Shown here one piece after another: positions 1 through 64,000 of a stretch of 64,000 bases of DNA. The DNA is from Afipia sp. GAS231. GTDB taxonomy: Bacteria > Pseudomonadota > Alphaproteobacteria > Rhizobiales > Xanthobacteraceae. The stretch is taken from the NCBI RefSeq assembly GCF_900103365.1, contig NZ_LT629703.1, positions 2,542,001-2,606,000 on the forward strand, given 5' to 3'. Positions within the stretch are counted from its first letter, which is position 1. Every line of letters starts with the position of its first letter. A program made the position numbers and the translations under genes. The notes beneath the pieces are model-generated. The model did no database searches, was not told the DNA's origin, and saw nothing but the letters and a program-made list of their open reading frames with translations.

Positions 1-1461
1 TGGTTTGCCGATGGACGAAAGACCTTCCTCGACTTTCGCGAGAAGGCTCCCCGCGCAGCGACCCGGGACATGTACCTCGACAAGGACGGAAACGTTATCA
101 AGGGCCTGACCACCACTGGCTGGCTGGCGGTTGGCGTCCCCGGCACCGTGTCGGGCCTGGAATATGCGCGACACAGGTATGGGACGATGACGCGGGCTTC
201 GCTGATCGAGCCGGCGATCAAACTGGCCGAAAACGGATTTATCCTCGACCAGGGCGACGTCGACAAGCTCGCTGCCGCGACCGAGGATTTCAGAAAATTT
301 CCGGCCACCGCCCAAATTTTTCTCAACAAGGGACAGCCTTTTGTCGCCGGCCAACGGCTGGTGCAGCCCGACCTTGCGGGCACGCTGCGTTTGATCGGAA
401 AGCACGGCGCCGACGGCTTTTACAAAGGCGAGACCGGAGCGGCCATCGTCAAGGCTAGCCGGGCGGGCGGGGGGATTATCGATCAGGAGGATCTGGATAG
501 CTACAGGACCCGCGAGCTCGCACCCATCGAGTGCGATTACCGCGGCTATCACGTGATCTCGGCGCCTCCGCCCAGTTCGGGCGGTGTCGCCGTCTGCGAG
601 ATGCTGAACATTCTGGAGGGCTACCCACTTCGCGAACTGGGGTGGGGATCTGCCCAGGCGTTGCACTACGAAATCGAGGCGATGCGTCACGCCTATGCCG
701 ATCGAAGCGGTCTTGGCGATCCCGACTTTGCCGCCATTCCGGTCCAAAAGCTGATCGACAAGAGCTATGCAACAAAAATCCGGAACACGATAAAGCCGGA
801 CAAGGCCGGAATCTCCGCCGATATCAGGCAAGGCGTCGCGCCTCACGAAGGCAGCAACACGACGCACTTCTCGATCATCGACGATGCCGGCAACGCCGTT
901 TCGATGACGGTTACGCTCAATGACGAGTTCGGCGCGAAGGTCGTTGCATCGGGCACGGGTGTTTTGATGAATGACGAGATGGACGATTTCACGCCGAACC
1001 CGGGCGCCGCCAATGGTTACGGATCTGTCCAAGGCCAAGCGAACGCCATCGTGCCGGGCAAGACACCGCGAAGTTCGATGACGCCAAGTATTCTGACGAG
1101 GGACGGCAAGCCTGTCCTCATCCTCGGCACTCCGGGCGGAAGCCGGATCATCACCACGGTTCTGCAAACCATCCTGAACGTCGTCGATTTCCAGATGGAC
1201 ATTCAGGAGGCCGTCGACGCTCCCCGCATCCATAACCAGTGGCTGCCGGAGGTGACGCATACGGAGCCCTACGCGCTCTCGCCCGATACCGGCAAGGCGC
1301 TGGAGAGCATGGGACACCGGTTCGAGAACTCGGAACCGACAAATCACGTCGCGGCGATTCTTGTCGGCGCTCCCAAACTTGGAGGAAAGCCGGTCGGCCG
1401 AAACAGGCTCTTTGGGGCGAACGATCCGCGTGACGGCACCGGACAGGCGCTGGGTTACTAG
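1..1461 (+). CDS. ggt: gamma-glutamyltransferase, 5'-truncated by the window edge
   Basis: Transfers or hydrolyses the gamma-glutamyl group of glutathione, normally in the periplasm. The frame is open from base 1, so the gene starts upstream; the first in-frame ATG at 70 is internal, because the codons before it (DFREKAP, then AATRDMYLD) are typical conserved GGT sequence. The autoprocessing and catalytic threonine lies in NTTHFSI, at codon 287 of the visible fragment. The proenzyme is cut before this residue to give large and small subunits. The glycine-rich oxyanion segment LGTPGGSRI follows in the small subunit. The 3' end (ALGY, stop at 1461) is intact. The family assignment is firm; the signal peptide lies outside the window. 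Confidence 0.93.
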   Translation, partial: WFADGRKTFLDFREKAPRAATRDMYLDKDGNVIKGLTTTGWLAVGVPGTVSGLEYARHRYGTMTRASLIEPAIKLAENGFILDQGDVDKLAAATEDFRKFPATAQIFLNKGQPFVAGQRLVQPDLAGTLRLIGKHGADGFYKGETGAAIVKASRAGGGIIDQEDLDSYRTRELAPIECDYRGYHVISAPPPSSGGVAVCEMLNILEGYPLRELGWGSAQALHYEIEAMRHAYADRSGLGDPDFAAIPVQKLIDKSYATKIRNTIKPDKAGISADIRQGVAPHEGSNTTHFSIIDDAGNAVSMTVTLNDEFGAKVVASGTGVLMNDEMDDFTPNPGAANGYGSVQGQANAIVPGKTPRSSMTPSILTRDGKPVLILGTPGGSRIITTVLQTILNVVDFQMDIQEAVDAPRIHNQWLPEVTHTEPYALSPDTGKALESMGHRFENSEPTNHVAAILVGAPKLGGKPVGRNRLFGANDPRDGTGQALGY

Positions 1462-1471
1462 GGCTCCCTCG

Positions 1472-2014
1472 CTAGCGGCCTTCCATCGCCGCGGCCATCC
1501 AGTTCGACATCTTCACCGAACCCAGAAAGTCCAGCGCAGTGCGCTCGACGGCTGTCGCATCGGCGCTGCCTTTTGCTACCGCGACCATCAAATCACAGCG
1601 GTGCGACACCGCGATACCGACAGCGCTATGCCGCGAGCCATCGGACATCGCGAGTTCGTAGGGCCTGATACGCCCCGCCATTTCGGCGATGCGAACCGCC
1701 CTGCCGGGCTCCAGCGGCACGAAATGTTCGCTCATCAGATCGAGATCCGCGACGCGATCGACTTCGTCGTCATCGGCAACGCCAGTGTCGCAATTGCAGA
1801 AGCCGATCTTGGGACGGACATAGACCTCGACCTCGCCGCCGCAACCGGCTGCACCACAGCGGAACGCCTTGCCCGCGGGCCAGCCGTCGCGGGGAAACGG
1901 CCAGGCGATCTCCTGCCATTCCCCGATTCCCGACCCGGCACGCTCATAGGCGGCGCCAGCCGACAACACGCCAAGCGCGACAATCCCCGCCGCGATGATG
2001 AGCCAGCGCCGCAC
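1472..2014 (-). CDS. conserved hypothetical exported protein
   Basis: 180 aa with an N-terminal hydrophobic segment (about residues 4-22, RRWLIIAAGIVALGVLSAGAA) typical of a signal peptide or anchor. The mature part has four cysteines in two clusters (CGAAGCGG near 53-58 and FCNCDTG near 72-74), which could form disulfides or bind a metal in the periplasm. I do not recognise a named domain. It is convergent with ggt (10 bp gap) and lies 11 bp downstream of the LVIVD gene on the same strand, so those two are probably co-transcribed. Function unknown. Confidence 0.75.
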   Translation of the reverse strand: MRRWLIIAAGIVALGVLSAGAAYERAGSGIGEWQEIAWPFPRDGWPAGKAFRCGAAGCGGEVEVYVRPKIGFCNCDTGVADDDEVDRVADLDLMSEHFVPLEPGRAVRIAEMAGRIRPYELAMSDGSRHSAVGIAVSHRCDLMVAVAKGSADATAVERTALDFLGSVKMSNWMAAAMEGR

Positions 2015-2025
2015 CCGTCACATCC

Positions 2026-3468
2026 CTAGGGCAGGCCGGCGGCGGCGCGTGCCGGGCCGGTCAGTTCCAGAATGTGCAACCCGGTATTGGCGCGATCGAC
2101 GATATAGACGTAACCGCGCTCGTCGGTTTCGACATTGTTGGTCTGGATCGCGACCTTGCAGCGGTCCTTGCCGTCGATGGTGACGCAGCGCTTGTCGGTC
2201 GCCGCCGTGATCGACGGAATGAAATAGCCGACCTCCCGGGGATGATAGGGATCGCGGATGTCGAGCGCGCGGACGCCGGCATTGAAGAAGGCGATGAACG
2301 CCATCTTCTTGTAGTAGACCGGCGCCATGCTCTCGTTGGAGGAATGCGAGCCGAACCGCCCGCCGCGCTCGCAGAAATCGCCGCTCGCCTCCGGCACGGT
2401 GTAGCTCGAGATCATCATCGGGCGGTTCTCGACCGTGACGTCGGCGAACCACACCATCTGCCGCGGCTCGCTGCACTCGTTCAGGATCGCCTCGTCGACG
2501 ATCATCACGATGTCGCGGTTCTTGCCGTCCTTGTCCTTGGCGAATTCGGCGATCGGCATGCCCAGCATCGGAAACGTCGTATGCGCCCCGTTAAGCGCCG
2601 ACATCGGCATCCGCGAAATTTCCGGCAGACGCAGATTGTCCGGTGTCGGCTCCTTTGGTCCGTTGATGAGCTTGTCGCGGTCGACGATTTGCACGAAGCC
2701 GCCCCTGTTGGTGCCGTAACCGAAATAGACCCGGTTGCCGGAGGGACCGGTCGAGATCGGGCCATGCAGTTCGGTCGGCACCGCGCCGGTCGAGCCGGGC
2801 TCTTGGCCGGGCAATCCGAAATCGCGAATTTTGACGGGATGGGCGGGATCGCTGAGATCATAGACCTGCGTCATGCGACGGGTGCGCCAGTCCGGCGCGC
2901 CGGAGACCAGAAACGCGATACCGGTGTCACACTCCCACCAGTTCTTGTGGGTGTCCTTCAAACCGCCGAGCCGCGTGATCAGCACCGGATTGGCGGGATC
3001 GGCGACATTCCAGATCTCATGTGCTTCGCCGCCGAAAGTTCGCAACATATAGACCGCATCGCGATCGCCCTTCGGCAGTTGCTTGCCGTCGCAAATCCGC
3101 ACCATCTGCGCGCCGCCGGCCTCGTACTTTCCTTCCTGCCCCGGAATATGGCGCAGATATTTCGGCTGCGCGGGATCGGTGACGTCGACGATCGAGGTGC
3201 CGTTGGGTTCGGCCTTGCCGGTCTGCGGATTGACCGGCGTTGGAATGTCATCGGTGCCGCCGTGATGACCGATATAGGCGATCCAGCGATCGCCCTGGTG
3301 ATGAATGGTCGGCTGATAGGCGCTGCGGGCCTGCAGGTCGTTATACCCGACCAGCTTCATGTTGGAGGCTTCCGGGGGGCTGCCGATCTTCTGCGGTTCC
3401 GAAGCGGCGCCATGGGCGCAGGCGATTGAAAATGCGACGAGAATTGCGAGTCTGACGCGACCACCCAT
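2026..3468 (-). CDS. LVIVD-repeat exported protein
   Basis: 480 aa with a signal peptide (about residues 1-22, ending CAHGAASEP). The body has repeats of the type SIVDVTDPAQPKYLRHI, IWNVADPANPVLITRL, VYDLSDPAHPVKI, ALDIRDPYHPREVGYF and YIVDRANTGLHILEL, which is the LVIVD pattern of a beta-propeller-like extracellular protein. Members have no established enzymatic role. Its start lies 157 bp from the P460 gene, which is divergently transcribed; the 3' neighbour is the small exported hypothetical on the same strand. The ATG at 3468 is followed at once by a good signal peptide, which supports the start. Confidence 0.85.
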   Translation of the reverse strand: MGGRVRLAILVAFSIACAHGAASEPQKIGSPPEASNMKLVGYNDLQARSAYQPTIHHQGDRWIAYIGHHGGTDDIPTPVNPQTGKAEPNGTSIVDVTDPAQPKYLRHIPGQEGKYEAGGAQMVRICDGKQLPKGDRDAVYMLRTFGGEAHEIWNVADPANPVLITRLGGLKDTHKNWWECDTGIAFLVSGAPDWRTRRMTQVYDLSDPAHPVKIRDFGLPGQEPGSTGAVPTELHGPISTGPSGNRVYFGYGTNRGGFVQIVDRDKLINGPKEPTPDNLRLPEISRMPMSALNGAHTTFPMLGMPIAEFAKDKDGKNRDIVMIVDEAILNECSEPRQMVWFADVTVENRPMMISSYTVPEASGDFCERGGRFGSHSSNESMAPVYYKKMAFIAFFNAGVRALDIRDPYHPREVGYFIPSITAATDKRCVTIDGKDRCKVAIQTNNVETDERGYVYIVDRANTGLHILELTGPARAAAGLP

Positions 3469-3624
3469 GTTTTTTCCACCCGGTTACCGGCCAATCTTTG
3501 CTGGCTCGTTCAAGAGGATATCATAGCGAAGTCCACTCGCCTTGCACTACGCTCAAGCAAAAACAATTTGCCGGTGATCAACCTCTGAGAGTTCGGTCGA
3601 CGACAATTCGGGAAAGGATCAGCC

Positions 3625-4158
3625 ATGAAGAGCAACAACAAGTTCAAAATCGTCCTCGCGACAGCCGTGCTCGCCGCCCTCGGCGGCGCGGCCGTTTGCG
3701 CGCAAGACAAATACGCACTGAAAACGCCTGACGGCGTCGCGTTCTCCGACTTCAGGGGATACGAGGACTGGGCCGTGGTCTCTTCCGCCCGAACCGACGA
3801 AGTGCTGAAGGTGATCGTCGCCAATCCGGCCATGATCGAAGCCTACAAGGCCGGCATCCCCGGCAACGGCAAGCCGTTCCCGGACGGCGCCATGATCGCG
3901 AAGCTGCAGTGGAAGCCGAAGAAGAGCACGGAGGCTCCTTTCGCCGTGGATGTGCCTGACGTGTTCTCGCAGGCCTTCGTCATGGAAAAGGACAGCGCAA
4001 GATTTCCGAAAAGCGGCGGATGGGGATACGCGCTGTTCAATTATGAAGCCGCATCCGACACGTTCGCGGCCGATCCCAGCCCCTCGGATTGCGGACACGC
4101 GTGCCACGTGGCCGTGAAGGCGAAGGACTACATTTTTCATCCGTACCAGAAACGTTGA
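3625..4158 (+). CDS. cytochrome P460 family protein
   Basis: 177 aa with a signal peptide cut near VCAQ (about residue 26). The core (FSDFRGYEDWAVVSS, then a C-terminal haem segment ending AKDYIFHPY) matches the cytochrome P460 family, periplasmic c-type haem proteins. Characterised P460s oxidise hydroxylamine or bind NO; many rhizobial homologues are uncharacterised. The haem-binding segment reads C156-GHA-C160-H161, so three residues rather than two separate the cysteines. Either this is a subfamily variant or haem attachment is unusual. It stands alone, divergent from the LVIVD gene. Confidence 0.8.
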   Translation: MKSNNKFKIVLATAVLAALGGAAVCAQDKYALKTPDGVAFSDFRGYEDWAVVSSARTDEVLKVIVANPAMIEAYKAGIPGNGKPFPDGAMIAKLQWKPKKSTEAPFAVDVPDVFSQAFVMEKDSARFPKSGGWGYALFNYEAASDTFAADPSPSDCGHACHVAVKAKDYIFHPYQKR

Positions 4159-4183
4159 ACCGCGCGCCGGCTTTCCCGAAGCT

Positions 4184-5107
4184 TCAACGAACCAGAAAAA
4201 CCAGCTTGCCGCGAAAGTGGCGCGACTGGCTCACCTCATGCGCGGTCACCGCCTCGCTTAGCTTGTAGCGCGTCACTTCCGGCGGCCGGACGGCGCCGAT
4301 GCCAACCAGTTCGAGGATGCGTTCGAGATGCCGCCGGTCGCGGCCGACGCTGGGCCGCAGGGCAACGACATCGCTGCGATCCGGCTTTGGCGCCTGCGGT
4401 CCCGAAGCAATGAAGGCTGCCCGGCCGCCTGGCTTCAACACCGCGAAGGATCGCTGCGCGACATCTCCGCCGACAGTATCGAAGACCGCGTCGCAGTCGC
4501 TCACCACCTTGGTAAAATCCACCGCATTGTAGTCGATGATCTCGTCGGCGCCGATCTCGCGCAGGTAATCATGGTTCGACCTGCTCGCGGTCGTGATCAC
4601 GCGGGCGCCGAGATGTTTCGACAACTGGATGGCAAAGCTGGCGACACCGCCGGCGCCGCCCTGGATCAGGATGGTTTCACCGGCCTTCAGCTTCAACGTA
4701 TCTTCGACGGTGCAAATCGCCGTCAATCCGGCCAACGCCAGGGCTGCGGCATCGACATGGGACAGGCCGCCGGTCTTTTTGGCGACGATGGCCGCCTTGA
4801 TCGCGATCTTCTCCGCATAGGCGCCCTCCTGGCCGACGTCGCAGACGCCGAACACCTCGTCGCCGACGCGCAGATCCGAAACACCTTCCCCGATTGCGGA
4901 AACCACGCCGGAAAAATCCCGTCCGAGAATATAGGGGAAACGCGCAAGCTGACCGGATTTGCCCTCGCGCACCTTCCAGTCCGCGCCGTTGACGCTGGCC
5001 GCAGCGATGTCGACCACGACCTCGCCGGATGGGGCCACCGGATCCGGCATCTCCCCGAATTTGAGAACCTCCGGTCCGCCGTGTCGTTCGATGAAGGCAG
5101 CTTTCAT
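4184..5107 (-). CDS. NADP-dependent quinone oxidoreductase-like MDR protein
   Basis: 307 aa, medium-chain dehydrogenase/reductase fold. The N-terminal catalytic domain has GRDFSGVVSAIGEGV and VGDEVFGV; the Rossmann domain begins at ILIQGGAGGVASFAIQ (about residue 150). The structural-zinc cysteine cluster is absent, as in zinc-free quinone oxidoreductases. It probably reduces quinones or enones with NADPH; the substrate is unknown. The gene is divergent from the ArsR-SRPBCC operon, with 145 bp between the two starts. The start at 5107 gives the usual MKAAFIERHGGPEVL opening. Confidence 0.85.
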   Translation of the reverse strand: MKAAFIERHGGPEVLKFGEMPDPVAPSGEVVVDIAAASVNGADWKVREGKSGQLARFPYILGRDFSGVVSAIGEGVSDLRVGDEVFGVCDVGQEGAYAEKIAIKAAIVAKKTGGLSHVDAAALALAGLTAICTVEDTLKLKAGETILIQGGAGGVASFAIQLSKHLGARVITTASRSNHDYLREIGADEIIDYNAVDFTKVVSDCDAVFDTVGGDVAQRSFAVLKPGGRAAFIASGPQAPKPDRSDVVALRPSVGRDRRHLERILELVGIGAVRPPEVTRYKLSEAVTAHEVSQSRHFRGKLVFLVR

Positions 5108-5215
5108 TGTGGTTCCCCGGTCGTTTCCCGATGTGATGGAACGAGGCTCGCATGTTTAACCGCCGCCTTCAAATTCGCCGGCTGCCCGCCCCCGCAAGTC
5201 CGTGAAGGCCGGGAC

Positions 5216-5252
5216 TTGACATGCAACCATTTGGTTGCCTATTATGTCAGCC
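5216..5252 (+). promoter_or_regulatory. promoter with palindromic operator, arsR-SRPBCC operon
   Basis: A perfect -35 (TTGACA, 5216-5221) and a near-consensus -10 (TATTAT, 5240-5245) are 18 bp apart. The spacer holds a perfect 7-bp inverted repeat with a 2-bp centre (GCAACCA-TT-TGGTTGC, 5223-5238), placed where a bound dimer would block RNA polymerase. Transcription would start near 5252, at or next to the ATG at 5253, which implies a leaderless mRNA. The likely binder is the ArsR protein encoded next; that is inference. Confidence 0.75.
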
Positions 5253-5567
5253 ATGGATGAAGTCTTCAAAGCGCTGGCCGATGCGTCACGACGCTCGCTG
5301 CTGGACCGGCTTCACGCCCAGAACGGACAGACGCTGAACGAACTCTGCGACGGCCTCGCCATGACGCGGCAGGCGGTGACGAAGCACCTTGGGATTCTCG
5401 AAGCGGCCAACCTCGTGAGCACGCTGAAACATGGCCGCGAAAAACTGCACTACCTCAATCCCGTCCCGATCCATCAGATCGGCGAACGCTGGATCAAGAA
5501 ATTCGAGCGCGGCAAGCTCACCGCGCTCAGCGAGTTGAAACGGCAACTGGAGAAGCGCGATGAGTAA
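5253..5567 (+). CDS. ArsR family winged-helix repressor
   Basis: 104 aa from ATG 5253 (MDEVFKALADASRRSLLDRL), the usual opening of ArsR-type regulators paired with SRPBCC genes. The helix-turn-helix is CDGLAMTRQAVTKHLGILEAANLV, followed by the wing TLKHGREKLHYLNP. Metal-binding cysteine pairs are not visible, so it probably senses an organic ligand or protein rather than arsenic. Earlier in-frame starts (TTG 5235, ATG 5244) fall inside the operator and the -10 box, so 5253 is preferred. The 3' end overlaps the next gene by 8 bp, showing translational coupling. It probably represses its own operon. Confidence 0.9.
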   Translation: MDEVFKALADASRRSLLDRLHAQNGQTLNELCDGLAMTRQAVTKHLGILEAANLVSTLKHGREKLHYLNPVPIHQIGERWIKKFERGKLTALSELKRQLEKRDE

Positions 5568-6039
5568 GCCCGAATTCGTCTACACCATCTATATCGCCGC
5601 CACGCCGGAGCGCGTGTTCGCGGCGCTGACCGACGCGAAGATGTCGGAGCAGTACTGGCACGGCAATTCCGTGCATTCGGACTGGGAGATCGGCTCGCCG
5701 TTCCTGCTGCGGCTGGCCCACCACGATAGCAACGTCACCGGCGAGGTGCTCGAATATGACCCGCCGCACCGGCTCGCCTACTCGTTCCGCGCTCACGACG
5801 GATCAGACGGCGGCAGGGCGTCGCGCGTTACCTTCGACATCGAGCGCCAACGCGGCCAGGTCCGGCTGACGATAGTCCATGACGGCTTCAAGCCCGGCAG
5901 TCCGGTGCTCGAGCGCGTTGCCAGGGGCTGGCCGCTGATCCTGTCCAGCCTCAAGAGCTTCATCGAAGGCGGCAAAGTGCTCTACGCACCCTGGTACGAG
6001 GCCGCGGCGCCGGCGAATGCGGCGGGAGCAGCGCGATGA
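5560..6039 (+). CDS. SRPBCC (AHSA1-type) protein, paralogue 1
   Basis: 159 aa. It opens FVYTIYIAATPERVFAALTDAKMSEQYW and closes with GWPLILSSLKSFIEGG, the START/Bet v 1-like fold of the AHSA1 (activator of Hsp90 ATPase-like) group. Such proteins form a hydrophobic ligand cavity; a specific function cannot be read from sequence. It overlaps arsR at its 5' end (8 bp) and the next paralogue at its 3' end (4 bp), so the operon is tightly packed. The C-terminus carries an alanine-rich tail (APANAAGAAR) that the other copies lack. Confidence 0.9.
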   Translation: MSKPEFVYTIYIAATPERVFAALTDAKMSEQYWHGNSVHSDWEIGSPFLLRLAHHDSNVTGEVLEYDPPHRLAYSFRAHDGSDGGRASRVTFDIERQRGQVRLTIVHDGFKPGSPVLERVARGWPLILSSLKSFIEGGKVLYAPWYEAAAPANAAGAAR

Positions 6040-6503
6040 GCCGGCCCGAGTTCGTCTACGTCACCTATATCGAAACCACGGCCGACAAGCTCTGGCAGGC
6101 GCTGACCGACGGCGACTTCACCGAGCGCTACTGGTTCGGCTACCGGATCGCCTCCGACTGGAAGGTCGGATCGCCTTACACATTTGGCAGCGGGGGCAAG
6201 CCGACCAACGAGGGCAAGGTGCTGATATCGGATCCGCCGAAACGGCTGGCCTACACCTGGGACCCCTGCTCCGCGGAAGCCAAGCGCGAACAGATCTCGC
6301 GCGTCACCTTCGATCTCGAGCCGCATGGCGCCACCGTCAAGCTGACCGTGACGCACGACAATCTCGACGAAGGCGGCAAGACCCTGCGCGACATCTCCGG
6401 CGGCTGGCCGATGGTGATCGCGAGCCTGAAGAGCCTGCTGGAGACCGGACATGCCCTCCCCTCTGATCTACCGTCGATCGCAATGGAGACTTCCTGTGCC
6501 TAA
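6036..6503 (+). CDS. SRPBCC (AHSA1-type) protein, paralogue 2
   Basis: 155 aa, opening PEFVYVTYIETTADKLWQALTDGDFTERYWFG and ending with GWPMVIASLKSLLETG. Same fold as its neighbours; closest by eye to paralogue 3 (shared TERYWFG and SDWKVGS). ATGA overlap with the previous gene. The last codons overlap the GTG start of the next gene. Expected to be cytosolic and ligand-binding. Confidence 0.9.
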   Translation: MSRPEFVYVTYIETTADKLWQALTDGDFTERYWFGYRIASDWKVGSPYTFGSGGKPTNEGKVLISDPPKRLAYTWDPCSAEAKREQISRVTFDLEPHGATVKLTVTHDNLDEGGKTLRDISGGWPMVIASLKSLLETGHALPSDLPSIAMETSCA

Positions 6504-6957
6504 GCCCGAATTCGTCTACACCACCTATATCGAGACCACGCCGGAGAAACTCTGGCACGCACTGACCGATGGCAATTTCACCGAACGTTACTGGTTCGGC
6601 GCACGTCTGCGGTCGGACTGGAAAGTGGGTTCATCTTTTGAAATGGTGCGGAGCGACGGCAGCGTTTCCGACGCCGGCAAGGTGGTCGAGTGCGATCCCC
6701 CAAAGCGGCTGGCCTATACGTTCATCAACCTGTCCGACACCTACAAGAACGAGTTTCCCGCCCTCGCCACGTTTGTGCTCGAACCCTATGGCAAGCTCGT
6801 GAAACTGACGCTGACCCATGAAGGCTTTTCGGAGGGCAGCCAGTTCTTTAACGGGATCTCGAAAGGGTGGCCCGCGATCCTGTCCAGCCTCAAGAGCATT
6901 CTGGAAACCGGACAGCCGCTGGAAATCCCGTTCGAAGCACTCAAGATGGAAAACTGA
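6496..6957 (+). CDS. SRPBCC (AHSA1-type) protein, paralogue 3
   Basis: 153 aa from GTG 6496 (VPKPEFVYTTYIETTPEKLWHALTDGNF). I prefer this GTG to the upstream ATG at 6451 because it aligns with the N-termini of the other copies, has a GGAGA ribosome site at 6485-6489, and overlaps the previous stop by 8 bp as elsewhere in the operon. It ends GWPAILSSLKSILETGQPLEIPFEALKMEN. Same fold and unknown ligand as its paralogues. Confidence 0.87.
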   Translation: MPKPEFVYTTYIETTPEKLWHALTDGNFTERYWFGARLRSDWKVGSSFEMVRSDGSVSDAGKVVECDPPKRLAYTFINLSDTYKNEFPALATFVLEPYGKLVKLTLTHEGFSEGSQFFNGISKGWPAILSSLKSILETGQPLEIPFEALKMEN

Positions 6958-6965
6958 GTCCTGCG

Positions 6966-7481
6966 ATGGATATCAACACCTTTAAGCCGGCCATCGTCTA
7001 CACCATCTACATCGCCTCGACGCCCGAGAAGGTGTGGCAGGCGCTGACGACGGCCGAATTCAGCCGGAAGTACTTTTTCGGCAACGCGGTCGAGGTCGAT
7101 CAGAAAGTCGGCGGGGCCTACGTCGTACGCACGCCGGATGACGCATTGCACATCAGCGGCGAGGTGATCGAATACGACCCGCCGCGCAAGCTCACGGTCA
7201 CCTTCAACGTCAACTGGCCGGAACTGATCGAGAAGCTCGGGCCGACGCTGGTCACCTACGAGATCGAGCAGGCCGGCGACGCCGTGAAACTGACGATGCT
7301 GCAATCGCACGACCGCGACCTCAGCGACGACATCCTCGAAGGCGGCCGCCAGGGCTGGCCGGCGATCCTGTCGAGCCTGAAGAGCCTGCTGGAGACCGGG
7401 CAACCGTTGGCGATCAAGATGGCGCCGCCGCAGCGGATGCTGGCCGCGCTGAAGGCGATGGGGATCGCGACGCCGGGCTAA
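6966..7481 (+). CDS. SRPBCC (AHSA1-type) protein, paralogue 4
   Basis: 171 aa from ATG 6966 (MDINTFKPAIVYTIYIASTPEKVWQALTTAEFSRKYFFG), 8 bp after the previous stop. It is the most diverged copy, with a longer C-terminal tail (IKMAPPQRMLAALKAMGIATPG). It keeps the signature GWPAILSSLKSLLETGQPL near the end. The upstream in-frame extension to 6867 lies inside paralogue 3 and is not coding. Last gene of the arsR operon. Confidence 0.88.
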   Translation: MDINTFKPAIVYTIYIASTPEKVWQALTTAEFSRKYFFGNAVEVDQKVGGAYVVRTPDDALHISGEVIEYDPPRKLTVTFNVNWPELIEKLGPTLVTYEIEQAGDAVKLTMLQSHDRDLSDDILEGGRQGWPAILSSLKSLLETGQPLAIKMAPPQRMLAALKAMGIATPG

Positions 7482-7543
7482 CTGTCGTCCCGCGCTTACC
7501 GGATTCTCAATTACCCCGCCGTCCCGGCGAACTGCCGGCTGTC

Positions 7544-8002
7544 TCAAGCGGGACGCGACAGCGGCAAACTCGACGCAAGCGGGTGCCCGGCGCCGAACAC
7601 CTGGCGGTGGCCGCTCATCGTATCCATGTACTCCTGCACGCGAGCAACGCGCCCCTCGCGGCATTCGAAGATGAAGCAGTATCTCAACCGGTAAGGCTGT
7701 GCGTTCGGCAGCGTTGCGGTCATCTCCTCTTCGACAATGACGAACCGGCCGTCGGCGTGAAACCCGAGGAACTTGATGGCAACGTCCTTGTACAATCGCT
7801 GCATGCCATGGGCCACGAAGGCGGCGATCTCGGCGGGCCCCTTCATGTGATCGGTGACGCCCAAGGCGACCGCCGTCGCGTTTGCCCTCGGCGCGATCCA
7901 CTCGGCGTCATCTGTAAAGAAAGCGGCAATCCTGTCTGGTTCCCTGGTCGAAAATGCGGTCCAGACCTGCTGAACCAATTCGCGGCTTTGTTCGGTTTGC
8001 AT
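7544..8002 (-). CDS. SnoaL/NTF2-like protein
   Basis: 152 aa from ATG 8002, which has an AAGGAG ribosome site about 10 nt upstream on this strand. MQTEQSRELVQQVWTAFSTREPDRIAAFFTDDAEWIAP opens an NTF2-like cone fold as in SnoaL ketosteroid-isomerase relatives; the YRLRYCFIFECREGRVARVQEYMDT segment is the typical C-terminal strand pair. It may be a small isomerase, hydrolase or binding protein; the ligand is unknown. The 55-codon upstream extension is not needed and covers the intergenic region shared with the Ada-type gene. Confidence 0.8.
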   Translation of the reverse strand: MQTEQSRELVQQVWTAFSTREPDRIAAFFTDDAEWIAPRANATAVALGVTDHMKGPAEIAAFVAHGMQRLYKDVAIKFLGFHADGRFVIVEEEMTATLPNAQPYRLRYCFIFECREGRVARVQEYMDTMSGHRQVFGAGHPLASSLPLSRPA

Positions 8003-8123
8003 ATTGTTTACTACTCCTTCGTCGCATGCCACGATCGCTGCGTGGATGCGATGATGTCTCACGAAGGGTCCGTGTGCTGCTCGCCAAATCCGGACTCCAT
8101 CCTCTTGGGCCGAACGGAAGATC

Positions 8124-8726
8124 ATGCTGGACAACGCGACCTGTGAAGCGGCCTGGCGCGTGCGCAACCCGGCCTATGACGGGCGCTTCTTCATCGGCGT
8201 TCGCAGCACGGGCGTCTATTGCCGCTGCGTGTGCCCGGTCAGATTGCCACTGCGTCGCAATGTCGAATTTCTACCGAGCGCGGCCGCCGCCGAAGCCGCC
8301 GGCTTTCGGCCCTGCCTGCGGTGCCGGCCGGAAGCGGCGCCAACCTCGTCCGCATGGAAAGGCACTCTGGCGACTGTCGAGAGGGCGATCCGTCTCATTG
8401 TCGATGAGGGTGCCCTTGATGGTGAAGGGGCGACGGTGGAACGATTGGCTGATCGCCTGGGTGTCGGCGCCCGCCATTTGACCCGGCTGTTTGAGCGGCA
8501 TCTCGGCGCGTCGCCGACGCAATTGGCGTGCACCGCGCGGATCCAGCGGGCAAAGCGTCTGCTCGACGAGACCAGCCTCACGATGACGGAGATTGCCTTG
8601 CGCGCCGGTTTTCGAAGCCTGCGACGGTTCAATTCCAGCTTTAGCGAGCTCTACAAGCGCCCGCCATCTTCGATGCGCCGCCGAACGTCTTCCGATGCGC
8701 GCGCCGCGCCACCCGGGAACCCATAA
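8124..8726 (+). CDS. Ada-type methyl-responsive AraC regulator without methyltransferase domain
   Basis: 200 aa. Residues 1-75 match the Ada zinc domain: C33 and C37 (in YCRCVC, with an extra C35), then C64 and C67 (RPCLRC) as zinc ligands, with C33 as the expected methyl acceptor from DNA methylphosphotriesters. Residues 85-185 are an AraC helix-turn-helix pair (VERLADRLGVGARHLTRLFERHLG and TEIALRAGFRSLRRFNSSFSELY). The O6-methylguanine methyltransferase domain of E. coli Ada is absent, so this is an AdaA-like sensor-activator. No repair gene lies next to it. The two genes beside it are unrelated. Confidence 0.87.
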   Translation: MLDNATCEAAWRVRNPAYDGRFFIGVRSTGVYCRCVCPVRLPLRRNVEFLPSAAAAEAAGFRPCLRCRPEAAPTSSAWKGTLATVERAIRLIVDEGALDGEGATVERLADRLGVGARHLTRLFERHLGASPTQLACTARIQRAKRLLDETSLTMTEIALRAGFRSLRRFNSSFSELYKRPPSSMRRRTSSDARAAPPGNP

Positions 8727-8733
8727 GCGTCCC

Positions 8734-10344
8734 TCAGCCCAGCGCGCGCAGCTCGCGCCGCAGCACCTTGCCGGTCGCCGTCATCGGCAGCGTTTCGGCG
8801 AACTGGACGAAGCGCGGATATTCGTGGGCGGCGAGTTGCACTTTCACGAACTCCTGGATCTCGCGCGCCAAGGCGTCGTCGGGCTTGAAGCCCGGGCGCA
8901 GCACGATCCAGGCCTTGATCGATTCGGTGCGGATCGGATCGGGAATGCCGACCACCGCCGACATCGCCACCGCCGGATGCTTCATCAGCGTGTGCTCGAT
9001 TTCCGACGGCCCGACGCGATAGCCGGCCGTGGTGATGACGTCGTCCTCGCGGCTGACGTACCAGAAGTAATCGTCCTCATCCTGGACGCCGAGATCGCCG
9101 GTCAGTAAAAAATCGCCGGCATATTTTTTTGCCGTCGCGTCCGGGTTCTTCCAGTATTCGATCATGGTGCACGGGCAGGGCTGGCGCACGCCGATAACGC
9201 CGCGCTGTCCGCGCGGCAATTCCTCGCCCTGGTCGTTGACGATACGGACGTCGAAGCCGGGCGTCGCCTTGCCCATCGAGCCGGGCCGGATCGGAAACAG
9301 GTTCGAGTTGCTGCCGATCACCAGATTGCACTCGGTCTGGCCGAACACCTCGTGCGCATCGATACCAAAAGTCTCGCGCACCCAGCCCAGCAACTCGCCG
9401 CCGAGCGATTCACCGCCGGTGAAAATGCTGCGCAGTTTCACCCCACGGTTTTTTACATCGGCCTGCCGCATCAGTTTCAGCGCGGTCGGCGGCAGGAACA
9501 CGTTGCGAATGCCGAGTTCAGCCATCATCGCCATCGCCGCCTGCGGCTCGAATTTTCGCGCGCGATGACCGACAAGTGGAATGCCGTGATACCAGAACGC
9601 GTAAAGCCCGTTGATCAGCCCGCCGATCCAGGCCCAGTCGGCCGGCGTCCACATCAGGTCGCCGGGTCTCGGCAAAAAATTGTGGCACATCTCGACATTG
9701 GGCAGATGGCCGAGCACAACGCGGTGCGCATGCAGCGCGCCCTTCGGGTTACCCGTCGTGCCCGAGGTGTAGATGATCAGCGCGGGATCGTCAGCCGAGG
9801 TATCGATGGTGACAAAATCAGGCGAGGCCGCTTTCAGGGACGGCCAGAACGGTTTTGTGCCGGCCGGCGCCTTGTCGCCGATGATGTAGATGTTCTTCAG
9901 CCCGGGCAGCCGATCGCGGATTTTCGACAGTTTCTCCCAGCCGGCTTCGTCGGTGACGATGGCCTTGGCTTCCGAATTCGACAGCCGAAACTCCAGCGCG
10001 TCCTCGCCGAACAGCGCGAACAACGGAATCGAGATCATGGCGGCGCGATAGGCCGCGAGATGGGCGATCGGCAGTTCCAGCGACTGCGACAGGAACACCG
10101 CGACGCGGTCGCGGCGCTCCAGCCCGTCGGCGACCAGCACATTGGCGAAGCGGCGCGACATGTCGGCGACCTCGTCGAACGAGGTGCGCGTCGTGGTGCC
10201 GTCATCGTTGACATAGACCAGCGCCAGCCGGCCGGTGCCGTCGGCATGGCGATCGCAACACGCGATCGCGATGTTAAAGCGCGCGGGCACGTCCCAGCGG
10301 AAGTTGCGGTAGAGCTCGTCGTAGGTAGAAGCTTCGGTGAGCAT
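8734..10344 (-). CDS. AMP-forming acyl-CoA synthetase
   Basis: 536 aa from ATG 10344 (MLTEASTYDELYRNFRWD); ATG 10356 is a possible alternative. The AMP-binding P-loop motif IIYTSGTTGNPKG lies near residue 190. The C-terminal domain holds LLTGDLG, the hinge region SREDDVITTAGYRVGPSEIE, and the catalytic lysine segment TATGKVLRRELR. It is a medium-chain or benzoate-type member of the ANL superfamily that activates a carboxylic acid to its CoA ester; the substrate is unknown. Upstream open frame as far as 10854 is antisense to the next gene and crosses a palindromic repeat, so it is not coding. Confidence 0.9.
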   Translation of the reverse strand: MLTEASTYDELYRNFRWDVPARFNIAIACCDRHADGTGRLALVYVNDDGTTTRTSFDEVADMSRRFANVLVADGLERRDRVAVFLSQSLELPIAHLAAYRAAMISIPLFALFGEDALEFRLSNSEAKAIVTDEAGWEKLSKIRDRLPGLKNIYIIGDKAPAGTKPFWPSLKAASPDFVTIDTSADDPALIIYTSGTTGNPKGALHAHRVVLGHLPNVEMCHNFLPRPGDLMWTPADWAWIGGLINGLYAFWYHGIPLVGHRARKFEPQAAMAMMAELGIRNVFLPPTALKLMRQADVKNRGVKLRSIFTGGESLGGELLGWVRETFGIDAHEVFGQTECNLVIGSNSNLFPIRPGSMGKATPGFDVRIVNDQGEELPRGQRGVIGVRQPCPCTMIEYWKNPDATAKKYAGDFLLTGDLGVQDEDDYFWYVSREDDVITTAGYRVGPSEIEHTLMKHPAVAMSAVVGIPDPIRTESIKAWIVLRPGFKPDDALAREIQEFVKVQLAAHEYPRFVQFAETLPMTATGKVLRRELRALG

Positions 10345-10356
10345 GTTTCCGTCCAT

Positions 10357-10448
10357 CGTCATGGCCGGACTTCCGGCCATCCACGTCTTCTTTTTGTGCC
10401 GCCGGACTTTAAAGACATGGATGCCCGGGACAAGCCCGGGCATGACGG
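10357..10448. repeat. palindromic dispersed repeat in 124-bp intergenic gap
   Basis: Two inverted blocks face each other: GTCATGGCCGG...CCGGCCATCCACGTC on the left and GACATGGATGCCCGGG...CCCGGGCATGAC on the right, each with an internal hairpin. It resembles the mosaic intergenic elements common in Bradyrhizobium (recalled, not searched). It separates the acyl-CoA synthetase from the upstream reductase on the same strand and may affect the stability of a shared transcript. Confidence 0.7.
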
Positions 10449-10468
10449 GGAGAGACTTTATCTGCGCC

Positions 10469-11995
10469 CTAAGACGCCGCCGCCTGCTCCATGGCCCATT
10501 CGGCCTCAAGGCTTGCGGTATCGCGATAGATCGACGCGACAGCGAGCACCCGCCCCCCGTTCTTGTAGCGCAGCAGGCAATCTTTCCCGGCGATGCTGCC
10601 TTCAACGGCGATTTCGTCCCACTTTTCAGCGTGGCCGACATAGTTGATCGGCACGTCGTAATGCTGGCTCCAGAAAAACGGCACGGCGTCGAAGACTTGG
10701 CGCTGCCCCAGCATGTTGCGCGCCGCGGTCTGGCCCTGGCGTTCCGCCACCACCCAATGTTCGACGCGAATGCTCTCGCCGGTGTGCGGATCGGGCCAGC
10801 GCGCGATATCGCCGGCGGCATAGACGCCGGCAACGCTGGTTTCGAGATAGGCATTCACCGTGACGCCGCGGTCGACAGCGAGGCCGGCCTTCTCGGCTAG
10901 TGCAAGCCGCGGGCGAACGCCGACGCCAACGACGACCACATCCGCCTCAAGCGCCCCGCCGCTCTTCAGCGTCACGCGCTTGCCGTCGATGGCCGTGACG
11001 GTGTCGCCGAGGTGAAAGATGACGCCGTGCTCTTCATGCAGCGAGCGGACGAAATCGCCCAGTTCCGGCCCCAGCACGCGCTCCATCGGACGCTGCTCCA
11101 GTCCGACGACGTGGACCTCGACATCCCTGGCGCGCAACGCCGCCGCGGCTTCGAGCCCGATAAAACTTGCGCCGATCACGATGGCACGGCGCGCGCCGTC
11201 CGCCAACCCGATGATTGCGCGGCTGTCGGCCAGCGACCGCAGCACATGGACATGGGGCTGGTCTGCGCCCGGGATCGGCAGGCGCACCGGCTCCGCGCCG
11301 GTCGCGAGCAACAGCCGGTCGTAGGCCACGGTTTCACCGCCGGCGAGAACTACGCGACGCGCCGTGGTATCGATCGATGTGACCTCGGTGTTGAGCCTAA
11401 GATCGATATTGGCCGTCGCATAAAAATCGTCCGGCCGCAGCGGCAGCCAGTCCTCCGGCGCACTGCCGGCGAGATAGTCTTTCGATAGATTGGGCCGGTC
11501 GACCGGGGCGACGGCGTCCTGGCTCAGCATCACGATACTGCCGCGATAATCCTGCCGCCGCAGCATCTCGGCCGCGGCAAATCCGGCCGCGCCACCGCCG
11601 ACGATGACGATCCTGCCGGGCGCATCGACCGCGCCTTTGACATCCGGTTTCGGCTGCGCCTGCTTTTCGCGAACGAAAATGCGATCGCCTAGATGCTCGA
11701 CCTTCCACACCGCGATCGGCGCGAGCGCCGGCGCGCGGGTCGCCTCGCCGGTACGCAAATCGAAGCAGGCGTGATGCCAGGGGCAACGGATGCCTTCGCC
11801 CGTCACGATCCCTTCGGCGAGCGGCCCGTGATAGTGGCTGCAATGCGCGTCGATCGCAAAAATCCCGGCGCCGGAGCGTACCAGCAGAACTTCTTCGTCG
11901 CCGACATGGCCGAGCAGCATCGGACCGGAAAATTCTGAAAGCGCGATGCCTGCTGCCAGATCGGGACCGGCGGGTGGGGCTTGCTGATCGGCCAT
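10469..11995 (-). CDS. Rieske domain-FAD pyridine nucleotide-disulphide oxidoreductase fusion
   Basis: 508 aa. Residues 15-110 are a Rieske domain with C52-x-H54 and C71-x2-H74 as 2Fe-2S ligands. From about 128, RIVIVGGGAAGFAAAE begins an FAD/NAD(P)-binding reductase, with a second dinucleotide motif (RAIVIGASFIGLEAAAALR) near 270 and the FAD-contacting VYAAGDIARW near 400. The layout matches AIF-like ferredoxin reductases (compare rhodocoxin or putidaredoxin reductase) with a fused Rieske electron carrier. It probably passes electrons from NADH to an oxygenase or cytochrome P450 not seen nearby. 124 bp upstream of the acyl-CoA synthetase on the same strand. Confidence 0.9.
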   Translation of the reverse strand: MADQQAPPAGPDLAAGIALSEFSGPMLLGHVGDEEVLLVRSGAGIFAIDAHCSHYHGPLAEGIVTGEGIRCPWHHACFDLRTGEATRAPALAPIAVWKVEHLGDRIFVREKQAQPKPDVKGAVDAPGRIVIVGGGAAGFAAAEMLRRQDYRGSIVMLSQDAVAPVDRPNLSKDYLAGSAPEDWLPLRPDDFYATANIDLRLNTEVTSIDTTARRVVLAGGETVAYDRLLLATGAEPVRLPIPGADQPHVHVLRSLADSRAIIGLADGARRAIVIGASFIGLEAAAALRARDVEVHVVGLEQRPMERVLGPELGDFVRSLHEEHGVIFHLGDTVTAIDGKRVTLKSGGALEADVVVVGVGVRPRLALAEKAGLAVDRGVTVNAYLETSVAGVYAAGDIARWPDPHTGESIRVEHWVVAERQGQTAARNMLGQRQVFDAVPFFWSQHYDVPINYVGHAEKWDEIAVEGSIAGKDCLLRYKNGGRVLAVASIYRDTASLEAEWAMEQAAAS

Positions 11996-12049
11996 GTCTT
12001 CCTCCGTTCCTACAAACCCCCGTTGCTCCCGCTGGTTCCGGGATAGCGA

Positions 12050-12505
12050 CTAGCCCGACAGCGCCGCCTTCACCATGCCGCTGGCCTTGCCAAAATCCAT
12101 CTGGCCTGCGAATTTCGCCCGCAGCACGGCGATCACCTTGCCCATATCCTTCATCCCGGCAGCGCCGGTCTCGGCGATGGCGGCTGCGATTGCGGCTTTG
12201 ACGTCGTCCTCCGACATCTGCTTCGGCAGATAGGCCTGGATGATCGCGATCTCCTCGCGCTCCTGGGCGGCGAGTTCGGCGCGGCCGCCCTTGTCGTAGA
12301 GCTCGACCGACTCCTGGCGCTGCTTGATCATCTTCTGGAACACGCCGAGCAGGTCGGCATCCGTCAGCGGCGGCTTGCCTTCTCCGCGCGCGGCGATGTC
12401 GGCGTTCTTGATGGTCGAATTGACCATGCGCAGCGTGGAGAGCTTGCGCTCGTCCTTGGCCCGCATCGCGTCCTTGACCGCGTTGTTGATGTCGTCGCGC
12501 AGCAT
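12050..12505 (-). CDS. GatB/YqeY domain protein
   Basis: 151 aa from ATG 12505 (MLRDDINNAVKDAMRAKDERKLSTLRMVNSTIKNADI), preceded by a GAGGAAAG ribosome site. YAYLPKQM-like (AYLPKQMSEDD) and the C-terminal MGKVIAVLRAKFAGQMDFGKASGMVKAAL form the YqeY tail, shared with the GatB tRNA-binding end. The stand-alone protein is widespread; its role, perhaps tRNA-related, is not settled. The upstream extension to 12604 covers a dispersed repeat and is not coding. Confidence 0.9.
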   Translation of the reverse strand: MLRDDINNAVKDAMRAKDERKLSTLRMVNSTIKNADIAARGEGKPPLTDADLLGVFQKMIKQRQESVELYDKGGRAELAAQEREEIAIIQAYLPKQMSEDDVKAAIAAAIAETGAAGMKDMGKVIAVLRAKFAGQMDFGKASGMVKAALSG

Positions 12506-12527
12506 GTTCTTTCCTCTCGAATTCCTC

Positions 12528-12612
12528 AAAGCGGTTTCAAGCGAAGCATGCCCTCGGACTTGATCCGAGGGTGGCATCCGGTTCGCCTGAAGAAAACGCG
12601 TCAAAATAAAAA
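12528..12612. repeat. dispersed repeat family R1, copy 1
   Basis: Core: GCGAAGCATGCCC, a short hairpin (CCTCGGA/TCCGAGG), a GGTTCGC block, then GAAAACGCGTCAAAA. The outer GCGGTTTC and GAAAACGC are near-inverted repeats. Copies 2-4 of the same unit occur at 15318, 33108 and 54668. Confidence 0.85.
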
Positions 12613-12650
12613 TCCAGGCCTGATCTAGGCCGTTCGCCGCACTGAAACAA

Positions 12651-13352
12651 CTAGGCTTCGAGCCATTCGACCAGCGCGGCCGCGGTCGCCTGTGGCTGTT
12701 CCGGCTGCGGCATGTGCCCGCAATGCGGTAGGATCACCAGTTTTGCGTCGGGAATGTTGCTGGCCATTTCGATCGAGAGCGAATTCGGGATGGTGTTGTC
12801 CTGATCGCCCGACAGCACCAGCGTCGGGCATCTGATCCACGCCAGCGCCGGGCGCGAGTCGGGCCGGCCGATCACGGCGGTCTGCTGGCGGAGGAAGGCG
12901 TCGACCCCGATGTCGTCGCCCATGTCGTGGACGAGCTGGCGCAGGCTCGCATCGTCGTGCCGCGAGGGATGCACGAAGCCCGGAAACAGCTCGTCGAGCA
13001 CCTCGTGATAGGCGCCGCTTTTGGCGCGCGCCATCATGCCGCGCCGCCGCTCGGTCGCGTCAGATGTATCCGGCCGCGCCTGGGTATTGATCAGCGCCAG
13101 CCGGGCCACCCGCTCCGGGGCCTGCCGCATGATCTCGAAGGCGATGTAGCCGCCCATCGAATGCCCGGCCAGCGCAAAGCGCGGCGGCGCCTCGGCCAGA
13201 ATCCGGCGCGCGATCGCCCCCATATTGTCGTCGCGGATGTGGTTGGCGACGGTCACCGGGCCGCACCGCCACAGCGCCGGGATGACCGGGGCATAGATCC
13301 GGGGCGAGCTGACAAGGCCCGGAATCAGCAAGATCGGCATCGGATTGTCCAT
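12651..13352 (-). CDS. alpha/beta hydrolase
   Basis: 233 aa. PILLIPGLVSSPRIYAPVIPAL opens the fold; the nucleophile is S65 in GHSMGG; the acid is in LVLSGDQDNTIP and the histidine in LPHCGHMPQPEQP near the C-terminus, so the triad is complete. It belongs to the broad esterase/lyase-like alpha/beta family and the substrate is unknown. It lies between YqeY (same strand, R1 repeat between) and carA (divergent, 149 bp between the starts). Confidence 0.87.
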   Translation of the reverse strand: MDNPMPILLIPGLVSSPRIYAPVIPALWRCGPVTVANHIRDDNMGAIARRILAEAPPRFALAGHSMGGYIAFEIMRQAPERVARLALINTQARPDTSDATERRRGMMARAKSGAYHEVLDELFPGFVHPSRHDDASLRQLVHDMGDDIGVDAFLRQQTAVIGRPDSRPALAWIRCPTLVLSGDQDNTIPNSLSIEMASNIPDAKLVILPHCGHMPQPEQPQATAAALVEWLEA

Positions 13353-13501
13353 GTCGGCTCCGGATTCGGGCGGATTCGGCGGAAAACGGGAGCCGTCAGC
13401 TTAAGACCGCGCCGCTGCCTGTCAATTATGCGGCAAACGCATGTGAATCGAGGCCTTTCCGGCTTTGACGGGGCAGGATACGGCGACTATGTAGTGCGCT
13501 C

Positions 13502-14692
13502 ATGACCCCATCTGAAAATGCTTCTGCCTGGCCGGACCATAAACCGACCGCGCTGCTCGTGCTTGCCGACGGTACCGTGCTGGAGGGTTTTGGCCTCGGC
13601 GCGGAAGGCCATGCGGTGGGCGAAGTCTGCTTCAACACCGCGATGACCGGATATGAGGAGATCCTCACCGATCCCTCCTATGCCGGGCAGCTCATCACCT
13701 TCACCTTCCCGCATATCGGCAACGTCGGCACCAACGACGAGGACATCGAGACGGTGAACATGGCGGCGACGCCGGGCGCCCGCGGCGTGATCCTGCGCTC
13801 GGCGATCACCGATCCCTCGAACTATCGCAACACCAAACATCTCGATGCCTGGCTGAAAGCCCGCGGCATCATCGGCCTCTCCGGCATCGACACCCGCGCG
13901 TTGACCGCGCTGATCCGTTCCAAGGGCATGCCGAACGCGGTGATTGCGCACGCCAAGAGCGGCGAGTTCGACCTGCACGGCCTCAAGGAAGAAGCGCGCG
14001 AATGGCCCGGCCTCGAGGGCATGGACCTGGTGCCGATGGTGACCTCGGCTCAGCGCTTCACTTGGGACGAGACACCGTGGGTCTGGGAACAGGGTTTTGG
14101 CCGGCAGACCGCGCCGGAATTCAACGTGGTCGCGATCGACTACGGCATCAAGCGCAACATCCTGCGACTGCTGGCCGGTGTCGGCTGCAAGATCACGGTG
14201 GTGCCGGCCACGACCTCGGCCGAAGACATTCTGGCGATGAAGCCGGACGGCGTGTTTCTCAGTAATGGCCCCGGCGATCCCGCCGAGACCGGAAAATATG
14301 CGGTGCCGGTGATTCAGCAGGTGATCAATTCGGGCACGCCGACGTTCGGAATTTGTCTCGGCCACCAGATGCTCGGCCTCGCCGTCGGCGCCAAGACCAA
14401 GAAGATGCATCAGGGCCATCACGGCGCCAATCATCCGGTCAAGGACGAGACCACCGGCAAGGTGGAGATCACCTCGATGAACCACGGCTTTGCCGTGGAT
14501 CAGGCGACGTTGCCAAAGGGCGCGACGCAAACCCACATCTCGCTGTTCGACGGCTCCAATTGCGGCATCGCGCTCGACGGCAAGCCGGTGTTCTCGGTGC
14601 AGTACCACCCGGAGGCTTCACCGGGACCGCGCGACTCGCACTACCTGTTCCAGCGGTTCGCGGACCTGATGCGCGCGAACAAGAGCGCGTAG
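13502..14692 (+). CDS. carA: carbamoyl-phosphate synthase small (glutaminase) subunit
   Basis: 396 aa. It hydrolyses glutamine and feeds ammonia to CarB for arginine and pyrimidine synthesis. The N-terminal domain opens [33 protein letters not shown]. The class I glutamine amidotransferase domain has C285 in GICLGHQM and H369/E371 in [10 protein letters not shown] as the triad, and SNGPGDP before it. Length is normal. carB is not adjacent but 6.5 kb downstream on the same strand, with unrelated genes between, which is common in alphaproteobacteria. Confidence 0.97.
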
Positions 14693-14770
14693 GTTCACTC
14701 CTGTCATTGTCGGGCAGAAGCGCGAAGCGCGTCTTCGCTCCATCATTACGGCTACCCGCAGGACGCCTCT

Positions 14771-15283
14771 ATGACCGACAAGTCCGCCGCCGCAAAGATC
14801 GAATATGGCGTGACACCGACGCAGGTGATGGCGTCGATGACGGGCCTCGATTTCGTCCGCGCGTTCTTCGCAGGCAAATTGCCGGCGCCGCCGATCATGC
14901 AGAACATCGAACCATACGACCAGACCGCCGAATTCGGCCACGTCGCGTTTTACAGCGTGCCGGGATTTCGGCACTACAACCCGATCGGCTCGGTGCACGG
15001 CGGCTATGCCGCGACCCTGCTGGATTCCGCGATGGGGCTCGCGGTGCACAGCTCTCTGCCCGCCGGTAGCGGCTACACCACGCTGGAATTCAAGATCTCC
15101 TTCATCAGGGGCATGACCAAGGATACCGGGCCGGTGCGCACCGAAGGCAAGACGCTGAGCGTCGGGCGCCGCGCCGCGACCGCCGAGGCGCGCATCACCG
15201 ATGCGAAGGGCCGCCTGCTGGCGCACGCCACCACAACCTGTCTGGTGTTCGAGATTCCGAAAGAGTCGCCGAAAGGCGCGTGA
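14771..15283 (+). CDS. PaaI-type hotdog thioesterase
   Basis: 170 aa. The segment NPIGSVHGGYAATLLDSAMG carries the HGG-x(3-5)-D signature of PaaI-like acyl-CoA thioesterases, followed by TTLEFKISFIRGMTKDTGPV and a closing strand pair. It probably hydrolyses aromatic or short acyl-CoA esters in the cytosol. It follows carA by 78 bp; the gap has a short palindrome-rich stretch (AGCGCGAAGCGCG), so independent expression is likely. Confidence 0.87.
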   Translation: MTDKSAAAKIEYGVTPTQVMASMTGLDFVRAFFAGKLPAPPIMQNIEPYDQTAEFGHVAFYSVPGFRHYNPIGSVHGGYAATLLDSAMGLAVHSSLPAGSGYTTLEFKISFIRGMTKDTGPVRTEGKTLSVGRRAATAEARITDAKGRLLAHATTTCLVFEIPKESPKGA

Positions 15284-15317
15284 GCCCGAAACGCCGCCGC
15301 GGCACGCTGTGACCTAT

Positions 15318-15425
15318 GGCGTTTCGAGCCAAGCATGCCCTCGGGGGTGGAATCCGGTTCGCATAGCAATCAAGCTTGCGCAGATTGCGTAGACTTATCT
15401 GCGTAGAAAACGCGTCAAAACAATA
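15318..15425. repeat. dispersed repeat family R1, copy 2 (variant)
   Basis: It has the same opening (GCGTTTCGAGCCAAGCATGCCC, GGTTCGC) and closing (GAAAACGCGTCAAAA) as the other copies. The central hairpin is shortened and about 40 extra bases (AAGCTTGCGCAGATTGCG region) are inserted before the closing block. A GGAGCC/GGCTC hairpin with GATTCAGTCAGAACCG follows, as after copy 3. Confidence 0.75.
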
Positions 15426-15468
15426 AAAATGGAGCCTCGGCTCTGATTCAGTCAGAACCGATAGGGCC

Positions 15469-16224
15469 CTAGCCTTGCTTGATCGGGTGCAGGCCGGCAC
15501 CGGTAATCCTGAAGCCAACGATTTCTGCATTCACGGGATCCGTCAGAATTTCGACCACGGCCTTGCCGACGATCGCCGGCGTGACGGGCGGCTTCATGCC
15601 CTTGTCTTCGATGATTTTCTCGACGGCCATGCCGGTATATTTGGAAAAGTCCTTCAGCGCCTCGCGCCCGACCTCGCTGTCCGGTGCCATCACCGGCAAC
15701 AGGCAATGTACGCGGATTCCCGATTGCTGCGCTTCGCCGGCCACGCCTTGCGCGAAAGCCCAGAGCGCGGACTTCGCGGCGGCATAACTGGCGTTGACGA
15801 ACATCGGCCTGAGCGCGGCGCCGCTGGAACCGACAATGATGGCGCTGCCTTTCGGCAAAGGCAGCATCAGCGCTTCCCTGGTCCAGATGAATGCGCTCTT
15901 CACATCGACGTTGAGCTGCGTCGAGAAGGTCTCCCAGCTGTGAAGCCGTGTCGGCCGGTTGAGCCCGCGCGCGCCGGCGTTCAGCACCAGCACATCGGGC
16001 TTCTCGCGTTCGATCACGCGCGCCGCGAAGATCGCATCGGTGACGTCGCCGCTCGCGGTGGCTATGTCGCCCTTCACTTCGCGCTTCAGCGCAGCCAGGC
16101 CATCCTCGTTGCGGGCGATCGCTACAACGCGCATGCCCTCCGCCGCCAGGCTTTCGACGATGCCCCGGCCGAAGCCACGGCTGCCTCCGGTCACGACCGC
16201 GGTCTTGCCCTGCAGTGCAGCCAT
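15469..16224 (-). CDS. SDR family oxidoreductase
   Basis: 251 aa from ATG 16224, which has a GAGGAGAGG ribosome site. The Rossmann motif TGGSRGFGRG is near residue 13, NAGARG near 85, and the catalytic Y-x3-K is in NASYAAAKSAL near 150. It is a classical short-chain dehydrogenase/reductase using NAD(P)H; the substrate is unknown. The upstream extension to 16365 is unneeded. Divergent from the enolase-superfamily gene, with 153 bp between the starts. Confidence 0.9.
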   Translation of the reverse strand: MAALQGKTAVVTGGSRGFGRGIVESLAAEGMRVVAIARNEDGLAALKREVKGDIATASGDVTDAIFAARVIEREKPDVLVLNAGARGLNRPTRLHSWETFSTQLNVDVKSAFIWTREALMLPLPKGSAIIVGSSGAALRPMFVNASYAAAKSALWAFAQGVAGEAQQSGIRVHCLLPVMAPDSEVGREALKDFSKYTGMAVEKIIEDKGMKPPVTPAIVGKAVVEILTDPVNAEIVGFRITGAGLHPIKQG

Positions 16225-16377
16225 ATCCCTCTCCTCATCGCCGATCGATTCAGAATAGCACAGCCGCGAAAGCGCGGTGTCTCCAATGTATCCGGGCTGT
16301 AGTATCCGGGCGCCGTTTCGTGTTCGAATAGCCAGCGAGCCAACCGCCGAACATGGGGCCAACATAGGAAACGTTCA

Positions 16378-17475
16378 ATGACTGGGAATGCCGACATGAC
16401 CATCCGCGACGTCCGCGTGACCATGCTGCGCCTGCCATGGGCCGACGATCCCTGGCTCAAGGGCCACGCGCTCGGCGAAACGCGGGATATCCTGATCCTC
16501 GACGTCGAGACCGCCGGCGGCATCACCGGCATGGGTTACCTGTTCGTGTTCCGCCCCGGCATGAAGTCGATCGCGGCCTGTCTCGAGGAATGCATCATCC
16601 CGCGCGTCAAGGGCAAGGACGCCACCGCGATCGAAGCGATCTGGAAGGACCTGTGGACCGCAACCATGACCTACGGCCGCGGCGGCATCGCCGCGATGGC
16701 GATGTCGGCGCTCGACATCGCGCTATGGGATGCGGTGGGAAAACGCGCCGGCCTGCCGCTGCATCGGCTCTGGGGTCATTATCGCTCGCAAATTCCGATT
16801 TACGGCTCGGGCTGTTTTCGTGGCGCCGGCGGCGACGGCATGATCGAGAAGGCGCTGCACTTCGTGAAGCAGGGCTACAAGGCGATCAAGATGCAGGTCG
16901 CGCATGTTCACACGCCCGCGCAAGACCTCGACAATGTGCGCCGCATGCGCGAGGCGCTCGGGCCCGGCATCGACATCATGATCGACGTCAACATGGGCTG
17001 GAGCGCCGATGTCGCGATCGAGATGGGACGGAAATTCGAAAAGTATGACATCTACTGGCTCGAGGAGCCGGTGCCGGCCGACGATTTCGCCGGCTACCAG
17101 CGCATCGCAGCGGCACTCGACATGCGCGTGGTCGGCGGCGAAACCCATTTCACGCGCTACGACCTGCGGCCGTTCTTCATCAACCCGTGCCTGCCGATCC
17201 TGCAGCCCGACCCGATGCGCGGCGGCATGACGGACTTGCGCAAGATTGCGACGCTTGCGGACACTTTTGGCATCACCATCGCGCCGCATCTGTTTCCCGA
17301 ACTGAACGTGCACCTCTTGGCCTCGATCCCGAACGGCATCTGGTGCGAAAACATGGGCCTGATCGACGACCTCTGGGTCGATCCGCCCGAAATCGCCAAC
17401 GGCATGATCACGGCGCCGGAACGCCCGGGACACGGGCTCAAGTTCAAGGATGAAGTGCTGAAGTTCAGGGTTTGA
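16378..17475 (+). CDS. mandelate racemase/muconate lactonizing enzyme family protein
   Basis: 365 aa, enolase superfamily. Metal ligands and catalytic bases are visible: KAIKMQ (KxK), DVNMGW, WLEEPVP, VGGETH and the late histidine in IAPHLFPE. This pattern fits acid-sugar dehydratases and racemases that need Mg2+. ATG 16378 has an AGGAAA site 7 nt upstream; ATG 16396 (MTIRDVRV) is an alternative. The next gene, a cupin, follows 70 bp later and may act on the same pathway. Confidence 0.88.
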   Translation: MTGNADMTIRDVRVTMLRLPWADDPWLKGHALGETRDILILDVETAGGITGMGYLFVFRPGMKSIAACLEECIIPRVKGKDATAIEAIWKDLWTATMTYGRGGIAAMAMSALDIALWDAVGKRAGLPLHRLWGHYRSQIPIYGSGCFRGAGGDGMIEKALHFVKQGYKAIKMQVAHVHTPAQDLDNVRRMREALGPGIDIMIDVNMGWSADVAIEMGRKFEKYDIYWLEEPVPADDFAGYQRIAAALDMRVVGGETHFTRYDLRPFFINPCLPILQPDPMRGGMTDLRKIATLADTFGITIAPHLFPELNVHLLASIPNGIWCENMGLIDDLWVDPPEIANGMITAPERPGHGLKFKDEVLKFRV

Positions 17476-17545
17476 ACGGAACGGTTTTCCGGACAAGCGA
17501 GTTGGTTTGTCCGGAGATCGTGCTTCAAAATGCCGGAGAGTTGCC

Positions 17546-18085
17546 TTGTCCATTGTCGATGCCGATATCCAGCCGCTCAGTTTCATCTTCGGCGACGACG
17601 GCCTGGTGCCGAACAACGCGATGCCGCTGCTGGTCTACAAGCGCGCGGTCGCGCTCGATGCCATCAATCCCGAAGCGACCATCGAAAAACTGTTCGGCGC
17701 CAATGGCTGGGGTGCGATGTGGCGCAACGGTGTCTATGATTACCTGCATTATCACGCCACCGTGCACGAGGTGCTGGGCGTCGCGCGCGGCAACGCCGTG
17801 GTGCGGTTCGGCGGCGACACCGGCACCGAGGTTGCGATCGCCGCCGGCGACGTCGCCATCCTGCCCGCCGGCACCGGCCATCAATGCATGTCCGCCAGCA
17901 AGAATTTTTCTGTCGTCGGCGCCTACCCGCCCGGCCCGCAGGTCGAGATCACGCGGCCGACGCCGGAGAACCACGCCAAAGCGTTGAAGACGATTCCGCA
18001 GGTGGAGATTCCGCAGACCGATCCGGTGCGGGGCGCCGATGGTCCGCTGGTGCGGTTGTGGCAGCGCGCGACGCAGGCGAGCTAG
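17546..18085 (+). CDS. cupin domain protein
   Basis: 179 aa from TTG 17546, chosen because a GGAGAG site sits 5 nt upstream and the sequence from there (LSIVDADIQPLSFIFGDDG) starts the domain. A cupin barrel is visible: HYHATVHEVLGVARGNAVVRFGGDTG is motif 1 (H-x-H...E-type ligands) and VAILPAGTGHQCM is motif 2. It may be a small isomerase or sugar-binding cupin. The upstream enolase-superfamily gene suggests a carbohydrate or acid-sugar context. The longer frame from TTG 17507 is less likely. Confidence 0.83.
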   Translation: MSIVDADIQPLSFIFGDDGLVPNNAMPLLVYKRAVALDAINPEATIEKLFGANGWGAMWRNGVYDYLHYHATVHEVLGVARGNAVVRFGGDTGTEVAIAAGDVAILPAGTGHQCMSASKNFSVVGAYPPGPQVEITRPTPENHAKALKTIPQVEIPQTDPVRGADGPLVRLWQRATQAS

Positions 18086-18110
18086 GATTCTCGCGGCTCG
18101 GCGAAACGCC

Positions 18111-19238
18111 TCATCCGACCAGATCGGCGACGGTCGAAGCAGCCTTCAGGCCGCTGCCGGTCAGGATGACAACCGTTGTTTCGCCGGGCTTTATCGCACC
18201 TGTGGCAGCGAGCTTATCCAAAGCGGCAGCGCCGCTCGCGCTGGTCGGCTCCGCGAACAGCCCCTGTCGCGCCAGCCGGCGCAACGCGGAAACGAGTTCG
18301 TCTTCCGTCACGGCAACGGTGCCGCCGCCGCTCTCGCGCACCGCCTGGATAATTTCGCGCAGGCGCATCGGGTTCCTGATCGCCGTCCCCTCCGCGATGG
18401 TCTTGTGAACGCCGCGTGTGACCGGCGTATCGACGCCGGCCTGGAAGCTGGCGTCGATCGGCGAACAGTTCAACGGCTGCGCCACGAACAGGCGCGGCAG
18501 CTTCGCGATCTGGCCGGCTTTCAAGAGTTCGCGGAAACCGAACGCGCATCCGAGCAGGCTGCTGCCCGCGCCGACCGGCATGATGACATTGTCGGGCGCG
18601 CGAAATCCAAAATCCTCCCAAAGCTCGTAGGCAAACGACTTCGTCCCCTCCAGAAAGAACGGCTGCCAGTTGTGACTGGCGTAGAACGTCTTGTCGGACT
18701 GGCGGATCGCCTCGGCCTCCGACTCCTCGCGCGGCCCTTCCACCAACTGCACTTGCGCGCCATAGGCACGCACCTGCGCAATTTTCGCCGGCGAGGTCGA
18801 GGCGGGAGCCAGGATCTTCACGCCCATCCCGCCGGCCGTGCCGAGCCCGGCCATCGAGGATCCGCCGTTGCCCGAACTATCCTCCAGCACGGCGTTGATT
18901 CCGATTTGCCGGAGGAACGACAGCATCACGGCCGAACCGCGGTCCTTGAAGCTGCCGGTGGGGTTGAACCACTCAAGCTTGAAGTGTGGACGCAGATCGC
19001 CCCAGGCCTGCTCGACGAGCGGCGTGCAGCCTTCGCCTAACGTGATCGGCTTGTCGATCCGGACCGGCAGCGCCGCCTGATAGCGCCAGAGCGACCGGGT
19101 TCGCGCTTCGATGTCATCGCGCGAAATACCGGCGCCAGGGGTGACCAGCAGCGGCGTTCGGTCGTCGGAACACCAGCGCGGGACGTCCAGCGGATACATT
19201 TTTCCATTGCGAGGATCGACGTAACTTGCCGTGGACAT
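18111..19238 (-). CDS. PLP-dependent threonine synthase-like protein
   Basis: 375 aa, fold-type II PLP enzyme. The lysine is K98 in FNPTGSFKDRG, the substrate loop is DSSGNGGSSMAGLG, and the phosphate-binding segment is PVGAGSSLLG; the C-terminal serine region VILTGSGLK is also present. It resembles threonine synthase, but housekeeping thrC is usually longer and linked to hom, so this may be a paralogue acting on another beta/gamma-elimination substrate. Convergent with the cupin gene (25 bp gap). Confidence 0.85.
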   Translation of the reverse strand: MSTASYVDPRNGKMYPLDVPRWCSDDRTPLLVTPGAGISRDDIEARTRSLWRYQAALPVRIDKPITLGEGCTPLVEQAWGDLRPHFKLEWFNPTGSFKDRGSAVMLSFLRQIGINAVLEDSSGNGGSSMAGLGTAGGMGVKILAPASTSPAKIAQVRAYGAQVQLVEGPREESEAEAIRQSDKTFYASHNWQPFFLEGTKSFAYELWEDFGFRAPDNVIMPVGAGSSLLGCAFGFRELLKAGQIAKLPRLFVAQPLNCSPIDASFQAGVDTPVTRGVHKTIAEGTAIRNPMRLREIIQAVRESGGGTVAVTEDELVSALRRLARQGLFAEPTSASGAAALDKLAATGAIKPGETTVVILTGSGLKAASTVADLVG

Positions 19239-19319
19239 GAAGGCTCCGAATGATTGTTGGATTCACGATGTCTGAATTTGGACAAGGTGTACACCATCGA
19301 TTCCTTCAGAACCCGCCGA

Positions 19320-19402
19320 CGTCATTGCGAGCGAAGCGAAGCAATCCAGTTCTTCGTTTGAAGGAAGAAAGTCTGGATTGCTTCGCTACGCTCGCAATGA
19401 CG
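19320..19402. repeat. inverted-repeat element family R2, copy 1
   Basis: Long hairpin: CGTCATTGCGAG...GAAGCAATCCAG on the left pairs with CTGGATTGCTTCG...CTCGCAATGACG on the right around a short AT-rich centre. Copies 2 and 3 are at 26715 and 31644. It lies between two genes on the same strand, downstream of dps. Confidence 0.88.
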
Positions 19403-19418
19403 GTTGATACGGCGTCAG

Positions 19419-19952
19419 CTACGCCGCGTTGGCGCCTTCCTGACGGCTGGCTTCGAACAGGAACCAGGTGCGCCGCTCGGTCTCGTCGATGAACAATTCG
19501 AGCAACCCCGCGGTGCCGGAATCCTCGTGATCGTCGGCGAGCTTGTGGGCTTTGCGCATCGCCGCCGCCACATGCTTGTTGTCTTCCATCAGCTCGCGCA
19601 GCATTTCGCGTGGCGGGACATAATCCTCGTTGTTGTCCTGGATGGTCTGCAGCTTGGATATCTGGCCGATCGACCGCACTGTCGTGCCGCCGAGCTTGCG
19701 CACCCGCTCCGCAAGCTGGTCGGTGGTGGCGAAGATCGCGTCCGACTGCTCGTCCAGCATCAGGTGATAGTCGCGGAAATGCCGACCCGAGACGTGCCAG
19801 TGGAAATTCTTGGTCTTCAGATAAAGCGCGAAAGCGTCGGCCAAGAGCGTATTGAGCGACGCCGAGATCTTGTCCACGGCGGCCTGCGACAGGTCGGTCG
19901 GGGTATCGAGATCGGGGGATACTTTTGCGGACTTGTTGTTGGCTTTGCTCAC
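19419..19952 (-). CDS. dps: Dps family DNA-binding ferritin-like protein
   Basis: 177 aa from GTG 19952, which has an AGGAAGG site 7 nt upstream. FHWHVSGRHFRDYHLMLDEQSDAIFATTDQLAERVRKLGG contains the inter-subunit ferroxidase ligands (H, then D and E) of Dps. The N-terminal tail is lysine-rich (SKANNKSAKVSP), fitting DNA binding. It forms a dodecamer that stores iron and protects DNA in starvation or peroxide stress. Divergent from a methyltransferase gene (122 bp between the starts). Confidence 0.92.
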   Translation of the reverse strand: MSKANNKSAKVSPDLDTPTDLSQAAVDKISASLNTLLADAFALYLKTKNFHWHVSGRHFRDYHLMLDEQSDAIFATTDQLAERVRKLGGTTVRSIGQISKLQTIQDNNEDYVPPREMLRELMEDNKHVAAAMRKAHKLADDHEDSGTAGLLELFIDETERRTWFLFEASRQEGANAA

Positions 19953-20074
19953 GACGAACCTTCCTGTTAGGACACCGGACATCGGCGGCATTGGACATTG
20001 GCCACCGAACCACCTAACGCATCACCAGACCGCCGGTTCCTCGCCGGAACCCCGTTTTGCCGGACGCCGCCCGA

Positions 20075-20770
20075 ATGGATGAATGGATCGACTACTACGA
20101 TTCCACGCATACGATCTATGCGAGCAAGCTGCACCGCGACCTGCATTTCCGGGTCATCGCGCGGGACATCATCGGTTACATCTCCTCGCCCGACGCGGTG
20201 GTGCTGGACTATGCCTGCGGCGAGGCGCTGTCGGCGGCCAGGGTGGCGGAGGCCTGCGGCAAACTCTATCTCGCCGAGCCTGCGCCCGGCGTTCGCGGCC
20301 GGCTGATCGCGCGGTTCGCGCCGAACACCAAGATCCGCGTCCGGTCGCTCGATGACCTGCGCAAGATGGAGGAGAAGTCGATCGATCTCGTCGTCATGAA
20401 CTCGGTCGCGCAATATATGACACCAGAAGAACTGGATTCCGCCTTTGCGGTCATTCGCCGGCTGCTCAGGCCCGGCGGGCGGCTGGTGCTCGGCGACATT
20501 CTGCGGCCCGAGGTCGGCATGGCCAAGGACGTACTGGCGCTGCTGAAGTTCGCCCGCCGCCACGGCTTTCTGAAAGACGCGTTCTACGGCCTCGCCAGCA
20601 CGGCGCTGTCGGACTACCGGCAACTGCGCAGCCGGGTCGGGCTGCAGCGCTACGGCGAAGACGACATGATCGCCAAGCTCGCGGCATCGGGCTTCTCCGC
20701 CTCCCGCGCCCACGTCAACATCGGCCACAACCCGTGGCGGATGACCTTTGTGGCCCGTCACGCATTCTAG
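20075..20770 (+). CDS. class I SAM-dependent methyltransferase
   Basis: 231 aa from ATG 20075 (MDEWIDYYDSTHTIYASKLHRDLHFR). Motif I is VLDYACGEALSA (SAM binding), an acidic LAEPAPG follows, and motif IV is IDLVVMNSVAQYM; LRPGGRLVLGDI is the usual later strand. The substrate is unknown, perhaps a lipid or small molecule. A TTG at 20057 in frame is possible but would overlap the upstream control region. Transcribed away from dps. Confidence 0.85.
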   Translation: MDEWIDYYDSTHTIYASKLHRDLHFRVIARDIIGYISSPDAVVLDYACGEALSAARVAEACGKLYLAEPAPGVRGRLIARFAPNTKIRVRSLDDLRKMEEKSIDLVVMNSVAQYMTPEELDSAFAVIRRLLRPGGRLVLGDILRPEVGMAKDVLALLKFARRHGFLKDAFYGLASTALSDYRQLRSRVGLQRYGEDDMIAKLAASGFSASRAHVNIGHNPWRMTFVARHAF

Positions 20771-20869
20771 CGCAGGGATTTCGAAAACGCTTTCAGGCAG
20801 TTAACCGGCCGTTAACCTTAATAAAGGGTAAACGTGGCTCACCTGCCCGTGATCGGCAATGATCGCCGC

Positions 20870-20945
20870 GGCCCGGTGGCGGAAATGTCTACGCGAGAGC
20901 GATGCATCGCTCTTTATCCTGGTTCAAGTCCAGGCCGGGCCTCCA
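20870..20945 (+). tRNA. tRNA-Cys-like sequence with 8-nt anticodon loop (may be degenerate)
   Basis: A 76-nt cloverleaf can be drawn: perfect 7-bp acceptor stem (GGCCCGG/CCGGGCC), T73 and encoded CCA, perfect T-arm (CCTGG-TTCAAGT-CCAGG), a 3-bp D-stem (GCG/CGC) and a 5-bp anticodon stem (AGAGC/GCTCT). The anticodon loop is GATGCATC, 8 nt instead of 7, with GCA (Cys) after a T. The whole arm is an 18-nt palindrome. The D-loop lacks the usual GG pair. U73 and GCA suggest Cys identity, but normal decoding is doubtful. It may be a pseudo-tRNA or a tRNA-derived repeat. Confidence 0.5.
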
Positions 20946-21026
20946 GCCTTCGCTGCTCCGCAGCTTCGGCTTGGCAAGCCATCGCGTACGAAGGCTGCCC
21001 CGCCGTAGCTCGCAGAGCGAAGGCGG
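20944..21026. repeat. hairpin repeat fused to the 3' end of the tRNA-like sequence
   Basis: Starting within the CCA, CAGCCTTCG (20944-20952) pairs with CGAAGGCTG (20989-20997) and encloses GCTGC-TCC-GCAGC. A second hairpin follows, CGCC-GTA-GCTC-GCA-GAGC-GAA-GGCG (21001-21026). I recall similar elements in Bradyrhizobium intergenic regions, often next to tRNA ends; that needs a search. Confidence 0.65.
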
Positions 21027-21097
21027 GCTGGCGCGCCTCCCTTCTGGTGAACGCGCCAAAAACCAGCCAAAATGACGGTTGATGAGGCCTTTTTGGG

Positions 21098-21196
21098 GGT
21101 TACGCGGGTGCGGAATCTGGTCTAAAGACCGTCCCGCGCGCGAGGGTAACCCGCGCTCTTGGCTTAGGGGACGCGCAGCACGCGCGCCCTTTTTTT
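21098..21196 (+). ncRNA. candidate structured leader RNA upstream of carB
   Basis: CGCGGG (21103-21108) can pair with CCCGCG (21133-21138), enclosing a GGTC-TAAA-GACC hairpin, or it can pair (CGCGGGT) with ACCCGCG (21149-21155). The two folds exclude each other. A strong terminator follows, and the carB ATG lies 29 nt past it. The layout suggests either a small RNA ending here or an attenuator for carB. No start site or leader peptide is obvious. The structure is by eye only. Confidence 0.45.
21167..21196 (+). terminator. Rho-independent terminator just upstream of carB
   Basis: GGG (21168-21170), a bulged A, and CGCGC pair with GCGCG and CCC (21182-21189) around a 5-nt loop, followed directly by seven T residues (21190-21196). 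This is 8 bp of GC-only stem, strong by any model. It lies 28 nt before the carB ATG and so must end an upstream RNA or attenuate carB. Confidence 0.75.
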
Positions 21197-21224
21197 GTGC
21201 CCAAAATCCAGTCCGCGAGACCTG

Positions 21225-24200
21225 ATGCCCAAAAGAACAGATATCTCCACCATCCTGATCATCGGCGCCGGTCCCATCGTGATCGGCCAGGCCTGCGAAT
21301 TCGACTATTCCGGCACTCAGGCGGTGAAGGCGCTGAAGGAAGAGGGCTACCGGGTCGTTCTGGTCAATTCCAATCCGGCCACCATCATGACCGATCCGGA
21401 CCTGGCCGACGCCACCTATATCGAGCCGATCACCCCCGAAATCGTCGCCAAGATCATCGAGAAAGAGCGCCACGTCATCCCGGGCGGCTTTGCGCTGCTG
21501 CCGACCATGGGCGGGCAGACCGCGCTGAACTGCGCGCTGTCGCTGCGCCGCTTGGGCACGCTCGACAAATTCGACGTCGAGATGATCGGCGCCACCGCCG
21601 ATGCCATCGACAAGGCGGAAGACCGCCAGCTGTTCCGCGAGGCCATGACCAGGATCGGGCTGGAGACGCCGAAGTCGCGGCTCGCCAACGCTTCCGCATT
21701 GAAGAAGTCCTATCGCGACAAACACCAGGCCGAGCGGGAGAAATTGTCCGGCGCCGCACTGGAAGAGCACGAACGGCAGTGGACGCTCGGCGAGAACGAA
21801 CGCCGCAAGCGCTACCAGGAGCACGCGCTCGGCGAAGCGCTGATGGCGCTGTCCGAGATCGGCCTGCCCGCCATCATCCGGCCCTCCTTCACCATGGGCG
21901 GCACCGGCGGCGGCATCGCCTACAACAAGGAAGAATTCCTCGACATCATCGAGCGCGGCCTCGACGCCTCGCCGACCAACGAGGTGCTGATCGAGGAATC
22001 CGTGCTCGGCTGGAAAGAGTACGAGATGGAGGTGGTCCGCGACAAAAAGGACAACTGCATCATCATCTGCTCGATCGAGAACCTCGATCCGATGGGCGTG
22101 CATACCGGCGATTCCATCACCATCGCGCCGGCGCTGACGCTGACCGACAAGGAATACCAGATCATGCGCGACGCCTCGCTGGCGGTGCTGCGCGAGATCG
22201 GCGTCGAAACCGGCGGCTCCAACGTGCAGTTCGGGCTCAATCCCGCCGACGGCCGCATGGTCGTGATCGAGATGAACCCGCGGGTGTCGCGCTCCTCGGC
22301 GCTGGCCTCCAAGGCCACCGGCTTTCCGATCGCCAAAGTCGCCGCCAAGCTTGCGGTCGGCTACACGCTCGATGAGATCGCCAACGACATCACCGGCGGC
22401 GCCACGCCGGCCTCGTTCGAGCCGACCATCGACTACGTCGTCACCAAGATTCCCCGCTTTGCGTTCGAGAAATTCCCGGGCGCCTCGCACACGCTGACGA
22501 CCTCGATGAAGTCGGTCGGCGAGGTGATGGCGATCGGCCGCACCTTCCAGGAGAGCCTGCAGAAGGCGTTGCGCGGGTTGGAAACTGGCCTCACCGGCCT
22601 CGACGAAATCGAGATCGACGGGCTCGGCCGCGGCGACGACAAGAACGCGATCCGTGCCGCGCTGGGCACGCCGACGCCGAACCGCATCCTGCAGGTGGCG
22701 CAGGCGATGCGGCTCGGCTGGACCAACGACGAGATTTTCAACTCCTGCAAGATCGACCCCTGGTTCCTCGCCGAGATGCGCGGCATCGTCGACATGGAAT
22801 CCAAGATCAAGGCCAGCGGCCTGCCGCAGAATGCATTCGGCATGCGCACCCTGAAAGCCATGGGCTTTTCGGATGCACGGCTTGCGGTGCTGTCCGAGCA
22901 AAGCGACGCCGACGTCACGCAAAAGCGCCACGCGCTCCGCGTTCGCCCGGTGTTCAAGCGCATCGATACCTGTGCTGCGGAATTCGCTTCGCCGACCGCC
23001 TACATGTATTCGACCTATGAAGCGCCGTTCGCAGGCCTGCCAGCCGACGAGAGCGCGCCGTCGGACAAGAAGAAGGTCATCATTCTCGGCGGCGGTCCGA
23101 ACCGGATCGGCCAGGGCATCGAGTTCGACTATTGCTGTTGCCACGCCTGCTTTGCGCTGCATGACGCCGGCTATGAGACCATCATGGTCAACTGCAATCC
23201 GGAAACCGTGTCGACCGACTACGATACCGCTGACAGGCTCTACTTCGAGCCGCTGACCGCCGAAGACGTGCTGGAGATCATCGCCACCGAACGGCAGAAC
23301 GGCACGCTGCACGGCGTCATCGTGCAGTTCGGCGGCCAGACCCCGCTCAAGCTCGCCCGCGCGCTGGAAGCCGCCGACGTGCCGATCCTCGGCACCTCGC
23401 CCGACGCCATCGATCTCGCCGAGGACCGCGACCGCTTCAAGCGCGTGCTCGACAAGCTGCGGCTGAAGCAGCCGAAGAACGGCATCGCCTATTCGGTCGA
23501 GCAGGCGCGGCTGGTGGCGGCCGATCTCGATCTGCCGCTGGTGGTGCGCCCGTCCTACGTGCTCGGCGGCCGCGCGATGCAGATCATCCGCGAGGAAAAC
23601 CAGCTCAACGATTACCTGCTCGGCACCCTGCCCGAACTGGTGCCGGCCGACGTCAGGGCGCGCTATCCCAACGACAAGACCGGCCAGATCAACACCGTGC
23701 TCGGCAAGAACCCGCTGCTGTTCGACCGCTATCTGTCCGACGCCACCGAGATCGACGTCGACTGCCTGAGCGACGGCAAGGACACCTTCATCGTCGGCAT
23801 CATGGAGCATATCGAGGAGGCCGGCATTCATTCCGGCGATTCCGCCTGCTCGCTGCCGCCGCATTCGCTGGATGCTGCGATGATCGGCGAACTCGAACGG
23901 CAGACCCGTGAGCTCGCGCTCGGCCTCGACGTCGTCGGCCTGATGAACGTGCAATACGCCATCAAGGACGGCGAGATCTACGTGCTCGAGGTCAACCCGC
24001 GGGCGTCGCGCACCGTGCCGTTCGTCGCCAAGGTGGTGGGCACGCCGGTGGCCAAGATCGCGGCCCGGATCATGGCCGGCGAGAAGCTCGCGGACTTCAA
24101 TCTGAAGAAGCGTGACCTCGGCCATGTCGGCGTCAAGGAATCGGTCTTCCCGTTCGCGCGCTTCCCCGGCGTCGATACCGTGCTCGGTCCCGAAATGCGC

Positions 24201-24689
24201 TCGACCGGCGAGGTGATGGGCATCGACCGTTCGTTCGAGATCGCGTTTGCCAAGAGCCAGCTCGGCGGCGGCACCCGCGTGCCGCGCAAGGGCACCGTGT
24301 TCGTGTCGGTGCGCGAGAGCGACAAGGTCCGGATCGCGGAAGCGGTGCAGCTGTTGTACTCGCTCGGCTTCAAGGTGATGGCGACGTCAGGCACCCAGCG
24401 CTTCCTCACCGACTTCGGCGTGCCTACCGAGAAGGTCAACAAGGTGCTGGAGGGGCGGCCGCATATCGTCGACGCCATCACCAATGGCGACATCCAGCTC
24501 GTCTTCAACACCACCGAAGGGCCGCAGGCGCTGGCCGACAGCCGCTCGTTGCGGCGCGCTGCCCTCTTGCATAAAGTGCCATATTACACCACTCTTTCGG
24601 GTGCTGTGGCGGCCGCGCAGGGCATCCGCGCCTATCTGGGCGGGGACCTTGAGGTCCGCACCCTGCAGAGCTACTTTTCCGAAAACTGA
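21225..24689 (+). CDS. carB: carbamoyl-phosphate synthase large subunit
   Basis: 1154 aa from ATG 21225 ([30 protein letters not shown]). Two homologous ATP-grasp halves: the first phosphorylates bicarbonate, the second (from [25 protein letters not shown], about residue 615) phosphorylates carbamate; a C-terminal MGS-like regulatory domain starts near [16 protein letters not shown]. It is longer than the E. coli enzyme (1073 aa); a charged insert near residues 160-210 ([12 protein letters not shown]... [11 protein letters not shown]) accounts for part of this and is seen in alphaproteobacteria. Its partner carA is at 13.5 kb. Confidence 0.97.
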
Positions 24690-24904
24690 TCGTTCGCCGG
24701 GCGAAGATGCCCGCTAAATGATTGGTAATAAAGCCAGTATGGCTGGAACCCACCGCCCGTTTGGATGTTCTATGGCCCCTGACGGGGCCAAAAGTTAATA
24801 GGCCAAGGGCTCACGGATCGAGCCGTCGAGCCTGGAATCAAAATCGAAAGAGTGGCTCGTGCGAACAGCCTGACGGCCGCTCGCACGATCGAAGGACGAA
24901 AGAG

Positions 24905-25381
24905 ATGATGGAAAAGGTTCCGATGACCGCTGGCGGCTATGCCGCCCTCGAAGTCGAGTTGAAAAAGCGCCAGTCGGAGGATCGGCCGCGCATCATCGAG
25001 CATATCGCCGAAGCGCGTTCGCACGGCGACCTCTCGGAGAACGCAGAATATCACGCCGCCAAGGAAGAGCAGTCGCACAATGAAGGCCGCATCGCCGAGC
25101 TCGAAGACAAGCTCGCGCGCGCCGACATCATCGACATCTCGAAATTGTCCGGCGACACCGTCAAGTTCGGCGCCACCGTGACGCTGGTCGACGAGGACAC
25201 CGAGAAGAAGGCGGTGTGGCAGATCGTCGGCGAGCCGGAAGCTGACGCCAAGAAGGGCCGCATCTCCATCACCTCGCCGCTGGCGCGCGCTTTGATCGGC
25301 AAGAAAAAGGGCGCGACCGTGGAAGTGATGGCGCCCGGCGGCGCCAAGGCCTATGAGATCACCAAAGTCGAGTGGCGGTAG
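24905..25381 (+). CDS. greA: transcription elongation factor GreA
   Basis: 158 aa from ATG 24905 (or 157 from the adjacent ATG 24908); an AGGA site is 8 nt upstream of the first. The N-terminal antiparallel coiled coil carries the acidic tip [16 protein letters not shown], which enters the RNA polymerase secondary channel and stimulates transcript cleavage. The C-terminal FKBP-like domain ends with [22 protein letters not shown]. The upstream frame to 24722 is non-coding. Follows carB by 215 bp. Confidence 0.96.
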
Positions 25382-25427
25382 GCCCGGCGCTTTGCCGGGC
25401 AACGCCTGATTCATTCGAGGCAGGCAG

Positions 25428-25718
25428 ATGCGGCGCGGGCTCCTCATCGTCACGTCAATGACGATCGCGGTGATGACGATCGCGACCGAGCTAGCCGTCG
25501 CCGCCGAACTTGCGATCCCCAAGCGCAAGCCGCCTGCCGGCTTCTCCATGCAAAAGGGTCCGCCGAACTGCGCGCGCTGGACCGATGAATGCGTCAATTG
25601 CGCACGGGGTGCGACATCAGGAGAAGCACCGGTGTGCTCCAATATCGGCTTTGCCTGCCAGCCCAAGGCGATCCGATGCCTCATGCCGGAGGCGTCGCAG
25701 AACAAGCAGAAGAAATAG
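25428..25718 (+). CDS. small Cys-rich exported protein, unknown function
   Basis: 96 aa with a signal peptide (about residues 1-26, ending VAAELA). The mature 70 residues hold five cysteines (CARW, CVNC, CSN, CQP, CLMP), suggesting disulfides in the periplasm. No family recognised. It follows greA by 46 bp and could be read through from it. The GC3 pattern and the clear signal peptide support coding. Confidence 0.7.
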   Translation: MRRGLLIVTSMTIAVMTIATELAVAAELAIPKRKPPAGFSMQKGPPNCARWTDECVNCARGATSGEAPVCSNIGFACQPKAIRCLMPEASQNKQKK

Positions 25719-25880
25719 CCTGCCAGGCAGGTCACCTGCGAGTGACCGCCAACACTTCAGCGCCGCTGTTATTCCGATGGTGCTTTGCAGCACGTCACGT
25801 AATTCTTATCGCGCCGAGCTTTTCCTCTCCGCCGCGACACGTTACGAATTGTGTCTGCGATCTAACTCGAGGGGGACATC

Positions 25881-26276
25881 ATGACAGAAGCACTCGCGGC
25901 GTGGACGCCGCGTGCATTGAGTATTCTACGCATCATCACCGGCTTGCTGATCATCCAGCATGGCATGGCCAAGATCATCGGCTTCCCGGTATTTCCGATG
26001 TACGCCAACGTCCAGCCGTTCTCTTTGATCGGCGCGGCAGGTTTCATTGAATTGATCGGCGGCGCGCTTTTGATCCTCGGTCTGTTCACGCGCCCGGTTG
26101 CCTTCATCCTCGCCGGCGAAATGGCGTTTGCCTATTTCATCGGGCATTTCCCGAAAGGCTTCTTGCCACTGATCAATGGCGGCACGCTGGCGATCCTGTA
26201 CTGCTTCACCTGCCTCTATCTGTCGACCGCGGGTGCCGGGCCGTGGAGCGTCGACGCCAAGAACAACCAGGCTTAA
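25881..26276 (+). CDS. DoxX family membrane protein, copy 1
   Basis: 131 aa, four predicted transmembrane helices. ILRIITGLLIIQHGMAKIIGFP opens the DoxX fold, then FIELIGGALLILGLFTRPVAFILAGEMAFAYFIGH. DoxX-like proteins in bacteria have been linked to thiol and redox stress complexes, but a specific role for this one is not established. The tandem paralogue follows 10 bp after the stop. GAGGGGG-like ribosome site upstream. Confidence 0.88.
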   Translation: MTEALAAWTPRALSILRIITGLLIIQHGMAKIIGFPVFPMYANVQPFSLIGAAGFIELIGGALLILGLFTRPVAFILAGEMAFAYFIGHFPKGFLPLINGGTLAILYCFTCLYLSTAGAGPWSVDAKNNQA

Positions 26277-26286
26277 GGGGGCGACC

Positions 26287-26700
26287 ATGGACAAATTCAA
26301 CAAGCTGCTGGCGAGCGGCGAACCGATGGTTCTCGGCCTGTTCCGGATCATCACCGGGCTGCTGCTGTTTCAGTATGGCGTCGCCAAGATCCTGAAATTT
26401 CCCGTGCTGCCCTATTTCGCGAGCCCACCGCCCTTGATCATGACCGCGGGCGGAATCGAGCTCGTGCTCGGCGCGCTCTTGATCATTGGCCTCTGGACGC
26501 GCCCGGTCGCGTTCATTCTCTCCGGTGAAATGGCGTTCGCCTATTTCATGGGGCACATGTTCAAGACCCCCGCCGCGCCGGTGTTCACTCCGCTCATCAA
26601 CGGTGGCAGCGCGGCGATCCTGTTCTGCTTCGCCTGCCTCTATCTCGCCTGCGCCGGCGGCGGACCCCTGAGCGTCGATGCGGTGATGAAGAAGAAGTAG
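26287..26700 (+). CDS. DoxX family membrane protein, copy 2
   Basis: 137 aa from ATG 26287. GLFRIITGLLLFQYGVAKILKFPVLP and GGIELVLGALLIIGLWTRPVAFILSGEMAFAYFMGHMFKTP match copy 1 closely, so this is a tandem duplication that has since diverged. Both end with the same GGGPLSVDA/GAGPWSVDA segment. Probably an operon with copy 1, perhaps a heteromer. Terminated by an R2 repeat hairpin. Confidence 0.88.
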   Translation: MDKFNKLLASGEPMVLGLFRIITGLLLFQYGVAKILKFPVLPYFASPPPLIMTAGGIELVLGALLIIGLWTRPVAFILSGEMAFAYFMGHMFKTPAAPVFTPLINGGSAAILFCFACLYLACAGGGPLSVDAVMKKK

Positions 26701-26714
26701 CCGACAAGTCTCAA

Positions 26715-26797
26715 CCGTCATTGCGAGGAGCGATAGCGACGAAGCAATCCAGTCTTCCTTCGGGACTCTGGATTGCTTCGCTGCGCTCGCAATGACG
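26715..26797. repeat. inverted-repeat element family R2, copy 2
   Basis: CCGTCATTGCGAGGAGCGA...GAAGCAATCCAG pairs with CTGGATTGCTTCG...CTCGCAATGACGG around a short centre. It lies between the convergent ends of the second DoxX gene and the Lrp gene, where it could act as a bidirectional terminator or RNA stabiliser. Confidence 0.88.
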
Positions 26798-26813
26798 GTG
26801 GAACGAACGCGCG

Positions 26814-27293
26814 CTACCCCACAGCCTTCATATCCAGCGGCACCGCGGCTTCGTATTTCGAATTGTGCAGCACCAGCGACGTCCGGACGTTGCGGACATG
26901 CGGCGCTGCGGTCAGGTGGGTGACGAACTCCTGAAACGTCGCCATATCAGGCGCGACGCATTTCAAAATGAAATCCACTTCGCCCGAGAGCATCCAGCAT
27001 TCCCGCACCAAGGGCTCGGCGCGGACGAACTCCTCGAACGCCCGCAGGTCGGCGTCGGCCTGGCTGGACAGATGCACCGACGCAAACACCGTGACATCGA
27101 AGCCGAGACGGCGCGGATCCAGCAAGCCGCGGTAACCGAGGATGTAGCCCTCCTCCTCCAGCGTCCGCACCCGGCGCAAGCAGGGCGGCGGCGAAATGCC
27201 GACCCGTTTGGCCAGTTCGACGTTGGTGATTCGGCCGTCGGCCTGGATTTCGGCGAGGATTTTGAGGTCGATTTCGTCAAGATTCTTCGACAC
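26814..27293 (-). CDS. Lrp/AsnC family regulator
   Basis: 159 aa from GTG 27293 (SKNLDEIDLKILAEIQADGRITNVELAKRVGIS). The helix-turn-helix is TNVELAKRVGISPPPCLRRVRTLEEEGYI; the RAM ligand domain follows (VFASVHLSSQADADLRAFEEFV, GEVDFILKCVAPDMATFQEFV). It controls amino acid metabolism genes in response to a bound amino acid. The upstream extension to 27374 is not needed. Divergent from trxB, 270 bp between the starts. Confidence 0.9.
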   Translation of the reverse strand: MSKNLDEIDLKILAEIQADGRITNVELAKRVGISPPPCLRRVRTLEEEGYILGYRGLLDPRRLGFDVTVFASVHLSSQADADLRAFEEFVRAEPLVRECWMLSGEVDFILKCVAPDMATFQEFVTHLTAAPHVRNVRTSLVLHNSKYEAAVPLDMKAVG

Positions 27294-27548
27294 GCGGGTC
27301 CGGTTCCCTGAGGCTGGCTGGGCGGGCAGGCAATAGTTGCAACACTCATAGCGCAGCCGACCCCAGATGCGCAATTTTATTGCGCGTGCAGCGCGTCATT
27401 TGGCCGAGTACCGGGGAAAAATCGCTGATTTGGATTGCAATTCTTGCATAGCTACCCAGATGTCCTAGACTTGGATTTGACACTTTTAGCGCCGCCGCGA
27501 TGCCTTTTCCGGCCGCTTCCCGCTCAAGTCCTGACCAAACTCCCTTAA

Positions 27549-28529
<981 letters not shown>

Positions 28530-28531
28530 AC

Positions 28532-29455
28532 ATGGCTCGCTCGCGAAACGGATTTACGGATATGGATTGGGACAAGCTGAAGGTGTTTCACGCCGCGGCG
28601 GAAGCGGGAAGCTTCACGCATGCCGGCGAGCAACTGGGGCTGTCGCAATCGGCGGTATCGCGACAGGTCTCGGCGCTGGAGCAGGAGCTCTCGGTGTCGC
28701 TGTTCCACCGCCATGCCCGCGGGCTCATCCTCACCGAGCAGGGCGATCTGTTGTTCCGCACCGCGCATGACGTGTTCATGCAATTGCAGGCGGCCCGCGC
28801 CAAGCTCACCGACAGCCGCGAGCGTCCGAGCGGCGACCTCAAGATCACCACGCCGCCGGCGCTCGGCATCAACTGGCTGATTCCGCGGCTCGACGAGTTC
28901 ACCGCGCTCTACCCGGACATCCGCATCACGCTGATCGTGACCGACGAGGATCTCGATCTGTCGATGCGCGAGGCCGACGTCGCGATCCGCACCCGCAAGC
29001 CGACCCAGCCCGACCTGATCCAGCGCAAGCTGTTCTCGATCGGCTTCCATGCCTATTGCTCGCCGGAATACATCAAGCGTTTCGGCACGCCGCGCACGCT
29101 CGACGATCTCGACTCGCATCGCATCATCATGCTCGGCGACGCCCAGGTGCCGCCGCACCTGCAGAACCGCGCCTGGCTGATCGACGCCGGCCGCAACGGC
29201 TCGGGTCCGCGCGAGCCGTTCTTCAAGGTCAACAACATCCTGGGGCTGGTCCGCGCCTGCCAGCAGGGGCTCGGTATCGCCGCGCTTCCGGACTATCTGG
29301 TCGAGGAAAACAACCGGCTGGTGCAGTTGTTCGGCGAAACCGACTCGATCCAGGTCGACACCTATTTCGTCTATCCGGAAGAGCTGAAGACGGTGGCGCG
29401 GGTCCAGGTGTTCCGCGATTTCGTGGTCAGCAAGGCGCAGCGCTGGCCCTCCTAA
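28532..29455 (+). CDS. LysR family transcriptional regulator
   Basis: 307 aa from ATG 28532; the alternative ATG 28562 gives MDWDKLKVFHAAAEAGSFTHAGEQLGLSQSAVSRQVSALE, the canonical LysR start. The C-terminal half is the periplasmic-binding-protein-like effector domain (GDLKITTPPALGINWLIPRLDEFTALYPDIRI). Its target is unknown; co-transcription with trxB hints at redox-linked control, but this is inference. Confidence 0.9.
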   Translation: MARSRNGFTDMDWDKLKVFHAAAEAGSFTHAGEQLGLSQSAVSRQVSALEQELSVSLFHRHARGLILTEQGDLLFRTAHDVFMQLQAARAKLTDSRERPSGDLKITTPPALGINWLIPRLDEFTALYPDIRITLIVTDEDLDLSMREADVAIRTRKPTQPDLIQRKLFSIGFHAYCSPEYIKRFGTPRTLDDLDSHRIIMLGDAQVPPHLQNRAWLIDAGRNGSGPREPFFKVNNILGLVRACQQGLGIAALPDYLVEENNRLVQLFGETDSIQVDTYFVYPEELKTVARVQVFRDFVVSKAQRWPS

Positions 29456-29547
29456 TTCGCTGATTTTACAGAGGCCCCGCTCTTCGCATGACTGACATGC
29501 GGCTCGGGCGGTTGCTGCAGGGCGCCGATGGGGATCATAGTGTCTCC

Positions 29548-29686
29548 ACGCTGAACGGCCGCGCTGCGCATATGTCCCCCTCCTCCAGTGGCGCGGAAGT
29601 TCAGTAATCCCTCTTGGAAGGTGATTGTGTCGGCCTCACGTGGCCAATGCCTTAAAGCCGGACTCTTTTGAGTCCGGCTTTTTTTT
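29548..29686 (+). ncRNA. candidate small RNA with C-rich anti-Shine-Dalgarno loop
   Basis: A hairpin CTGAAC-GG-CCGCGC / GCGCGG-AA-GTTCAG (29551-29604) carries a 26-nt loop with CCCCCTCCTCC (29576-29586), complementary to purine-rich ribosome-binding sites. A 12-bp terminator follows. A weak promoter (TTGCTG 29512-29517, TCATAG 29535-29540, 17 bp apart) would start transcription near 29548. There is no ORF here. Rhizobial trans-acting RNAs with CCUCC loops are known; identity with any of them was not tested. Confidence 0.6.
29654..29686 (+). terminator. strong Rho-independent terminator
   Basis: Perfect 12-bp stem (AAAGCCGGACTC at 29654-29665, GAGTCCGGCTTT at 29670-29681) with a TTTT loop, running into a T-tract. 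It ends the candidate small RNA and any read-through from trxB-lysR. Confidence 0.9.
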
Positions 29687-29899
29687 GTGAGTCAGCTTCG
29701 ATAGCGCGCCAAACCTGGGGCCGCACTGGGGCCGCAGCCGTCGAAAGGACGGCGTCGCTTCCGCTCGCCTATGACGAACGGACGTTCGCATTGGTCGGCT
29801 GCTTTCGTCCCGAGGTCATGTTCCGTGCGGATTGACATGCCACGCGGCGCGCCGCATCATCCGCAAATGATCACGAATTCGTGCGCATCGCTGTCGTCG

Positions 29900-29923
29900 A
29901 AAAAAGGTCCCCTTCCGGGGACC
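29900..29923 (-). terminator. possible minus-strand terminator hairpin
   Basis: GGTCCCC-TTCC-GGGGACC (29906-29923) with six A residues on its left (29900-29905), so on the minus strand the hairpin is followed by six T. No gene for it to end is visible on that strand. It may instead be part of the dapA leader structure. Confidence 0.45.
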
Positions 29924-29966
29924 CGAGATCGACGCGCGCCATAATCTCTTCGCCTGCCCGATCCCG

Positions 29967-29996
29967 AAAACCCCGCCGCGAGGTCGGGGTTTTTTT
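29967..29996 (+). terminator. Rho-independent terminator 45 bp upstream of dapA
   Basis: AAAACCCCGCC (29967-29977), a GCGA tetraloop, then GG and CGGGGTTTT with a T7 run (29990-29996). It lies between the 29.6 kb small RNA and dapA, so either it ends a further small transcript or it attenuates dapA. The tiny ORF at 29771-29836 (22 codons with one Trp and one His) could be a leader peptide, but this is weak. Confidence 0.7.
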
Positions 29997-30040
29997 ATTG
30001 GTCCCGTCTCCGGCTCTTCAAGCCCCAAGGAGATGGAACG

Positions 30041-30973
30041 ATGACCGACCAACCAACACCCGATCTGCAAAGCCGGCTGCAAGGTCTGTGGCTGCCCCTC
30101 GTGACGCCGTTTCGGAACGGCGAACTCGACGAGCCCAGCCTGCGACGGCTTGTCCGGCACTATGCACACGGCCCGATCGACGGGCTGATCCTTGCCGCCA
30201 CATCGGGCGAAGGCATGTCGCTCGGCGCGCTCGAACTCGAGCGGCTGGTGGCGGTGACGCACGAGGAAATATCCGGCAGCGGACGCAGCCTGCCGATCTG
30301 TCTCGGCCTGTCCGGCGCCAGCACCGCAAAGATGCTGGACACGCTGGACGAGACCGCGGTCTGGCCGATCGACGGCTATCTGATCGCGAGCCCCTATTAC
30401 ACACGGCCATCGCAGCGCGGCATCGTGCAGCATTTCGAGGCGCTGGCCGATCACGCCTCCTGGCCGATCGTGCTCTACAACATTCCCTATCGCACCGCGG
30501 TCAATCTCACCAACGAGACGCTGCTCGAACTCGCCGACCATCGAAACATCGTCGGCATCAAGGATTGCAGCAGCGACCGCGCCCAGTCGATCGACTTCCT
30601 CAGGCGACGGCCGGCCGGCTTCCGCGTGCTGACCGGTGAGGACGCGCAGTATCATGAGGCGCTCGGCGACGGCGCCGACGGCGGTATTCTGTTGTCCGCG
30701 CATCTGGAAACCGAGGCGTTCGCCTCGGTGCACACGCTGATGAAGCAAGGCGACCGCGACGGCGCGCTGGCGTGCTGGGAGGATATTTCGGAATTGACGC
30801 GGCTGTTGTTCGCCGAGCCGAGCCCGGCGCCAGCGAAGTACTGGCTGGCGCACCATGGCCTGATCGACAGTGCCGAGGTTCGGTTACCGATGGTCGAGGT
30901 CAGCGAACAACTCGCGGCCCGGCTCGATGCCGACATCGTGCGGCGCAGGCCGCCGCTGTTACGGCGGGCCTGA
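30041..30973 (+). CDS. dapA: 4-hydroxy-tetrahydrodipicolinate synthase family protein
   Basis: 310 aa, TIM-barrel aldolase of the DapA/NAL superfamily. LVTPFRNGELD and GLILAATSGEGMSL open it; the tyrosine is in VLYNIPYRTAVN and the Schiff-base lysine in GIKDCSSD. TSGE where DapA often has GTTGE, and the longer N-terminus, leave room for a paralogue (a sugar-acid or dihydropicolinate aldolase). AAGGAG ribosome site upstream of ATG 30041. It stands alone and is preceded by a terminator-like leader. Confidence 0.82.
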   Translation: MTDQPTPDLQSRLQGLWLPLVTPFRNGELDEPSLRRLVRHYAHGPIDGLILAATSGEGMSLGALELERLVAVTHEEISGSGRSLPICLGLSGASTAKMLDTLDETAVWPIDGYLIASPYYTRPSQRGIVQHFEALADHASWPIVLYNIPYRTAVNLTNETLLELADHRNIVGIKDCSSDRAQSIDFLRRRPAGFRVLTGEDAQYHEALGDGADGGILLSAHLETEAFASVHTLMKQGDRDGALACWEDISELTRLLFAEPSPAPAKYWLAHHGLIDSAEVRLPMVEVSEQLAARLDADIVRRRPPLLRRA

Positions 30974-31026
30974 CTTGCGCCGTTGCGCTCCCTCTCTCCA
31001 GATATGGCGAGAGGGAGAATGGCGTG

Positions 31027-31167
31027 TCAGCTAATCAACAGCCGATAGGTCATGACCGGCGCGAAGCCGAGCAGCATCGCCCAGACGGCAAACGATGACA
31101 CCAGGAGAACGTCGTGCATTCTCTGGGCCTGCTCGCAAACCGGATATTTCTTGTTGTCGCTGGACAT
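31027..31167 (-). CDS. 46-aa single-span membrane protein
   Basis: MSSDNKKYPVCEQAQRMHDV is followed by a hydrophobic stretch (LLVSSFAVWAMLLGFAPVMTYRLLIS). I chose ATG 31167 because a GGGGGG purine tract lies 5-10 nt upstream. One transmembrane helix, short cytosolic N-terminus with one cysteine. No family recognised. It lies between dapA and an even smaller membrane ORF on the other strand. Confidence 0.55.
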   Translation of the reverse strand: MSSDNKKYPVCEQAQRMHDVLLVSSFAVWAMLLGFAPVMTYRLLIS

Positions 31168-31478
31168 TGGAATCCCCCCGTTTTTTCTTGAGGAAATATC
31201 CATACGCATAAAATTTTAAAGTTGCGGGCGAAGCGTCGCTCGACTTTGAAGTTTTGTGGTCACGATGCGTTAACCACCCCGCGCCGGTCGAATGGCGCGC
31301 GACCAGGCTGCGCGCCTCGCCTGATCCATCCATCATATGGCGGTGTCGATCGTATCAGTCCCGCCACGGTGGTTAATCCGCGGTAGCACCTGCGGTCAAA
31401 TGCGAGCGAAAACGCGACCGGGTTCTTAAAACCAAGCGCGTATCACTATCCCCGCAACAACAAACGCGGGGGCGCGTC

Positions 31479-31616
31479 GTGAACTTCGAAAACAACAACA
31501 CCATCCCTGAGCAACAGGGCTTTACGACCGCGGATATCCTGTGGGCGGTCGGCATCTGGTCGGTGATCCTGACCCTGTCGCCGGTTGTGGTGTTTTACGT
31601 GCTGATGGTGGCGTAG
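31479..31616 (+). CDS. 45-aa single-span membrane protein
   Basis: From GTG 31479: a polar N-terminus rich in Asn and Gln (NFENNNTIPEQQGFTTADI) then a helix (LWAVGIWSVILTLSPVVVFYVLMVA) ending at the TAG. A CGCGGGGG tract precedes the start. GC3 is moderate. It is too short for the usual ORF thresholds. It is real if homologues exist; function unknown. Confidence 0.5.
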   Translation: MNFENNNTIPEQQGFTTADILWAVGIWSVILTLSPVVVFYVLMVA

Positions 31617-31643
31617 GGCCACGACAGCTTCCGCCAGCCTGTT

Positions 31644-31764
31644 CCGTCATTGCGAGCCACCGGGTCGTGCGAATGCGCGCCCGATGACAGGCTCCGCGAA
31701 GCAATCCATACCTCAGCACGCTGGGGCATGGATTGCTTCGTCGCTTGCGCTCCTCGCAATGACG
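31644..31764. repeat. inverted-repeat element family R2, copy 3
   Basis: Same outer (CGTCATTGCGAG/CTCGCAATGACG) and inner (GAAGCAATCCAT/ATGGATTGCTTCG) arms as copies 1 and 2, with a 35-nt insert in the left half. It sits between the tiny membrane ORF and the 3' end of parA. Confidence 0.85.
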
Positions 31765-31839
31765 ACGACAATTCCTCGCACACAAAAGAAAAACGCGCGG
31801 AGCCCGCGCGTCTTTTGAAGTCCAAACCAGACGGCGTTG

Positions 31840-32520
31840 TTACGCCGCCTGCTTGTGCATGGCGCCCGATGCCGACGCCGATCCGCGGATCGCCTTGATC
31901 GAACGTTCGATCGCAGCCCACAGCCGGGTAATCTCGGCGGCAGCGCGGCCTTCCGCGTAATATTCGCGGGCGCCTTCGCCCTGGCTCAACGCCATCAGCA
32001 AATCGGCACGGTTGGTGATCTGACCGCTCCACACCGGCGCACGGAACTTGATCAGCGCTTCACGGGCGATGGCGACGATGCGGCTTTCGGCGCCGTCACG
32101 TTCGGCAGGCGCGCCGTTGATCACGACCGCATAGGGCTTGCGCGCCGAGCGGCAGGTCGAAATGGTTTCCTGCACCGCGTTGACGTCGAACACGCCGGGC
32201 CGCGCCGGAATGATCACCATCGTCGCATTGCGGATGGCGTCGTCGACCACGGCCGACAGGTTAGGCGGGGTGTCGATGAACACCCATTCGACTCCGTCAC
32301 GCTTGGCCGCTGCAATGATGCCGCTGACGGAATTTACCGCAGCCTTGATCGGCGGTTCGTTGGTGCCGCGCAATTTGTGCCAGAGAGTTAGCGACCCCTG
32401 CGGATCGGCGTCGATCAACAGAATGGGCTTCGTTGCCTTGTGAACATGGGCAGCGAGGTGAGCAGCCAGGGTACTCTTTCCCGAGCCCCCCTTACGCGAA
32501 GCGAAAACTATGACGTTCAT
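31840..32520 (-). CDS. orphan ParA/MinD-like ATPase
   Basis: 226 aa. The deviant Walker A is KGGSGKST at residues 10-17 (VIVFASRKGGSGKST), Walker A' LLIDADPQGSLTLWH, and switch VFIDTPP. No ParB-like gene or parS-like repeats are visible nearby, so it is not the chromosome partition pair. Small stand-alone ParA proteins position protein clusters or other cargo. The C-terminus (EITRLWAAIERSIKAIRG) is a helical tail. R2 repeat just downstream. Confidence 0.88.
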   Translation of the reverse strand: MNVIVFASRKGGSGKSTLAAHLAAHVHKATKPILLIDADPQGSLTLWHKLRGTNEPPIKAAVNSVSGIIAAAKRDGVEWVFIDTPPNLSAVVDDAIRNATMVIIPARPGVFDVNAVQETISTCRSARKPYAVVINGAPAERDGAESRIVAIAREALIKFRAPVWSGQITNRADLLMALSQGEGAREYYAEGRAAAEITRLWAAIERSIKAIRGSASASGAMHKQAA

Positions 32521-32702
32521 ACCTTGGCCTCCAGATTGACCCCAGGAGACGAAAATGAATCAGCGCGCTGATTCGTTAAAGAAAAATTTGCAGCCCGCCG
32601 CGATGAAGCCACTGATTTGCCAACAAGGCTGCTTTTTGAGTCACACCATGCGGTGCGGTGCGATACAACCAGAAGGGGAGCCGCCAGAACGGCTTGATCC
32701 CG

Positions 32703-33035
32703 TCATTGGGTGGTTTTTGGCGTGGTTTTTGGCATGGTTTTCCGGCGCTGGCGTTCGATCCACTTGCGTTCGATCCAGCCGAGCATCCGCGCCATCGGCC
32801 CCTGCAGGACAGGCACGTCCTGTGCGAACAAAAGGAGTCCGAGCGGCAGCATCCAGAGCCCGACCACCGGCAGGAAGCTGAAGATGCCGCCGAGGATCAG
32901 CAGGATGGCGAGCGGAATCCTGGGGTAGCGCGACGACGGCCGGCGCAGCCAGGCGACGAACTTCGCCGGCCGCGGCGGCAGCTTGGCTTCGAACCAGGCG
33001 AAATGCCGGTCGAGTTCTTCCTGGTGATTGATCAA
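32703..33035 (-). CDS. small membrane protein, unknown function
   Basis: 110 aa with two closely spaced hydrophobic segments (IPLAILLILGGIFSFLPVVG and WMLPLGLLLFAQDVPVLQG) between a charged N-terminal helix (HFAWFEAKLPPRPAKFVAWLRRP) and a basic C-terminal tail with a short KTT repeat. A conserved-looking hairpin membrane protein; I do not recognise the family. AGGAGAGG ribosome site upstream of ATG 33035. Separate from its neighbours. Confidence 0.75.
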   Translation of the reverse strand: MINHQEELDRHFAWFEAKLPPRPAKFVAWLRRPSSRYPRIPLAILLILGGIFSFLPVVGLWMLPLGLLLFAQDVPVLQGPMARMLGWIERKWIERQRRKTMPKTTPKTTQ

Positions 33036-33107
33036 GTGAACCTCTCCTGTGTTTCAGGAGATGTTCATCGGTCACAGCCCCGCAAGGCGTCGGTCTGTCG
33101 CACCATG

Positions 33108-33187
33108 GCGTTTTCAAGCGAAGCATGCCCCCGGACTTGATCCGGGGGTGGACGCCGGTTCGCCCAAAGAAAACGCGTCAAAACAAA
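33108..33187. repeat. dispersed repeat family R1, copy 3
   Basis: GCGTTTTCAAGCGAAGCATGCCC, hairpin CCCCCGGA/TCCGGGGG, GGTTCGC, GAAAACGCGTCAAAA. A second hairpin follows at about 33194-33225 (GAGCCCGGTT...AACCGGGCTC), just past the 3' end of the next minus-strand gene, where it may serve as its terminator. Confidence 0.88.
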
Positions 33188-33252
33188 AGAGTAGAGCCCG
33201 GTTTGATTCAATCAGAACCGGGCTCCAGGGGGCTTGAAACCGCGCGCCGCGA

Positions 33253-33660
33253 TCAGGTCGCGGCGGGCTTTTTCGCCGGCCTGGTTGAAGGTTTGGTCGA
33301 AGGCTTGGTCGAAGGTTTGGTCGAAGACTTCTTGGCCGCCGGCTTGCGCGCCTTGCTGGTGACCGGCTTGCGGGCCACAGGCCTGATGCTGGTGGGCTCG
33401 CCTGCGGCGGCGCTCGGCTCGGGATCCGGCCTGAACTGCGCGCGGCAGGCCGGCGAGAGCTGGGACTTGTTGCGGGCCATGCAGGCCGTCACCCGCGCGA
33501 CATCAGGGATATCCGAACTGCAGAGCCGGAACGCATCGCCGGTACAGGCTTGCTCCTGCTCGGGGGTATAGGCTTGGCCGGCGCTGGACCACATCGCAAC
33601 CGGGAGCGCCGTCGCCAGCATCAATCCAAACCCGAAATTCCTGATCCGGAAAAAAGTCAT
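33253..33660 (-). CDS. exported Cys-motif protein with Lys/Thr/Pro-rich repeat tail
   Basis: 135 aa from ATG 33660, with a GGGGGGAAG site just upstream. Signal peptide to about SSAGQAYT. The core ACTGDAFRLCSSDIPDVARVTACMARNKSQLSPACRAQF has four cysteines in the spacing of the small cysteine-rich repeat family. The C-terminal 50 residues are basic and low-complexity (STKP tetrapeptides, KKPAAT), coded by 12-bp tandem repeats. Probably periplasmic and perhaps surface-binding. The upstream frame to 33750 is not used. Confidence 0.8.
   Translation of the reverse strand: MTFFRIRNFGFGLMLATALPVAMWSSAGQAYTPEQEQACTGDAFRLCSSDIPDVARVTACMARNKSQLSPACRAQFRPDPEPSAAAGEPTSIRPVARKPVTSKARKPAAKKSSTKPSTKPSTKPSTRPAKKPAAT
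33281..33328. repeat. four 12-bp tandem repeats inside the coding tail
   Basis: Units of the form TTGGTCGAAGGT (on the plus strand), four in a row with one to three changes, encoding the STKP repeats of the Lys-rich tail. Copy number may vary between strains by slippage. Confidence 0.85.
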
Positions 33661-33812
33661 CTTCCCCCCACGGCAATGATTAAGGCAATGATTCCCGGAA
33701 TTGTGGGTGAACCGCCGGACCTTGGCAAGCAGGGGTAGGCAACACGCCACAGCACAAGTGTCGCGTTAGGTCGTCAGCTAGTGGGAAAGGCAACGGGGCC
33801 GGATGCCACGGG

Positions 33813-33889
33813 TGGTACAGTTGGGTGGGCTCGAACCACCGACCTCCTGTTCCACAGACAGGCGCTCTAACCAACTGAGCTACAACTGC
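33813..33889 (-). tRNA. tRNA-His (GTG), alphaproteobacterial type
   Basis: Cloverleaf reads from 33889 down: acceptor GCAGTTG pairs with CAACTGT (final pair G1-U72), D-arm AGCTCAGTTGGTTAGAGCG, anticodon stem CCTGT-CTGTGGA-ACAGG with anticodon GTG, and T-arm GGTGG-TTCGAGC-CCACC. Discriminator is A73 with encoded CCA. The base before position 1 is T, so no G-1 is encoded. This matches the alphaproteobacterial tRNA-His class that lacks G-1 and C73. Confidence 0.95.
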
Positions 33890-34088
33890 ATCCTTTGCGC
33901 GGTCCCTCAAAAAAGGGGGGGCGCGAATTCCGCGGAAACTAGGTGCAACGCACCGCTTTGGCAAGGCCGCGGAGCCACCGATTATGGTCGTTTGGAAGGC
34001 TATCCGCGTTCACGTGCAGAACAGGTAAACCGGCCAAGAGCCCGCCAAAATCGTCCCAAGGCGCAATTAAGACGGCCATCAAGGCAGC

Positions 34089-34118
34089 AAAAAGCCCGGG
34101 CAACCGGCCCGGGCCTTT
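34089..34118 (-). terminator. terminator of the downstream phasin gene
   Basis: GC-rich hairpin (AAAGCCCGGG / CCCGGGCCTTT, 34091-34118), with T-rich sequence after it on the minus strand (CTTTTTG). It lies 21 bp past the phasin stop at 34139. Confidence 0.8.
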
Positions 34119-34138
34119 CTTGATTCAAGCCCGATGGA

Positions 34139-34582
34139 TCAGGCGGCCGGCTTGTAGAGCTTCGAGGCCGAGGCCTTGATCGGCTCGACGGTCTCGGTGG
34201 CGACCTTCTGGCCGAGCTCGGTGAGCTCCTTGGCCTGGGCTGCGAGCGTCTCGAACTGCTTCTTGGCGTGCGAGGTCCACAGCTCCATCGCGGCGGCCGG
34301 GGTCTTCACGCCGAACAGTTCCTGGGCGAAATCGAGCGAGGTCGAGGTGTTGGCCTTGAAGAACTCGACCAACTTGGCCGAGTACTCGCTGGCACCCTTG
34401 CTGGCGGTGGTGAATACCGCCTCGATGGTGCCGTTATGGGTCTCGGCGGCATCCTTGAACTTGGCGTAGTTGTCGCGGGCCTGCGAAACGCCCTTTTCGG
34501 CGAACGCGCGCATCTGCTCGGGGACTTCGAAGGGAATGATGGAGGCGGAGAACGGATCGGTGGAAGTGGTCACGGCATGCAT
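34139..34582 (-). CDS. phasin family protein, copy 1
   Basis: 147 aa. PFSASIIPFEVPEQMRAFAEKGVSQARDNYAKFKDAAETHNGTIEAVF and the later LDFAQELFGVKTPAAAMELWTSHAKKQFETLAAQAKELTELGQKVA match the phasin_2 pattern: helical, low-aromatic proteins that coat PHA granules. It has an Ala/Lys-rich C-terminus and no signal peptide. The second phasin lies upstream on the same strand, 253 bp away, and the gap carries TGC-rich sequence. Confidence 0.92.
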   Translation of the reverse strand: MHAVTTSTDPFSASIIPFEVPEQMRAFAEKGVSQARDNYAKFKDAAETHNGTIEAVFTTASKGASEYSAKLVEFFKANTSTSLDFAQELFGVKTPAAAMELWTSHAKKQFETLAAQAKELTELGQKVATETVEPIKASASKLYKPAA

Positions 34583-34835
34583 CCTTCACAATGGGGTTTA
34601 AACGAGTTTCTCCCTCGCGGTCGGCCGGCACGCTGCCTGATACCGAAGGGAGCACGTACACAAACTCACGGAAGCGCCCATCCACGGGCCTGCCTAACTA
34701 GCACCCATATCATGTCAAATTTGTGCAACGCAACGCGATTTCTGGTGCAATGCCACATATGTGACGCGGTCAGGATGCAAGTTCCCGCCCGGCGACCCAA
34801 CGGTTGTATGGGCCTCCGGGCAGCTCGGGTGCGGC

Positions 34836-35210
34836 TCAGGTTTTGGGCGTCGCCGCGTCCATCGCGGCCTTGCTGACGATCTGGCCCATTTCGCTGGCCT
34901 GCTGCGCCAGCGACCGCATCTGGCCCTGCACATATTCGCTGTGCAGACGCATCACCTCGGTCAAATCCTTGGCCTTCAGCAGCGACTGCGCATATTCGAG
35001 CGAGGCCTGCACGTTCTGTTCGGCATAGGCGACCGCCTTGGCGCCGATGTCCTTGGCGCCGGCGCGAACCGTGGCGCCGCGCTCCTCGATCGAGCCTGCG
35101 GCCGTCTGCGCGGAGGCCACGAATTTCTCCAGCGTCTTGCGGGCCTGATCGAAGCTCGCTTCCGCCATCGCTCGCATGTCCTTCGAAATCTCGAAACGAT
35201 CGTCGCTCAT
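34836..35210 (-). CDS. phasin family protein, copy 2
   Basis: 124 aa. FEISKDMRAMAEASFDQARKTLEKFVASAQTAAGSIEERG and NVQASLEYAQSLLKAKDLTEVMRLHSEYVQGQMRSLAQQASEMGQIV are a phasin_2 helix bundle. It is shorter than copy 1 and not a recent duplicate. It coats polyhydroxybutyrate granules. No pha synthesis gene is in the window. The 318 bp between its start and the sensor kinase is GC-rich with no gene that I can support. Confidence 0.92.
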   Translation of the reverse strand: MSDDRFEISKDMRAMAEASFDQARKTLEKFVASAQTAAGSIEERGATVRAGAKDIGAKAVAYAEQNVQASLEYAQSLLKAKDLTEVMRLHSEYVQGQMRSLAQQASEMGQIVSKAAMDAATPKT

Positions 35211-35528
35211 GCTCCACTCCTGATGTGTTGGCCAAGGAATAGCTAGGGACTACCTGGATATCGCCGAACGGCCTCGCCGGTATGACGCGGGTCCAAAGGT
35301 TCCGCATCGTGGACCTCTGGCGGCCGTCTGCAACAGCCCAACGCCGCTGATGGCTCTAGGTTCAGCAGGACCGGGTTCGACCCGCCGGGTTAAGGTTATC
35401 CCGGCTTTGGCCCCCGCAGGCCGGGTCCGGCCGTGGACCTGCCGCTCCCCGCTTGCGATACTAGCGATCTTTTAAGGCTGTCAGCATTTGGCGGCCGATT
35501 CCAAGGCCCGGACGGTCCAATAGTTGCG

Positions 35529-38500
35529 ATGAACTTTGCGGAATTTCAGTTGCAGGCCTCAGGCGATCCGCGATTGGCGGCCTATGCGGCGAGCCCCCTG
35601 CCTGCCTGGTTGTGGTCGTCTGACGGCACGCGAATCCTGTGGGCCAATCCGGCCGGCGCCGGCGTGTTCGGTGCGGCCGATGGTGCCGCGCTTGCGAACC
35701 GGATTTTCGGGCCGGCCGACCGGCATCGCCGTCAGGTCGCGCGACTTGCCGGCCGCGTGTCGGCGGGCGGCGCTATCCGGCTGGAGCGGGTGCAGGGCTT
35801 TGGTGCAGCACCCGGCATGCTCGCGACCTGCGGTTATCAGCGGATCGATTTTCACGACGGCAGTCACGGCCTTCTGATTGCCGCCAGCGCGCCGCCGATG
35901 CTGCGCGAACGGCCTGTCGCCGCGACCGAGCGCGAGGCCAAACCTGCCGAGTCACCCGCCGTCGCCGAAGCGGCGCCATTGCCGGCGGCACAACCTGCAG
36001 CGGACGCCGGGCAACATTCGCCGTCGCAGCCGCCAATCAAAACACAGACTGAGTTTGCGCTGTTCGACGCCTTTGCCGAGCCACCGGCGACGCCCGCTGC
36101 CGAGCCGACGATTGTGGACGAACGGCCCGAGCCCGATCTGGAAAGCGTGCTGCAATTCGATCTGCCGCATGTCGAAGCCACGCCGCGCGAGCCGCACGCT
36201 GAAGCGTTGCCGGAAGTAACGCCCGCGATCGACGCGCATGCGCACGAGCCATCGCCCACCATCGAAGCCGTTGCCGGCGAACCATTGCCTGCCCCGCAGC
36301 GGCTGCCGCTGCGCTTCACGTGGCAGGTCGATCAGGACGATCGTTTCACGCTGACGTCTGACGAATTCATCCGCCTGATCGGGCCGCACACCGCCGCTTT
36401 CCTTGGCCGGCCGTGGCACGAGATCGCCGCAACGTTCGGCCTCGATCCCGACGGCCAGGTGACCAAGGCGCTCGCGACCCGCGCGACCTGGAGCGGCATC
36501 ACGCTGAACTGGCCGGTCGACGGCGGCGGCCGGCTGTTGGTCGAATTGTCGGGGCTGCCGGTGTTCGATGCCGCGCGGAATTTCTACGGCTACCGCGGCT
36601 TCGGCGTCTGCCGCGATATTGACGGCCTCACCCGGCTGGCGGCCGGGCGCGACCATCCACCGCCCGCGAGCTTGGCCCCGCCGCCGCCATGGTCGGCGGA
36701 TATCGACCAGGCGGGCCCTGCGCCGGACGTGCCACCGAACGACATCCGGGCGGAAGATTCTCCCGACCCGACCGCCGTTGCGTCACCTTCGTTTGCAAAA
36801 TTGCCTGACGAGAGTGCGACCGAGACTTCACAGCAAACCGATTTGGACCCCCCCGTGGAACCTCCTGAGGATACGCGCACGGAAACGCCGGCGGACACAT
36901 CAGCGGAAATTCCGATGGAAACGCCCGTGGAGACGCCGAAGAACGTGTTGCCGTTCCGCCCGCCTGGCGACGCCAAGCCGCCGTCGTTGACCCCGGTCGA
37001 AAACAGCGCCTTCAACGAGCTGGCCCGGCAATTGTCGGCGCGGCTCGACACCGATGGCACCGAAACACCCGATGGCACCGGCTTCGACGATACCGTCGTC
37101 GAGAAGCCCGCACCGGTGGCAATGTACGAAGCACCGGCCGCCGAGACCCCCGAATGGCTGGCGCCGTCCGAGCCGCCCGCGCGCGGCGAAGCCCGGCGCG
37201 ACAAGCCGCTGCTCGATCTGTTGCCGGTCGGCATCCTGATCTACCGGCTCGATCGCCTGCTCTATGCCAATTCGGCCTTCCTGACCCAGATGGGCTATCC
37301 CAGTCTGCATGCGCTGGAGGATGCCGGCGGCCTCGACGCGCTCTATGTCGAGCCCGGCGTCTCCAACGCCTCCTCGACATCGGACACCGGCACGCCGGTG
37401 ACGATTTCCGCAAGCCAGCCGTCGGATGCGCATGCACCGCCGGCGGCGGCCGACGCCCGCCTCTACACGATTTCCTGGGACGGCGATTCCGCGCTGGCGC
37501 TGATCTTCTCCGGCACCCGCCATGAGGGCGAGGCGGTCGCGGCTGCGATCGCGCAGGCAAATCCTGTTGAGGCGAGCCCGGTTCAGGCAAGCCCCGTCGT
37601 CGAAGCGCTGGTTGCCGTACCACCTGTCGTCGACGAACCCTCGCCGGTCGGCCACGCCGACTCCGAGGAGCTCGGCGCCATCCTCGACACCACGACTGAG
37701 GGCATCGTGATGTTCGACGCCGAGGGCAATATCAATTCGGCCAACCGCAGCGCCGAGGCGCTGTTCGGCCGTGACGGCGACGAACTCGCCCGCTGCAACC
37801 TGGCCGACCTGTTCGCGCCGGAGAGCCGGCATGCGGTGTTCGACTATCTGGCCGGCATCAGATCATCCGGCGTCGCCAGCCTGCTCGATCACGGCCGCGA
37901 CGTGCTGGGCCGCGAAAGCAAAGGCGGCATCATCCCGCTGTCGATGACGATGGGCCGCACCCGCGTCGACGGTCCGAATTTCTTCGCCGTGTTCCGCGAC
38001 CTGTCGCAGGCGAGGCAAACCGAAAACGAATTGCGCGAGGCGCGACGGCTGGCCGAGCGCGCCGGCACCGCCAAAGCCGACGTGCTGGCCCGCATCAGCC
38101 ACGAGGTGCGCACGCCGCTCAACGCCATCATCGGCTTTGCCGAAGTGATGATCGGCGAGCGCTTCGGCTCACTCGGCAACGAGCGCTACGTCGAATACAT
38201 GAAGGACATCCGCGCGTCCGGCGAACGCGTGATCGCTGTTATCAACGACCTGTCCGACCTGTCGCGGATCGAAACCGGCAAGCTCGACCTCGCCTTCACC
38301 ACCCAGAACCTGAATGAACTGGTCGAGAGCTGCGTCGCGGTGATGCAGCCGCAGGCCAACCGCGAGCGCATCATCATCCGCACCTCGCTGGCGCACACGC
38401 TGCCGCCGGTTGTCGCCGACGCCCGCGCACTGCGCCAGATCACGCTGAACCTGATCGGTAACTCGATCCATCTCGCCAATGCCGGCGGCCAGGTCATCGT

Positions 38501-38762
38501 CTCGACCGCGCTGTCCGATTTCGGCGAGGTGATGCTCAGGGTTCGCGATACCGGCCACGGCCTCAACGACAACGAAGTCGCTGCCGCGCTTGAGCCGTTC
38601 CGGACATCGGCGCCATCGGATCAAACCTCCGACGGCGGCGTCAGCCTGTCGCTGACCAAGGCGCTGGTCGAAGCCAACCGCGCCAAATTCCAGATCAAGA
38701 CCGGCGGCCGCTCTGGCACCTTGATCGAAGTGGTGTTTCCGCACGCCGTTGCGAAAGCCTGA
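35529..38762 (+). CDS. large PAS sensor histidine kinase
   Basis: 1077 aa from ATG 35529. GTG 35433 would add 32 codons with GC3 near 50%, unlike the body, so I prefer the ATG. The N-terminal third has PAS-like segments (PLPAWLWSSDGTRILWANPAGAGVFG and FTWQVDQDDRFTLTSDEFIRLIG) with long Pro/Ala/Glu-rich linkers between. A later PAS (LGAILDTTTEGIVMFDAEGNINSANRSAEALFG) precedes the HisKA domain, with phosphorylated H858 in ISHEVRTPLNAIIGFAEVM. The HATPase has NLIGNSIHLAN and VRDTGHGLND. No transmembrane segment, so it is cytosolic; the layout resembles PleC/DivL-type cell cycle kinases. No adjacent response regulator. Confidence 0.85.
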   Translation: MNFAEFQLQASGDPRLAAYAASPLPAWLWSSDGTRILWANPAGAGVFGAADGAALANRIFGPADRHRRQVARLAGRVSAGGAIRLERVQGFGAAPGMLATCGYQRIDFHDGSHGLLIAASAPPMLRERPVAATEREAKPAESPAVAEAAPLPAAQPAADAGQHSPSQPPIKTQTEFALFDAFAEPPATPAAEPTIVDERPEPDLESVLQFDLPHVEATPREPHAEALPEVTPAIDAHAHEPSPTIEAVAGEPLPAPQRLPLRFTWQVDQDDRFTLTSDEFIRLIGPHTAAFLGRPWHEIAATFGLDPDGQVTKALATRATWSGITLNWPVDGGGRLLVELSGLPVFDAARNFYGYRGFGVCRDIDGLTRLAAGRDHPPPASLAPPPPWSADIDQAGPAPDVPPNDIRAEDSPDPTAVASPSFAKLPDESATETSQQTDLDPPVEPPEDTRTETPADTSAEIPMETPVETPKNVLPFRPPGDAKPPSLTPVENSAFNELARQLSARLDTDGTETPDGTGFDDTVVEKPAPVAMYEAPAAETPEWLAPSEPPARGEARRDKPLLDLLPVGILIYRLDRLLYANSAFLTQMGYPSLHALEDAGGLDALYVEPGVSNASSTSDTGTPVTISASQPSDAHAPPAAADARLYTISWDGDSALALIFSGTRHEGEAVAAAIAQANPVEASPVQASPVVEALVAVPPVVDEPSPVGHADSEELGAILDTTTEGIVMFDAEGNINSANRSAEALFGRDGDELARCNLADLFAPESRHAVFDYLAGIRSSGVASLLDHGRDVLGRESKGGIIPLSMTMGRTRVDGPNFFAVFRDLSQARQTENELREARRLAERAGTAKADVLARISHEVRTPLNAIIGFAEVMIGERFGSLGNERYVEYMKDIRASGERVIAVINDLSDLSRIETGKLDLAFTTQNLNELVESCVAVMQPQANRERIIIRTSLAHTLPPVVADARALRQITLNLIGNSIHLANAGGQVIVSTALSDFGEVMLRVRDTGHGLNDNEVAAALEPFRTSAPSDQTSDGGVSLSLTKALVEANRAKFQIKTGGRSGTLIEVVFPHAVAKA

Positions 38763-38791
38763 TCGCAGCGGCGGCACGGCAAGATGACCGC

Positions 38792-39586
38792 TCACGCCGG
38801 CGCGGAAAATGTCGCCGGCAGGAAATCGCCGATCACGTCCAGAAATAGTTCCGGCGATTGCAGTTGCGGCACATGGGCGCAGCCCGGGATGATCTCGAGA
38901 TGCGCCTGCGGCAGCAGGCTTGCGAGTTCATGCGACATCGGCGGCGGCGTCGCCTCGTCATGCTCGCCGACCAGCACCAGCACCGGCGACTTCACCTTTC
39001 CAAGCTCGGGCCGGAGGTCGAGGCTCGCCAGCGCGTCGCAGGCGGCACAAAACACATCGAGGTCGGTGCGCAGAAACGCCGCGCGGCGATCGGCCATCAG
39101 GTCGGGATGCGCGGCCTGGAAATCCGGCGCGAACAGACGCCGCATCGCGACGTCCGTGATCGCGGCCAATCCCTTCGCTCTCGAGGCCGCCGCCATGTTG
39201 CGAAAGGCCTCGCGACCCGGCTCGGAAAACGCGGCGCCGCAATCGGCGAGGACAAATTTGCTCGCGATCCCGGGATGGCGGATCGCCATCTGCAGCGCGA
39301 CGAAACCGCCATAGCCGTTGCCGAGCACGATGGCGTCCTTAGCGGGCGCGGCGTCCTTGACCGCTTCCGCCATCCGGTCGGCGACCGCAGCCAATCCGCC
39401 GGTTACGGCTTGCGACCGGCCAAAGCCCGGCAGCTCGGGCACGATCACTCGGAACGATTTCGACAGATCCGGGACGATGGCATCGAAGCTGGCGCGGTCC
39501 GACAGCAGCGAGTGGAACAGAAACAAAGGCGGCCCCTCACCGAACTGCGCTGCGTTGACGGTGCCGTTGGCAAAGAGCCTGTCCAT
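38792..39586 (-). CDS. alpha/beta hydrolase fold protein lacking the nucleophile serine
   Basis: 264 aa. PPLFLFHSLLSDRASFDAIVPDL and VIVPELPGFGRSQ open the fold. The nucleophile elbow reads IVLGNGYGGFV, with G91 where the family has serine. The acid (VLVGEHDEATPP) and histidine (IPGCAHVPQLQSPE) are in place. It may be a non-hydrolytic member such as a binding protein, or it may use another residue. Divergent from the GntR gene (142 bp), so it may belong to the same regulon as the island that follows. Confidence 0.85.
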   Translation of the reverse strand: MDRLFANGTVNAAQFGEGPPLFLFHSLLSDRASFDAIVPDLSKSFRVIVPELPGFGRSQAVTGGLAAVADRMAEAVKDAAPAKDAIVLGNGYGGFVALQMAIRHPGIASKFVLADCGAAFSEPGREAFRNMAAASRAKGLAAITDVAMRRLFAPDFQAAHPDLMADRRAAFLRTDLDVFCAACDALASLDLRPELGKVKSPVLVLVGEHDEATPPPMSHELASLLPQAHLEIIPGCAHVPQLQSPELFLDVIGDFLPATFSAPA

Positions 39587-39728
39587 TCGGTCTCACTTTC
39601 ATGAATTCGGGCGCCTTTTAGCGCGCAATCCATGGATTGATAAATCAAAACGCACATAATTCAAGCCTTTAGGCCTTGACGTGATATTTCACGACTGCAA
39701 GATAGAGAGAATCTGAGAAGGAATTTCG

Positions 39729-40379
39729 ATGCTTTTACGCGATAATGTCTACGAGAGCCTACGGTCTGATATCCTGACCTGTCACTTTGCACCGGGCGAT
39801 GATATGCGCGAGCAGGATCTCGCCGAGCGTTATGCCGTCAGCCGGCAACCGGTGCGGGAAGCGTTGCTGCGGCTGGAGCGCGAGCATCTCGTCACCGTGC
39901 AGCCGCGCCAGGGCTATCGCGTCAACCCGATCTCGCTTGCCGATGCCCGCGACCTGCTGCGGTTTCGGCTGGCGCTGGAGCCGGCCTGCGTCAATGAGGC
40001 AATCGAGAACGCGAGCGACGACGTGTTGAAGTCGCTGAACGAATTCCGCCGCTTTGCCGGCAACCATGAAGACTTCATCGCCTATAACCGCGCCTTTCAT
40101 TCGGCGCTGGCACACGCCTCCGGCAACCGCCGCATGGCGGCAGCCTTGTGCGACCTGATCGGACAGGCCGACCGGCTGGTCCGCGTCAGCGTCGCCAACG
40201 TGAAAGGCCACGATCCGAAGCAACTCGTGGCCGAGCATGTCGCCTTGATCGAGGCGATGCAGCGGCGCGAGGCGCGAACCGCCGCCCGCATCATCAAGGC
40301 GCACATTGCGCAGACCGAAAAGCGGGTGCTGCCGGCGCTGAAGCGCAATGCCGTCATCGTCGACGGGAGAGAAGCATGA
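39729..40379 (+). CDS. GntR family (FCD) regulator
   Basis: 216 aa. The winged helix is LRSDILTCHFAPGDDMREQDLAERYAVSRQPVREALLRLEREHLV; the FCD ligand domain follows (RFRLALEPACVNEAIENASDDV, FHSALAHASGNRRMAAALCDLIGQ). FadR-subfamily regulators respond to organic acids. It overlaps the aldehyde dehydrogenase by ATGA, so it heads that operon and probably controls it and the divergent hydrolase. Confidence 0.92.
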   Translation: MLLRDNVYESLRSDILTCHFAPGDDMREQDLAERYAVSRQPVREALLRLEREHLVTVQPRQGYRVNPISLADARDLLRFRLALEPACVNEAIENASDDVLKSLNEFRRFAGNHEDFIAYNRAFHSALAHASGNRRMAAALCDLIGQADRLVRVSVANVKGHDPKQLVAEHVALIEAMQRREARTAARIIKAHIAQTEKRVLPALKRNAVIVDGREA

Positions 40380-41905
40380 ACGTCCCCTCAAAATCCGCCG
40401 CCATCGATGTGGAAATCCACGGCAATTTCGTCGACGGCCGCGAGGTCGAGGCCGGCGCCGGCGAAATGCTGGATGTGCGCAATCCCGCCACCGGCGACGT
40501 CATTGTCCGCATTCCGAATTCGACCGCTGCTGATATCGACCGCGCCATGAAGAGCGCGCGGGCGGCCTTCGAAGGCAAGGCGTGGGGTGGCATGGATGTC
40601 CGTGCCCGCGCGCGGCTGGTCAATCGCCTCGCCGACGCCTTCGAGGCCAATCTCGACACGCTGTACCGGCTGGAGACGCTCAACAACGGCCGCCCTGTCA
40701 ACGAGACCCGCGCGCAACTGTCGCGGCTGCCGGATTTCTTCCGCTACTTCGCCGGCGTGGCGCTGGCACGCCGCGATTCCGTGATTCCGGTCGAAGGCGC
40801 GTATTTGAACTATACGCTGCGCACGCCGATCGGCATCGTCGCCAACTGCACGCCGTTCAACCATCCCCTGATGATCCTGTGCAAGTCGCTGGCCGCCGTA
40901 CTCGCGACCGGCTGCGTCACCGTGGTCAAGCCGTCGGAATACACCCCGCTGACGACGCTGAAGCTGGCGCAAATTTTTACCGAGGCCGGACTGCCGCCGG
41001 GCGTGTTCAACATCGTGCTCGGACTCGGGCAGTCAGCCGGCAAGATGCTGGCCGAACACCCTGACATCAACAAGCTGGTGTTGACCGGCGGCACCGAGGC
41101 CGGCCGCATCGCCGGGGGTGCGGCGGCAAAAGTGTTCGCGCATCAGACCATGGAGCTTGGCGGCAAGACGCCGGTCATGGTGTTCGACGATTTCGATGTC
41201 GAGCGCGCGGTCAACTACGCCGCGTTCGGCGCCTTCATCGGCGCCGGCCAGACCTGCGTCTGCGCCTCGCGCCACATCGTGCAGGCCACGATCTACGACG
41301 AATTCGTCGAGAAACTGAAGACGAAGACGCAAAGCATCCGCATCGGCGACCCCTTCGATCCCGCGACGCAACTCGGTCCGGTGATCTCGGCGCGGCAGCG
41401 CGACCGCGTGCTGACCTATTCGCGCTTCGGCCAGGACGACGGCGCGCGGCTGGTGACCGGCGGCGTCGCCGCCAAGGTGCCCGGACACGACAACGGCTAT
41501 TTCGTCGAACCGACTGTCTTTGCCGACGTGAAATCCGACATGCGCATCTTCCAGGCGGAAGTGTTCGGCCCGTTCACGTCCGTTACCCGGTTCACCGACG
41601 AGGCCGAGGCGCTGCGCCTCGCCAATGACTCTCCGTTCGGCCTTGCCGCTGCGATCCGCACCCGAGATGTCGGCCGCGCCCATCGGGTGGCGTCGGCAGT
41701 CAAGGCCGGCATCGTCTGGATCAACGACCATCACCGCCTCGACCCGGCATCGCCCTGGGGCGGCGTCGGCGATAGCGGCATCGGGCGCGAATGCGGCACC
41801 GAGAGCTTTGACGATCATTTCAACACCAAGAGCGTGATGGTCGCGACACATGACCAGCCGTTCGACTGGTACCGCGACACGGCAACGCAACGACGACTGA
41901 ATTAA
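40376..41905 (+). CDS. aldehyde dehydrogenase
   Basis: 509 aa from ATG 40376, coupled to gntR by a 4-bp overlap. NAD(P)-binding GDVIVRIPNSTAADIDRAM near the start, TPFNHPLMILCKSLAAVLATGCVTVVKPSEYTPLTT, catalytic Glu in MELGGKTPVMVF and Cys in GAGQTCVCASRHIV, and the C-terminal GIVWINDHHRLDPASPWGGVGDSGIGRECG. It oxidises an aldehyde to an acid. It differs enough from succinate-semialdehyde dehydrogenase that the substrate is open. The MFS gene follows 65 bp later. Confidence 0.93.
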   Translation: MNVPSKSAAIDVEIHGNFVDGREVEAGAGEMLDVRNPATGDVIVRIPNSTAADIDRAMKSARAAFEGKAWGGMDVRARARLVNRLADAFEANLDTLYRLETLNNGRPVNETRAQLSRLPDFFRYFAGVALARRDSVIPVEGAYLNYTLRTPIGIVANCTPFNHPLMILCKSLAAVLATGCVTVVKPSEYTPLTTLKLAQIFTEAGLPPGVFNIVLGLGQSAGKMLAEHPDINKLVLTGGTEAGRIAGGAAAKVFAHQTMELGGKTPVMVFDDFDVERAVNYAAFGAFIGAGQTCVCASRHIVQATIYDEFVEKLKTKTQSIRIGDPFDPATQLGPVISARQRDRVLTYSRFGQDDGARLVTGGVAAKVPGHDNGYFVEPTVFADVKSDMRIFQAEVFGPFTSVTRFTDEAEALRLANDSPFGLAAAIRTRDVGRAHRVASAVKAGIVWINDHHRLDPASPWGGVGDSGIGRECGTESFDDHFNTKSVMVATHDQPFDWYRDTATQRRLN

Positions 41906-41970
41906 CGGGAATCAACGGCTACACCGGTCCCAGAGAAGACCGGCGCCGCATACAAAGGGGGAAACTTGTT

Positions 41971-43317
41971 ATGGCTGACGCAGTAAACGCCGGCGCGCGT
42001 CTCGACCGGCTGCCGATCTCGTCGTTTCACTACCGGATTTTCTGGCTGGTCGGCGCCGGCATGTTTTTCGACGGCTACGATCTCTATATCGCTGGCGGCG
42101 TGCTGGCCTCGACGGTGCAGTCCAAATTCTCGACGGTCCCGGAAAACCTGCAATTCATTTCGCTGACCTTTGTCGGCATGACGCTGGGCGCGCTGATCAC
42201 CGGATTTGTCGGCGACAGGATGGGCCGGCGGTTCACCTATCAGATCAACCTCCTGATCTTCGGGCTGGCGTCGCTGGCGGCGGCTTTCGCCCAGGACATG
42301 AACCAGTTGATCGCGTGCCGTTTCGTGCAGGGCCTCGGGCTCGGCGCCGAAATCGTCGTCGGCTATTCGACGCTGACCGAATTCGTTCCGCCGAAGACGC
42401 GCGGGCGCTGGCTGTCGATGATGGCCTTCATCGTGGTTGCCGGATTTCCGGTGACCGCCCTGCTTGGCTATTTCATCATCCCGGCCTTTGGATGGCGTCC
42501 GATGTTCGTCATTGCCGGTATCGGCTCGCTCATCGTCTGGTATCTGCGCAAGAACCTGCCGGAGTCGCCACGCTGGCTTGAATCGCAAGGCCGCGCCGCG
42601 GAAGCCGAAGCCCTGATGCAATCCATCGAAACCGAATCCGCCGCCGGCGGAACGCTGCCGCCGGTGGTGGTACCGGCCGCGGTGCCACAGGTGGCCGCAA
42701 TGGACATGCTGAAGCCGCCGCTGCTGCAGCGCCTGATCGTGGGGTCCTGGGTCCTGATCACGATCAATACATTGATCTTCGGCTTCGTGATCTTCCTGCC
42801 GCAGTTTTTCCTGCGCCAGGGACTGACCATCACCAATTCGCTCGCCTATACGCTGGTGTTGTCGATCGCATCGGTAGCAGGCTGCGCCGTCGGCGCCTAT
42901 CTGTCCGACGCGATCGGGCGGCGCTGGAGCATCATCGGCGCCTCTGTTGTCACCATCATCAGCGGCTTCATCTACGCCCGCTTCCATGCCGGGGCCGATC
43001 CGGCCGTGGTGCTGAGCGTCGGGTTCATCCTGATCGTCGCGATCTATGTTCAGACCGCGATCCTGTTCGGGGTCTATACGCCGGAACTGTTCCCGACCGA
43101 GATCAGATTGCGCGCCAACGGCATTTGCAACACGTTCGGACGCGGTGCGACCGTGGTCTCGCCCTTCATCGTCGGTGCCCTGATGGCATCCTACCAGTTG
43201 CCGGGCGTGGTCTGGCTGATGATCGGGCTTGTGCTGGTTCAGATCGTGGTGGTGTGGGCCTGGGGCGTGGAACCGCGCAACCGGGGCCTGGAGGAAGTCG
43301 CCACTGCGCAAGGGTGA
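41971..43317 (+). CDS. MFS transporter, aromatic acid/sugar type
   Basis: 448 aa with twelve predicted helices. Conserved DGYDLYIAGGV in helix 1, GDRMGRRFTYQ in loop 2-3, a long central loop (ESQGRAAEAEALMQSIETESAAGG) and RLRANGICNTFGRG in the second half. It resembles the AAHS (aromatic acid:H+ symporter) and sugar porter groups. With the aldehyde dehydrogenase and molybdenum hydroxylase it suggests uptake of an aromatic or organic acid. The start follows a GGGGGAAAC-like site. Confidence 0.88.
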   Translation: MADAVNAGARLDRLPISSFHYRIFWLVGAGMFFDGYDLYIAGGVLASTVQSKFSTVPENLQFISLTFVGMTLGALITGFVGDRMGRRFTYQINLLIFGLASLAAAFAQDMNQLIACRFVQGLGLGAEIVVGYSTLTEFVPPKTRGRWLSMMAFIVVAGFPVTALLGYFIIPAFGWRPMFVIAGIGSLIVWYLRKNLPESPRWLESQGRAAEAEALMQSIETESAAGGTLPPVVVPAAVPQVAAMDMLKPPLLQRLIVGSWVLITINTLIFGFVIFLPQFFLRQGLTITNSLAYTLVLSIASVAGCAVGAYLSDAIGRRWSIIGASVVTIISGFIYARFHAGADPAVVLSVGFILIVAIYVQTAILFGVYTPELFPTEIRLRANGICNTFGRGATVVSPFIVGALMASYQLPGVVWLMIGLVLVQIVVVWAWGVEPRNRGLEEVATAQG

Positions 43318-43345
43318 TGACGGCCAGGAGAAACAGGAACAGTCC

Positions 43346-43386
43346 GTAGGGTGGGCAAAGGCGCTCTTGCGCCGTGCCCACCCTAC
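43346..43386. repeat. palindromic element between MFS and cytochrome genes
   Basis: A perfect 12-bp inverted repeat (GTAGGGTGGGCA and TGCCCACCCTAC) encloses GGCGC-TCTT-GCGCC. It has the form of a common rhizobial intergenic palindrome; it may stop or stabilise the MFS transcript. Confidence 0.85.
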
Positions 43387-43485
43387 AGGAACGCAACGCT
43401 CGATTTCGACTTAGTGAAGCATCCGGAATGCCGCCCGTGATACAACGCGGACGTCAGGGCGGCTCAACAGCAGGTGCGAACTTCA

Positions 43486-44808
43486 ATGGCATCGCCGCGG
43501 ATCATCGGGGGGATCGTTGCGGTTGCCGTGATCGCGGGAGCGATTGCGGCATTCGCCGTTGCATGGCGGCCGGCGATATCAGCCGTCGATCCACCGGCGC
43601 CACAATCGTTCGACAGCGCGCTGGTCAAACGCGGCCGCGATCTGGCGGCGATCGGCAATTGCAACGATTGCCACACCGTGCGCGGCGGAAAAGACTTCGC
43701 CGGCGGCCTGCCGGTGCCGACGCCGTTCGGGATCATCTATTCCTCCAACATCACCCCGGACCCCGAGACCGGCATCGGCCGCTGGCCGGAGGCGGCGTTC
43801 CGACGCGCGATGCAATCGGGCGTCAACCGCGACGGCCAGCATCTCTACCCGACCTTTCCCTATGACCACTTCACCCATGTGACCGATGAGGACGACCGCG
43901 CGCTCTATGCGTATCTGATGACGCGGCGGCCGGTTCGCGCGTCGGCGCACGAAAACGATCTGGCATTTCCGTTCAACCAGCGCATCGCGGTCGCGGGCTG
44001 GAAAGTGCTGTTCCTGCGCCACGGCACGTACCAGCCTGATCCGGCGCAAAGCGCGGAATGGAATCGCGGTGCCTATCTGGTCGAAGGCCTGGCGCATTGC
44101 GGCGCCTGCCACACGCCGCGCAATGCGCTCGGCGCGGAAAAAACCCAGGCCTCATTTGCGGGCGGCGATGTCGACAACTGGCACGCTTACGCCATCAACG
44201 GCCAGTCGTCGGCGCCGGTGCCGTGGGATGCGGAAGCACTGTTCAGATATCTGCGGCAAGGCTGGCATCCCGATCACGGCGTCGCGCGCGGTCCGATGGC
44301 CGAGGTCGTCAGCAATCTGTCCGAGGTGCCCGAGAGCGATGTCCGCGCCATTGCGACCTATATGGCCAGCGTGTTCGGCGCACCGACGCTGGAGCGCAAA
44401 CGCCGCGGCGATGAGGTGCTGGCGCGGGCCAGTTCCGGCTCCCCACTACCGGCCAATGGCGGCGCCACGTCAGGCGCGCAGATCTATGCCGCAGCTTGTG
44501 CCGGATGCCATGCTACCGACCGGGCACCGCCGTTTGGCGGCATCAATCTTGCGCTCTCGACCGCCCTCACCGGCCCCGACGCGCGCAACGCCGCCAACAT
44601 CGTGCTGTCAGGCATTCGTCCGACCGCCGGCGAGCGCAGCCCGATCATGCCCGGCTTTGCCGACAGCATGAGCGACGGCCAGATCGCAGCGGTGCTGGAT
44701 TATTTGCGCACGCGCCTCAGTAACGCGCCGCCATGGACCAACACCGCCGACATCGTCCGCGATATCAGACGAATCCAGACCGTATTGCTGCAGCGAGATC
44801 AGCCATGA
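43486..44808 (+). CDS. triheme cytochrome c, electron acceptor of the molybdenum hydroxylase
   Basis: 440 aa from ATG 43486. An N-terminal hydrophobic segment (IIGGIVAVAVIAGAIAAFAVAW) is an anchor or signal. Three CXXCH haem sites: CNDCHTVRG near residue 60, CGACHTPRN near 205, and CAGCHATDR near 340. This matches the triheme subunits of membrane alcohol and aldehyde dehydrogenases. ATGA-type overlap with the 2Fe-2S gene. It passes electrons from the molybdenum subunits to the respiratory chain. Confidence 0.93.
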   Translation: MASPRIIGGIVAVAVIAGAIAAFAVAWRPAISAVDPPAPQSFDSALVKRGRDLAAIGNCNDCHTVRGGKDFAGGLPVPTPFGIIYSSNITPDPETGIGRWPEAAFRRAMQSGVNRDGQHLYPTFPYDHFTHVTDEDDRALYAYLMTRRPVRASAHENDLAFPFNQRIAVAGWKVLFLRHGTYQPDPAQSAEWNRGAYLVEGLAHCGACHTPRNALGAEKTQASFAGGDVDNWHAYAINGQSSAPVPWDAEALFRYLRQGWHPDHGVARGPMAEVVSNLSEVPESDVRAIATYMASVFGAPTLERKRRGDEVLARASSGSPLPANGGATSGAQIYAAACAGCHATDRAPPFGGINLALSTALTGPDARNAANIVLSGIRPTAGERSPIMPGFADSMSDGQIAAVLDYLRTRLSNAPPWTNTADIVRDIRRIQTVLLQRDQP

Positions 44809-45299
44809 TGACATTGAAGGTCAATGGTCAGGACCACCCCATCGATGCCGATCCGGATACGCCACTGCTTTATGTGCTGCGCGAAGATTTGAAGCTCAAC
44901 GCCGCCAAGTTCGGCTGCGGGCTCGGCCAGTGCGGCGCCTGCACCGTGATCGTCGACGGCAAGGCGGTATTATCCTGCGTGACGCCGCTGCTGCTCTTGG
45001 AAGGCAAGAAGGTGACCACGCTTGAGGGCCTCGGCACGGTGGAAACACCGGCGCCGATCCAGCGCGCCTTCATCGAGGAACAGGCGGCGCAGTGCGGCTA
45101 TTGCATCTCCGGCATGGTGATGCGGGCGCAGGCGCTGCTACAGCGCAATTCCAAGCCGACCGACGCCGAGATCAGGGCCGAGCTGCAGCTCAATCTCTGC
45201 CGCTGCGGCACCCATATGCGGATCCTGCGCGCGGTGCATCGCGCCAGCCATCTGATGCAGACCGCCGACGCGTCGCCTGCGCAGAGGAGCACGCCATGA
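44805..45299 (+). CDS. 2Fe-2S subunit of xanthine dehydrogenase family enzyme
   Basis: 164 aa from ATG 44805. The plant-type ferredoxin cluster is CGLGQCGACTVIVDGKAVLSC; the second cluster, in the helical domain, uses CGYCISGMVMRAQALL and LNLCRCGTHMRI. It resembles IorA of isoquinoline 1-oxidoreductase and nicotinate hydroxylase small subunits. The start overlaps the cytochrome stop and the 3' end overlaps the next start by 4 bp. It carries electrons from the molybdenum site to the cytochrome. Confidence 0.94.
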   Translation: MMTLKVNGQDHPIDADPDTPLLYVLREDLKLNAAKFGCGLGQCGACTVIVDGKAVLSCVTPLLLLEGKKVTTLEGLGTVETPAPIQRAFIEEQAAQCGYCISGMVMRAQALLQRNSKPTDAEIRAELQLNLCRCGTHMRILRAVHRASHLMQTADASPAQRSTP

Positions 45300-47515
45300 A
45301 TGGTCCCGTCAGCCTCAACCGCCGCCGCGTGCTTGCCGGCGGCGGCGCGTTGATCATGAGCTTCTCGCTGCGCGACGCGTTTGCCGACGACGCGCCGGCC
45401 GCGCCGAAGCCGCCGGGCAGTCTCGCCGAGTCACCCTATCTCGATGCCTGGATTCGCATCGATGCCAACGGCACCATCACCGCCCTCACCGGCAAGGCCG
45501 AACTCGGCCAGGGGTTCAAGACCGCGTTCCAGCAGATCGCCGCCGAAGAGCTCGACGTTCCCTTCACATCCATCCACGTCGTCACTGCAGACACCCGACG
45601 CACCGCCAATGAAGGCTACACGTCGGGCAGCAACTCGATGAAGTATAGCGGCACCGCGATCCAGAACGCTGCCGCGCAGGTGCGCGGACTCCTGATCGTG
45701 GAAGCATCACGTCGCCTCGAACTGCCGCCGGAGTCGCTGAAAACCGCCGATGCCGCGGTGATCGCGCCCGACGGCCGCAAGCTCGGTTACGGCGAACTGG
45801 TCGCCGGCGACTTGCTGCACGTCCAGGCGCAGCCGAAATCGAAGCTGAAGGATCCCGCGAGCTATCAGATCATGGGACAGCCGATCCCGCGCGTCGATAT
45901 TCCGGCAAAAGTCACCGGCGGTGCGGCCTATATCCAGGACATGCGGTTGCCGGGCATGGTGCACGCGCGCGTGGTGCGGCCGCCGAGCTACGGCGCCGAA
46001 TTGATCGCGCTCGATTCGGCCGCCGTCGAGAAAATGCCCGGCGTCGTCAAGATCGTTCGCGACGGCAATTTCCTCGCGGTGGTGGCGGCGAAGGAATATC
46101 AGGCGGTCAAGGCGATGCGCGCGCTCGCGAGTGCCGCGAAATGGCGCGAGACCGCGCGCCTGCCGAAGCAGGACGACGTGCCGAACGTGATTACCGGCCT
46201 ACCGTCGCAGGACACCACCATCTACACGCAGAGCAATCCTTCCGTATTGGGCACGCGGACGTTCGAGGCGACCTACACCCGTCCCTACCAGGCCCATGGT
46301 TCGATCGGTCCGTCCTGCGCCGTGGCGCATCAGGTCAACGACGCCATGACGGTGTGGACGCATACCCAAGGCGTCTATCCCGATCGCGCCGGGATTGCGG
46401 AAATGTTGCGGGTGCCGCCGGCCAGCGTCCGCCTGATCCATGTCGAGGGCTCCGGCTGTTACGGCCACAACGGCGCCGACGATGCCGCGGCCGACGCCGC
46501 GCTGATCGCGCGCGCGATGCCCGGCGTGCCCGTTCGCGTGCAGTGGATGCGTGAACAGGAGCACGCCTGGGAGCCCTTTGGGCCGGCGATGGTGACCAAA
46601 CTGAAAGCCTCGCTCGACGGCAGTGGCGCCATCGTCGACTGGAATTTCGACGTCTGGAGCAACACCCATTCGATGCGGCCCGGCGGCGCCGGCTCGATGC
46701 TGGCGGCCCAGCACATGGCGCAGCCGTTCGCGGTGCCGGCGCCGAAACCGCTGCCGTTGCCGGAAGGCGGCGGCGACCGCAACGCCATCCCGCTCTACAA
46801 GTTTCCGAACGCCAAAGTCGTGCATCACTTCATCCCGGCGATGCCGCTGCGGATTTCGGCGATGCGCGCGCTCGGCGCCTATCACAACGTGTTCTCGATC
46901 GAGAGTTTTATGGACGAACTCGCAGCCGCCGCCGGTGCCGACCCGGTCGAGTTCCGGCTCAAGCATCTCGACGATGGGCGTGGGCGCGAGGTGATCGAGA
47001 AGGCCGCAAAGGAATTCGGCTGGCAAAAGGGCCAGAAGGCGCCGCCGGATCGCGGCTATGGCTTTGCCTTCGCCCGCTACAAGAATCTCGCCGCCTATTG
47101 CGCTATTGCCACCGAGGTCGAGGTCAACAGGCAGAGCGGCCGTCCGCGGCTGGTGCGCGCGGTGGCGGCGGTCGACAGCGGCCAGGTCGTCAATCCGGAC
47201 GGGCTGACCAACCAGATCGAAGGCGCGATCCTGCAATCGATGAGCTGGACACTGTATGAAAGCGTCAGCTTCGACGACGTCAGGATCACCAGCATCGACT
47301 GGCAGACCTATCCGATCCTGCGGTTCGACGCCGTGCCCGAAAAGGTCGACGTCCACATCATCAACCGCCCCGGCCAGCCGTTCCTCGGCAGCGGCGAAAC
47401 CGGTCAGGGCCCGGCCGCCGCCTCGATTGCCAACGCGATCGCCGATGCCACCGGAAAACGGCTGCGCGATCTGCCGCTGACGCGAAAGCGGATCAAGGGC
47501 GCGATCGAGGCGTGA
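45296..47515 (+). CDS. molybdopterin-binding subunit, IorB-like aldehyde/N-heterocycle hydroxylase
   Basis: 739 aa from ATG 45296. A twin-arginine signal (LNRRRVLAGGGALIMSFSL) points to export after folding with cofactor. Repeated domain motifs (GKAELGQGFKTAFQQIAAEELD, and VEGSGCYGHNGADDAAADAALIAR), and near the end GSGETGQGPAAASIANAIAD, with the catalytic glutamate in GE. No FAD subunit is encoded, since the cytochrome takes its place. It hydroxylates an N-heterocycle or oxidises an aldehyde. Its last 157 bp are duplicated downstream. Confidence 0.93.
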   Translation: MNGPVSLNRRRVLAGGGALIMSFSLRDAFADDAPAAPKPPGSLAESPYLDAWIRIDANGTITALTGKAELGQGFKTAFQQIAAEELDVPFTSIHVVTADTRRTANEGYTSGSNSMKYSGTAIQNAAAQVRGLLIVEASRRLELPPESLKTADAAVIAPDGRKLGYGELVAGDLLHVQAQPKSKLKDPASYQIMGQPIPRVDIPAKVTGGAAYIQDMRLPGMVHARVVRPPSYGAELIALDSAAVEKMPGVVKIVRDGNFLAVVAAKEYQAVKAMRALASAAKWRETARLPKQDDVPNVITGLPSQDTTIYTQSNPSVLGTRTFEATYTRPYQAHGSIGPSCAVAHQVNDAMTVWTHTQGVYPDRAGIAEMLRVPPASVRLIHVEGSGCYGHNGADDAAADAALIARAMPGVPVRVQWMREQEHAWEPFGPAMVTKLKASLDGSGAIVDWNFDVWSNTHSMRPGGAGSMLAAQHMAQPFAVPAPKPLPLPEGGGDRNAIPLYKFPNAKVVHHFIPAMPLRISAMRALGAYHNVFSIESFMDELAAAAGADPVEFRLKHLDDGRGREVIEKAAKEFGWQKGQKAPPDRGYGFAFARYKNLAAYCAIATEVEVNRQSGRPRLVRAVAAVDSGQVVNPDGLTNQIEGAILQSMSWTLYESVSFDDVRITSIDWQTYPILRFDAVPEKVDVHIINRPGQPFLGSGETGQGPAAASIANAIADATGKRLRDLPLTRKRIKGAIEA

Positions 47516-47533
47516 GACGACGGCGCTAATCTT

Positions 47534-47764
47534 CTAAATCGCCCGCACAAATCGCCGAAAACCCGGTGCGCCCGTCAGCGCTTCGAAATCCGGATCGCGT
47601 TTCTCTTCGGCGAATGTAAATCCGGCCTTGGCATAGCTCCGCTCGGCCTGATCGTTGCCGATCAGGAACGAGATCGACGCACGCGAAAACCCGGCAGCCC
47701 TGCCCCGATCCAGCGCATGTTGGATCAGCCCCTGCACCAGTCCGCGCCCGCGATAGGCCGGCAG
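47534..47764 (-). pseudogene. duplicated C-terminal fragment of the GNAT gene
   Basis: Encodes the last 76 residues (PAYRGRGLVQGLIQHALDRG... to FVRAI) identically to the true gene at 47940-48578. The frame runs only into the duplication junction and has no own start of note. It is a by-product of the 406-bp duplication. Confidence 0.88.
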
Positions 47765-47921
47765 CATCAACCGCCCCGGCCAGCCGTTCCTCGGCAGCGG
47801 CGAAACCGGTCAGGGCCCGGCCGCCGCCTCGATTGCCAACGCGATCGCCGATGCCACCGGAAAACGGCTGCGCGATCTGCCGCTGACGCGAAAGCGGATC
47901 AAGGGCGCGATCGAGGCGTGA
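47765..47921 (+). pseudogene. duplicated 3' end of the molybdopterin subunit gene
   Basis: Repeats the final 157 bp of the molybdenum subunit (INRPGQPFLGSGETGQGP... to IKGAIEA and its stop) with no start. Created by the 406-bp duplication. Confidence 0.88.
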
Positions 47922-47939
47922 GACGACGGCGCTAATCTT

Positions 47940-48578
47940 CTAAATCGCCCGCACAAATCGCCGAAAACCCGGTGCGCCCGTCAGCGCTTCGAAATCCGGA
48001 TCGCGTTTCTCTTCGGCGAATGTAAATCCGGCCTTGGCATAGCTCCGCTCGGCCTGATCGTTGCCGATCAGGAACGAGATCGACGCACGCGAAAACCCGG
48101 CAGCCCTGCCCCGATCCAGCGCATGTTGGATCAGCCCCTGCACCAGTCCGCGCCCGCGATAGGCCGGCAGCGTGGCGACGTGCTCGAGCAGCCATTCGCC
48201 TTCGCCGCCCTGCACCCAGCAATTCGAAGAATACGCGCCGCGCCGGAATATCGCCGCCAGTTCGGATTCGTTCAGGCCGACCTGCCCCGCCACCTCAGTG
48301 ATGGCCGCTCGCACGGCAACGCCGATCCCGGCCGCCGGCAGCGCACAGAGCGACGCGGCGGGCTCGCCGTCGACTTCGGCGACGAGGAAATGCGACACGT
48401 GCCACCACGATCGCTGTCGCGCGGTTGCGATCCGCTCGACAAAGGCCAGGCACTGCGGCTCGGGCCAGCCGAGCGCGACATCGAACCAGCCGCGCGGCTT
48501 CGGGCCGCGCTGCGACGACAGGATGTTGCGGGCAATAAAACCGGCGTCTTCGGCGCGCGCGGGGCGTATCGTCGGCAA
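47940..48578 (-). CDS. GNAT family N-acetyltransferase
   Basis: 212 aa. The acetyl-CoA loop is PAYRGRGLVQGLIQHALDRG (motif A), preceded by the strand GGEGEWLLEHVATL and followed by GFSRASISFLIGNDQAERSYAKAGFTFAEEKRDPDF. It transfers acetyl to an amine; the substrate is unknown. Its C-terminal third lies in the 406-bp duplication. 21 bp downstream of scoB on the same strand, so possibly in one transcript with scoAB. Confidence 0.9.
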   Translation of the reverse strand: MPTIRPARAEDAGFIARNILSSQRGPKPRGWFDVALGWPEPQCLAFVERIATARQRSWWHVSHFLVAEVDGEPAASLCALPAAGIGVAVRAAITEVAGQVGLNESELAAIFRRGAYSSNCWVQGGEGEWLLEHVATLPAYRGRGLVQGLIQHALDRGRAAGFSRASISFLIGNDQAERSYAKAGFTFAEEKRDPDFEALTGAPGFRRFVRAI

Positions 48579-48599
48579 CGATCGCCCCCTCGAAAGCCC

Positions 48600-49250
48600 T
48601 TACGCGTTCTTCAGCGCCACCCGAAACTCGGCTTCGGTCTTGGACTTGACCTCGTCGAGCGTAACGCCGTCGGCGAGCTCGATCAGCGCCATGCCATCCT
48701 TGCCGTGCTTGTCGATGGTGAAGACGGCCAAGTCCGTCACCACCATGTCGACGACCTTCTCGCCGGTCAGCGGCAGGTTGCACTTCTTCAAAAGCTTGGC
48801 GCCGTCCTTGGCGGAATGCTCCATGACGACGACGACGCGCTTGACGCCGGCGACGAGATCCATCGCGCCGCCCATGCCCTTGACCATCTTGCCGGGGATC
48901 ATCCAGTTGGCGAGGTCGCCGTTCTGCGCGACCTGCATCGCGCCGAGGATCGACAGGTCGATATGGCCGCCGCGCACCATGGCGAAGGATTCGGCCGAGG
49001 AGAAATAGCTGGTGTCGGGCAGTTCAGAGACCGTCTGCTTGCCGGCGTTGATCAGGTCGGCGTCAACTTCGTCCTCATACGGGAACGGTCCCATGCCGAG
49101 CATGCCGTTCTCGCTCTGCAAGGAGACGTCGATGCCATCAGGGATGTAGTTCGAGACCAGCGTCGGGATGCCGATGCCGAGATTGACGTAATAACCGTCG
49201 CGCAATTCCTTGGCGGCACGAGCGGCCATCTGTTCACGGGTCCAGGCCAT
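48600..49250 (-). CDS. scoB: 3-oxoacid CoA-transferase subunit B
   Basis: 216 aa. [33 protein letters not shown] has the catalytic glutamate in [39 protein letters not shown] follows. With subunit A it moves CoA from succinyl-CoA to a 3-oxoacid (acetoacetate, or 3-oxoadipate in the protocatechuate pathway). No other pca gene is nearby, so scoB is more likely than pcaJ. 33 bp after scoA. Confidence 0.92.
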
Positions 49251-49283
49251 GAGGCTCTCCTGCTTATGGTTTTGCGTTGATGC

Positions 49284-49991
49284 TTAAGCCGCGGGGCGCG
49301 GACGGGTGTTGCGGAATTCGATGCGCTTCTTGCCGGTGCCGACGTCGACGATGCGTTGGACGAAAATGCCTGATGTATGGATGTGGTCCGGATCGATCTC
49401 GCCGGCCGGCACCAGGTGCTCGACCTCGGCGATGGTGACCTTGGCGGCGGTCGCCATCATCGGATTAAAATTGCGCGCGGTCTTGCGGTAGACGAGGTTG
49501 CCGGCGGTGTCGCCCTTCCAGGCATGCACGATTGCGAGGTCGGCGAACAAGCCGCGCTCCATGATGTATTTCTCGCCGTCGAATTCCTTCACTTCCTTGC
49601 CTTCGGCGATCAGCGTGCCAACCCCGGTCTTGGTGTAGAAGGCCGGGATGCCGGCGCCGCCGGCGCGGATGCGCTCGGCCAAAGTGCCCTGCGGATTGAA
49701 TTCGAGTTCCAGTTCGCCGGCGAGGTATTGCTGTGCGAACAGCTTGTTCTCGCCGACATAGGACGAGATCATCTTCTTGATCTGCCGCGTTTCCAAAAGC
49801 CGGCTGAGGCCAATGCCGTCGACGCCCGCGTTGTTGGAGATGACCGTCAGGCCCTTGACCCCGGAATCGCGGATCGCGTCCGATAGGGTCTCGGCAATGC
49901 CGCACAGGCCGAAACCGCCCGACATGATCGTCATGCCGTCCTTGAGGACGCCGTCGAGTGCCGATTTGGCGTCGGGGTAAACCTTTTTCAT
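49284..49991 (-). CDS. scoA: 3-oxoacid CoA-transferase subunit A
   Basis: 235 aa. MTIMSGGFGLCGIAETLSDAI has the CoA-binding glycine-rich segment, then GLTVISNNAGVDGIGLSRLLETRQIKKMISSYVGENKLFAQQYLAGELELEFNPQGTLAERIRAGGAGIPAFYT is the typical body. Forms a heterodimer or heterotetramer with ScoB and supports ketone-body and aromatic catabolism. The operon start is near 50000. The 267 bp before the AsmA gene has only short repeats of GGCCTTGAAG. Confidence 0.92.
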   Translation of the reverse strand: MKKVYPDAKSALDGVLKDGMTIMSGGFGLCGIAETLSDAIRDSGVKGLTVISNNAGVDGIGLSRLLETRQIKKMISSYVGENKLFAQQYLAGELELEFNPQGTLAERIRAGGAGIPAFYTKTGVGTLIAEGKEVKEFDGEKYIMERGLFADLAIVHAWKGDTAGNLVYRKTARNFNPMMATAAKVTIAEVEHLVPAGEIDPDHIHTSGIFVQRIVDVGTGKKRIEFRNTRPRPAA

Positions 49992-50258
49992 GGAAATATG
50001 ACCTGATGGAGGGGCGGCCTGAGGCCCGCGTTGATCCCGGGATTATTAGGCGAATTCTTCTTAGGCCGTCAATGACGGGGGATTTTGGCCTCAAGGCCTT
50101 GCCCCGGGCACCGGGATGGCCTTGAAGATGGCCTTGAAAGCGTCAAGAAAAGCCTTCAAGTTGTGTGGGTTGGCACGGGCACTCACGGATGCGCCACCTG
50201 CCCTCATCAACCCTGACCTCGATACCGCAAGCCCGCTTCGGTTTAATCAGACCCGGAT

Positions 50259-52205
50259 ATGTCATTGACGATGGCCCAAGGAATGAAGCGCCTCGCGATG
50301 CCGATTGCGGCGTTGCTCGGCGTCGCCATGATCGGCCTGCTCGGGACGTCGTGGTTCCTGAACCGGGACGCGTTGCGCCAGGCGGTCGAGGCGCAGATCC
50401 GCGCCGTCACCGGGCTCGACCTCGTCGTCAACGGCGCGATCGACGTGTCGGTCTTTCCCGGCAGCTATGTTTCGTTCCACGACGTCGGGCTGAAGGGCGG
50501 CGGCACCACCGACCCGGCGCTGCGGGTCGACGTGCTGACCGCGAATTTGCGGCTGCTGCCGTTGTTGCTGCGGCGTTTCGAGATCGCCGACGTCATGATG
50601 TTGCGGCCGCTGATCCGCGTCGTCAGGGACGGCAACGGCGAAAGCAACTGGACCCCGTTTGTCGAGACCATTGCGCGCACCATGACGCCCGGCGCCGAGA
50701 ACCAGGTGTCGTTCTCCGAGATCCGAATCCAGGACGGCATGCTCAACTACGAGGACGCCACCAACCACGTTTCCGAACAGCTCGGCGATATCGACCTGTC
50801 GCTGGCCTGGCCGTCGATCTCGCGCTCCTTTGCCGCGACCGGGCAATTCGACTGGCGCGGCGAGCGCGTCGACGGCTCGATCAGCGCCGCCGACTTCGTC
50901 GCGATGCTGTCGGGCGACCGCTCCGGCCTGAAGGCGCGGCTGGCCTCGGCGCCGCTGAAGCTTGCGTTCGACGGCATGGTGGCCAATCGCACCAGCTTGA
51001 TGATGGAAGGCACCGTCACCATCGACAGCCTCTCCTTGCGCAATGCGCTGCGCTGGATGGGACAGTCGGTGCCCGGCGGCGGCGGGTTCGGCCGTTTTGC
51101 GCTGAAGGCCCGCGCCAATGTCGTCGGCGCCTCGGTCGCCCTCACCAATGTAAACGTCGAACTCGACGGCAACGTTGCCGAGGGCGTCATGACGGTCGCC
51201 AACAACGGGCGCCAGACGCTGCAGGCGACGCTGGCCGCCGGCGCGCTCGATTTCACGCCTTATATCTCCACCTTCCGCCTGCTTGCCAGCGGCGCCCGCG
51301 ACTGGAATCGGCAACTGTTCGACCTCAACGCGCTGTCCTCGACCGACCTCGATATGCGGCTGTCGGCCGCCAAAGTGACGGTCGGGCCGACCAAGCTCGG
51401 CCGCACCGCGTTCGGCGCCAACCTGCGCGGCGGCGCGCTGGCGCTCTCGGTCGGCGAGGCGCAGGTCTATGGCGGCATCGCCAAGGGCTCGTTCGGCATC
51501 GCGCGCTCGGACGCGATCGCCGACGTCAAGGCCCAGTTCCAGTTCACCGACGTCGACCTGCAGGCCTGCGCCAGCGAACTGTTCGGCATCAACAAACTGT
51601 CCGGCCGCGGCAACCTCAATGTCTCGTTGGTGGCATCGGGCGCGAGCCCGTTCGGCCTCGCCTCCTCGATCGACGGCAGCGCGACGCTGACCGGCCATGA
51701 CGGCGCCATCGCAGGCTTCAATGTCGAACAGCTGCTGAAACGCCTGGAACGCCGGCCGCTGTCCGGCGGCGGCAATTTCCGCTCGGGCTCGACGCCCTAT
51801 GACAATCTCACCGTTTCGGTGAAGTTCAACGACGGTGTCGCCGTCGCCGAAGACATCCGCCTCGAAAGTGCGGCCACGCGCCTGACCCTGACCGGCACCG
51901 CCTCGGTGCCGACGCGCGAATACGACCTCAAGGGCGTTGCCAGCCTGACCTCGGCGCCAAATGGCCCGCCCGGCTTCGACCTGCCGTTCGTGGTGCAGGG
52001 CCCGTGGGACGATCCGCTGGTATTTCCCGATCCGGAAAGCCTGATCCGGCGCTCGCCGGGTGCGGCGCAGTTGCTCGACTCGATCAAGGACAGCAAGGCC
52101 CGCGACGCCGTGAAATCGGTGATCGAACGGTTTACCGGCGGTGGCGCAAGGCCGGCCGCGCCGGCTGCGGCACCGGCCGCTGCGGATAGCGGCAAGACCA
52201 ACTGA
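50259..52205 (+). CDS. AsmA family protein
   Basis: 648 aa with an N-terminal transmembrane anchor (LAMPIAALLGVAMIGLLGTSWFL) and a long periplasmic part. ALRQAVEAQIRAVTGLDLVVNGAIDVSVFPGSYVSFHDVGLKG is the AsmA opening, and the C-terminal half (ADVKAQFQFTDVDLQACASELFGINKLSGRGNLNVSLVASG, LERRPLSGGGNF) the AsmA C-domain. These bridge-like proteins support outer-membrane lipid transport or assembly. ATG 50259 used; ATG 50271 and 50283 possible. It ends with an Ala/Pro tail. Confidence 0.9.
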   Translation: MSLTMAQGMKRLAMPIAALLGVAMIGLLGTSWFLNRDALRQAVEAQIRAVTGLDLVVNGAIDVSVFPGSYVSFHDVGLKGGGTTDPALRVDVLTANLRLLPLLLRRFEIADVMMLRPLIRVVRDGNGESNWTPFVETIARTMTPGAENQVSFSEIRIQDGMLNYEDATNHVSEQLGDIDLSLAWPSISRSFAATGQFDWRGERVDGSISAADFVAMLSGDRSGLKARLASAPLKLAFDGMVANRTSLMMEGTVTIDSLSLRNALRWMGQSVPGGGGFGRFALKARANVVGASVALTNVNVELDGNVAEGVMTVANNGRQTLQATLAAGALDFTPYISTFRLLASGARDWNRQLFDLNALSSTDLDMRLSAAKVTVGPTKLGRTAFGANLRGGALALSVGEAQVYGGIAKGSFGIARSDAIADVKAQFQFTDVDLQACASELFGINKLSGRGNLNVSLVASGASPFGLASSIDGSATLTGHDGAIAGFNVEQLLKRLERRPLSGGGNFRSGSTPYDNLTVSVKFNDGVAVAEDIRLESAATRLTLTGTASVPTREYDLKGVASLTSAPNGPPGFDLPFVVQGPWDDPLVFPDPESLIRRSPGAAQLLDSIKDSKARDAVKSVIERFTGGGARPAAPAAAPAAADSGKTN

Positions 52206-52307
52206 GAGCAAAAGGTTTTCCCGCCAGAATGTCTGCCAGCGGGCCCCGTCACCCAATTGTCATGTAACGCAGCGACAGAGATGCACTGAAAAACATTTGG
52301 TGCATGC

Positions 52308-54665
52308 ATGGACTACTTTCGACGCTTTACCTTCCTGTTCGCAATGCCGACGTTCGACGCCGACGATCTCGAAGGCGTCCGCCTCAATCAGATCGTCGAT
52401 GAGATCGAGCGCTCCGGCTTCGAGGTCGTGAAGGCGCGCAAGCTCGAAGACGCCGAGATCGCGGTCCAGACCGACGCCGCCATCGGCTGCATGGTGGTCG
52501 ATTGGGGCAAGAAAGGCCTGGAAGGCAAGACCGCGGCGCTGATCAACCTGATGCGCCGCCGCGGCCTCGACTTCCCGATCATCCTTCTGATCCGCCGCAA
52601 GCGGTTCGAGGACGTGCCGGTCGAGGTGCTCGACTTCATCGACGGCTATGTGTTCCTGTCCGAGGAAACCCCGCCCTTCATCGCCAAGAATCTCGTCAGC
52701 CGCCTGAAGCAGTATGCCGAGACGCTGAAGACGCCGTTCTTCGGGGCGCTGGTCGATTATGCCGAGGAAGGCAACCAGCTATGGACCTGTCCGGGCCACA
52801 ATGGCGGCGTGTTCTACAGCCGCAGTCCGATCGGCCGGGTGTTCATGGAGCACCTCGGCGAGGCGGTGTTCCGCGACGACATCGACAACTCAGTGCTCGA
52901 TCTCGGCGACCTCCTGACCCATGAAGGCCCGGCGCTACAGGCCCAGAAGGAAGCCGCGCAGATTTTTGGCGCGGAAAAAACCTATTTCGTGCTCAACGGC
53001 ACCTCGACCTCCAACAAGGTCGCGCTGTCGGCGCTGGTGACCGATGGCGACCTCGTGCTGTTCGATCGCAACAACCACAAGGCCGCGCTGCACGGCGCGT
53101 TGATGATCAGCGGCGGCGTTCCGGTCTACGTTCCGACGGTGCGCAATCCCTGGGGCCTGATCGGCCCGATGAACTGGCAGGCGTTTGAGGAAGACGCCCT
53201 GCGCGAACGCATCCGCACCAACCCGCTCGTCACGGATCCCGAAGCGTGGCGCCGGCCGCGCCCGTTCCGGGTCGCCGTGGTCGAACAATGCACCTATGAC
53301 GGCACCATCTACTCGGCCGAGATGATCATCAAGCGCATCGGCCATCTCTGCGATTACATCCTGTTCGACGAAGCCTGGGCCGGCTTCATGAAGTTCCATC
53401 CGCTCTATGCCGGCCGCTTTGCCATGGGGCTCGCCGAATTGGGGCCGGACTCGCCCGGCATCATCGCCACCCAGTCGACCCACAAGCAGCTGGCGAGCTT
53501 TTCGCAGGCGTCGCAGATCCACATGAAGGATCGCCATATCCGCGGCCAGAAGCGGCGGGTCGAGCATCGGCGCTTCAACGAGAGCTTCATGCAGCACGCC
53601 TCCACCTCGCCGTTCTATCCGCTGTTCGCCTCGCTCGACGTCGGCGCCCAGATGATGAAGGGACGTTCCGGCGAAGTGTTGTGGGACGACACCATCCGGC
53701 TCGGCATCGAACTGCGCAAGAAGATCCGGGCCGTCCGCCGCGAGTTCGAGGAAAAGGAGCCGCGGCCGGAGCGGCGCTGGTTTTTCGAGCCGTTCGTGCC
53801 CGAGCGCGTCGAGATTCCCGACGTCTCGCGCGAAGGCGCCGTGCACAACGTGCCGTGGGAGAGCGTCAGCACCGACCAGCTCGCCACCAATCCCTCCTAT
53901 TGGCAGTTGGGGCCTGACGTCACCTGGCACGGCTTTCCCGGCATGACGGCCGGTTTCGTCATGACCGATCCGAACAAGCTGACCTTGCTGACGCCGGGCT
54001 TCGACCGCGCCACCGGCGGCTACGCCGAGCACGGCATCCCGGCCCCGGTCGTGGCGCAGTTCCTGCGCGAAAACCGTATCGTCCCGGAAAAGAACGACCT
54101 CAACTCGCTGCTGTTTTTGCTGACGCCCGGCGTCGAAGCCAGCAAGGCCGGCACGCTGATCAGCGGCCTCGTCGCCTTCAAGAAATTGCACGACGACAAC
54201 GCCCTGCTCGAGGAAGCGATTCCCGAATTCGCGCGGCGCCGGCCGGCGCGCTATGCCGGGGTGCGGCTGCGCGACCTCTGCGCGGAGATGCATCGCTTCT
54301 TCCGACAGGCCGATGTCAGCGCCTTGCAGGCCAAACAATTCGCGTCCGAACATCTGCCGGAAATCGCGATCTCGCCCCACGCCGCGGCGCGCGCGCTGGT
54401 GCGCAACGATGTCGATTATCTCCCGATCGATGAGATCGCCGGCCGCATCGCCACCACGCCTTTCGTGGTCTATCCGCCCGGTATCGCCACCATCGTGCCC
54501 GGCGAGCGGCTCACCGAGCGGGCCCAGCCGATGATCGACTATCTCCGGATGTTCGAGACCTGCTTCAATCTGTTTCCCGGCTTCGACGTCGAGATCCAGG
54601 GCGTCTATCGCAAGGTGGATGCCAATGGCCGCATCCGGCTTTATACTTACGTGGTCAGCGAATAG
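52308..54665 (+). CDS. Orn/Lys/Arg decarboxylase family protein
   Basis: 785 aa, group III PLP decarboxylase. The N-terminal receiver-like wing domain (FLFAMPTFDADDLEGVRLNQIVDEIERSGFEVV) is followed by the aspartate aminotransferase fold. PLP lysine is K393 in QSTHKQLASFSQASQIH; the catalytic segment VVEQCTYDGTIYSAEMI and the DEAWAGFMKFHPLY loop are present. Biodegradative arginine, lysine or ornithine decarboxylases share this build; acid-stress or polyamine roles are known for the family. No antiporter gene is adjacent, which is against a classic acid-resistance pair. Confidence 0.9.
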   Translation: MDYFRRFTFLFAMPTFDADDLEGVRLNQIVDEIERSGFEVVKARKLEDAEIAVQTDAAIGCMVVDWGKKGLEGKTAALINLMRRRGLDFPIILLIRRKRFEDVPVEVLDFIDGYVFLSEETPPFIAKNLVSRLKQYAETLKTPFFGALVDYAEEGNQLWTCPGHNGGVFYSRSPIGRVFMEHLGEAVFRDDIDNSVLDLGDLLTHEGPALQAQKEAAQIFGAEKTYFVLNGTSTSNKVALSALVTDGDLVLFDRNNHKAALHGALMISGGVPVYVPTVRNPWGLIGPMNWQAFEEDALRERIRTNPLVTDPEAWRRPRPFRVAVVEQCTYDGTIYSAEMIIKRIGHLCDYILFDEAWAGFMKFHPLYAGRFAMGLAELGPDSPGIIATQSTHKQLASFSQASQIHMKDRHIRGQKRRVEHRRFNESFMQHASTSPFYPLFASLDVGAQMMKGRSGEVLWDDTIRLGIELRKKIRAVRREFEEKEPRPERRWFFEPFVPERVEIPDVSREGAVHNVPWESVSTDQLATNPSYWQLGPDVTWHGFPGMTAGFVMTDPNKLTLLTPGFDRATGGYAEHGIPAPVVAQFLRENRIVPEKNDLNSLLFLLTPGVEASKAGTLISGLVAFKKLHDDNALLEEAIPEFARRRPARYAGVRLRDLCAEMHRFFRQADVSALQAKQFASEHLPEIAISPHAAARALVRNDVDYLPIDEIAGRIATTPFVVYPPGIATIVPGERLTERAQPMIDYLRMFETCFNLFPGFDVEIQGVYRKVDANGRIRLYTYVVSE

Positions 54666-54667
54666 GG

Positions 54668-54744
54668 CGTCTTCCCGCGAAGCATGCCCCCGGACTTGAT
54701 CCGGGGGTGGACCCGGTTCGCGTCAAGAAAACGCGTCAAAATAA
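54668..54744. repeat. dispersed repeat family R1, copy 4
   Basis: CGCGAAGCATGCCC, hairpin CCCCCGGA/TCCGGGGG, CGGTTCGC, GAAAACGCGTCAAAA, ending 14 bp before the start of the GNAT gene, so it forms most of that gene's 5' leader. Confidence 0.88.
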
Positions 54745-54758
54745 AGAGCGGAGCTCGC

Positions 54759-55319
54759 ATGGAAGCGGAAGCCAGGTTGGCAAACGAGCCCGAACAGCCG
54801 ATCCTGGTGCGGCCGTCGCGCGACACCGATGTCGAGGCCATGCTGGCGATCTACCGCCGCCATATCCGTGACGGCATCGAGGAAGGCGTCAGCGACGCCG
54901 AGACGCCGCAGCCCGACGACCTGCGCGACCGGCGCAAGAACCTGCGCAGCCGCCGCTTCCCCCATCTGGTGGCGACGCGCGGCGGCGAGGTGGTCGGTTA
55001 CGCCTATGTGGTGCTGTTTCGCAAGCGACCGGCCTATCGCTACACGGTCAAGCACTCGATCTATGTTCATCACGCGCAGGTCGGTCAGGGCATCGGGCGC
55101 ATCATGATGCAGGAACTGATCGACGTCTGCGCCGCGGCAGGTTTTCGGCAGATCATCGGCTATATCGATGCGGATAATACCGCCTCGCTCGGACTCCATG
55201 AGAAGTTCGGATTTTCCCGGGTGGGCTTGCTGCCCGGTGTCGCTTATCGGCACGGCCGCTGGGCCGACACCATCATGGTTCAGCGCTCGCTCGCGTCCGG
55301 CAGCACGACGGCACCTTGA
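54759..55319 (+). CDS. GNAT family N-acetyltransferase
   Basis: 186 aa from ATG 54759, with GGAG just upstream inside the R1-derived leader. SIYVHHAQVGQGIGRIMMQELIDVCAAAGFRQIIGYIDADNTASLGLHEKFGF is acetyl-CoA motif A and the usual C-terminal helix. It resembles phosphinothricin/methionine-sulfoximine acetyltransferases. The ORF extension upstream to 54684 comes only from the repeat. The DUF155 gene follows directly (ATGGAA at 55320). Confidence 0.9.
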   Translation: MEAEARLANEPEQPILVRPSRDTDVEAMLAIYRRHIRDGIEEGVSDAETPQPDDLRDRRKNLRSRRFPHLVATRGGEVVGYAYVVLFRKRPAYRYTVKHSIYVHHAQVGQGIGRIMMQELIDVCAAAGFRQIIGYIDADNTASLGLHEKFGFSRVGLLPGVAYRHGRWADTIMVQRSLASGSTTAP

Positions 55320-56126
55320 ATGGAAAAATCTCTGCAACCATCGCGGCGCGTTCCCGTCCACGCCCTTCATCTCGGCGACCGCATCAACACGTCGGGCTAT
55401 GACGGCGAGATCCTCTCGGCCGTGCCGCTGGCGGTTCGAAGCGGGCAGAACGGCGTTGCGGTGCTGTTTCGTTACGGCGTCGCCGTCCTGATCGGTTTTA
55501 CGGCGGAAGAAGAAGCCGCGTTTCTGCAGAAGATTTCGACCCGTATCGTCGGCCCGCTCAGCGTGGCCGAGGAAGAGAATGCATTCGTCGAGATCGCCGC
55601 AGGCGCGGAGGACCAGATCTCCGCGGGCGGCCCGATTGCGCTTGGCGACATGTCGCTGCCGCGAATGCTGATCGTCGCCGACGCTTTGGCCAAGAGCGTG
55701 GCGCTGGCCAGCGACGAGCGCGACGTTACCAAAGTGTTCGGCGTGATCGAACCCTTTGCCGCAGAACTGGCTACGCATGGCCGCACCCGTCGCAACCGGA
55801 CCGAGATTTTGAAGCTGGTGGGAAACGCCCTGCTGGTCCAGCACCGGGTGTCCGGCCGCGTTGCTGTCGCGGAAAAGCCGGACGCGCTGTGGGACCGGCC
55901 CGACCTGGAACGGCTCTATGCAAGGCTTGAAGACGAGTACGAACTGAAAGAGCGGGTCGAAACCCTCGACCGCAAACTCAACGTCATCGCCGATACCGCG
56001 GAGACCCTGGCCGACATCATCGACACCAGGCGCTCGCTCCGCCTCGAGATCATCGTCGTCCTGCTGATCGCGATCGAAATCGCGACCAGCTTCTATCAGA
56101 TTTTCATCGCGCGCGGGACGCATTGA
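55320..56126 (+). CDS. RMD1/DUF155 family membrane-anchored protein
   Basis: 268 aa. VPVHALHLGDRINTSGYDG, then GVAVLFRYGVAVLIGFTAEEEAAFLQKI, and a long helical part DLERLYARLEDEYELKERVETLDRKLNVIADTAETLADIIDTRRSLRLEIIVVLLIAIEIATSFYQIF with a C-terminal membrane helix: the RMD1/YagE-type DUF155 fold. Eukaryotic relatives act in mitochondria and in meiotic division; the bacterial role is unknown. It follows the GNAT stop with no gap, so they form an operon. Confidence 0.88.
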   Translation: MEKSLQPSRRVPVHALHLGDRINTSGYDGEILSAVPLAVRSGQNGVAVLFRYGVAVLIGFTAEEEAAFLQKISTRIVGPLSVAEEENAFVEIAAGAEDQISAGGPIALGDMSLPRMLIVADALAKSVALASDERDVTKVFGVIEPFAAELATHGRTRRNRTEILKLVGNALLVQHRVSGRVAVAEKPDALWDRPDLERLYARLEDEYELKERVETLDRKLNVIADTAETLADIIDTRRSLRLEIIVVLLIAIEIATSFYQIFIARGTH

Positions 56127-56204
56127 GGGAAGCCGTGGCTTGGAAAATGGCTGTTCTAGGCAATGGCGTCTATCTCGATTAGCGGCCTTACTTCGAAGCC
56201 AGCC

Positions 56205-56447
56205 TTACTTCAAAGCTTTGGCGATCTTGTGCTCCAGGTGGCCGGTTTCATGATCGCGGCGGAGCTGGCCCAGCGACGTCTCGTTGAGCTGAAGCATGAC
56301 CTCGCTCAGCTTCTCGGTGTCGGGATAGCCGGCTGCGAAGCCGCGTCCGTAAATCTTGCGCAAGGTGCTGACGAGGGTGTTGCCGTGCTTGTGGCTGATG
56401 TCGCCGTCGTGGTTGCGATGACGATTGTCCAGACCTGGCTTGCTCAT
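56205..56447 (-). CDS. small conserved hypothetical protein
   Basis: 80 aa from ATG 56447, which has a GGAGAG site 7 nt upstream. His- and Asp-rich N-terminus (NRHRNHDGDISHKHGN), then a helical body LVSTLRKIYGRGFAAGYPDTEKLSEVMLQLNETSLGQLRRDHETGHLEHKIAKALK. No family recognised. Predicted cytosolic. The upstream frame to 56669 is not needed. Convergent with the DUF155 gene. Confidence 0.65.
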   Translation of the reverse strand: MSKPGLDNRHRNHDGDISHKHGNTLVSTLRKIYGRGFAAGYPDTEKLSEVMLQLNETSLGQLRRDHETGHLEHKIAKALK

Positions 56448-56721
56448 GCTGCTCTCCATGGTGGCCGCAAGCGACAGCATCCTCCCGCCGGGCTCGGATG
56501 GCAACCAAGGCCCGGCGATGTCAGGTCTCGGCAGCGTTAGTGCGATGCAGCGTAACATTCGACACGCGCCGGGGAACAAGTGTTCCGATTGGTAGTTGCC
56601 TAGCAACGAAGCCGGAGTCGACCTTTGATTTACGCCGCCGGACTGGCGGCGGTGTATTTGAGCCGACATCGGTTCTCAAAGCGAAATCATCGAGAGACTT
56701 CAAGATCAGGGACGAAAGCCA

Positions 56722-57222
56722 TTGCGTGTCTTCATCCTGGCATTGTCAATCCTGGCAGTTCTCGTCAGTGCAAATGCGGCCAAAGCCGGTCTGAGCACGA
56801 CTGACCGCGACCAGTTGGCATCCGCCGATCCGGCGACCGTTGCCCCCGAGGCAACTCAGCAAACCGAAGATCAGATAGGCCTCGACAAGGCAAAGCGCCG
56901 CGACGTGCAGCGCATGCTGACCGGTCTCGGCTTCGACACCAAGGTCAACGGACGGTTCGACAAGTCGACCCGCGCCGTCATCACGCGCTGGCAGGCGGCA
57001 CGCGGCTATCCCAAGACTGGCTTCCTCGACACGCTGCAGCATCAGGCGCTCCTGACCGAGTCCGTCACGGCTGCACAGGCCAGCTTCAGCAGCAGCGACC
57101 AATCTGTTGACGATCGTCCGGCCCGCCATCACGGCGGCAGTGGTGCTCGCCATCACCGCGGTGGTGGCGGTCCCGGTGGACTGATCGGCGGCGTGGTGGG
57201 CGGACTGTTCGGACGCAGGTGA
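56722..57222 (+). CDS. peptidoglycan-binding domain exported protein
   Basis: 166 aa from TTG 56722, with an AGGGA-type site 10 nt upstream. Signal peptide to about ANAAKAG. Residues 55-100 (KRRDVQRMLTGLGFDTKVNGRFDKSTRAVITRWQAARGYPKTGFLDTLQ) are a PG_binding_1 domain. The C-terminus is His/Gly-rich (RHHGGSGARHHRGGGG) and ends GLIGGVVGGLFGRR. It probably anchors to the cell wall. No enzyme domain is present. Confidence 0.87.
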   Translation: MRVFILALSILAVLVSANAAKAGLSTTDRDQLASADPATVAPEATQQTEDQIGLDKAKRRDVQRMLTGLGFDTKVNGRFDKSTRAVITRWQAARGYPKTGFLDTLQHQALLTESVTAAQASFSSSDQSVDDRPARHHGGSGARHHRGGGGPGGLIGGVVGGLFGRR

Positions 57223-57406
57223 CCCGACAAAATTGTCCAGAGCGTTAAGCGCTGACGTTTCGGTCCGCGCCATCAACAGGGCCTGGAGCGGCAATCCTGT
57301 TCGCGTTCGATAGCGGCTGGTTGTTCTCCCGCGAATGACTTAGGCTCCCTCCCAATCCGGCGCGATCAGGCATCCCGCGCTGCAAAAAACTATGGGAAGA
57401 ACCAAC

Positions 57407-58483
57407 ATGACCAGCCGCCGTGACTTTCTCAAAGGCGGCGCTGCCGCTGGCGTCGTCTTCTGCAGTTGCGGAATGCTGCAAAATGCCAATGCGCAGGCTT
57501 CGCGCCAAAAGCTGCCGGTCATGGTCGGGGTCAAGCGCGTCCGAACCATCGACGTGCATGCGCATTGCGTGATCCCGGAAGCCAGCAAGCTGCTCGGCCC
57601 GCGATCGCCGAACACCGTGCGGGGCGGAGACGAGGTCGCGATCGACGTGGCCAAGCGGTTAGCTGCGATGGACCAGCAAGCCGTCGACATGGAAGTGCTG
57701 TCGATCAATCCCAACTGGTACAACAGGGATCGCGAACTGGCCGGCGAAGTGGTCAAGATCCAGAACGAGAAACTGGCCGAACTGTGCGCGTCGAAATCCG
57801 ACCGGTTTGCCGGCTTCGCCTCCCTGACCCTGCAGGCGCCCGACCTCGCGGTGCAAGAGCTCGAGACCGCGGTCAAGAAGCAGGGACTGAAGGGCGCCGC
57901 GATCGGCGGCAATGTCGATGGCACGGCTTTTTCCGATCCCAGGTTTCACCCGGTCTGGGCCAAGGCCGAAGAGCTCGGCGCATCGCTGTTCATCCATCCG
58001 CAGGGCGTGTCGGAGCTCAACGAGCAAGTGGCCGGCAATGGCTGGCTGTCGAACGCGATCTCCTATCCCGTGGAGACCACGATCGCGCTCTCGCACATGA
58101 TCTTCGAGGGCACGTTCGACAAATTCCCCAAGCTGAAAGTGATCGCGGCCCATGGCGGCGGCTTCCTGCCGTCCTATGCCGACCGGTCGGACCATGCCTG
58201 CCTGGTCAATCCCGGCGGATGCAATCCCGACATCAAGCTAGCGAAGCAACCGACCGAGTACCTCAAGCAGATCTATTTCGACTCCCTGGTGTTCACGCCG
58301 GAGGCGCTGCGCCATCTCGCCGCACAGGTTGGCGTCAGCCAGATCGTGCTCGGCAGCGATTATCCCTTCCCCTGGCAGCTCCAGCCCGTCGACCACATTT
58401 TTGCGTCGGCATCGTTCAGCGACGACGAGAAGGCGGACATGCTGGGGCGCACTGCGGAGAAGCTGCTGAATTTCGGGGCGTGA
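57407..58483 (+). CDS. Tat-exported amidohydrolase (ACMSD-like, amidohydrolase_2)
   Basis: 358 aa from ATG 57407 (MTSRRDFLKGGAAAG); the upstream ATG 57392 would put residues before the twin arginine. The leader ends in VFCSCGMLQNANAQA, with a lipobox-like Cys possible. The TIM barrel has IDVHAHCVIPEA (metal H-x-H), FIHPQGV, AHGGGFLPSYADR and the late aspartate in GSDYPFPWQ. Decarboxylases and hydrolases of the ACMSD group act on cyclic acids. The IS110 pair is inserted 10 bp after its stop. Confidence 0.92.
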   Translation: MTSRRDFLKGGAAAGVVFCSCGMLQNANAQASRQKLPVMVGVKRVRTIDVHAHCVIPEASKLLGPRSPNTVRGGDEVAIDVAKRLAAMDQQAVDMEVLSINPNWYNRDRELAGEVVKIQNEKLAELCASKSDRFAGFASLTLQAPDLAVQELETAVKKQGLKGAAIGGNVDGTAFSDPRFHPVWAKAEELGASLFIHPQGVSELNEQVAGNGWLSNAISYPVETTIALSHMIFEGTFDKFPKLKVIAAHGGGFLPSYADRSDHACLVNPGGCNPDIKLAKQPTEYLKQIYFDSLVFTPEALRHLAAQVGVSQIVLGSDYPFPWQLQPVDHIFASASFSDDEKADMLGRTAEKLLNFGA

Positions 58484-58508
58484 GCCCGACGCGTAGCAAC
58501 CATTAAAG

Positions 58509-59456
58509 CTAAGCATCTTTTTCGATCCACGGGGTACCGCGTTGAACGACGGTGTTGGCGTAGATCAGGAGCTTGCGGGCGCAGGCGATGAGTGCGGCGT
58601 TATGATGCTTTCCGGATGCTATTAGGCGTGCGTAGAGCATGGTGAGGGCCTTGTTCCACCGGAACACTGCTGGGAGGGCTGCCGCGAACAGGGAGCGCCG
58701 CAAGCGAGCTCGGCCGCCGGCGATGTGGCGTTGCCCTTTTTGCTGCCCGCTGTCGTTGTCGAAGGGAGCAAGTCCGGCGAGGGCTGCGGCTTCCTCCCGG
58801 CTCACGCGACCAAGCTCGGGCATACGGATAATGATTGCCAGTGCAGTCCGCTCACCGATTCCAGGAATACTGAGCACCAGATCAAAGCGAGCGGCGAGAT
58901 CGGGGTGAGAGCGTAATTGCTTGGCAATGTAACGAACCTGGGCGAGCCGTCGCGCGTTCCATCGAGCAATTTCGCCAAGAACCATTCGCCGCAACCGAGG
59001 CTCGTGGATATGTTCCAGCCGGGTCTTGAAGCGCCTGAGATCCTCATCGATTTGATCGAGGAAAGTCAGATTTTCAGCCAATTCAGCCAGACGTGAATCT
59101 GGCGTAGTCTTCGGCGGATCGAGCGTTGCTGTGCAAGCCGCGATCAAGACCGCGTCGAGCGCATCGTTCTTGGCGCGGCACAGATGCACCCGGCCAAACG
59201 CCTTGACCTGGATCGGCTGCAGCACCAGCACGGTAAAGCCTGCCTCGCGTAAATGCTCCACCACACCACGTTCATACCCGCCGGTCGCCTCGATGCCGAC
59301 GCGCGTCACGCCGGCCTTGGCTAGGTAACCGGCAAGGGCTCGCCAGCCAGGCAAGACGTTTGCGACCTGCCAACGCTCGGCACGATCGTGAACTGCGATG
59401 TCCAGTTTGGACTTGGACGTATCGATTCCAGCCGTCGTTATGATAATCTGTGTCAT
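58509..59456 (-). CDS. IS110-family transposase A
   Basis: 315 aa from ATG 59456 (MTQIIITTAGIDTSKSKLDIAVHD). The N-terminal RuvC-like DEDD domain has D in GIDTSK, E in IEATGGYERGVVEHL, and two D in AKNDALDAVLIA. The C-terminal Tnp (Transposase_20) domain has IPGIGERTALAIIIRMPELGRVSREEAAALAGLAPFDNDSGQQKGQ and GGRARLRRSLFAAALPAVFRWN, with the candidate serine in DSG. About four fifths identical by eye to transposase B. The longer frame to 60017 is antisense noise through the promoter region. Confidence 0.95.
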   Translation of the reverse strand: MTQIIITTAGIDTSKSKLDIAVHDRAERWQVANVLPGWRALAGYLAKAGVTRVGIEATGGYERGVVEHLREAGFTVLVLQPIQVKAFGRVHLCRAKNDALDAVLIAACTATLDPPKTTPDSRLAELAENLTFLDQIDEDLRRFKTRLEHIHEPRLRRMVLGEIARWNARRLAQVRYIAKQLRSHPDLAARFDLVLSIPGIGERTALAIIIRMPELGRVSREEAAALAGLAPFDNDSGQQKGQRHIAGGRARLRRSLFAAALPAVFRWNKALTMLYARLIASGKHHNAALIACARKLLIYANTVVQRGTPWIEKDA

Positions 59457-59690
59457 CTTCGTCGACCCTGCCTTGTGAAGCGAACCAAGTTGTTCCGGCA
59501 ACCATCCGGGTCCGATGAAGGTGCTGACGACGATCTCGCTACGGAGCAGCCAAAAGTGGCTCTGGATGGGTACGATCCGATCGCCAGCGGCCTGCCGCGG
59601 ATTGCCGTCCGTGGCAGGCCATTCCTTTCGGAACACACCGACAATAATCGATTTTGCTATTACAAGGATGGGTTGAGCACAGCGAAACCC
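59457..59690 (-). ncRNA. predicted bridge RNA of element A
   Basis: The 5' non-coding region of transposase A, which in the IS110 group encodes the bridge (guide) RNA. It carries the hairpin at 59589-59620 on the plus strand (arms GGCCTGCCGCGG and CCGTGGCAGGCC). Compared with element B, one pair is changed on both sides (T-A to C-G, in transcript orientation) and keeps pairing, while the adjacent pair becomes A-C. Its guide loops cannot be assigned by eye. Confidence 0.6.
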
Positions 59691-59714
59691 ATCATCGTCG
59701 CGCACCGGAGTTGA

Positions 59715-59948
59715 TGGGTATCGCTTCGCTCCACCCATCCTTGTAATAGCGAAGTCGACTATCATTGGGATGTTCCGAAAGGAATGGCCTGCCGTGGACG
59801 GCCATCCACGGCAGGCCGCTGGCGATCGGATCGAACCCATCCTGAGCAGTTTGTGGCTGCCCCGTAGCGTGATCGCGCCAGCACCTTCATCGGACCCGGA
59901 TGGTTGCCGGAACAACTTGGTTCGCTTCACAAGGCGGGGTCGACGAAG
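59715..59948 (+). ncRNA. predicted bridge RNA of element B
   Basis: The 5' non-coding region of transposase B. A perfect 12-bp stem (GGCCTGCCGTGG 59786-59797 and CCACGGCAGGCC 59806-59817) with an 8-nt loop matches the one in element A except for a compensatory change. The last 90 bp before the ATG are nearly identical to A and probably hold the right-end guide loop. Confidence 0.6.
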
Positions 59949-60896
59949 ATGACACAGACTATCATAACGACGGCTGGAATCGATACATCCAAGGCCAAAC
60001 TGGACGTTGCTGTTCATGATCGGTCCGAGCGCTGGCGGGTTGCCAATGCTTTACCTGGCTGGCGCGCCTTGGCGGCCAACCTGTCTAAAGCCGGCGTGAC
60101 GCGCGTCGGGATCGAGGCGACGGGCGGCTATGAACGCGGCGTGGTGGAGTATTTGCGCAAGGCGGGCTTCACCGTGCTGGTGCTGCAGCCGGTCCAGGTC
60201 AAGGCTTTTGGCCGGGTGCATCTGCGTCGCGCCAAGAACGATGCGCTCGATGCGTTCTTGATCGCGGCTTGCACAGCGACACTCGATCAGCCGAAGACTG
60301 CGCCAGATCCTCGACTGGCACAACTGGCTGGATATCTGACCTTTCTCGAACAGATCGAGGAAGACATCGCGCGTCACAAGACCCGGCTCGAACATATCGA
60401 CGAACCTGGCCTGCGGCGCATTGTTAACAGCGACATCGTCCGGCTGAAGGCACGACGGGCCGCGCAGATACGCGACATTGCCAAGCGACTTCGCGCCAGT
60501 GACGATCTTGCCATGCGACTCAATCTGGTGCTGAGCATTCCCGGCATCGGAGAACGCACGGCGCTGGCGCTTCTGATCCGCATGCCCGAGCTTGGGCAAG
60601 TCAGCCGCGAGGAAGCTGCAGCCTTGGCCGGCCTGGCTCCCTTCGACGACGACAGCGGAAAACATAAAGGCCTACGTCGCATAGCTGGCGGGCGAAGTCG
60701 CCTACGCCGCTCCCTGTTCGCGGCTGCCCTCCCAGCGGTCTTCCGCTGGAACAAGGCACTCGTCGCGCTCTATGCCCGCCTGACGGCCGCTGGAAAGGCC
60801 CACACCGCAGCGCTCATCGCTTGCGCCCGAAAGCTCCTGATCTACGCCAACACCGTGGTCCAGCGCGGTACGCCGTGGACCGAAAAAGCCGCCTAG
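59949..60896 (+). CDS. IS110-family transposase B
   Basis: 315 aa from ATG 59949 (MTQTIITTAGIDTSKAKLDVAVHD). DEDD residues in GIDTSK, IEATGGYERGVVEYL and AKNDALDAFLIA; Tnp domain IPGIGERTALALLIRMPELGQVSREEAAALAGLAPFDDDSGKHKGL and GGRSRLRRSLFAAALPAVFRWN. It is a full-length sister of transposase A, not a recent copy. Both open frames look intact, so either could be active. Confidence 0.95.
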   Translation: MTQTIITTAGIDTSKAKLDVAVHDRSERWRVANALPGWRALAANLSKAGVTRVGIEATGGYERGVVEYLRKAGFTVLVLQPVQVKAFGRVHLRRAKNDALDAFLIAACTATLDQPKTAPDPRLAQLAGYLTFLEQIEEDIARHKTRLEHIDEPGLRRIVNSDIVRLKARRAAQIRDIAKRLRASDDLAMRLNLVLSIPGIGERTALALLIRMPELGQVSREEAAALAGLAPFDDDSGKHKGLRRIAGGRSRLRRSLFAAALPAVFRWNKALVALYARLTAAGKAHTAALIACARKLLIYANTVVQRGTPWTEKAA

Positions 60897-60979
60897 CTCT
60901 TAATGGTTGCTACGGGCTATCGGCGGCCTGATGCGGCCTGCCGTCGTTGCGAGGCGCCGAAGGGTCGCGCGAGTCTTGA

Positions 60980-61093
60980 TTAGCGACGGAAATTGCGCAG
61001 CAACCGATCGACAAACCACATCACATAGATGGCCACGAACGAGAGAACGAATATTTCGCCGGTAAACAGGAAGGCCTGCTGGGCAACCGTCAT
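60980..61093 (-). CDS. 37-aa single-span membrane protein
   Basis: From ATG 61093, 6 nt after a strong GGAGG site: MTVAQQAFLFTGEIFVLSF-type helix then VAIYVMWFVDRLLRNFRR. One transmembrane helix with a basic C-terminal end, as in many small bacterial membrane proteins. No family recognised. It lies just past the IS110 pair, in sequence that is otherwise repeats. Confidence 0.6.
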   Translation of the reverse strand: MTVAQQAFLFTGEIFVLSFVAIYVMWFVDRLLRNFRR

Positions 61094-61439
61094 GTGTTCC
61101 TCCGCTGCGTTTGCGTTCATTCGCCCGGCTGATACCGGGCGCGCGGCGTTTTGGCCGCGCGGGCATGATGGCCCCCAATCGCCGGCGTCGGGTTGCGATG
61201 GATCAAGTGTTCCGGCTTGCGCGCCGCGGCTAATTTCCTCAACCCAATCAACGCGATTCCACCCGTCCAGCCGTCGCGCGAAAAACATTCCGCTTCCCGC
61301 CGACCCCAAATCACGCCCATAACTCGCGCATCCTTTCCCGCCAGAGGGGCGTCGGCCGTCGTCGCAAACGTTGGGGGAGGTCGCGGTGGACGCGATGGTG
61401 TTGCGCGCAGCAATGTGCGGACGGACGATGCCAGAGCGT

Positions 61440-61745
61440 ACGGTGAAGTCGTGTGGGCCTGACGCCCCGGTGCTGGCGTCAAGTCTCAAAGGAAGCAAAC
61501 GCTTCCCAGGGATGACGGTGGCAAGAAAGCCGGTCGCCGGGGCGAACTCGTATAAGCCGTAAAGCCATTGCGCAGGGAAGGCCGGTGTGATTCCGCCAAA
61601 CCTGTATGCTCGTGCGCGTCCACTATCACCTATTGCGCGCGAGACCGCGGGTGCGGCGAGCACCCGGTCTTCCCTGCGCCCTCTGATTTTCGGTGGGCAA
61701 GATTTCCAGCAAAACTCCGGGTGCATCGCGCCGCGAGAATGCGGA
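61440..61745. repeat. long dispersed-repeat region (Bradyrhizobium type)
   Basis: It holds GTGGGCCTGACGCCC-GGTGCTGGCGTCAAG, then GCGCAGGGAAGGCCGG with the inverted CCGGTCTTCCCTGCGCCCTC further on, and GAGACCGCGGGTGC/GCACCCGG arms. From memory this block, with variations, is spread over Bradyrhizobium genomes. The minus-strand frames through it and the adjacent 61117-61440 region are probably spurious. Confidence 0.65.
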
Positions 61746-61762
61746 CCCACATTCGGTTGTCA

Positions 61763-61857
61763 TCGCCCGGCTTGACCGGGCGATCCAGTATTCCAGAGAC
61801 GTTGATGATTGAATCGATAAGCCGCGGCGTACTGGATCGCCCGGTCAAGCCGGGCGA
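61763..61857. repeat. perfect 28-bp inverted repeat with 39-bp centre
   Basis: Arms 61763-61790 and 61830-61857 are exact inverse complements and each is itself a hairpin (TCGCCCGG...CCGGGCGA). It is the form of a rhizobial intergenic palindromic element. No gene overlaps it. Confidence 0.9.
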
Positions 61858-62063
61858 CGAAAGCATGAAATTGCCCACCCGCCCCGCCCGCCTCCGGTAT
61901 CCGGGGATGCCGATCGACCGACCCAAAATGATTGAACCATTTTGCCCGATCAGGGCTTGCCCCCTACAGAAGTAGGCAATTCTTCATCTGGATCGCGCCG
62001 CTTGGTTGCGCTATCTTTTATCCAACCGGTTAAAAACCCCGGGCAAATTCAAGGGAGGACTAC

Positions 62064-63449
62064 GTGAGATCCAAGGGAATTGGTGCGCTTTCAATCGCGA
62101 TCGCGGCGGCCGGGCTGTTGTATGCCGCCGCGCCTGCGTTTGCCCAGCAAAAGACGATCACGGTCTGGTTCGGCAAGGGCTTCTACAAGTCCGAGGACGA
62201 CGCGCTGCTGGAAACCATCAAGAAATTCGAGGCCAAGACCGGCATCAAGGTCGAACTGTCGCAATATGCGATCCAGGACATGATCCCGAAGACGGTGGCG
62301 GCGCTGGATTCCGGCACCGTGCCCGATGTCGCCTATTCCGACAGCTACGACGTGCAGGCCCAGGGCAAGTGGGCCTATGAAGGCAAGCTCGAGGACCTCT
62401 CCGACATCCTGCTGCCGATGAAGGGCGCGTTCGCGCCCAACACGCTCGAGACCGCGCTGCTCTATAACGACGTCGCCAAGAAGAAGGCCTATTACGGCTT
62501 TCCGCTGAAGCAGCAGAGCATGCACGTCCAGATCTGGCAGGACATGCTGGAACAGGCCGGCTTCAAGCAGAGCGACATCCCGACCAAATGGGAAGATTAC
62601 TGGTCGTTCTGGTGCGACAAGGTGCAGCCCGCAATCCGCAAGGCCACCAACAGCCGCATCTACGCCGTCGGCCAGCCGATGGGCGTGGAATCGACCGACT
62701 CGTTCCAGTCGTTCTACACCTTCATGGACGCCTATAACGTCAAGCTGGTCGATGACGACGGCAAGCTTCTGGTCGACGATCCCAAGGTGCGCGCCAACCT
62801 GATCAGCGCGCTGAAGGATTACACCGATACCTATGTCCGGGGCTGCACGCCGCCCTCTTCCACCACCTGGAAGGATCCGGACAACAACGTCGCGTTCCAC
62901 AACAAGACCATCGTGATGACGCACAACTTCACGATCTCGATCGCGGCAAAATGGCTCGACGACGCCAACAACCCGGCGCTGACGCCGGAACAGCGCGCCG
63001 CCGGCAAGAAGGCCTATGAGGAAACCATCATCACCGCCTCATTCCCGAACAAGCCGGACGGCACGCCGATCAAGTACCGCTCCGACGTCAAGACCGGGCT
63101 GATCTTCGCCAATGCCAAGAACAAGGCGGAAGGCAAGCAGTTCGTCGCCTTCCTGATGCAGGAAGAAAACCTGCGACCCTATGTCGAGGGCGCGCTCGGC
63201 CGCTGGTTCCCGGTCACGACCGCCAGCCAGCAGAGCCCGTTCTGGCAGGCCGACCGCCATCGCAAGGCGGTCTATACCCAGTTCACCGGCGGAACCACGC
63301 CGTTCGACTTCACCAAGAACTGGAAGTTCACTATCCTGAACAACGAGAACGTCTGGGCCAAGGCGATGAACCGGGTGGTGAGCGAGAAGGTTCCGGTCGA
63401 CAAGGCCGTCGACGAACTGATCGCCCGCCTCAAGCAGGTCGCTGGCTAA
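62064..63449 (+). CDS. ABC transporter substrate-binding protein, sugar type
   Basis: 461 aa from GTG 62064, behind a strong GGAGGA site. Signal peptide to about PAFAQ. KTITVWFGKGFYKSEDDALLETIKKFEAKTGIKVELSQYAIQDMIPKTVAALDSGTVPDVAYSD is the family 1 (maltose/glycerol-phosphate type) opening. It delivers a sugar or polyol to the permease. No ABC ATPase is in the window; the permease follows 177 bp later, after a palindromic repeat. Confidence 0.9.
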   Translation: MRSKGIGALSIAIAAAGLLYAAAPAFAQQKTITVWFGKGFYKSEDDALLETIKKFEAKTGIKVELSQYAIQDMIPKTVAALDSGTVPDVAYSDSYDVQAQGKWAYEGKLEDLSDILLPMKGAFAPNTLETALLYNDVAKKKAYYGFPLKQQSMHVQIWQDMLEQAGFKQSDIPTKWEDYWSFWCDKVQPAIRKATNSRIYAVGQPMGVESTDSFQSFYTFMDAYNVKLVDDDGKLLVDDPKVRANLISALKDYTDTYVRGCTPPSSTTWKDPDNNVAFHNKTIVMTHNFTISIAAKWLDDANNPALTPEQRAAGKKAYEETIITASFPNKPDGTPIKYRSDVKTGLIFANAKNKAEGKQFVAFLMQEENLRPYVEGALGRWFPVTTASQQSPFWQADRHRKAVYTQFTGGTTPFDFTKNWKFTILNNENVWAKAMNRVVSEKVPVDKAVDELIARLKQVAG

Positions 63450-63486
63450 GCGAAGCAATGCCGGCCGCCGCGAACGTATGTGTTCC

Positions 63487-63606
63487 GTCGTCCCCGCGAA
63501 CGCGGGGACCCATACGCCGCGGCGGTCGTTTTGAAGGATACATTTCGACAAACTTGAGCAGCAACAACTGCCTGTGGTTATGGGTCCCTGCTTTCGCAGG
63601 GACGAC
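63487..63606. repeat. palindromic repeat between transporter genes
   Basis: CGTCGTCCCCGCGAACGCGGGGACCCATA region on the left and TATGGGTCCCTGC-TTT-GCAGGGACGAC on the right are near-inverse, each with its own hairpin, around a 64-bp centre. It lies inside a putative operon and may set relative mRNA levels of the binding protein and permease. Confidence 0.85.
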
Positions 63607-63626
63607 AACGTAACTAGAGTAGACAC

Positions 63627-64000
63627 ATGGCGATCACACTCACAGCATCCGACATCCCCGCCCCGCCACTATCGGCGCGGCTATCGACGCCGCAGGTCTG
63701 GGGCATCGTGCTGCTTGCGCCCTATCTCCTGGTGTTCCTGGCTTTCGTGGTCTACCCGGTCGGCTACGGGCTGTGGCTGGCGCGGCATCCGGCGAGCTAC
63801 GTCGCGCTCTATCATGACCCGATCTTCGCGCGCGCCGCGGTCAACACGCTGATCTTCCTGGTGATCGGCATCAATTTCAAAATGCTGGTGGCGCTGTTCC
63901 TGTCCGGCTTCTTCGCGCAGCAGCGCCCCTGGATCAAATGGCTGTCGGTGCTGTTCATCCTGCCCTGGGCGGTGCCGTCGATCCCGACCATCCTGTCGGT
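63627..64000 (+). CDS. ABC transporter permease, sugar type, 3'-truncated by the window edge
   Basis: 124 codons visible from ATG 63627. After a short cytosolic leader (TASDIPAPPLSARLSTPQ) come helices VWGIVLLAPYLLVFLAFVVYPVGYGLWLA and INFKMLVALFLSGFFA, ending in VLFILPWAVPSIPTILS, the start of the binding-protein-dependent transport (MalF/UgpA-type) domain. It pairs with the preceding binding protein. The rest is outside the window. Confidence 0.85.
   Translation, partial: MAITLTASDIPAPPLSARLSTPQVWGIVLLAPYLLVFLAFVVYPVGYGLWLARHPASYVALYHDPIFARAAVNTLIFLVIGINFKMLVALFLSGFFAQQRPWIKWLSVLFILPWAVPSIPTILS

What the first reader, a model, noticed from the sequence alone, without database searches (positions are those of the whole stretch)
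58493..60915. Head-to-head IS110 pair with predicted bridge RNAs that covary
Two diverged IS110 elements point away from each other. Their 5' regions share a hairpin in which a T-A pair in B is a C-G pair in A, keeping pairing. The IS110 family uses a bridge RNA, made from this region, to choose target and donor DNA. Two elements with different guides at one site, joined at an inverted repeat, could act together or target each other.
Basis: partly seen in the sequence, partly recalled or inferred. Interest (0 to 1): 0.75.

Follow-up and report, generated by a model that had tools for sequence, protein, structure and literature searches.

The report
Two jumping genes share one palindrome
Two related RNA-guided jumping genes carry the same address label and have each landed in one half of a mirror-image repeat, so they sit back to back; this looks like an ordinary case of a recently discovered kind of mobile element, not a joint machine.

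Summary
The pair is real. Window 58497-59664 (minus, A) and 59742-60909 (plus, B) are two IS110-group elements with intact genes, 82% alike, whose 5' ends face a 77-bp host REP palindrome (59665-59741). Each left end holds a predicted IS621-type bridge RNA; a covariance model trained on other genomes finds eight in this genome, at the four A and four B copies. The hairpin covaries over 42 left ends (38 from other genomes). Both carry left target guide ACCCAUCC, right target guide CGUAG, and the same donor guides and ends, and both match the REP half-site ACCCATC-CT-ACG. As the REP is a palindrome, one guide addresses both arms in mirror orientation; that alone gives the head-to-head layout and the outer inverted repeat. 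A second A/B pair sits in a different REP with other flanks, so the pair arose twice and did not move as a unit. Two double sites among about 12 REP pairs is within chance (P about 0.1). In relatives the guide changed repeatedly between REP 'dialects' and the target changed with it. New member of a known kind; modest interest.

The parts
58492..58496 (-). outer REP remnant CGTAG (core CT plus right target ACG, read on the minus strand) at the right end of element A
58497..59664 (-). IS110-group element A (1168 bp plus one copy of the CT core)
   Evidence: ends from flank comparison of the A copies and empty REPs
58509..59456 (-). transposase gene of A (315 aa from ATG 59456; DEDD_Tnp_IS110 + Transposase_20; D, E, D..D and SG motifs present)
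   Evidence: residue roles from PMC11208158
59521..59633 (-). predicted bridge RNA of A, 5' stem-loop and target-binding loop
   Evidence: model R1, 107.2 bits, E 2.3e-21, trained without this genome
59564..59571 (-). left target guide of A, ACCCAUCC
59539..59543 (-). right target guide of A, CGUAG
59498..59505 (-). left donor guide of A, AUGGUUGC (matches right element end AATGGTTG-CT)
59472..59476 (-). right donor guide of A, ACAAG (complements CT-TGT at the left element end)
59589..59620 (-).
59665..59741 (.). host REP palindrome (REP pair) whose two arms hold the insertion points of A and B; includes both inner CT cores
   Evidence: dispersed repeat in the genome
59742..60909 (+). IS110-group element B (1168 bp plus one copy of the CT core)
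59773..59884 (+). predicted bridge RNA of B, 5' stem-loop and target-binding loop
   Evidence: model R1, 110.3 bits, E 5e-22
59786..59817 (+). 5' stem-loop of B
59835..59843 (+). left target guide of B, ACCCAUCCU (identical to the seven left-target bases plus the CT core)
59863..59867 (+). right target guide of B, CGUAG
59900..59907 (+). left donor guide of B, AUGGUUGC
59929..59933 (+). right donor guide of B, ACAAG
59949..60896 (+). transposase gene of B (315 aa from ATG 59949; same domains and motifs as A)
60910..60914 (+). outer REP remnant CTACG at the right end of B

Best explanation
Two separate lineages of REP-targeting IS110-group elements, each using a bridge RNA with the same target guides, inserted independently into the two mirror-image arms of one host REP palindrome. 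Shown by sequence: same guides, same CT core, same point in both arms, host REP between them, a second pair in a different REP, and guide-target covariation in relatives. Inferred from IS621: the bridge RNA is transcribed mainly from the excised circle, where the right end supplies a -35-like TTGCTT 17 bp from the -10 box in the left end; it pairs with ACCCATC-CT-ACG, and the recombinase joins circle and target at CT. As one guide fits each arm in opposite orientation, two insertions give a head-to-head pair with an inverted repeat as a by-product. Because ends and guides are shared, A and B could probably move each other in trans; that was not tested.
For: Genome: four A and four B copies, none with a stop inside, in six places; two places are A/B pairs. 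Between the two pairs A has no difference, B has 15 (8 in its left end, 7 in the gene) and the 77-bp REP has 16 differing columns, indels included (places); the outer flanks are unrelated. The four single copies sit in REPs: two with the other arm of the same REP class intact, one in a half REP, one in an ACCCACC-type REP. Guides equal the seven left-target bases in 51 of 66 sites; guide position 1 (A/G) and position 6 (U/C) track the target (34/1 against 1/29; 22/8 against 0/36; Fisher 3e-16 and 3e-11, rows not independent). Of the 17 non-identical cells 10 are G.U wobbles: 8 at position 6, one at 5, one at 1. On the best transposase tree (53 rows) the guide changes 8 times; starred branches alone force at least 5 changes of the GCCCACC label. 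In independent pairs on starred branches the target followed in a mean of 3.8 of 4 (position 6) and 4.8 of 5 (position 1), never the other way. Structure. Model R1 gives eight matches genome-wide at E<=0.001, the eight elements (150 of 11467 first-look candidates were scored). Transposase of B related to IS621 and ISCro4.
Against: No RNA or transposition data. Single-strand fold energies are only mildly better than shuffles (z -1.89 and -2.20). A's left target guide mismatches the second core base (CCA for CCT), and both left donor guides are followed by C where the donor core has T. B at 6130173 sits in an ACCCACC-type REP, one wobble off; L022 (70% identical) sits at GGTCATC, three mismatches; none of the 4 ACCCGCC guides has an identical target (counts). 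L033 has a guide that reads GCCACCC against target GCCCACC and fell out of the count by the motif filter. The independent-pair sign tests are too few to reach p<0.05. The related genome with 92% identical flank lacks the REP altogether, so no clean empty site was found.
Confidence: 0.92

Rival explanations
1. The pair is one composite mobile unit bounded by the 15-bp outer inverted repeat and moves as a block.
For: Two A/B pairs in the same relative order in one genome; perfect outer repeat.
Against: The REPs inside the two pairs differ in 16 alignment columns, indels included, while A is identical; A and B also occur alone; the outer repeat is REP target plus the shared right end, and single copies end the same way; a unit with two right ends lacks the RE-LE junction that IS110 insertion needs (IS621 knowledge, PMC11208160).
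Confidence: 0.03
2. The pair works as an RNA-guided invertible switch, as Piv does: recombination between A's left junction and B's right junction would invert B plus REP and create a chromosomal RE-LE junction with a promoter.
For: The junctions carry the same core, guides and ends in inverted order; the invertase Piv belongs to the IS110 family (passage in PMC1525189).
Against: The exact RE-LE junction AATGGTTGCTTGTAATAG occurs in 0 of 265 genus genomes; double sites with this left end were found in 1 of 391 family genomes only, this one; so no conservation that would suggest a function.
Confidence: 0.04
3. A recent inverted duplication of one element, later diverged.
For: Large inverted repeat.
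Against: A and B are not nearest relatives on the tree: B groups with elements of other genomes, several with other guides (SH-aLRT 96), to the exclusion of A; both occur singly elsewhere at 98-100% identity.
Confidence: 0.02

Closest known systems
IS621 (IS110 group, Escherichia coli; bridge RNA)
   Same: Recombinase domains, 5' stem-loop plus target loop plus donor loop upstream of the gene, CT core, insertion into REP sequences, right target starting with AC (passages of PMC11208160; own data)
   Different: Host REP and left target (ACCCATC here, ATCGGGC encoded by IS621); transposase only remotely similar (E 7.4e-23)
ISPpu9 and ISPpu10 (Pseudomonas putida, IS110)
   Same: Two different IS110 elements in one genome that insert at the same position of the same REP (passage in PMC1525189)
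   Different: No double-occupied REP is mentioned in the passages I saw; host and sequences differ
ISCro4 (solved structure 9t56)
   Same: Closest solved relative of B by sequence (E 7e-24)
   Different: Its host and target were not examined

Membership tests
IS110 group of the IS110 family (IS621 type) | DEDD RuvC domain plus Transposase_20 domain with catalytic serine | tested here: met
   PF01548 and PF02371 above cut-off in both; motifs GIDTSK, IEATGGYE, KNDALDA, DSG present in both, aligned with ISCro4 for B; roles of D11, E60, D102, D105, S241 of IS621 from passages of PMC11208158
IS110 group of the IS110 family (IS621 type) | long non-coding left end before the gene, short right end | tested here: met
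   207 bp left of the ATG, 13 bp between stop and core in B (coordinates)
IS110 group of the IS110 family (IS621 type) | bridge RNA with 5' stem-loop, target loop and donor loop | tested here: met
   covariation in stem-loop and target stem (14 of 44 pairs with both-side changes); weaker for the donor loop: its outer stem (helix 6) has only 66.1% of cells paired, perhaps misaligned between clades, and the free consensus fold does not draw it
IS110 group of the IS110 family (IS621 type) | target guides match the insertion site | tested here: met
   51 of 66 sites exact over seven bases, with covariation
IS110 group of the IS110 family (IS621 type) | donor guides match the element ends | tested here: inconclusive
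   left donor guide 8 nt match, right donor guide 5 nt match; ends vary little in the elements read, so no covariation test was run
IS110 group of the IS110 family (IS621 type) | promoter formed only at the circle junction | tested here: inconclusive
   TTGCTT-17-TATCAT at the B circle (8 of 12 consensus bases) against 6 of 12 when inserted; A 7 against 6; of eight elements scored, L047 shows no contrast (7 and 7) and L050 little (8 and 7)
IS110 group of the IS110 family (IS621 type) | RNA expressed, bound, and guiding recombination | not testable with these tools
   needs experiment
IS1111 group | subterminal inverted repeats of 11-13 bp and long non-coding region downstream of the gene | tested here: not met
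   long region lies upstream, 13 bp downstream; between the first and last 60 bp of each element the longest inverted match is 6 bp (A) and 5 bp (B), one mismatch allowed from 9 bp up
composite transposon | moves as a block | tested here: not met
   two pairs in different REPs

The most novel reading that the evidence does not exclude
Because A and B share target guides, donor guides and ends, each RNP can act on the other. In a doubly filled palindrome this would cause inversion of one element plus the REP instead of excision, building a chromosomal RE-LE junction with a working promoter: an RNA-guided, Piv-like switch that arises whenever two guide-sharing IS110 elements fill one REP.
Probability: 0.05. 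Interest if true: 0.65.

Novelty: new member of a known kind. Interest (0 to 1): 0.33.

Why it matters
It explains a striking head-to-head layout by simple geometry: one RNA guide, a palindromic address, two landings. The wider set is useful as a natural reprogramming series: related elements, most of them from one genus, switch one or two guide bases between REP dialects and the target switches with them, with G.U wobbles apparently tolerated. That gives ready pairs for testing guide rules outside the enterobacteria.

Tried and rejected
Rejected: composite unit, recent inverted duplication, different guides (above). A third double site seemed to exist in G221, but its 4-kb region gave no transposase match and reads as a REP with a few bases like a left end, so I do not count it. 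Rfam gave no match at this place at gathering score; the relaxed search gave two miRNA-type matches to the REP palindrome and a weak CRISPR-repeat match, all below gathering score. The orthologous flank in G035 lacks both REP and elements, so it shows no clean empty REP. The other IS110 types of this genome (36-38% identical) are not among the matches of model R1 at E<=0.001; on 7 of the 22 loci that hold them the best E was 0.043.

Limits: sites were found partly with a pattern that demands CCCAY before the core and partly by homology, and the guide finder demands at most one departure from a REP-like motif, so elements with quite different guides are not sampled. Of 70 rows, four were dropped (L028 chance match; L109, L140, L151 left-end bases without element) leaving 66; the guide of L122 was corrected by hand to TCCCATC; L033 fell out by the motif filter; L019/L048 lack the first bases of the left end and are not in the table. 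Of the 66, 57 had a transposase match and four under 200 aa were left out of the tree, leaving 53. The 193 left-end junctions in 47 of 265 genomes are my hand sum and include such bare ends. The two double-site patterns differ: one search covers both left-end types, only that of A and B. Many draft contigs end near an element, so double sites can be missed there. The 12 REP pairs are my hand pairing of the 30 half-sites. Model R1's genome search scored 150 of 11467 first-look candidates.

Full report
What is there. The window lies at 2542001-2606000 of a 7.58-Mb one-contig genome. The genus is most likely Bradyrhizobium: in two same-genus genomes (G067, G024; loci L019, L020) the printed left and right element regions are identical to those of named Bradyrhizobium records (L048, L049). 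Two transposase genes point outwards, both with the two Pfam domains of the IS110 family; B was compared with solved structures and matches IS621 and ISCro4. They are 81.5% identical as proteins and the elements 82% as DNA; the predicted bridge-RNA stretch is better kept (164 of 179 columns) than gene plus right end (768 of 960).

What lies between them. A 77-bp palindrome, 59665-59741, separates the two left ends. Copies of it without any element occur elsewhere in the genome: 30 half units within three mismatches in all, occupied ones included, which I pair by hand into 12 double units and 6 singles; 13 half-sites read exactly ACCCATCCTACG. The repeat has the form CGTAGGATGGG ... CCCATCCTACG. 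Both elements interrupt it at the same point of each arm, ACCCATC-CT-ACG, so that CT is repeated at both ends of each element. The perfect 15-bp outer repeat is therefore five bases of REP plus the right element end that A and B share.

Guides. [quoted passage not shown] In B the left target guide ACCCAUCCU equals the nine bases of left target plus core, and the right target guide CGUAG complements CTACG. In A the guides are ACCCAUCC and CGUAG, with one mismatch at the second core base. Donor guides AUGGUUGC and ACAAG are the same in both and fit the shared ends. So the two elements have one address, and a palindromic address has two mirror-image places.

Independence of the insertions. The genome holds four A and four B copies: two A/B pairs, two single A, two single B. 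The second pair, 7059227-7061650, differs from the first in 16 alignment columns of the REP, in 8 columns of B's left end and 7 of B's gene, and not at all in A; its outer flanks are unrelated. Each pair must have been formed in its own REP. With A in 3 and B in 3 of 12 double REPs, an overlap of two or more has probability 0.127, and 0.071 if there are 16. No cooperation needs to be assumed. By pattern, double sites occur in this genome and in no other of 265 genus genomes once the false match in G221 is set aside, and, with a pattern for the left end of A and B only, in no other of 391 family genomes; draft assemblies may hide some.

RNA evidence. On 42 distinct left ends (4 from this genome; two, L116 and L122, are truncated) the given structure pairs in 90.7% of cells (shuffled mean 86.0, 0 of 500 as high); 14 pairs have changes on both sides (1 of 500 as high); the covariation score was reached in none; the number of further pair types was no better than shuffles (310 of 500); sliding the partners destroys the signal. 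The structure was derived from B, which favours it in the slid control. The unguided RNAalifold structure agrees on the stem-loop and target stem, but pairs the region of the right target guide differently and does not draw the donor stem. A covariance model of stem-loop and target loop from 31 sequences of other genomes finds B (110.3 bits) and A (107.2 bits) in the window and eight places in the genome at E<=0.001, the eight elements. Five weaker matches up to E 1 in the window are the two hairpins' opposite strands and three other places, the best at 56458-56533 with E 0.002.

Guide and target change together. In 66 sites with a readable guide, 51 guides equal the seven left-target bases: ACCCATC 20 of 28, GCCCACC 28 of 29, ACCCACC 3 of 3, ACCCGCC 0 of 4, and two odd guides 0 of 2. 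Within genome G177 one element has guide and target ACCCATC and two others ACCCACC. Of 17 non-identical cells, 10 are G.U wobbles, 8 of them a guide U facing a target C; a guide C at position 6 never sits at a T target (0 of 36). On the best transposase tree of 53 rows the guide changes 8 times (starred branches alone force at least 5 for the GCCCACC label), and the target follows in independent pairs (means 3.8 of 4 and 4.8 of 5 on starred branches; too few for p<0.05 by the sign test). B groups with elements of other genomes, several bearing other guides, and not with A, so A and B hold the same guide by separate descent or by parallel change; which of the two the tree does not say.

How it most likely works. 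Shown: anatomy, shared guides, target choice, independent insertion. Inferred from IS621: excision as a circle, transcription of the bridge RNA from the junction promoter, pairing with target and donor, recombination at CT. In the circle a TTGCTT box lies 17 bp from TATCAT (B) or TATTGT (A); on insertion the REP replaces the TTG. Chromosomal copies may therefore be nearly silent, which would also count against joint action of the pair; the contrast between circle and inserted form is small in some relatives.

Literature. Passages of PMC1525189 report ISPpu9 and ISPpu10, two IS110 elements that share one REP position. Passages of PMC8450116 describe ISPpu9 in seven REPs. Passages of PMC5082802 describe Br-REP1 and Br-REP2 of Bradyrhizobium; the consensus of Br-REP1 printed there differs from this REP, and I did not see Br-REP2's sequence. 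Passages of PMC11187229 define the IS1111 group by subterminal repeats of 11-13 bp. In my four paper searches (20, 20, 15 and 15 papers listed) no title or abstract start speaks of double-occupied REPs or of IS110 in this REP; only the open-licence library was searched.

Noticed in passing
window 59752-59770 against the B copy of the second pair: Within the first 30 bp of the window B left end, upstream of the modelled bridge RNA and around the -10 box, B differs at 8 places from the second pair's B, while the rest of the element is about 99% alike; the stretch nearly equals that of L131 from another genome. This looks like a mosaic from recombination between elements.
   Followed up: partly
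G000:C1:2024125-2025084 (-) and 2025759-2026697 (+): Another head-to-head IS110 pair in the same genome, of two other types (38% and 36% identical to B), beside other intergenic repeat sequence.
   Followed up: no
L138 (G221), L140, L151, L109: REPs followed by bases like a left end (TTGTATTAGC) but with no readable guide or, in L138, no transposase: remnants of lost elements or a REP extension.
   Followed up: partly
L051 and L052, about 2140-2440: In a Hyphomicrobium record the same element family has partial copies (right end plus C-terminal part) in opposite orientation upstream of full copies.
   Followed up: no
window 61341-61390: By eye, an intergenic repeat that resembles the insertion target of the genome's most numerous IS110 type (13 equal-scoring copies), unoccupied here.
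   Followed up: no
window 58300-62060 against L159: A related genome (G035) with 92% identical upstream flank and matching downstream flank lacks the REP and both elements and has other sequence in the gap.
   Followed up: yes
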